DNA of 64,000 nucleotides from Protonemura montana (Eukaryota; Arthropoda; Insecta; Plecoptera; Nemouridae). The stretch lies in the NCBI GenBank assembly GCA_947568835.1, contig OX387604.1, forward strand, positions 11,995,076 through 12,059,075, given 5' to 3'. Positions 1 through 64,000 of the stretch are shown here, in pieces. The notes below the pieces were generated by a model. The model was not told the DNA's origin. It searched no databases and saw only the letters and a list, made by a program, of their open reading frames with translations. The translations under genes and the position numbers were made by a program. Within the stretch, counting starts at the first letter, position 1; every line of letters starts with the position of its first letter.

Positions 1-3000
1 TCAATGTACATGCGATACTTCGGGTACAGTCCGTATAAACCATACTGCAGTCGTTCAACACTGAAGTATTTCCCAAGCAGATGTGCGGTCTCGATCAGCT
101 AAATAAAATAATGCCAAACTCTTAATTATAAAAAAAAATTAATACAAAAATATAAGTGATATAAAATGTGTAGCCACAGAAAGCAATGACTCTAACACCA
201 CTCTATAGTTTTGATTTTTTACTCATTCTGGCGTCTTTTAAAATTTTGGCTGTTCCCCATACAAAACTCCCATGGATCCAATGCAATAAAAAATTGGAAT
301 AACCCTGATTAAGGCAGAATCTAACAATAAGATAAAGGCGGTGAAATACAGGCACATACCACGTTGTACTCTAGATGCCTTTGTTCTGTAGCAAATGCTC
401 GCAGTTCATCTTTGATCTTTCCAACTGACATGAGAAGGCAGATTCTGCGAGGAGCGATGAGCGTATTCAGGAAGTCACTCCAAACGTCCACGGATATGCT
501 CTGAGACTCCGTGCCGCGTAACAATAGGTTCAATACTTCCCCAAAATGTTCGGGAAATGAATGCTGCAGCAGGATCATAAGATGCTTGCGAAATATCTGA
601 AAGAGTAAGATTTGCATATAGCAAAAATGGAGAAGCAGGTGGAACTCTTACAGATACAAACAAACACATTACAGATTAGAAAATAGAGACTAGTTTTACA
701 TACCTCTTGAATCATCAGAGTTTCATTAGGAGGATTTGGTCCAGCATTGACGACAGCTTGGATAATGTAGCCAATCAAAACTGACCTGTGGCTCAAACTG
801 GGTTGATACATTTTGAGCCATTGTGACACGTCAAACTGAAACCAAGAAAGAATTATTATCTAATCAAGAAGTTACAATTTCAGATACTTACACAAATAGT
901 ACAACCGAATATATTTCTTAAAATTAACAAGTTGAGTGTGTTAAGGTTAATTGCTGTGAATTGTGATTGAACAAAGCGACTGTAGACATTTGAATTAAAT
1001 TAGGAAGAAGTTGTCTTCAGAACCAACAAGTAAAAAAAAAAAAAATTAAATATTAATCAACAACTCGTCAATCAATTTATTCTAATCATCATAACATTTC
1101 AAATTACCTTTGAAATTAAAACGAAGCAGCTTTCCAGCCTGTCAGCCCGGATGTTCTCAACCATAAATTTGTACATTTCCAAGAACTTGTAGCAAGGTGC
1201 ATCAGAGGGAGTCAGGTATGGGCTGAGTAGTCCCATCAAACGGGTCTCTTCGAATAACGTGGTTAGCAGACGCATGGTTTGACTTCCATCGCCATACACA
1301 AACACCTGAACAGGGAAGGAAATAATGATAAAATCTGATAACATAAAATAACTAAGTCTATTTATGAGGTGCTTCAATTTTATCCACTCAACTCGGCTTA
1401 TAACACCATTTAATTAAGAAGCTACTTCGAAATGGCAGGTAGGGTCGGTGACGACAATGTGCAGATATTTGGCTACTTTAAAAATGTTGCAATGCTTTAA
1501 TGTGCAGGAATAGAATGAAAAATGTATGGATTTCACCTTGGCTAGTCGTTCCAGTCCACTTGTGAATATTTCATGGGATGGCGGATAGAATGCCAAATCT
1601 TCTTGGTACAGAGATACAAGATGGTAGAACAGATCAACTCCCAAATGGCTGTAAGCCATTTCACGGCCCAGCGATGACATTTTACTCTCCGTGTATTCCT
1701 TTACCACAAATCTATGGCAAAAACAAAGGGCATATTAAAAAAAAATTAAACCAAAATACCTTTGGCAATACTGGCACGATCATAGGTGTATATGTGCAAG
1801 TGTGAGACACGGACACCTCACCCAGAAACCACCTAGCCTACAGAACTAATCCTATCTTCTAATGTGAAAAAGACTAGACATGTGCCAAAACGTCAACCTA
1901 ACAAGTACACCACTTTTATGAAGCTGAATTGAAAAGTTCCCGATAATTTGTACTACTTTTCTTTTCCTTTCCCCACCCTTGAGTACAAATTCAAGCCATT
2001 GGACAGGACTGACTAGAAATGCTACTGTCATGCAATCCAAGTTTGCCAGCTTTGAAAGTTTCAGTTCATCCGACAAATCAAGAATCTCTCCCATAAAAAG
2101 TAAACAAAGATTTGAGTAAAAAGTACCAAAGTGCCAAAGAGCTGATATTGTTAATAAAATACCTATCACAAGAAAAGCCCCAAGATTGTTTAGTGTTTAC
2201 ACACCTAGGACGCAAACCTGAAATTGACTCCTACCGAATTAGGGTTGGGCAAAAAATCCCCTTTTCAAAATGGGGGGATACTCCTGCCTACACACATATG
2301 CTCCATTCTCAAAATAGATAATATGGTAAAAACACCAAGCTGTTCAAACTCACTCAATAGTCTTCCCGATATCCAACGCAGCCATACAAGTGGAACAAGA
2401 CATTGGCTCCAAGCAATTCTTGAGAACTAGATCGTAGCTGGCTCGATTCTCATCTATGTGGTGCTGCACGGCAACATCAACCACCGCTTCACTGACCTGT
2501 GAAGCCAATCACCAAAGGTAATACATAACAGGTGTGTAACAGATGTTGATGGACGTTGTTAAGGGTGAGGAGTGGTTGGACATGGAAGAAAGTGGTTGCA
2601 GAGGCAAAGAACTTCATAAGAATTGATGTATTATTATGATTTAAAATGTTAAGATTGTTTGAATATAGTAGCGCCAATCTACGCATACTTCTTCTCTATG
2701 CAAATACTTTCCAGAAGTGTTATAGAAGGTGTCACAAAAATAAAATTTGACTTTTAGGTTCTGGCTACATCTTTGGTACTTAGAGATCAGAAAATCTCCC
2801 AGTGCCAAATGCATTGGACAATACGTAAACGACAACAGGATTACTGACAACATCATCTAAAACCTTTCCTCTTTACTTCTTCCCACCCTTCCTAATCCAG
2901 CCTTTTGGCTGGACGCCTGATCGCATAAGTCAATATTGTGCACTTATACTGAGGCATGCGCATGCTACATAGCTAGTGAGGATAAAATGGGAAACAAATA

Positions 3001-6000
3001 AGTATGATTTAAGCTCACCATGACACAAATAGTGGCTGCCCCTGCACAAGTGATGTGTTGGGGCCGTGAAAGGCCAAGTCGGGGCGATTGCGGAGGAGAG
3101 CTATTGCACACTGCATGCTTTACTTGCTCCTTGGTTACGTTACGATACAACATTGGCAGTAGTTCCAGAAGCGAACAATCCAGGGCAGTGTGCTCCGAAA
3201 GACGCATCATATACCCTCTGCAACAAGTTATTTAGCATCAGCTTGTGGTTCTTACCTACATCCTAAGTCACTTTGTTTAAAGCATCAAGATTAGGCAACT
3301 GTGTATACGTACTGTGCAGCATCTGTCAGGGCCAGCGCTGAAACATCGAGACTCTTGAAAAGGCGGTCTCTAAAATATCTCACTTCACTGGCTAGAGTTT
3401 CTGTCTGGGAAGGCTCTCCGGTTTCCTCGATGGCTTTCATGCTAAAATTTTAAAATCTGCATGGTTAAATTCTACTCGGGGAGAGATTTATTTTGTACCT
3501 TTTTGGGTTGGTGTAGTAAATAGCAACCTCAATACCCCCTTTAGATAATATTTTTTCAAAATGAGATGATGTAGAATTGATGTACTAGATGTGATTCCTA
3601 GATATACATTTATAAAGGAACTTACAGCTGCTCCTGGACATCCTTGGTCATGCCAGAGTAATTGGTTCGTAGATAAGACTCCAGCAGTTGCTGGTAAGAT
3701 GCAATATCGCGTTCAAGTTTTCCAGCCTCAACAATTTTTATATCAATCAACGGAGGATCCAGAGGCTTATCATACATTCCCAGACTGAAATGGATTGTAA
3801 AGACAAAAGTCAAGCTGCATGTTTTAAGAAAGCAATAACCAAACGAATGAAATGAATTTATCCTGTAGCAGAGCCATACCGGTTAATCAGTTTCGTCCAC
3901 TTATTTGCATACTTTGCGTGAGCAGGTTGAACAATAACTTTGTCAGTAAGATCTTGAACACGGGACTGCGATCGTTCCCACTGCAAAACCGCCATTTGAT
4001 GGTCACTGCGGATTCGAGCGATGTCCAGGAATTCCATCCAAATGTCCTATGAGCAGAGAGAGAAGATGAGGCATGAAACTTTCAACAGCAACCAAGCAGG
4101 CTAAGTGTGAGGATACTTGCCTTGTTCGAGTGGAACAGATAGGAAAGCTTTTTCTGGTCGTAGACTGCAGGCAAAGCGTGCAGCAAAAGATTGGCATCGT
4201 GAAGCCGGGGTTCTTCCAGCCATAAGGTGTAAGTTTGGAAAAGTCTGGTGAACAATTTCTCTTTATTATTAGCCTTCTTATTTGGAATAGAAAATTTTCT
4301 CAAGTTTAGGAAACCAGCTCGCTGCTCACCTCTGTTTACACTGCAGCCATTGTTTGGCACTAGGTACTTCCACGCAGGTGAGAAACTCGTAGGCCTCCTC
4401 AACATCATCTGCTGCTTCAGTGCTGGCCTCAACGCTTGCCTTTTCAAAGAATTCTTTGGTTTCTACTAAACGGTTCTTCAAACGTTTCAAGAACGATATG
4501 TTCGATATTCCATCGAAGAACTTATTCCCACAGCTGCTTTCAGACTTACTGTGAAGAGGATATTGATGGTGATTAATAATAGCATACTAAGCTGTAAATA
4601 AACTATAAAGTGGGAACATTGAGAGAGCAAAAAAGGTTCGTAAATGTCGACCCACCTTGCACTCTCCTCTGCATCTTCGAAACGAGCCAGATAGAGCGAG
4701 AAGAACCGCTGCCAAATGTACGGCAGAAGAGGGTGGTCTATGGGTGTGTCCAAAGCTTGTTGGGACCAGCGGTAAATTGCCAGGCAGTTTGTTGGCGGGG
4801 GTGTCACCTCCAGCTTGGATGCAGCTTTCTGCACAGCAAAAGTTCAGTTTCAATAATTACAATTTAGAGCAATTTGTGGAGGCATAGTTTCTACATATTT
4901 CTTGGGAGAAAAGCTTAAATATTCTGTAAATTATTCTGTAAATATTCTGTATTCTCCATGCCATAACTCACTTTCAATGCTGCATCGACGTTTGTTTTAC
5001 AAGAGGAGTATTCGTTTTTCAAAATGGTGCAGAGCTGCTTCCAAAGGGGAAATTGAGCAGCCTCTTCTATGTCGATAACAATTGCTGCATACCACGCCCC
5101 GTATGGACATGATGAGAATTGCAGAAGTGAATTACCGTACGGGGAGGAAGAAATCCAGTTAATGATCTGCGACATGGTTCCACTTTGGATCGTCTCTTTC
5201 ACCTAAAATAAGCCAGTTCATCAATTAGCCAATAAATTCAAGGAATTGACAAAATTGACACAGAGTTTTAGGTGCGAAAAAATTATGCACCTCATAGAAG
5301 GTCCTTAAAATGATTTTCACTTCATCATTGGTTTGCTTGAAGAGAAAAGCATAGGACAAAATTGTGTCCAGGATGAAAAGGACTGCTGGCTCGGTCATCC
5401 AATTAGGAACACGGGACAAGCAGACTAGCCACAGCCTTACCAAAGGGTTAGGGCTGGCTAGGCTGTACTTGCTGTGATTTTCCAGTTGATATATAATCAT
5501 ACTGCCAAACAGGCGAAGAATTGGCCCGGGGAATTCTGGTGAGATCAAATTTTTTGCCATCTTCATGTAGGTCTTGTCAGCAGTTAGTAGATTGATCAGA
5601 ACCATAATAAACCTAGAACGTACAGGCATTGATGATTGTTGATATATTGAAAGAAATCATCATATAATAGCACAGCCAACAAATAATTTGCAATCTTACT
5701 TATCACACTTAATGAGCGAGTCTTGGCATTCAAGAAAGAGTGGCGTCAAATGGAGGAGAGCACCAATAACAGAGGCGTGTCTACCGTGTCGAAGAACAAC
5801 TTCCAGCTGAGAAAATCCCTTGATGCATATTTCCGGTATGCTGTGGCCCCACGTACTCACAAGGACTGCTATGCAACAAGCTATTGGCTGACTTCCTAGC
5901 ACACCTCTTGCAATCACCTGATAAAAAAAACCAGCAAAAAGATGCAAAAATAATCCATACCCACGGCAATATAAAATAATTGAAAACCTCTGCCAGGCAA

Positions 6001-9000
6001 ACTCATAATTTTCAAAGCTACTCAATTCCAAAACATGTGTTACTATCATAGAAAAACATTGAATTCAAGACATAAAGCTGTGATAATATTTAACCTTACA
6101 AATCCCACTTACTTGAAGAGATTGATCTTCGTAGAGATCAGGCACAGATTGGAATGTGGCCGCTGGGTTGGCCATGGCAGTCCAGACTGTGCCCTGATCC
6201 GAGTCAAGCATGTGCAGACGCAGCCGAACGACCATGTCCCAAGCCCAGGTTTTCAATGTCATCTCACTACTCTGAGAACGAACGTAGCTAGAAACCTGTC
6301 AGGGAATTTTATTTTTTGTTTATACCTATCAAGAGTCAATATGGTCCTGCTAGCATGAAAATTAAACCTTCGGTACTCACTGTACTAATTGCGCCAGCAC
6401 CAACAGGTTCTGGCGCATACTTTATAACAGTCTCTACGACAAGAACTGCAATGCGGCAGTGAACCTCACGGCTGAGAAATAAGCCAGAATCGTCTGAGCC
6501 ATAGTTGAGGTTAGTTAAAATGAGCCGTGCAAGGTTGTTTTCATTAGTGAGAAGATGTCGGTCCAGTAGCCAATGGGAGATGATCGTAAGGTCTTCGTCA
6601 CTTGGAGCCCATTGTCTCAAAGGAAGGTCACGGAACAAGTAGAAACTTAACTGGCCAGCCAATTCAAACCTGTCTTTTAAACTGGCAAGAATATCCGATA
6701 AAAACATCGGATACCGAGACGTTATCTTCGAGAGCAATGTCCTAGCTGATTTTGAACAACTGTCTTTTGTAGCTTCACTCAGAAATCCTATCTGCAATAC
6801 AACATGTGTTGTTAGTATCAATTATGGCTGTGCTTTTAACATGCCAAAAATGCACAATTCATTTTCTAGCTCAAGTGAATCTCTGTACACTTACCTGGAA
6901 AAGGTCCAGGGTGACAACTCTTCGAAATTGCACATCTCGGTCACCTCGGTCCATAGCCATACTAGAGAATGTGGACAGCAAATAGTAGGTCTCTGCTTCT
7001 GGTACTGCAGATATCAGCTCTTCAAAAAGTTGAACAAGACCAACTTCCTAAAAGATGAGATTTAAATTGAAAAACTACGTTGTCATTAGTCGACAGTGTG
7101 ACGACAATTTCGGGAAATGTCCAATCATTTCGTACCTTTATTTTTTCTTCCCAGCTACTTGGATTTTTACAGCTAGGTAAATCCTCGGTGATTTTTTCTG
7201 TGAATGGACGGTGTAATATGAAAAACAGCCTCCAAAGCTGATTCGACGAGACTAGATTGTATGGGAGAATTGCCAAAAACTGCCATGCTCCCAACTTTTG
7301 AGAAGAGAATATCGCGCAAGTAGCTCTTTGGACCAGAGAATCATACTCTGCCTGAAGGCGACCACTGTACTGGATATCTGACATCGCAGACTCTCTGAAA
7401 GACAAAAAAAAAATTGGTACCTATACCACAAAAAAATAAGCATCCCAAAGGAAGGCCAGCTACCCAATGAAGGAAACATACCGAAGTAACTCCCAAAGGT
7501 CAGATACATGTTTGACTACGTTTGTGATGATGCAACCCAATCGCTTTGCGAAGTTTTTGTACCGCTCATCATTGTATGTGCGCAAACCTTCCCGCAATAA
7601 GCTCACCAAACATGAAGCAAATGCAAACAGCTCCAAAAGTTGTTGCTCATTCCATGTGGTAAAATCGAGCTGATAAGCGCTGAAAAGAAATAATAAAACA
7701 ACATTGAACCAATTGTATTGAAATTAATTATTCGATAATAATACCTTGACGGTCAAGACTTTAATCAAATGGTAATCAGAGCTTTATGAGTTTTGTTTAC
7801 CTTGAGCTATTTTTCTGGTCCACAATATGCAGAACAAAAAGTAAAAGCTCCTTCAAAGGCACTTGATTCAAAATTTTAGTGAGGTCTTCCTCACTAATGG
7901 CCGTGCAATTAGATGAATCATTTTCTAGGCAGTCTGCATCCATATCTAAAACCACCCATGATTCGCTGACAAGTAGCTGCTCTAAGAATTTTTCTCGCTT
8001 CTGTATGGGTAATAAAATCACAGCCAAGGTTGCAACTGTGTGTGCCACATATCGATCTGTCATTGCAGGTTTATCCCAACGATGCTTGTATGTCGGAGGA
8101 GGGACATAAACTAACCGTGCAATCCAGTCTCCTATTCTCGGTGGGCATCTTAGAACGTGATTCAAAATGAACATGTGTTCTTGCCAAGTTGCTATGCGTT
8201 GTAGTAAAGCTACTAACATGGTGACCCATTGCTGTAGGTCTGTGTTAAATTGTAAGTCTTTAACAGCTTGCCGTTTGAAAGAAAATAATATTCCAATACA
8301 GGTTTGGAGCTCCAGCACATCACGAACGTGGCAATGGTTCTCCGAAGAGAGCATGGGGGTTTTGGCATTCACATTTACTTTCGACGTTACTATGCATTTG
8401 CGACAGATATCATTTATCAGTTGAATTATGTTCTGCCTGGCTGTTTCTGCAGAGAACTCGTGAATAACACGCTGCTCATTCACATTGTCTTTTATCGAAA
8501 GCAAGGTCTCGGTCAAATAACTATTTGCCGATACACGGAAAGTAGCCGTGGTGGAGGTGACTGAAGTGCTAACTGGGTTTCCATCTTGGCATTCTCCACT
8601 CTCACTTAGTATTGTCTTCTCCATCACCCATAATGTACTCTGATAGTCTTCAGCCTCAATTTTCAGTGAATTCAACTGTTCTTCGCCAGAGGTAACAAGA
8701 TCCCTGGCTCTCATGTATGTGCTCAAAAGATTATAAAGAGGATGATATAGTTCTGGAGACAACTGGTTTGCTATGAACATTGCAACAAATTCGGGATGCC
8801 TATCCAGCTCAGCATTATGCCACAACTCTGATAATTCTTCATCTGTGTATGACACCACATCACAATCAGCCTCAACATTTTCAATCCTGGGTTGTGGTTG
8901 ATCCTCGGAGGCGACGGAATTTTGGTTTACAGGCAGTTTTACGCATTCTAAAATGCGATCAAAAATGGGGGCAGTTGGCTCGTCAACTATATTTTCAATA

Positions 9001-9607
9001 GCTGTCTCTGTGGACTCCTTAGGAGCTGTAGGCAAAGCGGGATATAAACCGTGGAAAGCAGTTTGATTTGTGGTAATATCTAACAGTGTCAACCCTCCTT
9101 GCATTTCAGTTAACTCAGTCTCGTAACAGTAATTGTTTCCATTTTCTTCTGGTGACTCTGCTAGAGTCATAGAATTAAAAATAGTATCAATTGCACAGTT
9201 GGTAACATCTTGTGCAGCTTCAAATATTTCACTCTCAATATTAGAAGCCTCGATGCTTGTTTCTTGCACATAGCAATTATCCATGGTAACATTGCTTGCA
9301 TTTTGCATGGTAGTGGATGTGGGCTGAACAACTTTCTTTGATCTTTTCGATTTTTTAGGCTGAAGAAAAGAAACACATGCGATTTGTTGGTATAATTAAC
9401 TGAATCAAATATTAATTTTGCATGAATATGCATTGTGTTAAGGGGCACTTTGTTCACATTACTGTGACGTCTTAATATCAAAGACAAAATAATACTTTGC
9501 AACTGAACTACACGGTAAATTTCATTTTAGTATGAAACATTGTGGTATCTGAAAGTTGTTAACTATTTGTACATTAATTGACTATTTACCTGTTTTAATT
9601 CCTCCAT
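1..9607 (-). CDS. EPG5: EPG5 homologue (ectopic P-granules protein 5), partial, 23 exons
   Basis: Autophagy tether: EPG5 is a Rab7 effector that helps autophagosomes fuse with late endosomes and lysosomes. Exons read from the start codon down: 9607-9590, 9359-7801, 7679-7482, 7394-7136, 7047-6895, 6791-6381, 6295-6113, 5917-5700, 5612-5291, 5202-4972, 4828-4656, 4548-4330, 4244-4121, 4046-3880, 3784-3626, 3441-3313, 3217-3019, 2496-2354, 1711-1537, 1305-1108, 835-704, 596-360, 98-1. All phases join, giving about 1,901 residues; vertebrate EPG5 has about 2,580, so the C-terminal quarter is off the window. The first exon codes only MEELKQ and is followed by a basic KKSKRSKK stretch, as in the family. 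Recognisable blocks include HMFILNHVLRCP, TWAWDMVVRLRLH and ALDTPIDHPLLPYIWQRFF. The intron after 4121 starts with GC. Family identity is from remembered similarity and is strong. Confidence 0.93.
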
Positions 9608-10081
9608 TTTCGAGCGTTTATCCACAAAAATCCGTGTGGCTATCTCCGGGAATGACAGCGAGTGTAGCTAGCTTAGTGACAGCTGACTGACGAAAGATAT
9701 CAAGCCGTCAGCGCCGTACGTGGGTGAATTAGCAACTACCCTTAAAAACCACCAGGTTTTTAAAACGCTAAACAACATACCTACTCAAAGTCACTAGAAA
9801 TCTTTCGGTTGATTTTTGAGAAATTCGAGGTCAAACGTCAAAATTCACATTTTCTGCCTGCTCTAAACCAAAACTTCTTTAGTAAGGCATGTTTCAATTA
9901 TAAATGTAACGTAATAAATAAATAAAATAAACTGTTAGCAACACTGCTAATTTCTCCAGAATTTGTTGCCATTCGTGGAATTTCCCAGTCTCCAAAATTT
10001 CGTGGCTATTTCATGACAGGGCTAACAAAATGATACTCAAAATTTGGGTTGAATACCCTTGATGATAACACAACGCATCAA

Positions 10082-10098
10082 GTGTATCGCCGATACAC
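10082..10098. repeat. Perfect short inverted repeat (8-bp arms, 1-nt centre)
   Basis: GTGTATCG and CGATACAC are exact reverse complements around a single C. It lies about 480 bp upstream of the EPG5 start. It could be a dimeric protein-binding site or a chance palindrome; nothing else in the sequence decides. Confidence 0.5.
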
Positions 10099-11581
10099 CC
10101 AACGGTGTCGCGCTGTCAACACTTTGTGTTTATAAAGCATATTATACATATATTTAATAATTTAGTAAATATTAACCATGCAGGAAGAATTAGTAGAAGG
10201 TAATAAAGAATAGGGACAAAATGAGGTGTCCCACACAGCTGCACCGATTATGATGAAATTTTCATGGTACCTTTTTGTGTTCTCCAATTGACATCTCGAC
10301 TCGTCAGAATTTTCCACAATTTTCACCAACATTAAATTGGAGACCAAATGCAGGCATTGTGTTGGGAGTTATATTGGAATTCGCACTTGTTGTTTGTACA
10401 GCACTTGTCTGGTTTTCAGATTATTTTACACAACTGCGATTTCTTTCCTCCCGGGGGTCTTTTTTGCTTTGGCAACGGCATTTAATATCCCCAAAGTACA
10501 AGAAATATTCTCCATTCCTCGAAACAAATTTTAATTACCATAGCTAATCTGTTAATCTCTGTTTACACTTGTCAGTGAATTTTGAATAGCATATCAAAAC
10601 AAGTATTAGCAAATGAACTACTGCCGGTTTGGACGCCGTAGAGGCCATTTTGGGAAATTTGCAGGCATGCGTTATTGTGTTTATTTTTTATTTTTATTTG
10701 AGCGTTCATTCTGTCAGTAAATCGACCTAACGCTGAAGGCAAGCAAAAATTTCGAAATGTGATTATAGTTCCCAGGGGCTTTCTTTTTCTGACATTTTAG
10801 TCAATCACACCAACCACATCAACTGAATGTTCAGCCTGTGCACAAGAGCCTAAATTTCTTGGGAATAATATCTCAGGTTTGCAAAACTAGGGAATCTGTA
10901 AATGATGATCAAACAACAGATCAAAAGCTCAAAAAAAAAGTTTTGATAGGTGCAAAGCAGCGAGTGTCATGTGTGTGTTTATTTTTTAGTGTTCGACAAA
11001 GGCCAAAAGTTTGTGCAAAATGTCGAGCCGTTCTGCCAAAGGGGAAATGTTTGCTTTAAATATGGCCATGCGTGACGTATAGAGACTGAATGGTGCATGC
11101 ATAGTCCTATAAATAGGCTTTAGTTGTCAGACTACTCGGGTCACTTCAAACTCAAAATAGTTATCAGCAATTATATGACTATAATTTTTGAAAAGGAGAG
11201 ATTACATAGAGGGAGATTATGGCACAGGACAAGTTATTCCGATGAAACAGCGACTACAAAAAATTAGACGTTAGTTTAAGAAACTAGGCCCACTGCGTTT
11301 CAAGACATATTAGTCGTTATTCGCTAACCCCCTCCCCGGCCATGGAACGGTAAATGAGAATGAACAGTGGAAGATAGAATTTTGGAAAAACTGTTCGTTT
11401 CTCTCCTAGAAATATTTTATTTACCTATTTGCTAACAGATTTCCGGTGAAATGTTTTATTTTTTATTTTTTTCAAAACAGAACTAAAAAGATTTTTTTTA
11501 CTCTGAGCTACGAACATCATAAAACGGGTACACAGAGGTCGAAATTTTGCGAAAAACTGCTTTACGGAGTTATATGATACT

Positions 11582-11602
11582 CCCCCCCCCCCCCCCCCCC
11601 CC
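11582..11602. repeat. Homopolymer run of 21 C
   Basis: An uninterrupted C run in AT-rich intergenic DNA. The minus strand could form a G-quadruplex. Length is likely polymorphic or misassembled. Confidence 0.9.
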
Positions 11603-12208
11603 TTCACGACCGAATTATGATTTATAATTCTTGATTAATGTAACTATGACCTCCGGACATATCATCCCCCACGGCTTGTTTACCCAGGTATTTTTCCTGT
11701 ATAACTGACCTGTCTGACCTGTCAACTGACCAGAAGACATCAAAAACAATATATTTTTGCAGATGATGAAAATTAGTGTGAGTGGGGTTGTTGTATGGTG
11801 GGCCATATTGTATTTCAAGGCAAAACGGTGCGACAGTATACGATAAAAAAGGTTGGCCTGCCTTTCAATCAATAATTCAGTTAGGGGTGTGATAAGCTAA
11901 ACTTTAGCGAATCAAATTGTTTGGTTCAAATACAAAGATAATTAAATTGAAGAAATCTTAAAATTGCCTACCTTTTTTTCAGAATGTGCATTATACCAAC
12001 AGAATATTTCTCTTTTTACACAAACAAATTAAATTAACTAGGCTGATGATTTTTCAATCAGCCAACCAGCCAACCAATCAAAGGTGCTGCAGACACCTTC
12101 GGTTAAGATCGTCCAAGAATGTGCAAATTAGCTTACACAGTTCAAAGTTTGGAACTGTCTCAGTTTTAGGGTAAAGGGATGGGTAAGGTATGTGTTTCTG
12201 TGTTAATC

Positions 12209-12484
12209 TGATTGATTGATTAGTAGGGTTTTACGACGCACTCTCTTGACAACGGGCCATGCGGCACTGGTCTAATGGCGTCGGTGAATGAGTGGATGAT
12301 GATGAGAATGATGATAAACCTAACCTAGACTAGGAGAGAGGAGGGGAACCCGGTGCTGGCATGTAGCCTACTCCTGTCGAAGAGCATCAAGGTGACCACC
12401 GGCTTTAAATTTCTTCCGAAGGACGTTACAACGCGAATAACAGGATTCATCCACAAATCCATGATGTCGAGAGGTTGATAAACA
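12209..12484 (+). repeat. Dispersed repeat, copy 1 (GATTGATTAGT family)
   Basis: About 275 bp beginning GATTGATTGATTAGTAGG, then TTTACGACGCACT and a block reading GGCACTGGTCTAATGGCGTCGG, and ending near GTCGAGAGGTTGAT. The same landmarks in the same order recur inverted at 16012-16237 and 25756-26005. No open reading frame or terminal inverted repeat is visible, so it is most like a SINE-type or non-autonomous element. I did not find clear A and B boxes. Confidence 0.75.
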
Positions 12485-12543
12485 TGATTATAGCAGGCGA
12501 ATGATAGCGGGCGAATGAAGTTTCTGTACTAACTTTAACTCCT

Positions 12544-12579
12544 CCCCCCCCCCCCTCCCCCCCCCCCCCCCCCCCCCCC
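12544..12579. repeat. C run of 36 nt with one T
   Basis: A nearly pure C tract interrupted by a single T at 12556, lying just downstream of dispersed repeat copy 1. It may be a repeat-associated tail or expanded microsatellite. Confidence 0.9.
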
Positions 12580-13110
12580 GGAACAGAAATTATCATGTGT
12601 ATGATGGTCACCTATCCAAAACCTGACCCAGCACAGTGTGACTTATGCTTAACTTCGGTTTTCTCCAGCACGCGAAACCTTTTCGGTAAGAGTGCTAATC
12701 TGAAAGGAGAAAAAAATGAAATTGCTCGAAATTTGAGAGAGAGACCTGGAACTTGCAATCCCTGCAAAGGAAAACGTTGTCCCAACGAAGATTAAGAAAA
12801 ATAAATTTAATCAGGGCTTGGGTTCTTTGCGTCCGATGCTTTCTACTTGGGTAGGTAGCATGGTGTTTACTCTAGGCTTATAAGTGGCTTCTTTGATCGT
12901 GATTGTGGCTAATCATATCAAGTGTCACCTCTCGGCTTACGTCCAGGTTTCTTTCTTGGTAGGCAAGCACCCATAAGTATCGCACCACGGATATCTTTAA
13001 ACCAATTAAAGGTCTGAAGAAGTCAAACTGCAAGCTCTGGCGAAATATGATACCAAAAGCTCGAATCAACATACGATAAGCAGTTCACCTCTGGCAGTAG
13101 CTATGAGGGA

Positions 13111-13142
13111 TTTGATTGATTAGTTGTGTTTAACGACGCAAT
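13111..13142 (+). repeat. Fragment of the GATTGATTAGT dispersed repeat
   Basis: TTTGATTGATTAGTTGTG followed by TTTAACGACGCAATG matches only the first 30 bases of copy 1. The rest is missing, so this is a 3'-truncated copy or a shared terminus. Confidence 0.5.
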
Positions 13143-13840
13143 GTTTAAAGGGTTGGTTGTAGTTATACTATCTTAATAAGGAAAGATACATTTTTTGCTA
13201 TAATTACGATCAAATTACGATTGTTGAAAAAATGTATGTCATGTGGAAAAGACATAACAAAATGTTGATTATGTTTCAATTTAAGCTTAAGTTTGTAAAT
13301 AATGTTTTTAATTGTTCATGTTTATATATACCATGTTTATATTATATCACACTTGTGGACTTGCCTCCGTTGTCGATGAATAAACAATAAATAAATAAAT
13401 ACACCTATGAATAATATTAATAATAGTCAAATCGAATTATTTATGTGGACTCAAAGCCCGCAATTCGTAATGCTCGAGATCGGATTGGACGCAAGCGCCT
13501 TGGGCAGATCACCCTACGCCAGATGTGCCGTGCGATTTGGGGAGTAAATTCCCATTGGTGGGATTCCTTTCCCACCACAGAGTATCCAATCAAATTGAGC
13601 CTATGCACAAGTATAACCTCGGAAGGCGTAATTCACAGTTAGGAGCCGCAATTTGCTTAACTTCAACCTAAGGTGAGTCCTCTCAACAGTGCTAAACGCC
13701 ATGCATTAGTGAACTATGTTCTCGAAAATTTGTTAACTTTTTTCAGAAAAAAATCTTGCGAGTTTAAAAAACAAAGGTTCTCGTGATACATATACAAATT
13801 TAGTGCAATAAAGAATCAAGTATCTTTTCTCAAGCGAGTA

Positions 13841-16800
13841 ATGGAGAGCCCATTGTCACGTGTGCTTGAAAACAAAGCGGAGATTGGTCGTGTGGAAAAG
13901 TTAAATTCAATCACTACTCCATCAACCGTCAATCGGCCTTCGTCCCCAAGAAAGTTCTTTGCCAGAATCTACGGTAATTTAGAAACAGCATCTACGGGAT
14001 CACGCGACCGCGACAATACATTGTCTTCGCCGTCTAGAGCGTCTGGGGATTGTGGTGCAATCGCAAGAGTTGTGTCCTCGAGTTCAGCACAAATTTTGCG
14101 AGGGGTAGATCCAGTCGACTCTTGGACGCAACATGAGAAAGACATCGGAGGTAACCATGCAGGCTTTGAGGGAACCATGCCCGCGAAGAGACTCCACAGT
14201 GTAAGTGCTGTGAAAACGGGACCAGATCAGTCTCCAAGATCAACGTCTGTCTTGGGACATTCGACCAGTCCGATGCTTCCAATGTCTATGCTAAGTTCTC
14301 CTTTGACTTCGTTTCCTTTCTTGCCAATTGTGTTACCATCGAGTCAAAATGCATCCTGCAACGCTGGGCCACTGATGCGCCCAATACTAGCTCCTGGAGG
14401 ACTCTTTCCTGCTGGATTTACGGCGTTTCGTGAGTAAAACAAAAAAATTTTCCCGTCATATCTTTGTTTGAACTGGTTTAAAGGGTTAACTTTTTGACAT
14501 TTATTTTGCTTGGCAGCAAATTACTCGAGGTCGTTAAAAAATATCTTGTTATTCGTGAAAGTACATACAAATTAAAAGGCGATGGATAGGTTATATCGGA
14601 TAGGCAACCTTATTGATAAAACTGAAGAAAAATTGAAATATCGAATCATATTTCAGACTTGAGATAAAGCACACAATTAATGTGTGTTATGTGCCAGATC
14701 AATCTCTGAGACGTCTTAGAAAGTTGTGAGACACTTTTTCCTGAAGGTGCAGCCTTTGAGAGCTTGTCCAATATCTTCGGATGATAAATAATTGGGCCCA
14801 CAAAAGACATCCCTTGGTCAGAAAATTTTATGAAAAGAACTTGCACTCATGAATACAATAAAGAGAGTATTGCTTCATAAGAGAAGGATGCTTCATACAA
14901 AAGAAATGTTGGTCAGGATATTTGCGAAATTCCTTGAAAATGTAACTTTAGTGATAAGCTGCTTTCGGATCATTAATAAATTTAATATATTTTTTAGACC
15001 GTCATAGAGATCAAAAGGAAGTAAGGAACATGTGTGTAATCGGATCAGGGAAAGAGTATCGAAATGATATCATGGAACAACTTCCCCGAAACCATGCCAT
15101 TATATGCCGAAAATGCTATTTAAACATTTGGGAGAAACCGTAATGGTAAGTATCTTAATAGCGTGAAGTTTCCAGCAATCATCGATAATCAGGAATCAGT
15201 AAAATACACTATGAAGCGATGTAAATGTAAAATATTTTATCGGAAGTCCAAATCACATCTCAGGCTTGAATGAACTGGGATATATAACAATAATGAACAT
15301 ATCGTTTAATGGATTATCATATTGTCAGGGGAGTTGTATGGCAGACCAATTGCTCTGCATATAATACCTAGTAGTGTTAGCTAACAGCGAGTCACGGATG
15401 CTGGGCTGGACCCCTTCTCAATGATCCACGTGACAAAGTCTGATTAGGGGGGGGGGGGGGGGGGGGGAGGGCTTATAAACCCAGCTTAGGTGCCGCTAAG
15501 AGGGTGTTTATTACCTTCCACGCATGGAGGCATATTTTAACGAATATCAGTATGTCAACACCAGTACCTTTGCCAAGACATTGCAATGAAGTGCTTATCC
15601 AAAATTATGAATCGTGGCCGAGATTTATCTGCAACTCGAGCTTTGAGAACGCGATTTGAGTTGCGTTGTAGATAAGCGTAGCAGGTTATTGTTTTTTTGG
15701 CCCCTCTCGTACTTCTTTCAGTATTTTCGGATCGCCAAAAATTGCCTAAACAAAAATGTTGCCCATGGTAACACAAAATGGGCTCATTGCAAAACCACGA
15801 GAATAATTCCGCATACAATATTTAATATTATATTTTGACTATTGACTTTTACTATTCATTTTACAAGGCAGAACGTTTGGTGTACTCATCAAATCATCGA
15901 AATTAAGCAAAACTGCTCTGATTCAGTTATTGGATTGGTGACAATCATACACTGACCAATTCTTTTTGGGAGAGAGACTGGAAGTATAAAAGTTAGTACA
16001 AAACAGCTCATTCGCGTTGATTAACAACCCCTCGACAGCATTGAATTGCGGAGGAATCCTGTTCGAGTTGCACTGTCCTTCGGAAGGGACGCAAAGTTGA
16101 TGGTACTTTTGGTTCTCTTCGTCAGGATATAGGCAACTTGCCGGCACAAGGTTCCTCATCATCATCGACGCCATTCGACCAAAACTATTAAGTCCGTTGT
16201 CAAAACAGTGCGTCGTAAAACACCACAAATCATCATCCTCTACATATTATGAGGCATTCCTGATCCTGTTCAAGTCTTTGGTGGGCGGGCGAATACCCAA
16301 CCAGCATAGGATTTCCTATCCAAAATGAAGCGATTGTAATTATTATTGAGATGGCGCGGTTCAAATGAACAAAAACACTCGACATTTGGTTTGCATGGTC
16401 TCTGTTTTGCATTGCTATTTGTGACTTGAGCAAATGACTCCATCAGCATATACTTGCATGTCCGAGGACTTTCCCTCATCAAGATATGTATAAAATTCAA
16501 AGAATCTAGGAATCTAGGTGGAATCTAGGTATTTTCCATCAACCAAAATAACTTAACCCATGGTTGTAACTTTTGATTGGGTGATTTTCTTGTCTGGTCA
16601 GATGGTAATTTCATATTCAAACATTATTTTAATTAATAGTTTCATTTTCTTGCCGAGCACGTCAGGGGTAGTTTCTAGCTAACCCGCTCAAAAAATATTC
16701 CTAGAACCATGCCTGGTTGAAAAAAATTGTCGTGCAATCCTGGTATATACTTCCAGACGTCTATTGAATTGGATCCCACAAATATCAATATAAAAATATA

Positions 16801-19800
16801 TCCTAGCCAATAATCCATCAATTGACAACAGATAATAAAACGTTATAGTGGAATAACTGTAGGAAGGTAAGTGTTATTCTCATACTTTGGTTGTGTTCGA
16901 AAATATAAGCTCTTTGTGATATGCTCTATCTAGCTATGTACTATACGAAATTCTCTATAGTGAATTGGAAATGAAGAGGAAAAGAGGATTCCATTTCCAT
17001 TTTGAAAATGATGTTTGAATATGATGAACAATGTGACGCCTCGCTTCGCAATTGTCACATGGTTTCTTAACACCCCCGCAATCGTCCAATGCGGATCCAG
17101 AACCGTCACTCGAACACCCCACTCCCGAGCCAGGATCGGCGCTATGCCACACAACGAAACAGCTGGCTTTCATTCAAACAGTTTGTTCAACTGGAATACA
17201 TAATCGTATCATAATAATATTTTAGTCGTTGTTTGGGAGGATTCAATGGGGTTTGGTTTACTGTTACAATACAGCAAACGGTGTTGCTATACAAAGAATA
17301 TGTTCTCGTTTGAGTGGAAGACAATAACTTAAGTAATAATCATTATCATAGCTATTTAATTCTCCCTAAAAAAGAAAATGTTTTGCAACCTATACTACTT
17401 CGGAGGAGAAACTGATTTTGAAAATAATGTTAAATATATATTTCCGGATTTCCGGTGTGTATTACTTGTTAACTATTTAGGAAAGAGGAAGTGTGAATAT
17501 CAATTTTGGTTGTGATGGGCAATCTGTGCCCTGGCCGATGCCATATGGCCAGCAGACGTCAAGTGGGAATAGGGTATACCCGTGTACCTTACCTTTGCAC
17601 ATCCTGGTACTATACATGCAAGGGACGGGCCAAGGGATAATGAAAATACCGATCGATCATGGCTTCAACAACGGCTATCACGCGGGCCTACTTTCTGCAA
17701 AATTAAATCAACTGAGTTAATTTACCACACCTTAGAATCAATGTTTCAAACTTCTTTGGGTCTACTGACTGCTTATGTGACACTTTTATTCTCAAATACA
17801 AACCTAAAAAAACTTACGATCGCCATTCTCGTTGATGTCGCGGATTAAAAAATATGTCGGCTATTGCTTTCGTGTTGGGGCAAAAATGGGCCCAAGCGCT
17901 AATCGCAAATGAGCCCAGGTCGACACTATCCAGGGTAGCAACACCTGAATGCTGACATAAATCATCAAATCGCGTGTCTGCCCCATCATGATCTCAAAGA
18001 CAACTACAATTGATAGCGTCACTTAAATGTGGTCCAGAAACTCAACATCTGGCAAACTAATTAAATTCGTTGTTCACCTATATCAATATGATATATTATT
18101 CGAAACTATAACTACCGCAAGAAATAGTAAACTATACCCACTTCAAACCCAGGTTTCCAGCCCCTCTGCTCACACGAATAATTAAAAGGGTATTAGAAGC
18201 ATAATGGTTACGCTATTTTGAAGGCGTCAGGATGCAGTTGCTAATGACAGCTAATTTAGTTGCACGTATAATTACGGAAGAGAATACAACACCCAACCCA
18301 TCGTTGCACTTCACGCATGAATGGGGGCAACATTTCATATCCTCCCAAAATTCTCAATTAATAACAGAGTAATGCGTGATGAATGAGTATATTTTGTGGG
18401 ATATTATAGGATTTTGTGGGTTAACCGTTACACTTAGGGAGAAGCGTATCATTATCTTGTTTAAATGTTTACAAAATTTGAGCACCAAAAGAGAAACGAT
18501 TTCAGGCTAGCATTCACTAATACACTTTGAGGGGTGTGGTATCGTAAGCGTGCCAAAACAGGCTCCTCACCTCAGACAAACCTCAACCCATACAGTCACA
18601 CTGACCGATTAGGGGGTGTGAGAATAAACCGGTTGGCTGGATTCGTGAGACCACAATATGGTCAGGAGAACGTGTTGGTACTTCCGGCCGTTTATTTTAC
18701 CTCCACTTTGATGCAATTTGAGCAAAAGATTAATTAAACGGTTTCTAACAGAAGCGCTGATAATTGATTTTATTGATACCAATGATTATTGTAATATTTA
18801 TGCCAAAGTCTGCTTGTATCTTACGGATATAGGATTGGCAAAGGAGGGGGGGGGGGGAAGGGACCTATGTTAAATATGAAAACGGTTTCACTCTCTATGA
18901 AATGTGAGACTGAACCGCAAATAATACAAAAAAATAATCCAAAAAATGTAACTGTCTGAATCACTTGATTCCTTGCGGTGCCCGATATTACTTAATTGTG
19001 TCTTAACTAATGTGATTGCTGTATATCTAAAATATCGGATGACTAACGAGCCAGTAAGATCGTGGAATTGAATGTTACAGTAGCCAGGAGACGTCGGAAG
19101 GAAGGAAGGCCTCGACGGCAAAGGACGACGTTCAGCAATGAGCAGACTCTTCGCCTGGAACTTGAATACCACCGGAGTGAATATATTTCACGGAGCCGCC
19201 GGTTTGAGCTCGCAGAATCGCTCGCCTTGACAGAAACACAGATCAAGATCTGGTTCCAAAACAGGAGAGCTAAAGATAAGAGAATCGAGAAGGCCCACAT
19301 TGACCAACAATACAGGTATGATGGAATGATAATAACTGTAAGAAGAGCATGCTTCAAAAGGCAAAACGTATAAATATAATCGAGAATTAATTTAACGAAA
19401 ATTAGGGGTAGTATATTTTAATCGTATTTTGTAGAGTAATAGTCAATCTAGTGTATGATTGAGAGATATGAGATGCACTTGTGAGAGATTAGTAGATTGG
19501 GTCACATAATACATTCATGATAATGGGGGTATTATAATATGCTGCGACTATTGGGGTTCTTTAGTGAATGTGAATTAAGTGCATACGGACTCATCCCTGC
19601 AAAGTTCACCCAGTTAATTTCAATTCGTAACGGCACCCTATCAAATGCAATTTGCTGTCGCGGTGGAAATCGAAACAAGATCAAGATAGCACTAACTTAT
19701 AAGCTGCCACCGCAGCCCAGAAAATTCTAATGACAATTGACTATTAGGTGAATATACACCCCTAATTTACGGCACGTATTATCGTGTTAAACTCATATCC

Positions 19801-20214
19801 TGGTTGCATGTTCTTCTGTTCATTCGGTGAGAGAAGATACCAAATCAAAGCGCTCCAGATCAATGTTTGCCGTAAGAGCTATTGGAGATACATTCATACT
19901 AATGGCTTTAGGATGGTTACTTCTCTCATGGACTATATAAGTCTAAATATTAATGGGACTCAAATTTAATTGGCAGGAACTTGGCATTAGCGAGTGGTAT
20001 CGTGAGTTTTGCACCCAGCTACCAGGGTTCGGGCAGTTTCTGTGGACTTTGTTACCACAAAGACATGGGTGTTGCTGTTGTCAAAGGCGATCATGAGTCG
20101 GCTGCTGAGTCAAACAACACTCAAACGTGCAACAGTAACGACGCCAGCGACTGTGTGTTGAGCGACACTCAAAACAATGAAGACGGTAACAACAGTGATG
20201 TAGAGTCAGTGTAG
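13841..20214 (+). CDS. ro: Rough-type homeobox transcription factor, 3 coding exons
   Basis: Exons 13841-14429, 19081-19315 and 19977-20214 join in phase to 353 residues, close to the size of Drosophila Rough, a nuclear regulator of photoreceptor patterning. The homeodomain lies in exon 2 and the start of exon 3: it has the [11 protein letters not shown] recognition helix, and the flanking [12 protein letters not shown] and HIDQQYR residues favour rough over other homeobox classes. Exon 1 codes a Ser/Pro-rich tail. Exon 3 adds an acidic Asn-rich end. The exon 2 acceptor is a tandem CAGTAG, so two forms differing by one residue are possible. A 5' untranslated intron is likely at 13673-13746, and AATAAA stands at 20279. 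The exon 1 start has no in-frame rival; it is supported by phase only. Confidence 0.88.
15447..15467. repeat. Homopolymer run of 21 G
   Basis: An uninterrupted G run inside rough intron 1, on the coding strand, so it would be transcribed as G-rich pre-mRNA able to fold as a quadruplex. Confidence 0.9.
16012..16237 (-). repeat. Dispersed repeat, copy 2 (GATTGATTAGT family)
   Basis: Inverted copy in rough intron 1. It carries ACAACCCCTCGACAGCATTG at one end, the TCGACGCCATTCGACC block, and CAGTGCGTCGTAAAACACC at the other. It is more diverged and slightly shorter than copies 1 and 3. Confidence 0.7.
18846..18857. repeat. Homopolymer run of 12 G
   Basis: G run about 220 bp upstream of the homeobox exon, on the coding strand. 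Confidence 0.9.
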
Positions 20215-22788
20215 AATGTACGGGTTTGTAAACTCGTTTAAAACCAAATCTAATGCCTACGGAGGATCTATAACCAGGAATAAAAACGATGGAAACTCTT
20301 AACTATCTAACTCTTAGTATACACATGCACTATCTACCACTCAATTTGAACTTTTCTGTCTAATTCTACTCGTGGGTTTAAATATGATTTGAATTGTTTC
20401 CATCGCCGGACCGATTCTCAACGCAATTAGTAAACCTAGAAGTGAATAGAAAAAGACCCATAAAAATAGTGTAACTATTTGTTAAAATGGTATAAAACAA
20501 CAAAAGAAAATCGTGCAGTTGATCAAGAGATACCGTTCCCATTGCAGAAACTTGCACGCAAGAAATACTTTTTATATTTATGAAATAACATCGTTTAGCT
20601 CCTAACACAAAGATGACATAATGGGATCATCAAATACCAAATGAACGACTATATAACACCAAGTGTTGGTTCCCGCGGATCTATTTCTACCCTAAGCAGA
20701 AATTACTTTCGTTTAGAGGGGTCTATTAGTAAATCTGCTCGTCGTTCAGCTGTATAGCCACCGTCTATTGTGTAGGAAAACCATTGTTATGTACTCAATG
20801 TATTACATATATAAACACGTAATTATCCATTAGGTGGAAAATATAATTTTTCTCCGTACCAAATAACATGTTAGCTATCTTATCACCCGAAAATCTTTCA
20901 TAACTAATACCAGCTAAGAGGTAAAAAATTGGAATATACTTACACCTCAATAACATTTAAATTTTTTTAACATTCTAACAGTTGATGGACGCAAGCATCG
21001 TTTATTGAATGAGGAATACATTTTAAAATGTGATGCATGATCACCACAGAAATGATACTTTGTAGAATTTTAGACTACTCTACAATAGTTTTGTATTTTG
21101 CAGTCTGAGAAAGATTTTTTTTCTCTTTTGTAAGGACCACCCTGTTACAAAAATTACCAAAGAAAATCGCCTTCTGTAATTTTCTGTATAAATCACATGG
21201 TTTTCATGGAATGTAAGAGATGAAGGATTTATAAATAGTGCACAATGAAGATGTTGATATATATTTTCTCTCCATATCCGATATCCGTTGTCCTTCTTTT
21301 CTCTTTTCTCTCCTAGTCCAAGAAATCCATTGATTACGAGAAAAAAAACTTGCAAATATCGTGGAGATGAGCCATTTATTTCGTTTAGTTCTATACCATG
21401 TAACAAATAATTATCTCTGCTAAGGGTAGATCATGATCCATCTTTATTATTAAGGCAAAATTTCCCATTTCAATTCGCAAGACGTTGATTACTAGGGGTC
21501 AAGACAGCGGCCGTGATTGGGCTCCTTCGCGCCCAGTGCACATCGCACTGGGGTGCTGTGAAGCATATGCCTTTTCTCTGCTTAACAGTGAGGGATGGGG
21601 CATCTCGACCCCTTGCATATTTTGATAATAATCACAAAATAAAACATGTGGTTACACATACAATAGATGTGATGCATTGTAATTTAAATGTTCAGTCCAT
21701 CTTCGAGATGAAATTGACAAGTCAAGGGGAAAAGTTGTGGAAGGTAATAAACGAAAAGTATAGGGAGATAAAGTAAATGTGTGTTATCTGCCATTTTATC
21801 CATCATAGTCCAAGAGGATTCAAATGGTGCGGTTAACTGACATCTATTTATTAGATTGGATATTTGAAGTGCCTACTGGACGTAGAGCGAAAATCCACAT
21901 GTGACCAAAACGACCTTCAGCAATGGTTTTGGTAATTAACGCATGCGACGGTGCAATGGCTAGGGTGGAAATGACCGAACTTTAATACACCTGGAATCAA
22001 CAGCTGATCTTGACCATTTATGTTCGAAGTTAATTTTTTGTTTAGTTTGCAAAGTTTTAATTTAACTGTACACTTTAAGGTAAATTATTACGTAAAATTG
22101 TTTCACACTTATTTAGTTCGCTCTATAATCTATATTTGAACAGAGGTCCAGACTCCAGAGGTTCTTGCATATATCACATTCAACAGCAGATCTCTCCGGC
22201 GGCCTATCCAGACATATAGCACTTCTGAAACCCTGATACGGAACCACTGGTGTAAGAAAACTAGCATTTATGCTAGGCTGGACAGGCTGTAGACATCAAG
22301 AACTGAGAGGATGCTTACATTTCTTTAAAAATAAAAAATATACAATGAGACCTTGGCAGGTTCCTAATGACTCAACAATGACAGGTTCTGATAATTTAAA
22401 GACTCGGTTAAGATTCGTGTATTTCCTTTCTAAAACCACGACAAAAAAATAACAATAAAAATAAGTACACTGTCATATACCATGCCTACTACTAAACATA
22501 GCTAAAACAAGATTATTTTCCAAAAACAGTTTTGATTGGTTACTTGCAAAATGTGATATAAAAATAGCAAGCTTCTGAAAAAGCAAGGAAAAAAATTAAT
22601 GGCCAAGCCCAGAAGCAAAATTTCTGGAATGCTAAAACGTACTTGCAAGAGCGCGTTTTTGTGTAATTGTACTGATGACCGAAAGTACTGTCGAAAACAC
22701 TGCATTGTCATTGTTTTTTTTTGTTGGTAAAAAACAACAGTAAATAAAATATAATTACTTTTTTTTTTTATTAATTCAATGTCAGATC
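20215..22788. other. Intergenic region between the convergent rough and epsilon-tubulin genes
   Basis: About 2.6 kb downstream of both genes. It opens with the rough 3' untranslated region and its AATAAA at 20279. I see no further gene, RNA or recognisable element. The open frames at 21080-21406 and 22502-22837 look like chance in AT-rich DNA. Confidence 0.6.
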
Positions 22789-25700
22789 TCAGAGTATATT
22801 CAAACGTGGCTGAGTAAGTGGTTCGTAGGTTTCCCATTTCTTGTAGTGGGCAACTGTTTCCGCTAAGTTTTCTTGACTTCTTATAAAATTGTATTCTTCA
22901 AATCCATCGACTTGGAGATAATGGTGAGTGTGAGCCTAAAAGAACATACAATAAAAGGTCAAACATTAAATGCCTGATTAATGCCTAATAAATCAACCTT
23001 TTAATGCCCGATTGTTCTTCAGAATAAAGAAGCAAAGCTTACTTTTCGAGCATAGAGTTTCTTAAATTTCTTTAGAGCATCTTGAAATAAAGTTGAAATG
23101 TCAGAAGTATTGAAAAGAGATAATATAGATGCGTGTCTTCCATGGGGAGGTACCGAACAAAGTCCAACTTTTACACCATTATAATTCCAATTTGCAAACT
23201 GAGCTTTTTTTTCAAGTTTAGCGACGTTGCGCTGGATATCTGTAAGAGATACGCTGCCCCTGGCAACGAAAGAGGCTCCCAGAATCTTCCCTCGAAGCGG
23301 ATCAATTTTTAGTAGCTGGTTCTCTCGAGATAATGACGATAGAAATAGGTCATCTACGCTACTAGAAAGAAGATTCAATTAGTTTCTCCAACAAAAGCAC
23401 ACACGGTAGAAATAATAAGCAAATACTTGCAAACAAAGATGGCTCATTTAAATGACATAAATACCAGAAGAACTCAAACTTTTTTTTCAGGCAAATCCAA
23501 GAATTGTGCAGTGGGTGCAAAGGGACATTGTCATGAAATGCAGACTAGGGTAACATAGGAAGATATGTTCAACTTACATGCATTATTCACATTTTGAGAC
23601 AGACCATTTTCTCAGGATATTGCATTGTTTTGCTTCTATACTCTATACTACCTGATAACTTCTTTTGACCAGAATTTGCCGCTACATTAAAAAGCTACGC
23701 TAGGAAGCCACTTTCTTCAAGACTGTTTAATGCTTCCAAAAATATATGGTAATTTCTGCTGAACTTCTTTGCTGAACAGACATGCAAGCTAAAATTGGTA
23801 TTTGAATTAAGCAGAATTTTCAGATGGACAGTAAGAATTTGAGGGAGGACACCAGGTAGAATACTATCTGATCTAGCTACATATTATAATTGTTGCAACT
23901 AACAACAAGGTTTCGTACCTCACACTTTTGGCGCGTAGCTGTTGACAGCTAAATGGACTTAAACTTGATGAAATATAAATGAGCTTTGGAAAAGGCACCA
24001 TGTTAGTTTGAATGTCATTCATATCCATATTCAAAGAACCAGAAAATCTGGATCCACTTGTTAAGTGTAACATCATATCCACAACAATACTGTTTACATT
24101 ATGAAATGAGTTATCACTTGTTGTTGTTGTTGTTGTTGAAGAACGTTTTTTTTTTTCCCTGTCACAAATTTCAAACAAGGCCTCGTTATCAACAGGGAAG
24201 ACACATGTTGCATGCTCGGCAAGCTCTCTTGTGGCCAGTGCTACGTTGTATGCCGACGTGATTACGTCGTCGTTGGCTGCCGGGAATACGCATGTCACGA
24301 ACCTGTCAAGTGAACGGTAGGTATCATGAACCATACATTTTTCATGGGAATTTTTGGTTTCTTTATTAGAATAGTTTATTATTTTACCCAAGATGACAAC
24401 AGATTAATGGATATTAGTTTTGTAAGAACTTTTGACATTTTAATATTCTGTGGGTATTTCATATTATGCTGATTTCAGCATATCAGCATATGTTGGTATG
24501 TTGGTATTTCAGCAGATCTTTAGAGACTAGAGAGCAAATATTATCATCACAATGAAAAAAATTGTTTTTTCCCTCAGAAGTGAGAGACATGGAGTGAGCA
24601 AAGGTGTGACCAGCAGTAATCAACAATTCACTTTTACACTTGTTTGCTCTTTTTGGAACAATAATATTAAAAGTCAATAAGTATTAATTGGTTCCAAAAG
24701 GCATGCTCACCTGTCTACTTCAGAGTATGCATCATTGAGAAAGCCAAGTGTGGCTGAACCTAGGCCAGAACCCGTGCCACCCCCAAGAGAATAAAGCAGT
24801 AAAAAGCCATGGAGTCTGTCACAGTGTTCGGCTGCCTTTCGTACTGTATTCATTATATTCTCCTTATATCGAATCCCATGACTATGAAAGCCTTCTGCCC
24901 TGTGAAAAATAAGAACATAATCTTCTGTGTAATGATTCTTGCAAGGGAATACCACTGTTGGTGTTGGTGGTTATTTCATGATAGGTACCACCTACTTTTG
25001 ATGATCTTACCAATTATTTCCTGATCCAGGGTAGTTTGTAAGGAGGCAGTTGTCATCAAACAGGTGCTTCAATGGTCCTGTACGGTATCTTGCGACAACA
25101 CTATCTTCCATATCAATACATACAGCCTATCAAAATAATTATATTTAGTTTTTCATGATTTAAGAAAAAGTATTTCAAATGAAAATATATATTTATATAT
25201 ATATGTATATATAATTTTAAAAATAAACTTAAGAACCAAACTTACGCGAGCTTTAATGTTTTGACTCTTTGAGTTTCTGTCACCAAGCATACTATTTGAT
25301 TTTGTATGGTTTTTACTGTTCACTGGATGTCGGAAAAAACTGTGCAAATTGTTTGGTAATGACCGAGTTGGGTGTGAGAGCTCTTTCCGAAAACAATCCT
25401 CACTATTTTCCACACCATGTTCTTGTAAAACCAATGGCCAGAATGCGCTGCCGATTTGATTCCCGCATTGACCTACTAAGAATGAAGAATATAAAAAAAA
25501 TATTAAGAATCTGCAATCTATATAATTTTTATCGATGGTCCATTCAACAAGTCCCACAGCCTGACAGTAAAGAAGAATTGGTAGTACAAAAAGACAGTGA
25601 TTTTAGCCAGAACAATCATACCCCAAACAACTGCTATCTTTCACTTGCCCTCTTTAACCGTTTTATATTAATACTGGTATATATTTATTTGGCGGCTAAC

Positions 25701-26320
25701 TAAACTACATAACTATCACGCTTAGAAAGTTAGTACAGCAACGTCATTCGCCCAGCTTAACAACCTCTCGACAGCATGGATTTGTGGAGGAATCCCGTTG
25801 TCCGCATTGTATCATCCTTTGACAGTGGTCCCCTTGGTGCTCTTCGACAGGGGTAGGCTACGTGCCAGCACCAGGCTTCTGCACCTCCCTTCTAGGCTAG
25901 GTTAGATTCATCATCATGCACTCGTTCACCGACGCCATTAGACCAGTGCCACATGGCCTATTGTCAAAACAGTACGTCGTTATACCCCACTAATCAATAA
26001 TCATCATTAGAGCTGAGAAGCAAATTTGAATGTATACATGTATACATGAGCTACTGCAGATCAAACACAGTTTATGTGAGATATGTGTTAACTCTCGAAA
26101 TTAGCTAGAGCTTAATACCATATAAACATGGCTCGCCTAACAAAGTACTACCTTGCAATGTTATAAATTCGCTCATTTTAAATAGTATTAAAATCAGAGT
26201 TGATAAATATACAGTATTTCTACGAAATTCCACTTCTGTCAAACTTGCTGCCAGAAACACATGGTACTGAATGGCCCGCCAATAAACGATGACTTACTTT
26301 CCAATTTTATGCTCACCCAT
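22789..26320 (-). CDS. TUBE1: Epsilon-tubulin, 6 main exons plus a proposed 4-base first coding exon
   Basis: Centriole and basal-body tubulin needed for triplet microtubules. Exons 25475-25246, 25126-25011, 24899-24711, 24302-23919, 23361-23043 and 22935-22789 join in phase to about 461 residues (human about 475). The family is shown by VGQCGNQIG, the GTP-binding loop GGGTGSG, RFVTCVFPAANDDVITSAYN, SGSLNMDMNDI and a HHYLQVDG region near the end, where epsilon-tubulin differs from alpha and beta. The exon at 24302 carries a Ser/Thr-rich insertion coded by a triplet repeat near 24120-24150. The start is uncertain: ATGG at 26320-26317 before a GTGAGC donor joins in phase and gives M followed directly by VGQCGNQ, lacking the usual first strand. 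Another first exon may exist. The acceptor is a tandem TAGTAG. Confidence 0.9.
25756..26005 (-). repeat. Dispersed repeat, copy 3 (GATTGATTAGT family)
   Basis: Inverted copy lying in the proposed first intron of epsilon-tubulin. It shows ACAACCTCTCGACAGCATGG, CACTCGTTCACCGACGCCAT, GTGCCACATGGCC and CAGTACGTCGTTATACCCCA. It matches copy 1 over nearly its full length in reverse. Confidence 0.75.
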
Positions 26321-27356
26321 TGGCCAGAAGTTCAAGTTGTAATGCGCAAGAGGGAGCAAGTAGGGAGGCGTGAAGAGGAGGTTTGACGTTTGATGTGTCA
26401 ACCAGTTATCCCAACGTCTTTGGCAAGACCAAAGGTCCCAACTTTTGTGTTTCTAGGATTTTCTAGTTAAAAATACTATAATATTACTTTAATTTAAAAT
26501 AAGAGTATTTTAGTCGCAAAAAATGGGGTTTGTATTCGAATGTTATATGTTAAAAAATAGTAATTTTCTGTTAAATGAGGGTATCTTACCCAAAAATACC
26601 ATAACCTCAATCAGCTTTCGGATATGGCTACGTTTAACATATTTACTGGTTTTTTAATCAATTGTGCAGTACGTCTACTTGCTCGCATGAGTTTATCTGG
26701 GCGCAAGTACTCTGTGAATAAGAATATGTGCATACACATGCTCTGAACATGGGCTAGATACCTGCCATATGTCACGGTTTCGTCAAGGGCAATGTGTTAT
26801 ACTAATATGTAAAACAAACCCTAAGCCATCGCAACAATGAATAAAACTAAAATCATATAGTAATGATAGGTTTGGTTAAGCCGCAACACTTAACGGAGGC
26901 CAGAAACGATGCATGGGTGCCGACGGAGAGTACTTAACCTGTGGGCAATGGGTGATGCAGTAATAGGCTACTGTATGTGAAAAAATCAGAAAAAGCCTTT
27001 CATCATCGACCATCCAAATAATTGTCAAATAGTCGCCACAACAGTATGTCGGCGCTCAGTAATCTCAAACTTCCAGCATGTACCACAGCAAAATTATCTA
27101 CCCAACTCATTGTCCCCCGATCCAAATATACTTGCAATATCTGAAGAAATCAAACAATACCAATTGTCGTGCAACCAAATTAGTAATAATTGAGCAGCAG
27201 CCTAACTCAGAAGCACCAAACAATCAATTCCTTTTGAACTGAATTATCAAAACGATGTGAATTATTGAGAAAAAAATTAATTGTTCTTTTCTTTGAATAT
27301 GTGCTGCATGGGCCTTCTCCAACTTTGTCATTTCTTCAATGTGTTGTTTGTTTCAG
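26321..27356. promoter_or_regulatory. Head-to-head region between epsilon-tubulin and UFM1
   Basis: Epsilon-tubulin is read to the left and UFM1 to the right from here, so the region should hold both promoters, perhaps one shared. The part around 26270-26420 is richer in G and C than its surroundings and contains CCATTGG and CCAATTT motifs of CCAAT-box type. A non-coding first UFM1 exon ending in AT should lie here but I could not fix its donor. No TATA box is evident. Confidence 0.4.
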
Positions 27357-27998
<642 letters not shown>

Positions 27999-30428
27999 CT
28001 ACGAAATGATTTTTTCTAAACATGACCTTGCTACAGAACCTATGTAAAACAAAAAAATACAGATTATTATTTAATTATATTATATATACATTTTTATTAG
28101 TTTCTGATTGAAAATAATTTCACTTCTTTAAAATGAGACTTCTATTCTGTAGACCCTCACCCTCTGCACTCCATGCTAGTACCCAGTGGTAGTGATTTTC
28201 TAGGCGTGCTGATTCTCGTCATAATTAGGATAATTTGGGTAAGTAAAAAAGCAAAATAATTGTGTTGGTAATTGCTATTACTTACTTTTTGGATAAGTTA
28301 GCTGTACTTCATTGTGAAAAGCACCGACCCTAATTCAGGCAGAAGGCGTACTAGGATAGAGCCAATAGGAACAGGTGGTCTCTTACCAGCTATCGCTTAT
28401 CTTGATCTGATAGTGAACCACGAGTATGACCAAAATCAGTTTCAAGGAGTAGAAATGTGTTTAATTGTAATGTATATAAATTCACAGACACGAAGGGTAG
28501 CACAAAGCATGTATTTTGAATACAAAGTAATTGTGTTTACATACACTGAACACCTACAAAGTCTGCATACTTGAAGCTGATTGATTAATTAGTAGGTGTC
28601 ATGGGTTTGTTGCTTGGATGAACTGCCACCTGCATGCATGCATAACTTTACAGACTAAATAGTAAACACAACTAACTTTATTTCACCCCACTAAAAGGTA
28701 GTTTTCCAAATGATGAGAGCACAATAACACACCAATCCTTCAAGAGAGAACCATTTTCAATATTATCCTTTGATATTGCAAAGGTAAGTATTGTAAGAGC
28801 AATAAGTTATTGAAACAATTCTTATACTTGAATGCACTAATTTCATTTGCCCGAGAAGGCTGCAGTGTGCATGGAAAATACACGGAATGAATTAATATCA
28901 ATAAGCCCACACACCTGTGACTCGAAACTGAATAAAACCTAGCCATGGCATTACTAGGTGAGCACATAAAGACCAAAAATAAATTATTGTCTGTCATGGC
29001 AAATACAATATAAATACATTTAGTTTTTTTTTTTAGCAAATTAAATACAAAAAATTGTTCAACTTCTCATAAAAATACACACACATTCCTATGAACTTCA
29101 GCATCAATACAAATAATTGAATAACCATTCAAAATGTGTCCGCGTGGTGCCAGACAAAGATTGGAAAGCCTACGCCAATGCAGCATATTGGGTTGTTCAA
29201 CACAATTAATGATGTATTCCTAAATTTCATTTTTCTCAAAGTGACATAAAACCTAATCAAAATAGGTCAAAAATGTGTATGAAAATTCTTGCGTTATAAG
29301 ACTCGAGGAATGCAAGTAATACCTTAATATTTGGCACTGGAATGTCAAAAATTGAGTATTCAATAGGAAGGATCGTAATTACCTATGCATGATTTGTGAG
29401 AATGTTAATGCCATTTTGGGTATCGACAGGAAAATAAATCTACAACATAAAAAAATGCATCACTTGGCATCCGTGTAATTTGCTTGCATGCTTCAAGAAT
29501 TTGTGATTTAGTTTTATCATACTGGAAAGAAATTAATTGCAATAGCCATAGGCCCCATCTTCACTTACATTAATTGTAGGTGGCAAACTATGAATATGAT
29601 AAGTTTTGTCTTATTAGCTTGGTATCACTAAGAAGGTATTCAAGACTTGAGCACAATTCCTCAAACGTGAAAGATTCACACTGGTAAAAATTGGTAATAA
29701 TTATTAAGATAAACTCGTATGCGTTTGGAATTTCCAAATTTATACCGTAAAATTGCACAAAAATGCAATTATTTTTGGCCATTTTATTTGGCGCATTCCC
29801 TTACAATATAAAATATACTGACACAGCGGTCAAGTCAATGAAATGGGACTAAAGCTGTCCCATTATTCTATCACAAGTACCGTGATGATTATCATGTAAG
29901 GGTAAATTTAAGCTGGCAATCCACAGCACTTGCAGCAAGAAACTCACAGTTCAGGAGATACATCTATGTCTAACATTACAAAGAAGAAAGTTAAGATAGA
30001 ACCTAGCTTATTTAAGTCCATGTAAAGGAAAATCATGCACAAGACTAGAATAATGAAATGTTCAGTTTAAAGCCATACTAATAAACATCATTATTTTCAT
30101 AATTAATGCACAATACCTCTCCTGTGTCACCTAAAAAATAATACGAAAGCAGTATTCCTACATCTGTTTTTTATCTGTTTTAAATATAAATTGAATGTAT
30201 ATCAATATACAAAATAGGTACTACTGGATTTTAAGTACCTACTGTTGCTAACTATGATTTCAATCCATTTCTCTACCGAATTTGGCCACTGTGCAGAAGA
30301 TATACACAACTACAACTGGAAAGTCTGGAATGAAATGTAAGCATTAGCTATCTCCATAGGTACATCATTGTTGGTAAAAAAATCATTTTTGATTGCATTC
30401 CTAATTATTAAGAACACTTTGAACATTG
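27999..30428. other. Intergenic region downstream of UFM1
   Basis: It begins with UFM1 3' untranslated sequence. I recognise no gene. A short piece at 28577-28603 resembles the terminus of the GATTGATTAGT repeat. The plus frame 28314-28574 and the minus frame 29588-29782 are open but show no known domain and are probably chance. Confidence 0.55.
30416..30428 (+). repeat. Direct repeat, left copy (probable target-site duplication)
   Basis: ACTTTGAACATTG, identical to 31395-31407. The two copies exactly bracket the palindromic tRNA-like composite, as expected if it was inserted as one unit. Confidence 0.75.
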
Positions 30429-30451
30429 GAAGGGGAGCTAGACTGGAAAAA

Positions 30452-30530
30452 TGTGCAACCGAATCGGGATACGAACCCGGGCCTCCTAATTGCCAGTAGG
30501 GTGCTCTACGAAATGAGCTACCTGGGCACA
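30452..30530 (-). repeat. tRNA-like SINE head 1
   Basis: Read on the minus strand it runs TGTGCCCAGGTAGCTCATTT then GTTCGTATCCC and ends near TTGCACA. The cloverleaf pattern fits tRNA with a loop reading CTGGCAA, but the acceptor stem is poor and CCA-proximal pairing is weak, so it is a derived element and not a working tRNA. Confidence 0.75.
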
Positions 30531-30793
30531 CATATTCCAGTTTTTGCTGGGTGGGATAAGAGAATCCCTCAAGGGGAAGAGGCCGAGGTGACTCGTAATG
30601 ATGAGTTCTAAGTAACTCTACGATGATACGCTAATTAAATGGCCACAGGACAGAATGTCTGTCTCCATTCCTTGAATCCTGTTTTTGTATCTCGAAAGAT
30701 TTGGGTTGTTGCAGAGTTTTTGGTTTTTCTGATGATTCCACTAGGGAGTTGAAACCAGCAAGCGATGGATGGAAGGGGAGCTAGACTGGAAAA

Positions 30794-30873
30794 ATGTGCA
30801 ACCAAATTGGGGTACGAACCCGGGCCTCCCAATTGCAGGTGGGGTACTCTACCAACTGGAGCTATCTAGGCAC
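30794..30873 (-). repeat. tRNA-like SINE head 2
   Basis: Minus-strand head with TAGCTCCAGTTGGTAGAGTA as the A-box region and GTTCGTACCCC as the B box. It sits next to the palindrome centre. Confidence 0.75.
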
Positions 30874-30904
30874 ACATAATCTGGAATATAAACTGTTTTT
30901 TTTT

Positions 30905-30975
30905 GTGCCTGGATAGCTCAGTTAAAAGAGTACCTGACCTGCAATTTGTTCGTATCCCAGTTCGGTTGCACATTT
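30905..30975 (+). repeat. tRNA-like SINE head 3
   Basis: Plus-strand head GTGCCTGGATAGCTCAGTTA with B box GTTCGTATCCC. It is shorter than the others, having lost the GGGAGGCCCGG segment, and faces head 2 across the centre. Confidence 0.7.
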
Positions 30976-31229
30976 TTTCACTTGCTGGTTTTAGCTGCTT
31001 GCTTGCTTCAGCTCCCTAGTGGAATCACCAGAAAAACCAAAAACCCTGCAACAACCCAAATCTGTCGAGTTACAAAACGGGATTCAAGGAATGGAGACAG
31101 ACATTCTGTTTTGTGGTCATTGAATTAGCATCTCATCTTAGAGTGGATAAGAACTCGTCATTACGAGTCACCTCGGCCTCTTCCCCCTTAAGGGAATCCC
31201 TTATCCCATCCGGCAAAAACTGGAATATG

Positions 31230-31310
31230 TGTACCCGGATAGCTCATTTGGTAGAGCACCCAACCGGCAGTTGGGAGGCCCGGGTTTGTATCCCGGTTTG
31301 GTTGCACATT
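31230..31310 (+). repeat. tRNA-like SINE head 4
   Basis: Best-preserved head: TAGCTCATTTGGTAGAGC, an anticodon-like stem CCCAA/TTGGG with loop CCGGCAG, and GGTTTGTATCCC. The loop would read GGC, an anticodon not normally used for alanine in animals, which again favours a SINE. Confidence 0.75.
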
Positions 31311-31394
31311 TTTCCAGTCCAGCTCCCCCTTCCATCCATTGCTTGCTGGTTTCAGCTCCCTAGTGAAAGCACCAGAAAAACCAAAAACCCGGTA

Positions 31395-31407
31395 ACTTTG
31401 AACATTG
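31395..31407 (+). repeat. Direct repeat, right copy (probable target-site duplication)
   Basis: ACTTTGAACATTG, identical to the left copy at 30416-30428. Confidence 0.75.
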
Positions 31408-32049
31408 TAGTTAAAAGTTTTTAAGTGACAACAACAACGGGCAGTGGTTAATGTAGCATTGGAGTGCAGTCAAGAACATTTGGTTAGTTTGCAAATGTCA
31501 CATTTAACTTGCCAGCAAACAATATACAACTAAAATAATAAACTAACTATTGCCTAAACTAACTACTAACTAACTGCATAACCTACATTATGCAATACTA
31601 TTTTGTGCAAATTGCCAATTAAATACTACCTATGCTTGTCTTTATCTTGCTCAAATATCAGCCTTTAAGCTTGATTGCTTATCATCCTCTCCTCATTCAC
31701 ACTAATTCTCTTTCCAAAATAGATGGCCCACAAAAGTAAACCCAGTGATAATCAAATCACATGAGTGTCACTGTTCAAGAGAAAGTCATTTTCAGTTGCA
31801 TTAAATTTCATTGAAACCAAAGATAATCAACAAAAAACAAAGGAAATAGCAAATAGTAATGTTTGACTATAATTGCAAGTTCACACAAAATTTAATTAAT
31901 AAAAATTTAAAAAAAAATTTAAATTTGGCTGCTCCACGTCGGAATTTTTTGGGAACAAACTGGGAAAACCTTCGCTAGAAGTTTTGCGTCATTTCAAGTG
32001 GTCCCGGTTGATGAATAGAGCTGATGGAGCTGTGTGCAGAGTGTGAGAA

Positions 32050-35000
32050 TCAATCCTCCTAGGATCATAAAAACGACAAAATTTTAATCAACAAGCAAAA
32101 ATGTAGTCACAGAAAATTAGACTGTAATCTAACAACGTTAATTTAAAGCGACTACACTTGTAAACAACCATCAATCTTTGTTGGGTTGAAAAAATATAAT
32201 ACACGTTCACGCTTCAAGTAATGCAGACCTACATTACTATCGTTCAGAAAAATTACTAGTTGGTTATTTCTATAATAAGTACATTTTTCCAATAGCTTTT
32301 TTAAGATTTTCTCTATCCCTTTCCTAACCATTTAGACCATCTCACATAATATGTAATTTACAAGCTACGCTGAACCAGACTTTTATTAAATGAAACCGAA
32401 GGGTTTAGATTAATAAAAAATTTTAAGCTTTTCAAGATTACCAAATTTTCAAGATAGAAGCATCATAAAGTTAAGTTAGCAGGTTCTGTTTTTAGATTAT
32501 TTTAACTTTAGGCATGCAGACCCCATTGCAAATATGGGTTCATCTACCACTGTGATGCCAGTAACAGAGCATTATATATTAACACGGTTATTTCATGAAA
32601 CAATACGCACCCAAAAACTCACAGATGTGAAAATTCTTGGAAATTCTCCAGCTTTGGGAAATTATCCTGCAAATGGATCTTATTGCAAAACTGATAATGC
32701 TATGCTAGTTGAAGCGTAATCACCTCAGATACTATCACGGAGAAATATCTTGTAATTTGATATTCATTACTTCAAAGAAAAAAAGCATGTGCATGCCTCG
32801 CTTACCCATTCTTTTTCGTCAACTCCCTCCATTTCATCTTGCTCGAGCCGCAAGTTAACCTCCATCCGGTTGCTAACAGCTCTCTGAATCTGGGCAAGAA
32901 TTAAAAAAATTAGGCATACTTAGAAAAAAAAAACAATAGACAGTACCTAAGCACAAACTACACAGTACTTCAAACCTGCCTAAGAACCTGTGTTTTGGCA
33001 TCTGGAATAGACTAAACCAAAGAAAATCAGTTTTAATAAATGGTGTGGGGAAGTGTGTGGGCCGGGGGCACTTTTAATCTTAAACTGAGGTGACAACACC
33101 TAGCTATGCCACTTCACTCAAAAACCCCACTCACTGGCATGAGTAAAAAATGGGTTTCCTTTAACCATAAATTAATGAGGTACAGATATTTAAAATCAAT
33201 GTTAAATGTATGTCGTGAACTGGAGGCTGCGATTGCCCAAGTTCCGCATTTTGTTATGTTGCGACGCTAGTCTCGCTCTCGCTGCACACGGTTACCCTAT
33301 GGAGGAAATTATTGTTATTGTTAAGTTATTGCAAGTCAGTTCGAATCGGTTATTGAAAACCCACATTGTATAATTACAAATGACTTCTTCTGATTTGCAT
33401 ATTTAAAGCGTTGCCATATCATGCACACTTAATCAATTTGTGTAGTCACCAGACCTTTATTATCATAGTTGTAATTTTGATGACAGGTAGAGTGTCACAC
33501 TCATTTTGTTAAGATGAGATTGAGTGGAAGGAAAGAAAACCCAGATCATGTTGTATTAAAGTTGTGTAGTCCATGCATGACTCAGAAAACGGTCCACTAA
33601 AAAAGTTACAGTCCCAAGTAGGTATCATATAAAACAGCGTCGGGAAGAGAGATTGGTACCGAGCAAATGCCATGTGCTTGCCTAAATAACAAGCCAGTTG
33701 CCTAATCCGTCGGGTCTCGTCACAGATGCTTAAAAAATCGATCAATGTTTGTAAGCATGTCATTTTATGTTTGATGGCAGCAAATCTCCATTGCCTTCGT
33801 GATACCAGGGTTACTGTTTTAGCCATCGAAATCTTTCCCGCTGTACCAAAATAATCGACATTCCCGTTTTTGTTATTGCCAAAAATAAATAAAGTTGGTA
33901 ACTTGGTAAATTGGTAAATTGGTAAAATAAAATAATTGGTAACTTGCCTGGACAAGTAACCAAGCCAAAAGTTCGGAAGTTTGGTAGATCGACTACCTTG
34001 ATTGGGAAATAACATAACCACGTATTCTTTTCTCTAAGACATAACCCATTAATAGATCAAATGATAAAGCTGAGTAAAGGGGCACAAAACACGTTTTGGT
34101 CACTTTGCAGTTTCAGATTGACTAATGTATTAAACAAACAAATCCAAGTTTTATTTTTTTAATTTCGAATGTAAACACGTTAGGGAGATATTATCACGCC
34201 ACGCTGCATTCGCGATGACGTCATTGGCCCTAGAGCGTCATTGGTCGCCACATGGGTGGCATGCGCAAGTTTATGATCTATATTTGTCACTACATATTGC
34301 TCAGTTTCATTCTATCCATCATTGAGGAAGGGTGTAAAGAGTACTTCTAGTCGATCGTGTTATATCGATCGATTTTACAATGCCTCAGTGCTCGTATTAC
34401 GGCTGTTACAGTACCAATAAATCAGTACCTCGTCGAACATAACTTGGCACATGTGCATCTTTCGAAATCACTCAGCATCGGCTTGCATAGTCCACATTTG
34501 GACCAGAAATTATTGTTCTTACGGCCTGCTTATGCATGTAATGTGGTATCGTCCTCACCCACTAAAACTACACTGTCAATAACACTTTCTTCATACTCAG
34601 AAAATAAAAATTACGTGTTTTTCTGTCACCTGTTGTAAACACACTGACTGCATTTTGTGTTTATTTAATGTGTTGGAGGCAGAATCAATAAAAATAGATC
34701 TATGTGACATTTTAAAAGCATTTTTGTTGAGCGTGGTGCGATCGGCCGAAAAACACACACAAACCGCTTATCGCCGAACCGCGCTGTTATATGTCAAGAG
34801 ACACAAGACATGGCCGAGGACGTCACGTTTGAGTGAGAGCTATAACGCATTTGAAATTTAAAAAATCATAGCTCGGCAACGAAATTTTAGTATTTTTTGC
34901 GGTTTTCACTAAAACTTGTAGAAAAGAACACTGCATCTGCTAAAATCGGGTTGTGAATGCCTTTCAGAAAACATTTTTTCTCTCAATGTTGGAAATGTAG

Positions 35001-38000
35001 TAACAGAGAAATGTGTCTCTTAGACAGACAACAATGGAAGTTTTTTAGTTTTTCTTGTATCTTCAAAATTACATATTTTTACCATTGGGGTGAACTGGAA
35101 ATATTTACAATTTGCGAAGAAACCATTTTGTGGACATCGCGGATCCTCATTTTACTGAGCAAGCCAGCTACTGATAACGAAACTGGTTTATCAGAAGAGT
35201 TTCAGGCCCACGGCACGTAGTGACATTTTATGTGCCCGAGTCAATTTGTCCCGTTCAATTGCAACGCTGCATCTGTCGCAAAACACAGTTGTTTGACAAT
35301 CGATTCAAATTGATTGAATTTCAAGGAGTTTCCATTTACCCCACTAGGTAACCCGTCTGCATTTAACCTAGCGAGACTAGCTCGCAACACAACAAGATCC
35401 GGAACTTAGCCAATGGCAGCCTCTATTGCGCGCCCTGCGTTTAACATCAAGATGAAAAATCTCAACACTCAAATTCAAAAAAATTAAATTCTAGCATAGT
35501 TGCAGAGCTTACTTGTTCTTGTTTTTCCTTAGTAGCTCCCGAAATGTCGGCGTTCCATCCGAGCCGATTAAACGGTTGCTGTGCACCGGAGAAACTGCCT
35601 GGCCCAGTGGACTTGCCAGTAGGCTGCTTGTCAATCAACTGGGTTCCAGATACTGCAAAAGAAAAGGAATGTTATGAAATGCATGCAAAAAATTCCATTC
35701 CTGTTTAATGTTGAAATCCTTGAGCCCTTATGGGTTCTGAACCACTTGCCAAGTCATGGCATTCCTGATTGGTGTTCACCTGAGTGCACTCAGTAAGGGC
35801 TGGTGCAACCAGCCAAAGATTGCTTTCTGAAACGTACAGGATGTACTGACTCCACTAGGTCTCCAGTGAAATCTACTAAACAAATTAGATCCAGTTACTC
35901 TTAGACAACCAATTGCAATGGAGACTGAAATTCCAATAGATAACCTGGTGAAATTACTTTTTCCAGGACCAATAACATGTTCATTTTGGTAAAGTACCGA
36001 TGATTTTCTTAAAAGGCAGCATTACTTCAAAGTTTGGATTTCCTTATAGGGCCTACTTATATGGGATAAAAACTAATAGATGACTTACAGTTTTCCATTC
36101 CGTCTGGTTTCAGGGAGACTCGAGGCTGCTGCTCGTTTATGCCACTGAACCAGCGGTCGCTGGTCACCACTGGTGTCCATGTGTTTTTTGTTGGTGGGAA
36201 CAAGTCATCTTGGAAAAGCTCGCTCTGAAAATGGTGCAAAGATGTAAAAAATGTTTATAGTAAAAAGAGGTTATAAGCTGAATTCTGCTTTGAATTACAT
36301 CACTAACACACATAGAAACAGCATGTTTTTTGTTTGTTTGAACTAACTGTGCCATGGGGCTTGGAAAAATGTAGTAGACAGCAAAAATATGAAATGAGAT
36401 GAAAAATAGTACGTGTCATGGCCACCAATTTTAATTTGCCAAGGGACTTATAAGACACAAAAAAATCAAGAAAAAAGAATGGTCGTGAGCAAATATGAAG
36501 GCATTTATTAACCTTGATTCTGGGCACAGTGAAAGACATCGGTTCGATGACGTTGTTGGAGAGCCGCAGCGCACGGGCAAACTCGACTGCAGCAACGTCA
36601 CATTCGTTTTTAGGCAGGAACGACAGACCTTGGTGTAAGACAGAGCTTCTATACGCACTCAAAGCGCAGAGGAAAGGCGCTTCTTCTGTCACCTCATATG
36701 CGTAAATTGTGGAATCACCCTTAATAAAGAAACAAACAACATAACATCAATCAGAGTTTCTACACTTCCTTTCCTCATAATTCCCCAGTTGCAAGGTTTC
36801 TGGGTCCAAAATAAAAGAGGGGCTAGCCAATCGTAATTCCAATGAAAGTGGCGTGGAGTGAATCCTTTTAAATTTCTAGCTTCTCAAGGTTTTGCACAAA
36901 ATGAGTAAGAAATTAATCTGCATTCAATTACTTTCAAGGTGATTTTAAAACAGTCAGAAAAAATGTGTAAAACTTTTTCTCTTATCTGATTTGCTGGAGT
37001 TGTTAATGTGGCTTCAACAATTACTTCTAACAATAAAAGACAGGCGCTTATTTTGTAGCTTGCTATTTGCTAATTTCTCTGCAACCCATCAAAAGATCAA
37101 ATTAGTCGCACAGTCCTGATGATAAACTCTTCACTCACCCGGCCGGTAAGGAAGAGAGTTGAGCTGTCTTCATCATAGAATGGGATAAGAATTGCTGGTG
37201 AAACATCAAGCCCAACAGTATTCAATGGTGTGTTGAGATCTGCATAGCTGAATACTTGGATCTGCCGTTCGGATACCCTAAAATAAACGTTGATCAGCGA
37301 CCAATAAAGAATGTGTGTCCTTTCATGAAACTTGTCCAATTACTTTTCCTAACTTACTTGTCAAAACCTAGAACCACTATAAAATGTCCTTCTAGGGCCC
37401 AGACTACCCTCGCGCCTCGAGAACCTACGGGCCCTTTGCCTTCTCGTATCGGAGAGCGACTGGTCCGGGGATCATAAATGCGTATTTTTGAGTCGCGGCT
37501 CACGGTGGCAAGGTATACCCCGCAAGGGCTCCAGGCCATACAAAAAATCTACAAAAAAGCATACATTTCTCAATTAGCAAAATTTTTGTCCAAGCTGGAG
37601 TCATGGTAAGAAATGATAAATCAAAGTATTTTACATGTAGACATCTATAGACAGATATACATATATAGACAGATAGATGATCAATACATAAAGATGGGTC
37701 TCACGTGGTCTGTATGCCCCTCAAGTAAGATTCTTTCGGTGCCCTTAGCCAGATCCCATATTCGGATGGTCATGTCAAATGCAGCAGATGCGAGCACATC
37801 AGAGGCCAATGGATGGAATTTGATCGAATAAATTTTTTCGGAGTGTCCGCCTGCTAGCTCAACAGCAGGAGTGTTGGTTGGCTCTGTCAGACCAGTTTCC
37901 GGTATAAGCCATAGACGGATCACTCCATCGTCGCATCCTGAAAAGATACAAAAAATTCAGTCAATTAAGGAGGATTGGGCAAGCGTTTGATTGTTTGTTT

Positions 38001-41000
38001 GTTTATTTATTGTTTTTACAAAATACATTGTTTAACAATATAGCAAGACTTATTACTAATTATAAACTAGGTGATACAGAAACCCAAGAAAGGCACTTGT
38101 ACTGCACCTACCCACAGATCTTTTGTGACATGTTTACAATCCAAAAACGGCAAAATCACGACAGAGCAAAATCCAAAATCTGATAATGTATTTCAGAGAC
38201 ACTGAAAAAGCTTTGTTTTGTAACTCACCGACAGCGAGTCTTGCGGTATTGAATGGATCCCAGGAGAAGTCCATAACATTCGTTCCTTGAACGAGTGTCG
38301 GGATAACCCCATCAGGCAGCTTCCCTGTCTTGTTCAGCTCAAATATGGCTATCTTTCCTCCTGGGCCTTCAAGTGGGACGGCCACACGGTGACGATTGGC
38401 GTGGAAACCGTCGCACTCCCCAGAGATTTGGCGGCTGACATTGCGCACATTTTCTATGTGAGTCGATTTATGCAGGGGTGTACCCTTAAGATGACGGAAC
38501 TTCGATACGCGTCCTGTAAAAGAAAAAGAAAACATCAACGCAAGTGAGAGCATCCTTAAAAATCTAGAAAATAAATCAAATTACTATTTTTTATCCATAG
38601 TAAACTAGCATCAAGAAAGTCGGTTACCAGGATACGATCGGGAACCTCCTGAATGCGAGGCATACAAGCTCTCACTACACCACTGTGCTTGATAAAGTGG
38701 TTTTATTACCATGCAAAGAGTTTTTAAATCTACTAATCAATATACTCACCAAAGACCGTAGAGGTGCGCTTGGGAGTTGGTGTTGTAGTCACCTCCTTAA
38801 AATCTCCTTGTTTAGGATGTTCTAGGGATTGTTGGCGCTGTAAAGGGTTAGGTTTGGTAGGACTATCCTCTCGCAGCTCGTTCTTAAAAAGAATGAGCAT
38901 ACATTTCAACAACAGCGCTTCATACAAGCATGATAAAATGGCATAGTTGATTGACATTCAAGTAACAACAAAGTAAAAATTACCTTTAACGAGTCCTTTC
39001 GTCTAAGTGGAGTTGGGCTGGTGGTATTTAACTTTTTATCATCTTGTACAGACATGGAACGATTCTCATACAAACGACGACGATCGGCAATTGATGAACG
39101 CTGAACCGACATTCGTTCAAAGTCTCCCAGCTTGTCATCATCATCAGCTTTTGCGCCTGCGGCATCGACCTCCGACCCCGCATTCTCAGCCTCGAAGAGT
39201 TTACGTCTCTCAGCAGTTGTAGGGGTCCGTGCCTTTTCGTTGGGGCTGTAATCCTCTTCTGCAGGGGATTCTGCCTGTGCCTCAAATTCAAATTCGAGTT
39301 CAGAATTTGCACTCTTCTCCCACTTTGTGGGCGATGCCGCCTTTTCGAAGGTTTCAATCGCAGTTTTTACTGGGGACTTCGGAGGTTCATCCGCTTGATA
39401 TTCGCCAATATCAGGTGAGGTGTTACCTGCTCCCATACTGAACAACTTGCCAGAACCATTTAAGCTGCTCAGCATGCCCAGGGAGGGGGGTGCTGATGGG
39501 CCACAATCCACATAGAGCTCCGGTTTCGGATATTCAGACTCCCCGTTGCCTCTTTTCGGGGCAGAAAAAGGCTTGGGACCCAGACGAGGCTGTTGGAACG
39601 AATTTTAAAACTCATTAGAACCTTTGATAAGTTTACATTTATGAAAACGTTGTGTCAAAAGTGTTTCAAAAAGATTTTTTACAGAACACAATTTATGGAT
39701 TTCTAAATATTTCATAGAAATGTACAATATTATTTTCAAGTTTGGTAACATTTAGAGCTATTCAGAAAAAAAATTTCAGCAATATTAGTCAATAATTCGT
39801 CAAGTTTGGAGAATATGCTCGTTTGTAACCTTGTCCTTCAACATTGAAGGTTCTTGGTTATTTCTCAAATATGGCAAGTTTTAGAACATTAGAACAGTTT
39901 TATGACAAACATTAGAATTTATTGGGTAAAAGAAGTGTGCAAAAATATGGCAAAATACATTATAAGTTAAGCAGAAAGAAAACACATTCGGAAAGAACTA
40001 ACGTTTACGCAGAGGGCAGTCAAGAGATGCAGGTAGAAAAAAACTAGACCTATGGTATACAAGTACTTATAACTGAAAATTGCACAGTGAAATTATGATT
40101 ATTTACTTAATCACTAGGACGTAAAATGTACTTCTTTTCCCTGATTTTTGTTGTTGTTGTCATTGCACAGGCTGTTAACAAAAAAAGTGGTGAAGGAAAT
40201 AAAACTTCATTTGAACAAAGTATAGAACCTAGCATGCACAGGCAGACAGGTAAACCTATACCTATTAAGGCACCTGATCGAACTGAAGAAAAGAAGCAAC
40301 TTTGCCTAAGTCACTCGACATGTACCTGCATGATGGAACTATAACCTCAAAAAACTTATGAATTATGGTGTTCAATACAAAATAGTTAACAAAAGGTTGA
40401 AAACAAACAAACCATAATACGTAATAGAAATTATAATGACAATATTTTCTTCAAAAATATCAGTGCTAAATTTAGCCCATGATCGAATCTTATTATACGT
40501 AGACGAATGGATTCTTTCCAGGGATTCAGTATTTATGTCGAAAGAAGTTTGTCCAGGTCTTTGACCATAAAATGGAACAAACATAATCTGCTGAGGTCTG
40601 TGCTATACTGGACATCATACAGTAATATCCAAAAATGTATTACTAGGCAATAATTGTTATTGTACGAAAAATCTCAAGATGGAGTCAGAAAGCTAAAAAA
40701 AACAATTAGAAGGCATTTGATGAGTCCTACTTGATAATTTGGATCAAAAATCGTGTGAATCGGTTTTACAGTTTCTGTAAGGGAGTTTTTATGTTGTTGG
40801 TTATGGATACTCTGGGAGCCTCTCCTCCCGCCGTGGCAATGATGATATAATATTTTATATGAAACGAACATTGCGGTGGTAATAAATACGGTTAAAATAG
40901 TACTCGATACCTTAGATTCCAGAGGGTCCATTCTTAAGTTAATTCATCTTCCTTGACCGTAGAGGCAACTTCTAAAAAACAATATGGATGACAGATACCG

Positions 41001-44000
41001 GAAAGGGGAAGACAGAGGTGCACCAAGAATCAGGGGCAACGGCGCTTTTCATTGGCTGAGGAACATCTGGATACTCGATCTTAAACCAATAAGAATGGAG
41101 GAATGAAACCAATTTCATACTTGGTGATGTGCCTACTTGAGAAGTTGAACTCGATATATTCGAAAATTCCTAGCCGATTAAAATTGGATGGACTTGACAC
41201 TCCATGCGCAAGGATAAATTGCAGGGTAAATTAAACACTAACTCTGAAAGTTGTAGAAATAATCAGCACCTTCTAATGAATTAAAAACTGTTTTTTCCAG
41301 AACATAAGAGCGAATATACTCATCTAAAGAGCACATTTAAATATATGACAACAATAACAACCAAAACAATTAAAAGACACAATTTCTTTAAATAAATAAT
41401 AAATAAACTACGCTAGTCATTATCATAAAAGGTAGGTTTTAGTTTGATAGGGCATTATATTACTGGACATTGTGTGCATATGGACTAAATGAAGATGGCA
41501 TGACTTAACATAACTGAAACACAAACGCACAAGCATATTACGCATTTAATGAAAACCAAAAAAATAAAAATCCACTTATACAACTTCGTGCAAAATACAT
41601 TTTGCAAAGTAAAAATTATTTCAATGAGCTAGCTACAAGTTGGTAAAGCAAATCATATCTCGTGCATCTCATGGCAACATAATCACAGTGTAAAAATTTG
41701 CTGTTAACGAAAATAAACATGAGCTAGTGCTTGTACGTTGTAAAAATCTGACCTTGTATCCCCCCGAAATGGGAGCAGCTGGATTGACGGATGTGACGAC
41801 TGAAGTGGGCATGGTAGTTAGAGCTGGCATTGTAATCAAAGGTGCTGGAATGGACGCCGTCGAGACAACAACTAGCGGGGACACTGCAATCGGCATGGCG
41901 CACGACTGAGTTACCGAGCAAGTTCGTGGTCTGGCCACGGGCTTCGCAGAGCCTGTATCATCACTCTCAGAAATTGAATTTGCCCGCCTTGGCATCGGTT
42001 TCGGTGCGATCACGCTACCACTGCCGTTCTCGCCTAATGGTCTGTTATTAAGGCCATTCAAGATGTTATGGTGGTTCCCATTTTCATTGTTCTTCTCCTT
42101 CACTTGTTTGTTATCTTCAAATGATGGCTTTATCATTGGTTGGTAAAGTTTGTTTTTGTTCAGGAAACCTTTTTGTGGAATCTTGTGTGGATTTTCTTCG
42201 AGCTGTTTTCGAATTGCTGAGAGAGGTCCTCTATGCACCTATGTGATTAACATATTTTACGCAATTGTCAGTCACCACTCAAGCAGTGCATGCTACACAT
42301 GACCATTTCCTGATGTGGTGCTAAGTCATGCACACCCTTTGTTAGAAGTACTAAAACCCTCTCAGGTCCTTCGTGAGGTGTACTCATTTTATTCAGGGAA
42401 ATCTTAGTTAAATTCCTAGCCTGCCCTTAGGATATTGGCACTGCAGCCAGACCAACATGGCTCAATGATAACCAAAGTCAATGTACCACAGGATACACAA
42501 ACAAAAAAAATTCTCAAGGCACTTAAAGAGTTCAAATAATCTTATCGAAGTGGAGAGTAGACCAATCATAGAAGCATAGGTCACAATATTGGCAAGTTCT
42601 GCAAGAAATAATAACCTAACCATAATATCTTCGAGATAAAAAAAAAAACGGTTTTCTAGAACTCTCAGAATGATTTATCACTCTACCAATTACTCATGGC
42701 ACATGTGGCACTGTGCAAAAACATCTCAGGTACCCAATTTAAACTTTTAATACAGATTTTTACTGTCTTTGTAATGTGAAATAAAAGGTACACATGCATG
42801 ACCCATGACACAGTACAAAGTTGCTATGACTAGTTCTGTTTAGTCAAAACAGCAAACCGAGTTCCCAGCATATAAGGATCCAGTGGTGCACCGAGCTTTA
42901 CATTGAAGTGGAGCAACAACATATTTAGACAACCCTCTCCCTCCCTCCCCCCCCCCCCCCAATTTTCCAATACTAATTTTCGAGAAGAATAAAGGATGCC
43001 AAATAAGTTTTCAAATAGTGTGTCGGCTACTCAGTTTTGCTGCTGAATGCCCTCCTAAATAAAAAGCAAAGGCAGACAGAAGGGACAGGATAGGGGTTCA
43101 GTAAGAACCCTTTGTTAGGGGCCAATAAGGAAAAAAATTAAAGGAAATATAAAGTAAAAAATTAAGGAAAAATTAAATTCCAACCACTTATAAAGACGGC
43201 CAATACCTACTAAAATAAGTTCCACGAGATTTTTTTCATTCTTTAGAACAGTGAATTCTAGTTGTGCATTACCAGAATGTTTCATGTGTGAGAGAAGTTG
43301 GAACTCCACTATAAAAAAAAATGGGGGGTTTGTAGGTACATCTCCTCGAAAACTTTGGATCAAGGTCATGATTTTGGAGCCAATCAAACATTTTACGCTG
43401 TGCGGAACTATACCCGGTCCCTCAGGCCCATAAATTCAAGAATCTGCTAAGATTGTTTGCTTCAACCATTGCGCAGGTTTTTGAGATCCTTGCGAGAAAA
43501 AGCTAGCAGCACTTCCCAGGTTATGTAATCTGCAGAATCACATTCTTTTCCCTGTTTGTCAATAGCTCTGGTGCAATCTGTCAGTTTGCCTCATGTTACT
43601 AAAAAGCTTGTCGGTTAAAATTTCGATCTTAATTTTCTTACACCACTGGGATACATATTTAGCTGGTGTCCTGGTAAAGACCAGTAAGCCTCTGACAAAA
43701 GATTAAAAAAAAAAAATTAAAATTCCAAAAATCGTATCAGAGACATGTCCGCAAAAATATGAAATAATTAGTATCTAAGTAACTAAGTAATAACCTAATT
43801 TATTTCAAGCTTTTCTTAGTTCTTAAATATTTTTTGGGGGGCTGGATTAGCAAAGGCAGGGATCCCCACAGACTTGTTAGTCCGCCCCTGGCAACCGTTG
43901 TCTGTGACCTGATCTTGATCAACTTCAGCTTCAAAATGCTTATTCTGTGGTATAATAGCAATCAGATGGGGTTGGAGCTCTTACCTTAGGGCATATGCAT

Positions 44001-47000
44001 GTAGTTATGATGCTTTAGTCACTTTCAGATGTATGAAACCCGGCCAAAACATTTCTCCGTACAATGACCTTGACCATCACTCGCAACCACCACCACATGC
44101 CACAGACACCCACCCACCAAATAAAATGCAGCGGCTGCTACTTTGCTCAAATGTCGCAACACTGTAGGGATCTTTCACGCGATGGATTTGAAATAAGACA
44201 GTTTTGGCATGGTTCTATCCAAGTATATGTGTGTCTACCAAAATACACATATGTTGAACAAGTGATAATTTTGGTTACCCAACTTGCACTATGGCAAGTG
44301 ACAGAAAGCGGCTCTTGCATGGTGTTGCGCTTGGCATTTGAGTATCAGTCAGGTTGTTCAGATCGAAGGGCTTTGGGCGCGGGCGTTCATTCACAATAAG
44401 CTTGTATTAGGTTTGTCTCGAAACCACCTTTTCGAAGCCAAAAAGTCAAGAAACATGTATTGCTTGGAGTTTGAAAAGGTAACCAGCACTTTCCAAATTC
44501 ATGAATGTCTATTACTGACATATCACATTAAAAATCACACCAGAAAACAAACATGTGGTAAATTTTGTTTCACTGGAAAGCATAACCCAGCAATCAAAAT
44601 ATGGTAAGGAAGTTCAGTGGAACACATGGACAGAAGGTTGTGATAAAGTGGCACCTGTTACTCACCTGGCTATGCTTTAGCCCGGCCTCCTGTTTGGCTG
44701 GGTCAAGGCTGATTCGTTTCACTGGCACGTTGCTCCCTTCCATCCACTGAGTGGCTGCCAACTGTGCATCACAGCCATTTGTATCCGGGAATAAGTCGGC
44801 ATGGAACTCCCTGTACGACTGAAAAGAAAGCACACATATTTTTTCTATCAATTGTTCAAATCCAGTGTAAGGAAAGTTTATGCATATTTTTTACAAAAAC
44901 TATTTTAACTGGGTTTTCCATACACATAATTTGTTACTTAGTAAAAAATGCCAATTTGTTCGGGATTTTATTTCTGAAAAAAGAAAATGCGTTCGTTTTT
45001 GCATTATTACTGGGCAATAATTATGAACTAGGTAATTGTTATAATTTTGTGTGGTTCTTTTGTTATCGGAAAATTGTCAGGACTGCTCTTACCCTTGAAA
45101 AAGTAACAGGTACAAGTTGCAAAACGTTGGGAACTTTAGTTCTTAACTTAGCATTCAAAACCCAGTTAAAATAGTTTTTGTAAAAACGATTGCTAAGGTT
45201 GCATCAAGTAGACATGTGTCTAAAAACAATCATTTGTGTATGTTGTTTTATGCATGCAAAATAACATTTTTTACACAAGTCATGTGCAAATTTCATTGCA
45301 ACACAGTTTTTTGAGAAAAATGAAAACAATTTTATAATAAATATTGATTACATAATTGTAATTCAATGGTCTTGAAAGAGGCCAATAACGATTTCCACCT
45401 TTGTGTTTAAGTTGGGCTTAAGCGTAGAATTATGATTTTCGTAACTCCTAGACAAAGTGGGAGTTAAATCAATTGCCAAGGCAACAGCCAATCACAGGCA
45501 TTGAAAGTCAGTTGTTTCTGAGTTAAAATTATTGCAATACCGGGTCTAATAACATCAAAACAAAATCAGTCAGGTAGACATTGTAACCAAATAATATAAA
45601 CGAATTTAACACTTATTTGTTATTTAAGACCTCTGTAATTTTGTCAGTGAGCGTACCTTTCGTGGAACCTGGTACATGATTGGAATGACAGACGTTGATG
45701 TGAGTTGCAGAACTCTGTTCACTTCTCCTTGCATGACGTTTAGCGCCCTCTTTGGCACCAAACACGCGCCTTTCGTCTGCTCTCCGTTGTGACGAATTCC
45801 TTCGATCAGGAATGGCTCTCGATCCATGACCTCCATGTATGCAATTGTAGTGTCGCCTTTGCCAGCCAGGAATAACATTCCGGTGTCAGCATCATAAAGA
45901 GGTATGAGAATCCTGGAAGAAAATCATACCATTAGGTACTTCCTGTAACAAAACTATGTTCACATTATGCAGTGGAAACTGGAGAAATTTACGTAAGATA
46001 TTCATTTTTTAATTTTCTATGAATTTTCTGACGTAGCAAGTCAAACATACGTCTCAACTTAAAAGCAAAAAAGAACGAAAAAAGTGGAGTAGTTATACGC
46101 AATCATTTTGAAGCATATTATTATTTTGCCTGTTGCTTTTACCACTTAGACAACAGCAGAAATGTTGACTTCACATCAAAGCTATCGCAAATTACCACTA
46201 TTGCTTCGCTTCTCTCGATAAGTTCTGTAACTACTCAATTTTTCTCATTCCCTCACACATTTCCTGTCTTTTAGCACACTACACATGCCACAGACAGGCA
46301 AAATAGGATAAAAAATCTTAGTTCCCTTGGATTTGTCTGAAATATTAAAAAATATGGCTTACCCAGTTGAGCTGTCCAGAGTCAATACTTTCTCGGGTTC
46401 TTCGAAGTTTCGTAAATCACGAATAAATACTTCTCGCTGCCGACCCTAGTAAATTTAAAAGAGCATAAGAAGAAATCCTTGAAATCAAATGATTAACTTA
46501 CATCGACACAGATGCATTGAAATATCTCTCTGGGGGTAGTCCTTTACATATGTGCTTGAGGAATCAGAAATTGGTTGTTGGGAGGGTGATAAGATGGAAG
46601 ACTTGCAAGTTTGCCTGGCTAGAGTATGATTGAAATTAGTTTCTCCCCATCCCATGTCAGATCACAGCGAACTTAAGTGTACATAATGGTACATCACGGT
46701 TACTAGTTTGGTAGATGCCGATTGCATGTTTACAAAGGTACTGACAAGATAAAAACAAAGACATCTAATGTAATAGTTTGTCTAGTTTGGTAGAATAAGA
46801 CATCTAACTACACAAATATTGCCAAAAAATATTTATAAATGCATAAAGGCTATAAAAGAAGGTAATTTCTAAAACTTACCGAGTCAAATCCGGTTGTGAT
46901 AACTTTATTTTGGTCACCGACCCAAATGACTCGTGAGTCTTTAATACTCTGATGACTGTTTGCACTGTGAGAGAAAACACTAGAGGCTGGGTTGGATCTT

Positions 47001-48886
47001 GGGTCCATTATTCGAACTTGCTTATCTTTGCAGGTGGTAGCAAGAAGACTCCCATCCTTTCTCCAGCTAACACACTGGATGCATTCTGGATGGTCTTGGT
47101 TACCTGTAAACAAGAGAAATATAATGGTAATTGATGGTTTTTAGACTCATGTCTACTTGATTTATCCTTAGCACTAGTTTTAAGAAAATCTATTTGAAAT
47201 GTGTTTTGAATGCTAAGTAAAGGACAACTAAAATTTCCCGACGTTTCGTAACATGTGCTAGCTACTTCTTGAAGGGTTAGAATTTTCCAATATCAAAAGA
47301 ACCACATAAAATTATAACAATTTCCTAGTTCAAGCATCCTAAATGCATCTAGATGCGTCCTAGTTGCATTTAAGATGCTTGAACTAGGTAATTGTTATAA
47401 TTTTATGTGGTTCTTTTGTTATTGGAAAATTGTCAGGACTGCTCTAACCCTTCAAGAAGTAGCTAGTATATGTTACGAAACGTCGGGAAATTTTAGTTGT
47501 CCTTTACTTAGCATTCAAAACACATTTCAAATAGTTTTTCTTATAATGGTAATTATTTTCTATTTCTTTTTGTCAGGGTGCTAATACACCAGCTTTAAGA
47601 TATATTTTCATTAAGTCATTTAACAGCTTGTATAGTCCCTGACAAACTTTTATGTGTCTAGCTCAAGCCAAAGAAAATATTTAACTGCAGGAATAAGTCA
47701 TCAGTCAATTAATAATTGAATCATGCCAGTTTCTAGCTTACAGAATAACTCTTTCTCTGAGTTTATGTCCCACAGAGAAAGTGTTGTGAAAGATGTGGAT
47801 GCTAGCAAAAAATCTGCAGTAGGGTGAAAACTGACAGTTTCCACTCTACGTTGCTTGTGATAAAAGGTGCACTCTGGAGAAGTGATGCTCTCTTCGACTC
47901 CAGCCTCCGGAATATGCCACAACTTCACCTAAAACATAGGTTAATTTTCAAACCTTAGCAGGTGGGGTAATGTTGTCTCTATAATTGGATTGACTTGTCA
48001 GATAGAATCATAATTACCAAACAGTCTTGGGATCCAGTAGCCAGGAGTCCATCGTGGAATGGGGAAAACTCCATGTCCGTCACTGTATCGCTGTGCCCAT
48101 GAAGGAGAGGCATGAGCTTACTTTTTCTGCCACAATCATCGATAGGTAGAACCGCAAGGCTGGATCCTAAATATAAAAGTAAGATTTCATCTAGATACCT
48201 ACATTCCTTTATAGCAGTAGCACAATGCTTTGCTAATTATAAGAATGGGGGTTATTGGAAATAAATGCGTTGAGAGTGACTAAAGATTACTTAATGAATA
48301 ATTTGGTCATCAAGTGATTTGCTTCATAGGACTGTACCACAAATTTTGAAATATTGGTTAGGTAGAAGACGATTGCTTGTTGGAGACTGCGCGCTTGCTG
48401 CTACTGAGTGAACAAGCAAAAAATCTGCAGTAGAGTGAAAACTGACAGTCTCCATTCTTCGCCAGTAGTTGCCACCTGCACCAGTAGTTGCCACCGGCAT
48501 AATCCTGACGTCGCATTTGAAGGCTTGAATTTTAATCCAGCAGGAGGCATGGAAATCACGGTCGGCCATCTAGTGGGCACTAGTGCTTCATGTTCACCTA
48601 GTGATTTTGTCTCAACTACGGGCGACAGCCAGCGCGCTCTCTTCCAAAAATGATCGGCTTCTACACGACCAATATTCAAAATTCTAGGCTTTATAGTGAA
48701 GGTGATAAAATATATTGGTTTCTTACCATTGTGGTCTACATTAAATGCCATGAATGCGGCAGAGGCTGTTATGTTATTTCCATAGGTCTGGTACGACCCC
48801 ACCGATATGTCCCGTATACATGCCTCTGGCTTTGGCACTATCGGGGTTGCGTTCTTGAACTTCGATGCTTTAAATCTCCAGGCCAT
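32050..48886 (-). CDS. pod1: Pod-1 / coronin-7 (type III coronin), complete, 19 coding exons
   Basis: Two-propeller coronin; fly Pod1 cross-links actin and microtubules, and mammalian coronin-7 acts at the Golgi. Exons: 48886-48727, 48166-48018, 47928-47742, 47103-46880, 46445-46363, 45912-45657, 44818-44666, 42238-41753, 39589-38984, 38882-38750, 38513-38229, 37937-37705, 37548-37358, 37277-37139, 36719-36513, 36224-36089, 35652-35513, 32889-32806 and 32058-32050. All phases join to about 1,286 residues. The start MAWRFKASKFKNATPIVPKP is the family N-terminus. Exons 1-7 form WD40 propeller one; exons 8-10 code a Ser/Pro-rich linker; exons 11-16 form propeller two, opening RVSKFRHLKGTP. The end EQDEMEGVDEKEWED is the acidic Trp-containing tail. 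The last exon codes only E, D and stop. Confidence 0.93.
33509..34021 (-). CDS. Unrecognised open frame inside a pod1 intron
   Basis: A 170-codon frame on the same strand as pod1. Its first part is low-complexity because it runs through the TTGGTAAA tandem. From residue about 66 it reads MAKTVTLVSRRQWRFAAIKH and continues without a stop for about 105 codons. I know no family like it. It may be chance, an old transposon remnant, or an unknown exon; no splice or promoter signal supports it. Confidence 0.15.
   Translation of the reverse strand: MVMLFPNQGSRSTKLPNFWLGYLSRQVTNYFILPIYQFTKLPTLFIFGNNKNGNVDYFGTAGKISMAKTVTLVSRRQWRFAAIKHKMTCLQTLIDFLSICDETRRIRQLACYLGKHMAFARYQSLFPTLFYMIPTWDCNFFSGPFSESCMDYTTLIQHDLGFLSFHSISS
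33895..33926. repeat. Short tandem repeat, TTGGTAAA-type unit
   Basis: About four imperfect units of TTGGTAAA/TTGGTAAC in a row, with two more degenerate units downstream to about 33953. Confidence 0.8.
34200..34379 (+). promoter_or_regulatory. Promoter-like segment with CRE and two CCAAT-type boxes
   Basis: Contains a perfect cyclic-AMP response element TGACGTCA at 34216-34223, followed by ATTGG at 34223 and 34240, in a GC-richer patch inside the pod1 intron. A THAP-like reading frame starts just downstream at 34380. It may drive a transposon-derived or nested transcript, or be an intronic enhancer. Confidence 0.3.
34380..34442 (+). pseudogene. THAP-like zinc-finger start, broken after about 20 codons
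   Basis: The frame starts MPQCSYYGCYSTNKS, which fits the opening of THAP DNA-binding domains (Met-Pro, then Cys-x4-Cys), and stops at 34442. The expected later Cys-x2-His pair is not seen in frame. A shifted frame continues with ITWH, where THAP domains usually have ITFH or similar. This could be the worn remnant of a P-element-like transposase or a chance match. Confidence 0.25.
40126..40344 (+). CDS. Small secreted-protein-like frame, antisense in a pod1 intron
   Basis: Starts MYFFSLIFVVVVIAQAVNKK, which resembles a cleavable signal peptide, followed by a polar tail with three Cys near the end; 72 residues. The same DNA also looks like an internal exon: a T-rich tract plus CACAG at about 40170 and an ACAG followed by GTAAAC at about 40250. 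I know no family. It may be chance. Confidence 0.15.
   Translation: MYFFSLIFVVVVIAQAVNKKSGEGNKTSFEQSIEPSMHRQTGKPIPIKAPDRTEEKKQLCLSHSTCTCMMEL
40372..40931 (-). CDS. Candidate nested two-exon gene for a small membrane protein
   Basis: Exon 40931-40731 codes 67 residues starting MDPLESKVSSTILTVFITTA, with a hydrophobic segment at about residues 9-29. A GTAGGA donor and a tandem CAGCAG acceptor outline a 140-nt intron. Exon 40590-40372 continues in the same phase with IMFVPFYGQRPGQTSFDIN, a polar region, then a second hydrophobic segment at the C-terminus and stop. Total 138 or 139 residues. There is an in-frame stop just before the ATG. It lies wholly within a pod1 intron on the same strand and has its own promoter-like upstream segment. 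I do not recognise the family. Confidence 0.35.
40985..41098 (-). promoter_or_regulatory. Promoter-like segment upstream of the nested gene candidate
   Basis: A GC-richer patch just upstream of the nested ATG with CCAAT-type motifs in both orientations (CATTGGCT and CCAATAAG) and an ETS-like ACCGGAAA. No TATA box. The same patch holds a 39-codon plus frame starting MDDRYRKGEDRG, which I cannot assign. Confidence 0.3.
42239..44665 (-). other. pod1 intron 7
   Basis: A 2.4-kb intron between the last exon of the first propeller and the linker. It contains a 14-C run at 42947 preceded by CCCTCTCCCTCC. The plus frame at 44064-44399 (111 codons) has no recognised domain and is probably chance. Confidence 0.6.
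42947..42960. repeat. Homopolymer run of 14 C
   Basis: C run preceded by a CT-rich stretch, inside pod1 intron 7; on the pod1 coding strand it is a G run. Confidence 0.9.
44888..45186. mobile_element. Non-autonomous element with perfect 30-bp terminal inverted repeats
   Basis: Bounded by TTTTTACAAAAACTATTTTA at the left and its exact complement at the right; the perfect repeat is 30 bp per side. It lies in pod1 intron 6 and encodes nothing. Its right half shares a unit with the foldback element at 47181-47542, including AACTAGGTAATTGTTATAAT and TGGTTCTTTTGTTAT. It carries a hammerhead-like core at 45092-45131. No clear target duplication is visible. Confidence 0.8.
45092..45131 (+). ncRNA. 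Hammerhead-ribozyme-like core, degenerate (copy A)
   Basis: Order of parts fits a type I hammerhead: CCC of stem I, TTGAAAA as core, stem II GTAAC/GTTGC, then AAAACGTT and GGG closing stem I. Active hammerheads need CTGANGA and GAAA; here the core differs at several positions, so self-cleavage is doubtful. Confidence 0.3.
47181..47542. mobile_element. Foldback element, nearly perfect long hairpin
   Basis: Left arm 47181-47335 and right arm 47378-47542 are almost exact reverse complements; the right arm has 13 extra bases (TCAGGACTGCTC region). The loop is about 42 nt. It lies in pod1 intron 3. Each arm is one copy of the unit also found at 44888-45186, so this is a tail-joined inverted pair. 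Both arms contain the hammerhead-like core. Confidence 0.85.
47448..47487 (+). ncRNA. Hammerhead-ribozyme-like core, degenerate (copy B)
   Basis: CCC, then TTCAAGA, stem II GTAGC/GTTAC, GAAAC, GTC and GGG, in type I hammerhead order. GAAAC is intact. The core strand has C where G5 is expected and U where C3 is expected. The opposite arm carries the same core at about 47238-47275 in reverse. Stem II stays paired despite sequence change relative to copy A. Confidence 0.35.
48416..48461. pseudogene. Copied fragment of pod1 exon 3 inside pod1 intron 1
   Basis: 46 bases match 47805-47850 of exon 3 in the same orientation with four mismatches. On the minus strand it codes METVSFHSTADFLL where the exon has VETVSFHPTADFLL. 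Sequence on both sides is unrelated to exon 3. Its frame is open a little way outward but no splice signals frame it, so it is probably a dead partial duplication. Confidence 0.75.
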
Positions 48887-51800
48887 GATTCAGTCTTACA
48901 AACCGTTAGTTTTGCACTTTTTCATACAATGGGTCTGAAACAATTACAAAAAAGTAATCACCAACCTTTTTTCTCAATCCTCCCCCCCAACAGATTTTCT
49001 TTTAAAATTATTTTAGTGCAACCCATTTAAACAAAATGTATCTGAAACTATTAAAAACAACTGAACTAACTGGTTATAATATACAAATAATGTCATTGAT
49101 TTGGGTATGTCATGCACAGTCAATGGTAATACCACCCCACACATTGTGTCTAATGAACATTTTAGCTACGCTCACCTAACTTAAGACCTTAAGGTGCACA
49201 CATTAAGTTTTAAAAAATTAAGCCTTAGAAATAGTTAATATTATGACTTAGTTTTAGAAATTTACTTTGTACTTTGTACACTGTATGAATTGTCGAACTG
49301 AAATAATTGCATGATAGCAAGAGAAATAAAGAACGTTCCTAGCTCTTTAATAATTGCTTGATATAGCAAATAAACTGTGTGTAGATTCCTTACTATTTTC
49401 AATGGGATGACCAAACCATGTAGTTTATTATTACGGAATATGTGTGAATACTTGTGCTAAGAATTTAAAAAAGCGAATATCAAAAAATTCAATCATTTGA
49501 TAATATATTCAGTGAATTTTGTTTTTGTAGAACCATTTCAAAGCCCCTTGTATGAATTTGTTTCCACTAGCTCTTTTAGCAGAAATGGATCCAGACAGCT
49601 CTGAAAAGGTTATTTTCATAAAAAAAAATACAACTCAATATTTGATATGTCATTACATTTATGATAGGTTTTTTCCCGGTTTCAAGAATGAGACCAAGTG
49701 ACAGAACTACAGATAATATATCCTGCCAGACTGGCTAACACAAACATTCTGACTCAGAATAGGGTCCGGATTTCGTAGTCAGACTTCCGGCAAAGTTAAA
49801 AGAATCTTGTCATTCAGACCTCAACAGTCAAAGTCAACTGCAATTTTACGAATCTGGTACATTGCAAGCGAAACATAGTAATCTTACCCTCCGATAAACG
49901 TCGACAGGTTACTGGCACAACAATAATGAACAGAACTGACAAGCAAACAACGAGCCGACACCTCGCTCGACCTCCCCTCATAAACCTCAGCGTTGCCAAA
50001 CCGGTAGAAATAAAATATCGCCTTCTAAAAACTCCCACAGCGATTAAAATAATATAACGAAATAACAAAAAAAATATTTTATTCTCCGTATAGGTTATCT
50101 TACCGATTTAGAATTTAGAAAGATGTTCAAATGTCTTTTCAAGCGTCTAAAATCTTCGGTCAGGTTGTCAGATGTCACTTACTGTATTCAACAAGCAGCC
50201 ATCTTGCAGTGGTGCCACATACACGTTTGAGACATGGCCACTAGGGTGGTATTTAAATTTTAAATCACTGTTCCTAAGACTCATCTAATTTAAATTAAGT
50301 TAACACTTCACAGTAAATGGAAGGCACCATAAGAATTATTTAAATTATTAGAAACTACTATATTTTTGAACTAAATAAAACATTTAAGAGTTAGGGTAAA
50401 GTGGAAAGAATAACAATATATTTTGACTAAACATGTAGAATCTTTTCCTCTCAATTCTCAAGGATTACGCTCAGAGTTAGACTCAGTACTTGTAACAAAC
50501 TCATATGTACCTCGGGTTGTCACCTCTCGTAAATAAAAAATGTGACAAACCCTTCTCCGAGTATAAGCTCCGGCTCCCAAATGAAAATTATGGTGCCATT
50601 GTCAAGGGTTGTGATTTGAAACGGAAGGGTGAGATGGGAGGGGAGGCAATAGCAGAGATACGACAGTAGTAATATCTGTGCGTTTTGAGACATAATTTGA
50701 ACGAAGGCCTTGTTTCTTTTTTAATGCTAGTTTTCTCTGGTCAATGTATAGGTGATCACTACTTATAGGATTAGGGTAGTAAGGTCGAAGAGGATATTAG
50801 GGTCAGAGGGAACGGAAGCTTATGTCCTGATAAAATGATAAGCCTCAGCCATTCCAGGATAAAGTATATTCGTGTCAGGCAAATATAGGACTGGACGATG
50901 AAGATTCTCGAAATTCCGTGAATATGGTTTTGCAGGTAGCTCTGAGAAATTAATTTTTTATTTACAATTTGCAAAATATGGTAGAAATATTCTCTCTTTA
51001 AACCACCGTGAGGACGGGTGACGAACTCTCAGAAAGGACTGTCCTCTAGCATAGAAGCAGGACGCTAACCATCTGCTGTCTGCTCTCCAAGCTATCCATT
51101 GTTACCCATCCAGCCACAGATCCAGCTAATTTAACATTTCTGTGGATACCCCGATAGTGGATCCTTCCGTTTGGTTGGAACAAGTCTTCGTTGACGTTAA
51201 TATTTAAAAACTGAATGGCACATTTACGTTTGACATGCAACATTTTGAAGCAAAAATTTCCTTAAAATTATGATTTGAATGAAAAAATACTTGGGTGTGA
51301 AACACTAAAAAAGTGAAAACATCTAGATATTCTGTACATAGATCCCACATTAAAGATCTTTATATTGGTTATATCGTCTACTACTTTGGCCCGTGGATTT
51401 AGGTATATCATGTTGAGCAGGGAAGTATACCTAGACATCTGCAGGCGTTGGAATATGCTCAGAATTTGAAGCCGTGACGTGAAGACTTCACATTCAAACA
51501 ATTCAAAATAACTTACCTAGAAGAAAAGATTATTTAAGTCTAGGATGGTTCGATTTAATTATAGATACTAAATTGATAGAATTATATTCTACTAGATTAC
51601 GCATCCCAATCGCCTTTCACTACTTTTCATATATTTCGAAAGTAATTAAAATATCTCATAGATTGACGTGATTCAATTCTTATTCTAGTTTCCTTTAATT
51701 GAATGAATATCACTGGGCGCGTTCTGTCCAAGATTGATTCTAGGGGAAAGCTAAGCTCGAAAGGGCAGAGAACAAAATTGCATTACTGGGCCACTGCCAT

Positions 51801-51972
51801 GTGTGCACTAGTGCAGCCGAGAACAGAGACCGGAGACAGGATCAATAATACTGCTTTTACTTGGAACAGTAGCATTAAAGCATGACACCCGATCACAGGC
51901 ACTTCTTATCTGAAACCAAAAATCTATAGTTTGACTGTCGTTATTTTATAAAACAAATTTGTTTGCATTTAG
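48887..51972. other. Region upstream of pod1
   Basis: Should contain the pod1 promoter and 5' untranslated exons. On the minus strand a GAGG then GTAAGA donor at 49888 and an ATCG then GTAAGA donor near 50113 are candidate ends of non-coding first exons. Minus frames at 51046-51243 and 51268-51501 are open but I recognise nothing in them. No repeat or RNA gene is evident. Confidence 0.45.
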
Positions 51973-53023
51973 AAACAGTTCTGACGGGTTTGGAAGATCA
52001 TTTTGAAACTTTTTTTGGACATCTCCGACAACGTTATGACCGGTCATATTTTATTTTAAAACGTAAGTGAATTAAAAATTCAGTTATTTTCTAGTGTCAG
52101 CTCAGCACGGGTTAGATCGCAAGATTCGTTGTTGTTACGTGTTAGTGTGGATTTAGTTTTTATTAAATTCGCGTCTTAAATCCAACCGCGCCACAACGAA
52201 CCACGTTTTATTGATCCAAATTTAACGTATTTCATGCTAGGGTCTGTAGAATTGTGACTCCTTGTTATATTACTTTATGATAATGACTGCTGTTATTTCT
52301 TAAATCTATCAGTACTATCGGCACGTTGCAATTGATTACGGACGATAATCTCTCAGTGCAGCTCAAAAGCCGAGTCATTGCTTAAAATTCAGTCCAAGGA
52401 GAGAGAATCATACAGAATATAACCTTCAAATGTATGCTTTATGGTATGCTGTGTATGCTGTCAAAGAATTAAGGTAAGACGAAACACTAGATATCTACAT
52501 TATGATCAAATGTGTAGTTGCTTCGATTTAATACGAAAATTGAGCACTTATTCTCTGGACTCGTCAAAAAGTATACCTACTGTCAGTATACCAATGTTGG
52601 TCCTACTTGCTACTCTGAATATTTCCCAACTTGTTATTTCTCACTCCCCCACTTGAGAATGGGAGCTAACCTAAACCTTGATGTGCCAGAAATAAAGCTT
52701 CTAACTCCTGGATATTCCGACTGTTTCCCAGCTAGAACCAAGACTTATTTCCAGACAAGCAGGCGCTTTAGTTGCAGGGTCCTTTATTAATTAGACCAAC
52801 AATTAAACTGAGTCTAGCGTCTGGAAAGTGTTTCCCAAATGTTATGCACATGCTCCACCCTTTCTGTAGCTGTAATAACTGTTCTAGGAATGGTAATAAT
52901 GAAAGAGCCTAGGTTGTGCATGGGAAAATAATCAATTTGGTCGGTTTTCATCGACCATTAACAAATTTCATTTATTTATCTCGATTTCAGGAAACCAGGA
53001 AACTGTATCTTCTCGTTTGGAAG
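51973..53023 (+). CDS. Possible exons of an unrecognised spliced gene
   Basis: Three stretches have both splice borders and matching phases. 51973-52062 codes TVLTGLEDHFETFFGHLRQR and on to FILK, ending at a strong GTAAGT. 52362-52473 codes a region including YNLQMYALWYAVYAVKELR, ending at GTAAGA. 52991-53023 is a 33-nt exon, KPGNCIFSFG, after a TTTATCTCGATTTCAG acceptor. Each is open only in the stated frame. I do not recognise the protein and no start is visible, so this may be coincidence. Confidence 0.25.
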
Positions 53024-56000
53024 GTATGTACAAAAATGTGCGCTGATTTGCTACAGTGTACCGACATAAGAATAATCAGATTTGCTGTAACCATTTTGCG
53101 TTGCAACTGCAATGAAAGCTCACTTAATTTAAAAAGATTTCACGTGATATGCATGACATGAGTTCTCATTAAACTGCCACCAAATCTAATTACGATAAAA
53201 CAAATGTCACTTGACTCTTGCCTCACGATGTATCCTCCTAATTTGTGTTTGTTATTCTTAAACATATTCATATATTTCATAGCTCATTTTTACGTTACGT
53301 GCACACTTTACAGCTAATTGGTATTGTTTAGGTATGAGGGCTTAGGGATTACACAATAATTGTTACTTACGCTATCCATTTCCCTACACATTTTGCTAAA
53401 ACTATAATTTGATCAACTAGCATATTTATTTCTTTAGTACGATGATTTGGTGCTTACTTTTTCAAGTTTTATTTAGAGACGCTTTATTTACAAATTAAAA
53501 GATTTTTCATTTATACTCTTCGCATTTCAAACAAGATGTTTGGTTAATCGAAATTAGCAGAACTGAAAAAGAAAGCAAAATGCTATTGGAAACTCGAGGT
53601 CAGCTAACAATCAGGAGAGCTCCGAATGACGTCTTTGATTCAAAATATTGTGTTTTAGCTCAGGAGTTAAAAATAAAGAAATATCTAGGCACGTGAAGAC
53701 CACAAGTCGGGTGCCAATATTTCTGGAATACATTCTGTAGCACGTACCTATGCACCAATAACGGTTTCTCTTAAATATTACATCGCATTGATGAGCACGT
53801 AGAACAAACATCATACTGAATGTTTCGTGTTACTTACTTGATATACTATTTAGTGTCATCGTATCAATATAATCCAATATCACCAGAGCTTAAATGAGGT
53901 AGAATTATCCCATACAAAATAATTTTGAATGCCACAGACAATAATACAATAGCGTATCAGGGCTGGCCAATTAGAAAAGCAAGTAGTTTTCTTCATTCCA
54001 AAAGTGTTCATTCCTGTAAGATTGATTAACTTTTCATATTCTAATTCTATACTAAGCAACTTCAAGAGAAACTAAGAACTGTGACATATTTTTATCAATG
54101 GATTGGTGGTTCAACCAACCAAAGACAGATCAGAGTTTGCTCATCAAAATTATATCATCCCGTGTAAAATAAAATTTTGAATCTCAGAATTAATAGTATG
54201 CTCATTTTTAAATCTGTCGTTTTCCCTCTGTCACTCTAATAATTTCTGTTGCTATTGATTTAAGTTGTTATCTCTTTGCATGACCCCGTTGGATGTTAAA
54301 CAACGATGTACTTCGAATAAGTACACAAAACAATTTAATGCGTTTTGGTTAACAGGACTTGTTCAAAGTTATTAAAAAGGTCGTATACCTGTAGTACATA
54401 CCATGGCGCGTACACAAAAGTGCACGTGGCATTGTGATTTTGTGGACAACTGTCCCTGCATATATTTTATAAGGAAGAGAAACCGTCTGATTCGAGAAAT
54501 TGGTTTTCTAAGCCAGTGTAGAGCTGCGGCTGTGAGAGAAACCCAAATTTGTGCGCTCTGCACTAAAATAGACAAGAGCTGTTGTGGTGCTGGCCAAAAG
54601 TTATTTTTACCTATTTCTCGTTTATTGTCTGCCAAACGCACTCTGAACAGAAAACAGCATAAACATCTTAAAATTGAATTAAAGTGGGAGATATCAGTGA
54701 TTTTGCCCATCGTTCCTAAACGTTTTGGCATCTCTCTTTCAATTTTAGATCCAATCGCCCTGTATATTTTTAAATCATCAATTGCATTTCCATAACCATC
54801 TAAATTACACCAATTCATAGGCAATAGCTAATATGCTACATTTCATTACATTTTTTAATACCATAATCGTGCTCAGTTGTTTTTGTCACTGTGTTTTGTA
54901 AAATGGGTAACACGTTATTCTTTGATGGTAACCCATGGTAGAAAGCTTTAATGAATAAACAAAATATTTTTTAATTTAAGAACACGATTAATTGACGTCT
55001 AGAAATTGTCATGTGAAGAATTATCACGATGTGTTTTCTGAGATATTTTATTGCGTTGTTTGTACCTAATTCGGAGCCAAGCAAATTTCATTTTTGCAGT
55101 TTTCGCAGATGCATATCAGTCATTTGAATAATATTCACGAATATTAGTATTTTATCTTTTCAGTTACAGTTACAGATGATAAGATTCTGTGACAGAATAC
55201 TGTCTCTATGAAGTGATGGACTAAGAAAATTCATTTTTGAACGTTAATTAAGAAAGTAAAATGCATGCCATTGTTTTATTGGGAAAAGAGATTGAGACAA
55301 AGTATGGGCTCGAGTGAATCGATGCATACTGTGTGGAATTGCTAGGAAAAACGCGTTTTATAACGAAGATAAACGAGGTAATAAGATAAGGAACTAGTCA
55401 GATAAATCATTTAACGAGAAAATCTCTCAATTATACAAAAATAAACCGCAAAACATCATTTACACTGAAAACAGTGTTCGATTGACAAATTGTTATGCAA
55501 GAAATACGTGACTTTGCACAAGCAGCACATTGTTAGAGATATTTTTTTTTTCATAAGATATAAGATAGTGTAAAATAATGTTTATTACACCGGATGGTCC
55601 GATTGAAACGGTTATCATCCAGTAAACAGCGAGTTGGGACCATCGTCACTTTCGATCTGCTGTTTGCTTTTCTACCACTTGATTGATTTCTGCAAAATGT
55701 CGCTTCTGATAAACTACAAGTCAACAAAATTTCACTTTCGAATTTCGATTTATGCGATTGAGGTTGTGTTGAGGTGGATGCACATTAGACACATTCAAAG
55801 ATAGAAATTATGGGTGTCAATGTCATGGGCTCGCGAAGTCGTTGGTCTTAGCGCTTGAACATAACATCATGACCTTGTGTGTGCAGGCTTCAGGTGTACG
55901 TAATGTTGCACAATATCACTTAAAAGCAAGATCAATCGCATCTATACACGATAAGTAAGAAATTTTTCATAATCCCTGTCTTTAAAGATATTAAAAGACA

Positions 56001-56031
56001 CGTAAAGTGTTACTTTCTTTCCCAATCCCAG
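53024..56031. other. Unassigned stretch
   Basis: No recognised gene. The only notable part is 54372-54824, open on both strands, listed separately. The rest is AT-rich with no clear repeats. Confidence 0.45.
54372..54824. other. Segment open on both strands
   Basis: The minus frame runs 150 codons (54824-54372) and the plus frame 130 codons (54403-54795, starting MARTQKCTWHCDFVDNC). The plus product is Cys-rich in its first 65 residues. Neither resembles a family I know. Dual openness over 390 bp in AT-rich DNA is unusual and may mark a degraded element or a real exon on one strand. Confidence 0.2.
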
Positions 56032-56263
56032 GGCCACCTTCACCAATCGGCCTATATTTGACTATTTTATATGGTGCTGGATGTGGTCTTTGGAGTTGCG
56101 CGGTGTTCACACTCGTATTTCATTGGTCGAATACGCTTGATGCCATTCCTGTGACGTCAGACCCGTCTAGGAGACTAGGACTAGGTGCTGACCCTGACTC
56201 AACTCCTCATTCTACTTCCTTCGGTAGAACAGACCGGTCACAGTCACCCAACAGCAAACTCAG
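56032..56263 (+). CDS. Possible internal exon with a transmembrane segment
   Basis: Bounded by a good acceptor (TTTCTTTCCCAATCCCAG) and a CAG donor followed by GTACTG. In the open frame it codes PPSPIGLYLTILYGAG and on through a hydrophobic segment to VFTLVFHW, then a polar Ser-rich tail. There is no in-frame ATG. Entry phase 1 fits the exon ending at 52062, exit phase 2 fits the arginine kinase exon at 61049. It also contains TGACGTCA and an ATTGG box, so an alternative reading is a promoter and non-coding exon. Confidence 0.25.
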
Positions 56264-58205
56264 GTACTGACATAAATCGAAAGATTTTATTTTATTGCAA
56301 AAATAACATTACTTGTAAGCTAAACTACTTACGATAGCAGGCCTGATTGATATAGATTTTTTTTTGGTTGTAATCAATCGGCATTTTTTTTACTGATATG
56401 CTTGATGTAATTTAGAAATGAACAGTGTTATGTAGCGACTGGTGAGTTAGCTAGACGTAGAGCATAGCTTTGCGACTGTGAGCTGGGTAAGGTGCATCCG
56501 GCTCGTGACTATTCAACCATGCCTGCCAATGCGAAAAGCAATCAATGTGTCAAGTTACCTACACTGTATTGACTCGCTTTTCTCCCCCGGTATGACCCCT
56601 TCACTTTCGTTGCAAGCGACAATGCGACAAAAAGTCATAACCAGTATTGCACATTTTCTTACTCGAATTCGATTTCTAAGGCGAATTGTTAGCACGTTCC
56701 AACCCACCGAAATTAAAATTACACTGCGGCAGAATCTATGCGGCAAATATCCCCTCTCAAAACTCGTAGATCGCACCGACAATTAAACTATCCTAAAACA
56801 TTCTTAGTATTGAATAATAAACGATGAGTACACACAGATCTGCAGTTCGGCTCTAATTTTCACCTACCTAACGCCTGGATCGCTGATATAATTATATATC
56901 ACATCTGCTTTACAAATCTGCACTAGGGGTTGCTATGAACTTTGTTGAAAATATTTCACCTGGCATTTGAAGTTCAAATGCTCGCCTACCTGTCCTAAAC
57001 ATGTGCAAGGCATTTTCGGCATTCTCCTAGCTTCAGAAGCGAACTCCCTTCTAAGCACCCAGCCTTGAGTCAGACCCTTGCCAGACAATAGAAGCAGACC
57101 AAAGCTTGACACACAGGGAATGCGATCGAATTTGAAGCTCTAGCACGAAAACTCTGTTCTATTTTCGGGTTGTTTTAATATATGATGAAGGTATGCAACT
57201 GACAAGTGGCACGTCAGTTGAATCGGTTATGATGTAATAGTCACATGACTTAAGTAAGCGTACATGATGACGTTCCATTACACCATGGTTTTAACAGAAA
57301 GCTGCCACTAATAGTAAAATAAAATAAGTATGTCAGCTGGGGAAGTAAATCGAACTTTGATTTTGTTAAAATGATATCATATTACAATTCAATATCTCTT
57401 TGGGATCAGGGTCTGACTAAGCAAGTCTGAGAGGGGTTTGAAGTGCATACTAATGGAGTGGGACTGACTCTCAATTTCGTTCAAACCTAATTAGTGCACT
57501 AGTTTTGAGTTACCATTTCAAGTGTACGCTAAAGCAAGATACTGTTATGAAAACAATACAAAAAAATGACATCTTCTCCCTTAAAGCCTGGATGAACACA
57601 TTTCACGTAGAGGAAAATGTAAGGCGCCGGCACGCAATTGAAATTGGCGTATGATAAATCCTTACGACAATCATGTAATTGTAGAGGGTTGAGATAAGCC
57701 CAGGGATTTTATAGCGCTCAAGATTCAGATACTTAATTTAATTCAGAGATTACTTGGAAATTGAAAACTAATATTGTGAAGAGGCTGTCAAGATAACATT
57801 TGAAATGGCATTACATTGTTTCTGATAACATCGAAAAAAGATAACTTTGTGATTATGAATGAAACCTTGCTTGATCTTGATTGGTCGGTCAAAGTGGCCG
57901 TTGTATGAGATGATTGGTTGTTGGTGGCAGTAGACTGCACCCTTCTTTGCCCCGTGGTATCGATCGCGAATATACGTGTTGGGTTGGGGTTATGGGGTGC
58001 AGCACTAGCCGTACATCTCACTACTAGCGTCTGTAGTCTATACCGTAGTTTAGGAGGCTGCGTTTCGTGCATGCTCTAGGCTATGGATCAAAATTCAAGT
58101 GAAAAGCAAGTAAACCAGTAGATTTTTATACTTTTCTACGCACTGGTAGAGAGGAGTTCATTTAGTGACAGCAAGTATTAAGAAATCTATTCGGAAAAAT
58201 CTAAA
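56264..58205. other. Unassigned stretch upstream of the MGGCAS exon
   Basis: No recognised gene. It ends in the probable promoter of the exon at 58206. The plus frame 56478-56786 and minus frame 57788-58072 show no domain. Confidence 0.45.
58127..58160 (+). promoter_or_regulatory. TATA-like box and initiator upstream of the MGGCAS exon
   Basis: TTTTTATAC at about 58123-58131 stands about 30 bases before TTCATTT at 58157, a spacing typical of arthropod TATA and initiator pairs. The ATG follows 46 bases later. Confidence 0.35.
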
Positions 58206-58279
58206 ATGGGAGGTTGTGCATCCAAAGAAAGGAAGGTTGCCGCGAAAGGAGCTGACGAGGGTGGCGACTCGAAACAAAG
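58206..58279 (+). CDS. Candidate alternative first exon with acylation signal, in phase with arginine kinase
   Basis: ATG in a good context (AAAATGG) opens MGGCASKERKVAAKGADEGG and four more residues, then a donor (AAAG then GTATTC) in phase 2. Gly2 with Ser6 fits the N-myristoylation rule and Cys4 fits palmitoylation. The next downstream acceptor of the arginine kinase gene at 61049 also takes phase 2, giving S-S-E-M before [10 protein letters not shown] with no stop. It would place arginine kinase on membranes. It could equally be the first exon of another gene; splicing is inferred only from phase. Confidence 0.4.
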
Positions 58280-61048
58280 GTATTCATTCAGCCTCTACTC
58301 TAAAACAAATTCAGATACCCAAAAATGCTCTTCTCTGGTGTCATATGGAGAATGGCTTTTATTTCTTGTTTTTGTGAATGCATTTGATCAGGTCTCACGA
58401 TCGGCCTATGATTTTACGCCGGTTTATTTTGACAAGAGCATGAATGGTCGTTTTGGTTCTCGTGCATAAATTACAAGTGATTTTAGTTTGCGCAAAAGTG
58501 AATTCTAATGCACAATTAATATTCGTGTCATGTTTTGATAGTACTGTAAATGATTAATGAAACTCGTGTAATTCAGAGCTGGACTCAGTCCCGGGGTAAT
58601 ACACCCACTGGTAGGGGCCCGCGTTGCAAAATGTTACCCATCCAGGCACCAGCCACGATCTCGCTGCCTCAATGACCGCTATTTAGCTAATATTTCTCGA
58701 ATTTTTCAACGTGCTAATGGCTCGTGACATCAGTTATGCACTACTGTTCTTTTTACTCGGCCGTGATGCTCTTTCTCAATCGAGTTATAAGATTACCGGT
58801 ACGTTTTGAAGAAAGAGATTATTTTTTTTTTTATGCCGGCCCCATGACAGTAAATATATTCATACTTTTGGCTTAACATACCTGATTTTCGAGCAAAGAC
58901 TAAAGATCTTTTACATCTGATAAAGATTAATGTGCATCTGGTCATTACAATGATAGTTACTCAGTACACTGAACATGCGATGCACATGCTATTAGCTACA
59001 TTTTGCTCCCTACATAGAACTAAGCACATTTCAATTGGCTTATCCTCGACCAAGCCTAATCTATCATGCCAACAAAATTGCTCACGATAAATCAAAATGA
59101 TTGAACATCATCTCTGAAAATGTCTCTACCTAGAGGTCAATGAATCAAATCGTCTAATGACGAGGGCAGATTTCGGAGAAAACAATTTCGTTGTACATGT
59201 TCGTTCGACATACATTTTCACGTAAGACAATAAGTTCCCCGCTTGATACAGAAACTTCCAAGAAATGAACGAATTACGAAAGTAACAATATTATATACTG
59301 ATTGGTATTGTGCTTCGCTGTCCAGATCGGAATTGGAATGATCGATTTTGGTCTAAATCCGGCTTCATTTATATATGTGTTTTTTTTTCGTTTCTTATTC
59401 TCAAAGTAATATGATACTAAATCCATACACACAATACCATTTATTACCTTTAACCACGTGTTACATGTGATTGTGAAAAGCATTTGACGACTCGCTTTTT
59501 TGGAACCCGTCCAGGATATCAAAGGGGACTGGTTCCTTGGCCAGAATTATTGCCAATAGCCCCCAAAGAATTTATTACGATTGATACAATGTAAAATGAT
59601 TGGTTAAGTGTTCGAAACAGAGTCGGGGATTCTCTTGGTACATTGATATCGCCTAATTTGCACCTGACAGTCATGCTACTGCAATTGTAATAAATGGAGT
59701 GCAACCAGCAGATTTTTCGGTCTGTGTGTGAGTCAATGCGTTTAAAGTCATCGGTACCATCTATTCAAATTTGGCTTCCAAATTGCATTTTGAAGTTAGA
59801 GCCAACTTTAAAATTTGTATTTCAAAGAGCCGGGAAGTTTTAAGTATCGAATTAAAAATGCATTTAGTATTGCATACATGATTTATAATCTATATAAAGA
59901 TGACTCTTTGCAGCACTTCAGATAAGCAAGCTGAGATTATGATAGCTTCATATCTTGTTGCCACATGCACATTTTTTGTGCAAGTCACTCCTACGCTTTT
60001 CAAAGATTTCGAAAACCATCAATTACATAGAAACACGTACAAAATCAAGTAAATCTGATCATCAATCTAAATTATGTAAGACCACATAATTACAGTCTAG
60101 TGAACATACATCTGCATCTACATACATACATTTAGTGAGAGAACATACCACATCAAAACCCTCGGTATTAGCTCTTATAGCTAAACTGGCTTAAAGGGCT
60201 TTCAAATCACACATTCTCTCACTGAATGGACTGTATGAAACTTTAAAAAGTCCCAAGATTAAATCTTGGTTTGTCCAAAGTATCTGTATTGGGTTACGTA
60301 ATTGTTAATACTCTGTACCGTATCCAATATGAATTATATACAGGATTTATCAACACCCAGCTCTCTCGTCTCATAGAGACCCATGGATTATATTTTGAGT
60401 GGTTAGATGGCTATTTAGTTATTTAAAACATTTGGTTTTCCTGAGTTATTCTTTGTCACGGGTATTCTTTTGTTTTCACTCAGAGCTAATTAGATCAGCT
60501 TCTTTGTGATGATAGTAAAATAAGAGTCTTGTTTCTATGTGAAGGTGCCAATTAATTGCAAGCAGGCTTAAAACGGGACGATTTTTATTTCAGGGCTGTG
60601 TAATGGCTTTTTGGGAGGTCGCTTATCCTCGTTTGTCAGGTGTATGTCATCTAATAAAGAGTCATTCTCGAGCCTGCTCACTTTCGTCATGGCTGTCGCA
60701 AAGAAGTAGACCGTAATACTGACGAAATTATCCAAATATATAATAAATCTTAAGAATTTTGAAGTTATAATCTTTTTTTACCCATAATTTGAGTTTGTGC
60801 ACAATACTTTCCAACCCATCGTAGTAGTTTAATCCCTCCTGATTATCTAGCGTAGAACATACGATTAGGTTCTTTTTGCTTGAAGGCTGCAACCATTTTA
60901 TTCCATAGAACCAGTCCATGACTTGCGTCGATCCAAAATAGAAGAGTGAATTAAGAATTGTATCAAATTGATAATGAAAATGCAAACAATATATAATTAT
61001 ATTGAAATGCACTCGTAGACTAATTGTGTGTATTTCATTTGTTTGCAG
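58280..61048 (+). other. Probable intron between the MGGCAS exon and arginine kinase
   Basis: About 2.8 kb with no recognised exon. If the MGGCAS exon does not join arginine kinase, this stretch should instead hold the standard arginine kinase promoter and 5' untranslated exon. Minus frames at 59274-59522 and 59519-59704 are without known domains. Confidence 0.45.
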
Positions 61049-61055
61049 CTCAGAA

Positions 61056-64000
61056 ATGGTTGATGCCGCAGTTTTGGAGAAGCTCGAGGCTGGGTTCAAG
61101 AAGCTTGAAGCCTCTGACAGCAAGTCCCTGCTGAAGAAGTACCTCACCCGTGAGGTATTCGATGCCCTCAAGACCAAGAAGACTCCTTCTTTCGGGTCTA
61201 CCCTGCTCGATGTCATCCAGTCTGGTAAGTCTCGTAAATACTCTGTTACCAGCATCCTAGACTGAAGAGCCACATTTTCACATTCAGTTTTAATTGTACC
61301 TATTAGTACCATCTTGCATTTGGCACCTTTCAATGCACGAGGAACGATTTAGAGTCTTGACTTTGAGTACACGGGCAAACTAACCATATTTTAGCGGCTC
61401 ATTGCTGTTTAATGACGCACATACTGCCAGACATTTACTGAAATAATGTACTTGTAGCTAAGCACTAGACTAATTGTAAACACCAACAATGTTTAGCACC
61501 GTGGAAAGATGTCGTTTGCCACGCTCATTAAGACAGTGCAATTTTTATGCGTGTTACTCAACACCGAAGACAGTCAACATTGTGTGTACTTGTACTATAT
61601 CTACTATACTACTATTACGTGGACTTGGCACCGTGACATACGCTGCATAATGTTAAATCTTGCTCAATTCTCAGGTGCAATAAAAATAAAACAGCAGACC
61701 ATTTAATTAGTCACCTTCAATATACGTATATACAGTGTGTTAGACTCATTAGCGCTTCACACAATTGATGTAACGTCGATACCTATTCGTTTCGTGTCTT
61801 TTTTTGTACAATTGTAATAGCAAATCTGTGTAACGAATCATTTCCCAAACTCGTGTAGTTGTTCGGTACAAGTTCGATAGTTGCATGTTAGGTTCCGTCT
61901 CGTCTCGCCGCGCCGGTGGCGGCTTGGGTGGCGGTCTTTTTGGGGCGCCTATTGATCGACGTTGGTTGACGACAACGCCTATGCTGCTCGCTCCTACCGT
62001 AAAGACCGTCGAGTTAGCCTAGGATTCGATGCCTATGTTTTAGTTCCTTTTATCGTAATAGAAGGAATTGTTAAATTGATTCTACGTCGAGAGATTGGTT
62101 TCTAAAATTTTACTTCATATAATTAATGCCAAGTTAGTGAGCAAAACATAATTTCATTAAAAATATATATAGATTCAAGGAAGTCGGTTTTACTCTTGTA
62201 GATCGATGGGTAATACTTCTTTGCACGACATCGGACTTTTTGTGCCTCAAAGTGGCGCATTAAAAATAAATTTATCGATCAAACATTAACTTGAAATTGG
62301 TCTCTTTAGGGCTTTTACAAAAGATAATGCTGAAAATATGACGCTATATTTCTCGTATACATTTGTCAAGCTGAATTTGTACATATTAATGGCGTCTTAG
62401 CACACTGTGTCTGAGAAAGTGTCCCCACGACGAAGTTTGGCCTAACTGTTTTATTTACACGTAGACTTTAAAGCTTATTTTCACTAGAGTGGAATCCAAC
62501 CTGGACGGTAGTCACCAAGTGCTCTTTACGTACGATCACAAGTAGGAAACCGATGTCCTCGATGGCTTTTACATGGCCTTTAAAACAGTTCGAATTGTAC
62601 TGTGACGAAAACACTTACACTTTTAACAACAACTTCACGTGGTAAAGTAGGTAATCGCGCCTATCAACGGTTCCTGCTCAAAATAACGAAGATAGTGTTT
62701 GTGACACTTTTGACAGAACAGATTAAATTTAAATTACTAACTTGCTACTGGAAATATAATTCAGATAACGTTGGTTGGTATGAATTAATCATGCCATTTC
62801 GAACCAAGTAAAACTGCGCGTTTTTTTTCGTATTTAATTCTCGAAAAAGTTTGAGAATTGAAGTTGTAAAACAAAACGGTATTTGCGACACTAAATGATT
62901 TGGTTACTTGACATGTGACATCCGATTCCTCGAAGGGCGTTTAATTCATGATTACCAGACTGTAACCCGCAGAAAAATACTGTTTCTCTTTGCCACCTCC
63001 CAATCTGCCATGAGCAAAGCCCCTCGGTACTGCCGTCGGCATGATCATGGATGGACCCATGTCCGCGTGACGCTCCATGGAGCGATAGAAAAATAGATAT
63101 GATAATAATATCCTGTGCTAGACGACTCTCATTATAGCCTCCATCCAACAATTCCATGCAGCAGGAAGCCAGCTGCAAGCCAGCAGTGCGGGGCTCAATT
63201 ACGACAAATGTGTCTTCTCTCTATTAGTTCAATTAGTTTTTTATGAGGGCCTAAGAAAATTATTCCGTTCGGCACAAAGTTTCTGATGGAACATTTAGTC
63301 AATGACAAAACGAATGAATTAACTCTGAAACTGCCGCTCTACAACTGTGATTTATTTATTTAAAATTATTGTTTAGCTACAAAAAAAAACACCCTTTTCG
63401 TACTTTCGAACTGGAGAATTCAACGAGTTCAGGCCAAGAAACAGAGTCCAAGATACATGTCTTAGCAGGAGTATCCTCTATAATCGCTAATAACTAAACC
63501 TTTGCATTTTCTGTCCAGGTCTTGAGAACCACGACTCTGGAGTAGGCATCTACGCCCCTGACGCGGAGGCCTACACCACATTTGCTGACCTCTTCGACCC
63601 CATCATCGAGGACTACCATGGTGGATTCAAGAAGACCGACAAGCACCCCCCAAAGAACTGGGGAGATGTCGATACTCTGGCCAACTTGGACCCCACCGTA
63701 AGCAAACACGAGCTCTGACGCGAAAAAGTTGTTTACTTGTAATTTGATTGTTATTATAAAATGCGGAATTAATTATCTTCTACAGGGTGACTACATCATC
63801 TCGACCCGTGTCCGTTGCGGACGCTCCATGGAAGGATACCCGTTCAACCCTTGCTTGACCGAGGCTCAGTACAAGGAGATGGAACAGAAGGTGTCCACCA
63901 CCCTGTCCGGACTCGAGGGTGAACTCAAGGGACAGTTCTACCCCCTGACTGGTATGGGCAAGGAGGTGCAGCAGCAGCTGATCGATGATCACTTCCTTTT
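61056..64000 (+). CDS. Argk: Arginine kinase, N-terminal half, cut by the window end
   Basis: Phosphagen kinase that moves phosphate between ATP and arginine in invertebrate muscle and nerve. Coding exons 61056-61224, 63519-63697 and 63786-64000 onward join in phase to 187 residues of a usual 355 or so. The start [18 protein letters not shown] is the arthropod N-terminus. [12 protein letters not shown] and [16 protein letters not shown] mark the substrate-binding N-domain, [10 protein letters not shown] the first nucleotide-binding arginines, and [16 protein letters not shown] follows. The sequence ends in DDHFLF. An acceptor at 61048 leaves CTCAGAA before the ATG, which is open in frame with an upstream exon. 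Codon use is richer in C and G than surrounding DNA, as expected of a highly expressed gene. Confidence 0.97.
61225..63518 (+). other. Intron 1 of arginine kinase
   Basis: A 2.3-kb intron with GTAAGT and TTTTCTGTCCAG borders. Mostly AT-rich; a compact CpG-rich patch at about 61886-62023 stands out and is listed separately. No recognised exon. Confidence 0.75.
61886..62023 (+). other. CpG-rich patch with a 45-codon open frame in arginine kinase intron 1
   Basis: The patch contains many CG dinucleotides in otherwise AT-rich intron. The frame from ATG at 61886 reads [20 protein letters not shown] and continues to a stop near 62021. No family is recognised. It may be an internal promoter or an unmethylated island, or a small upstream frame of an alternative transcript. 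Confidence 0.25.

Follow-up and report, generated by a model that had tools for sequence, protein, structure and literature searches.

An arginine kinase gene of the stonefly Protonemura montana with a putative mitochondrial first exon and a candidate first exon for a membrane-anchored isoform

The arginine kinase gene at the end of the DNA analysed here, a 64,000-nucleotide stretch of the Protonemura montana genome (hereafter, the window), probably encodes a membrane-anchored isoform by way of a short upstream exon whose peptide starts MGGCASK (the MGGC exon), which is, taken as a whole, the best explanation of our observations. The same gene very likely carries a conserved, putative mitochondrial first exon at 52.4 kb and, judging by its sequence, very likely encodes a mitochondrial form of the enzyme as well. 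The MGGC exon would probably be a further alternative first exon spliced onto the same arginine kinase acceptor. The features of the gene, in window numbering, are as follows:

52430..52473, + strand: alternative coding first exon, MYALWYAVYAVKEL followed by AG, phase 2; putative counterpart of the Drosophila ArgK1 RA/RE first exon, MFALWYLTFAVDEIRK
58206..58279, + strand: candidate alternative coding first exon, MGGCASKERKVAAKGADEGGDSKQ followed by AG, phase 2, proposed from its sequence, rarity, and composition step
58280..61048, + strand: predicted intron from the MGGC exon to the first common exon, with a weak donor (GTATTC) and a good acceptor (tttgtttgcag)
61049..61224, + strand: first common arginine kinase exon, with a leader, CTCAGAA (7 bases), ahead of the canonical ATG at 61056
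63519..63697, + strand: second common arginine kinase exon
63786..64000, + strand: third common arginine kinase exon, running on to 64025 beyond the window
to about 65350, + strand: further arginine kinase exons, beyond the window

The spliced 383-residue protein, assembled by hand, contains PF02807 at residues 47-114 (111.9 bits) and PF00217 at residues 174-382 (258.5 bits), both over the cut-off. The two ATP:guanido phosphotransferase domains are thus intact and in order, as in an arginine kinase of the phosphagen kinase family. When the first 215 residues were searched against the PDB, arginine kinases ranked first and 44 distinct sequences passed; since no best-scoring stretch started before residue 26, the MGGC tail is without a solved relative there.

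A scan for in-frame starts upstream of the arginine kinase acceptor yielded the exon at 52430-52473. This exon joins the 61049 acceptor in frame, with the same phase and AG/GT junction as the MGGC exon, and its donor (AAG/GTAAGA) is strong, with a score of 10.33 that is reached by 0.22% of GTs. Its peptide is identical to that of the Drosophila ArgK1 first exon at 8 of the first 14 residues, and the non-identical residues include Phe/Tyr and Ile/Leu exchanges. The pair had a BLOSUM62 score of 50, whereas the runner-up among 330,476 14-mers (a tally in which overlapping loci were counted more than once) scored 30, and matches as good as this one are expected only 2.5e-6 times per 10 kb. Likewise, a degenerate pattern made from the window and fly exon sequences produced a single match genome-wide, and its control produced none. 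According to a 2025 report, seven mRNA transcripts are annotated for Drosophila ArgK1 (CG4929), RA and RE have a common first exon coding for MFALWYLTFAVDEIRK, and this exon alone suffices to target a fluorescent protein to mitochondria (PMC13215054). Since MYALWYAVYAVKEL matches a mitochondrial exon of the fly, joining coding first exons to the 61049 acceptor is very likely a conserved arrangement. As in Drosophila ArgK1, the window gene has an alternative coding first exon ahead of the arginine kinase core; however, the catalytic core is described as one last exon in the fly and is split into several exons here, and the RA isoform of the fly includes a second N-terminal exon (PMC13215054). 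Persistence of the match despite the multi-exon core indicates that the mitochondrial first exon of Drosophila is no fly oddity. The preliminary description had proposed that alternative promoters produce a soluble and a membrane-bound enzyme. This second upstream exon lends independent support to alternative first exons that splice to the 61049 acceptor, and the picture is wider than a soluble versus a membrane-bound form. The 52.4 kb exon supports an alternative-first-exon architecture, though not the MGGC exon itself.

The MGGC exon begins with an ATG at 58206 in the context aaaATGG and comprises 24 codons plus AG, followed by the donor AAG/GTATTC (GT at 58280-58281; +4 to +6, TTC). The acceptor, tttgtttgcag/CTCAGAA, ends at 61048, and the resulting junction reads AG+C TCA GAA ATG, i.e., S-S-E-M, in frame. 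Because stop codons never end in C, this junction cannot create a stop. The exon at 58206, its phase-2 end at 58279, and its in-frame, stop-free join to 61049 had been described previously, and our analysis reproduced these coordinates and the phase. We infer that either upstream exon is transcribed and that its splicing follows this scheme. The open reading frame of the MGGC exon opens at 58182, where an upstream stop closes the frame, and stays open to 58466; no ATG occurs in the 120 bases preceding the ATG at 58206. The exon DNA is present in one copy in the 258,480,905-base, 34-contig genome, and a peptide search with E up to 10 likewise found one genomic copy of MGGCASKERKVAAKGADEGGDSKQ. 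Since neither search found a second copy, a repeat or transposon origin was rejected. Promoter motifs 5' of the exon lent no support, as none stood out: TATA was not found on the + strand between 57500 and 58280, and the initiator TCAKTY matched once (at 58158) in the 781 bases of that region versus six times in the 2,769-base intron.

To count acylation signals, we coded a PROSITE-type N-myristoylation rule. MGGCASK conforms to this rule, having Gly2, a permitted residue 3, a Ser/Thr/small residue at position 6, and no Pro at position 7. A Gly2 combined with Ser6-Lys7 makes a textbook substrate of N-myristoyltransferase. Cys4 is presumably a palmitoylation site, and we take K7, R9, K10, and K14 to be a basic patch. 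In all, the tail has four lysines (positions 7, 10, 14, and 23) and one arginine (position 9).

The main rival to the MGGC isoform is that its frame is a chance open reading frame in the intron after the 52.4 kb exon, and that the gene makes cytosolic and mitochondrial forms only; we consider this unlikely, though it is the alternative to be taken most seriously. A frame and a donor are cheap: within 10 kb upstream of the 61049 acceptor, 11 ATG starts on 9 donors, the MGGC exon included, make in-frame joins to it. The preliminary description's caution that a phase match alone has a one-in-three chance was right but too mild, and we rejected the phase match as evidence. The full signal, together with a donor and close to an arginine kinase gene, is rare. 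A null sample, consisting of both strands of 20 regions (10 kb each) drawn from three contigs of this genome, contained 149 MG-starting open reading frames of at least 16 codons. Of these, 20 satisfied the general myristoylation rule and seven had a permitted residue 3 with Ser/Thr6, one of these seven also having a Cys at positions 3-6. No frame in the null regions combined Ser/Thr6 and Cys with a phase-2 donor as good as that of the MGGC exon, and with the Cys requirement dropped, one of the seven Ser/Thr6 frames had such a donor. Within the window, 9 of 48 MG frames had Ser/Thr6 and three of the nine had a comparable donor, while Cys was present in the MGGC candidate only. Order-4 Markov simulation of 326 Mb gave 149 cases of Ser/Thr6 with Cys at positions 3-5 and a donor, and 14 cases of the Ser6-Lys/Arg7 form of the Cys and donor signal; the expectations for 10 kb of a single strand are 0.0046 and 0.00043, respectively. 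Scaled to both strands of the window, which allows for the after-the-fact choice of this exon, ~0.006 strict and ~0.06 loose signals are expected by chance. The earlier reading of Gly2 plus Ser6 as a myristoylation signal fits the peptide.

Other observations are more favorable to a chance frame. The DNA pattern ATGGGNGGNTGYNNNWSNAAR had 6 matches genome-wide versus 3 for its reversed control, which is not clearly above the control; four of the six, including the MGGC candidate, code for MGGCxSK. No relative of the MGGC exon was found, and of four stretches of viral contigs that matched a pattern, none was confirmed as a source of relatives. The donor is weak, scoring 4.43 compared to 10.86, 4.83, 9.05, and 6.45 for four other scored donors of the same gene, on a scoring table untrained on the present genome; 9.9% of GTs in the 20 null regions score at least as high.

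Against a chance frame stands a step in base composition that starts at the ATG at 58206 and stops at the donor. The G+C fraction is 0.54 in the MGGC exon, 0.35 in the 72 bases before it, and 0.37 in the 74 bases after it, and the corresponding purine fractions are 0.70, 0.58, and 0.46. Among 19,860 null 74-mers, 9.6% reached the G+C value of the exon, 0.94% its purine value, and 0.15% both. The MGGC peptide is also hydrophilic: of 3,176 null ATG frames, 13 were as poor in hydrophobic residues, 5 reached its codon score, and 2 did both. The codon model was poor, having been trained on 4,517 codons from 9 open reading frames, four or more of them apparently transposon-like or repetitive, and it scored true arginine kinase stretches at 0.08 and -0.15 versus 0.27 for the MGGC candidate. 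Codon bias was therefore rejected as coding evidence and kept as a measure of composition only.

It is improbable, to a clearly greater degree than a chance frame, that the MGGC exon is spliced to arginine kinase chiefly as a 5' leader, with initiation mostly at the canonical ATG or with a tail that stays unacylated in vivo. The canonical ATG at 61056 does have a good context (GAAATGG); nevertheless, the upstream ATG is in frame with it and in a strong context of its own, and the peptide fits the myristoylation rule, with Ser6-Lys7. Two further features were found beyond the window, downstream of the arginine kinase gene (window numbering):

about 68547-70390, + strand: EF-hand gene, the next + strand gene found after arginine kinase, matching Pfam EF-hand models; presumably calaxin/EFCAB1-like
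about 71.1-74.6 kb, - strand: animal haem peroxidase exons, with PF03098 in both of the two pieces scanned

The EF-hand gene has a candidate first exon, which we infer from frame only: it opens with an ATG at 68547, its donor, scoring 5.88, lies at 68636, and it ends ...KKTTHFS-AG ahead of a phase-2 first intron. Least probable of all, and by our estimate very improbable, is that a genuine MGGC exon forms part of a different transcript, either as an unspliced 87-codon small open reading frame (58206-58466), for which the frame is indeed open but the composition reverts directly past the donor, or as the first exon of the EF-hand gene, whose exon at 69486 does accept phase 2 (the acceptor leaves G before CGA GAA ATC, in frame) but whose own fitting first exon makes such a join unlikely, as does the need to skip the whole arginine kinase gene.

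Two other phosphagen kinase loci were found in the genome, on contigs C12 and C14:

C12:8455009-8458975, + strand: multi-exon arginine kinase gene, N-terminus MADRKQCTTCKKAVNKTD
C14:1346220-1347515, - strand: intronless, divergent arginine kinase open reading frame, with both Pfam domains over the cut-off

An MGGC-type start is absent from both paralogues, and no short MG exons with the signal were found in the 6.5 kb (C12) or 4.5 kb (C14) upstream. The idea that the paralogues carry the same tag was rejected, as the C12 protein starts MADRKQCTTCKK and the C14 protein is divergent. The C12 N-terminus, MADRKQCTTCKKAVNKTD, has a Cys-x-x-Cys stretch ahead of the conserved core. The C14 open reading frame has ~426 residues and an acidic insert, and a tandem repeat lies near it, at about C14:1349013-1349800 (- strand), with several frames open and units like QLQSISGKYICSTTEHQWEVYMFNYRASVGSIYV.

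In several other organisms, phosphagen kinases of different destinations are encoded by separate genes, as are the cytosolic and mitochondrial creatine kinases of vertebrates and the cytosolic, glycosomal, and flagellar arginine kinases of Trypanosoma brucei. The sperm flagellar creatine kinase of sea urchins is myristoylated and consists of three fused kinase domains; its substrate is creatine, whereas that of the window enzyme is arginine. This sea urchin enzyme is described as a phosphagen kinase acting along the flagellum (PMC4517888, PMC9934393). The flagellar arginine kinase of T. brucei (AK3; TbAK1 in PMC3679164) is reported to have an N-terminal tail that is required, and suffices, for targeting to the flagellum (PMC4517888, PMC3679164), with Gly2, small residues (G/S/A) at positions 4-6, and five lysines; its authors liken the tail to those of acylated calflagins and propose that the kinase is acylated (PMC4517888, PMC3679164). 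Like AK3, the proposed isoform would bear a short, lysine-containing N-terminal tail with Gly2 on an arginine kinase, but AK3 is the product of a separate gene while the MGGC exon is a candidate alternative exon. The likeness of the tails is only partial because positions 4-6 of the MGGC tail are C-A-S (two of three being small G/S/A residues) and because it has four lysines and one arginine instead of five lysines. We regard this parallel, the closest published one that we found, as a likeness of design, and claim no homology. For insects, the Drosophila RDGC phosphatase is described as having isoforms S, M, and L, in which alternative N-termini distinguish fatty-acylated, membrane-bound from soluble forms (PMC6161916). 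As proposed here for arginine kinase, a single insect gene thereby provides soluble and acylated isoforms, although RDGC is a phosphatase and belongs to a different protein family. With regard to sperm, two arginine kinases are reported to be abundant in Culex sperm, and an arginine kinase isoform of horseshoe crab sperm is cited as occurring in the midpiece and flagellum (PMC9934393).

On our model, the locus would be a canonical insect-type arginine kinase gene in which several alternative first exons share the single acceptor at 61048/61049. Since this acceptor leaves CTCAGAA before the ATG, any phase-2 first exon would add an N-terminal tag followed by the linker S-S-E, and the 7-base leader would thus double as coding sequence. 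A putative non-coding first exon would yield the plain cytosolic enzyme, and the 52.4 kb exon, like its Drosophila counterpart, would yield a mitochondrial form. The MGGC exon would most likely be a first exon with its own promoter, inside the intron following the mitochondrial exon. From the resulting form starting MGGCASK, the Met would be removed, Gly2 would be N-myristoylated, and Cys4 would probably be palmitoylated, while the basic stretch K7-R9-K10-K14 may aid binding to the acidic inner leaflet. Through its 27-residue tail, a complete arginine kinase would be tethered to the plasma or flagellar membrane and could regenerate ATP there, beside membrane ATPases or dynein. Possible sites of this form are sperm flagella and photoreceptor or neuronal membranes.

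Already known are alternative exons that target arginine kinase in Drosophila and, in trypanosomes, phosphagen kinases with acylation-like tails. In the text of PMC13215054, "MGGC" has no occurrences and "myristoyl" is used only of a tdTomato marker. Searches of open-licence PubMed Central papers found none with the sequence MGGCASK and none describing an insect arginine kinase with a first exon of the myristoylation type; predicted database isoforms may well include one. As recently as 2020, the very existence of true mitochondrial arginine kinases was still being called controversial (PMC7603314). With somewhat less confidence than we place in the membrane-anchored isoform itself, we favor the view that this one gene encodes a whole phosphagen circuit, i.e., a mitochondrial source, a cytosolic form that is soluble, and a sink at the plasma or sperm-flagellar membrane that is both myristoylated and palmitoylated, by switching between first exons spliced to a single acceptor. 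Should both the MGGC exon and the 52.4 kb exon be in use, one gene would supply the source, the pool, and the sink of a phosphoarginine shuttle, and each end of that shuttle would be separately removable by deleting one small exon.
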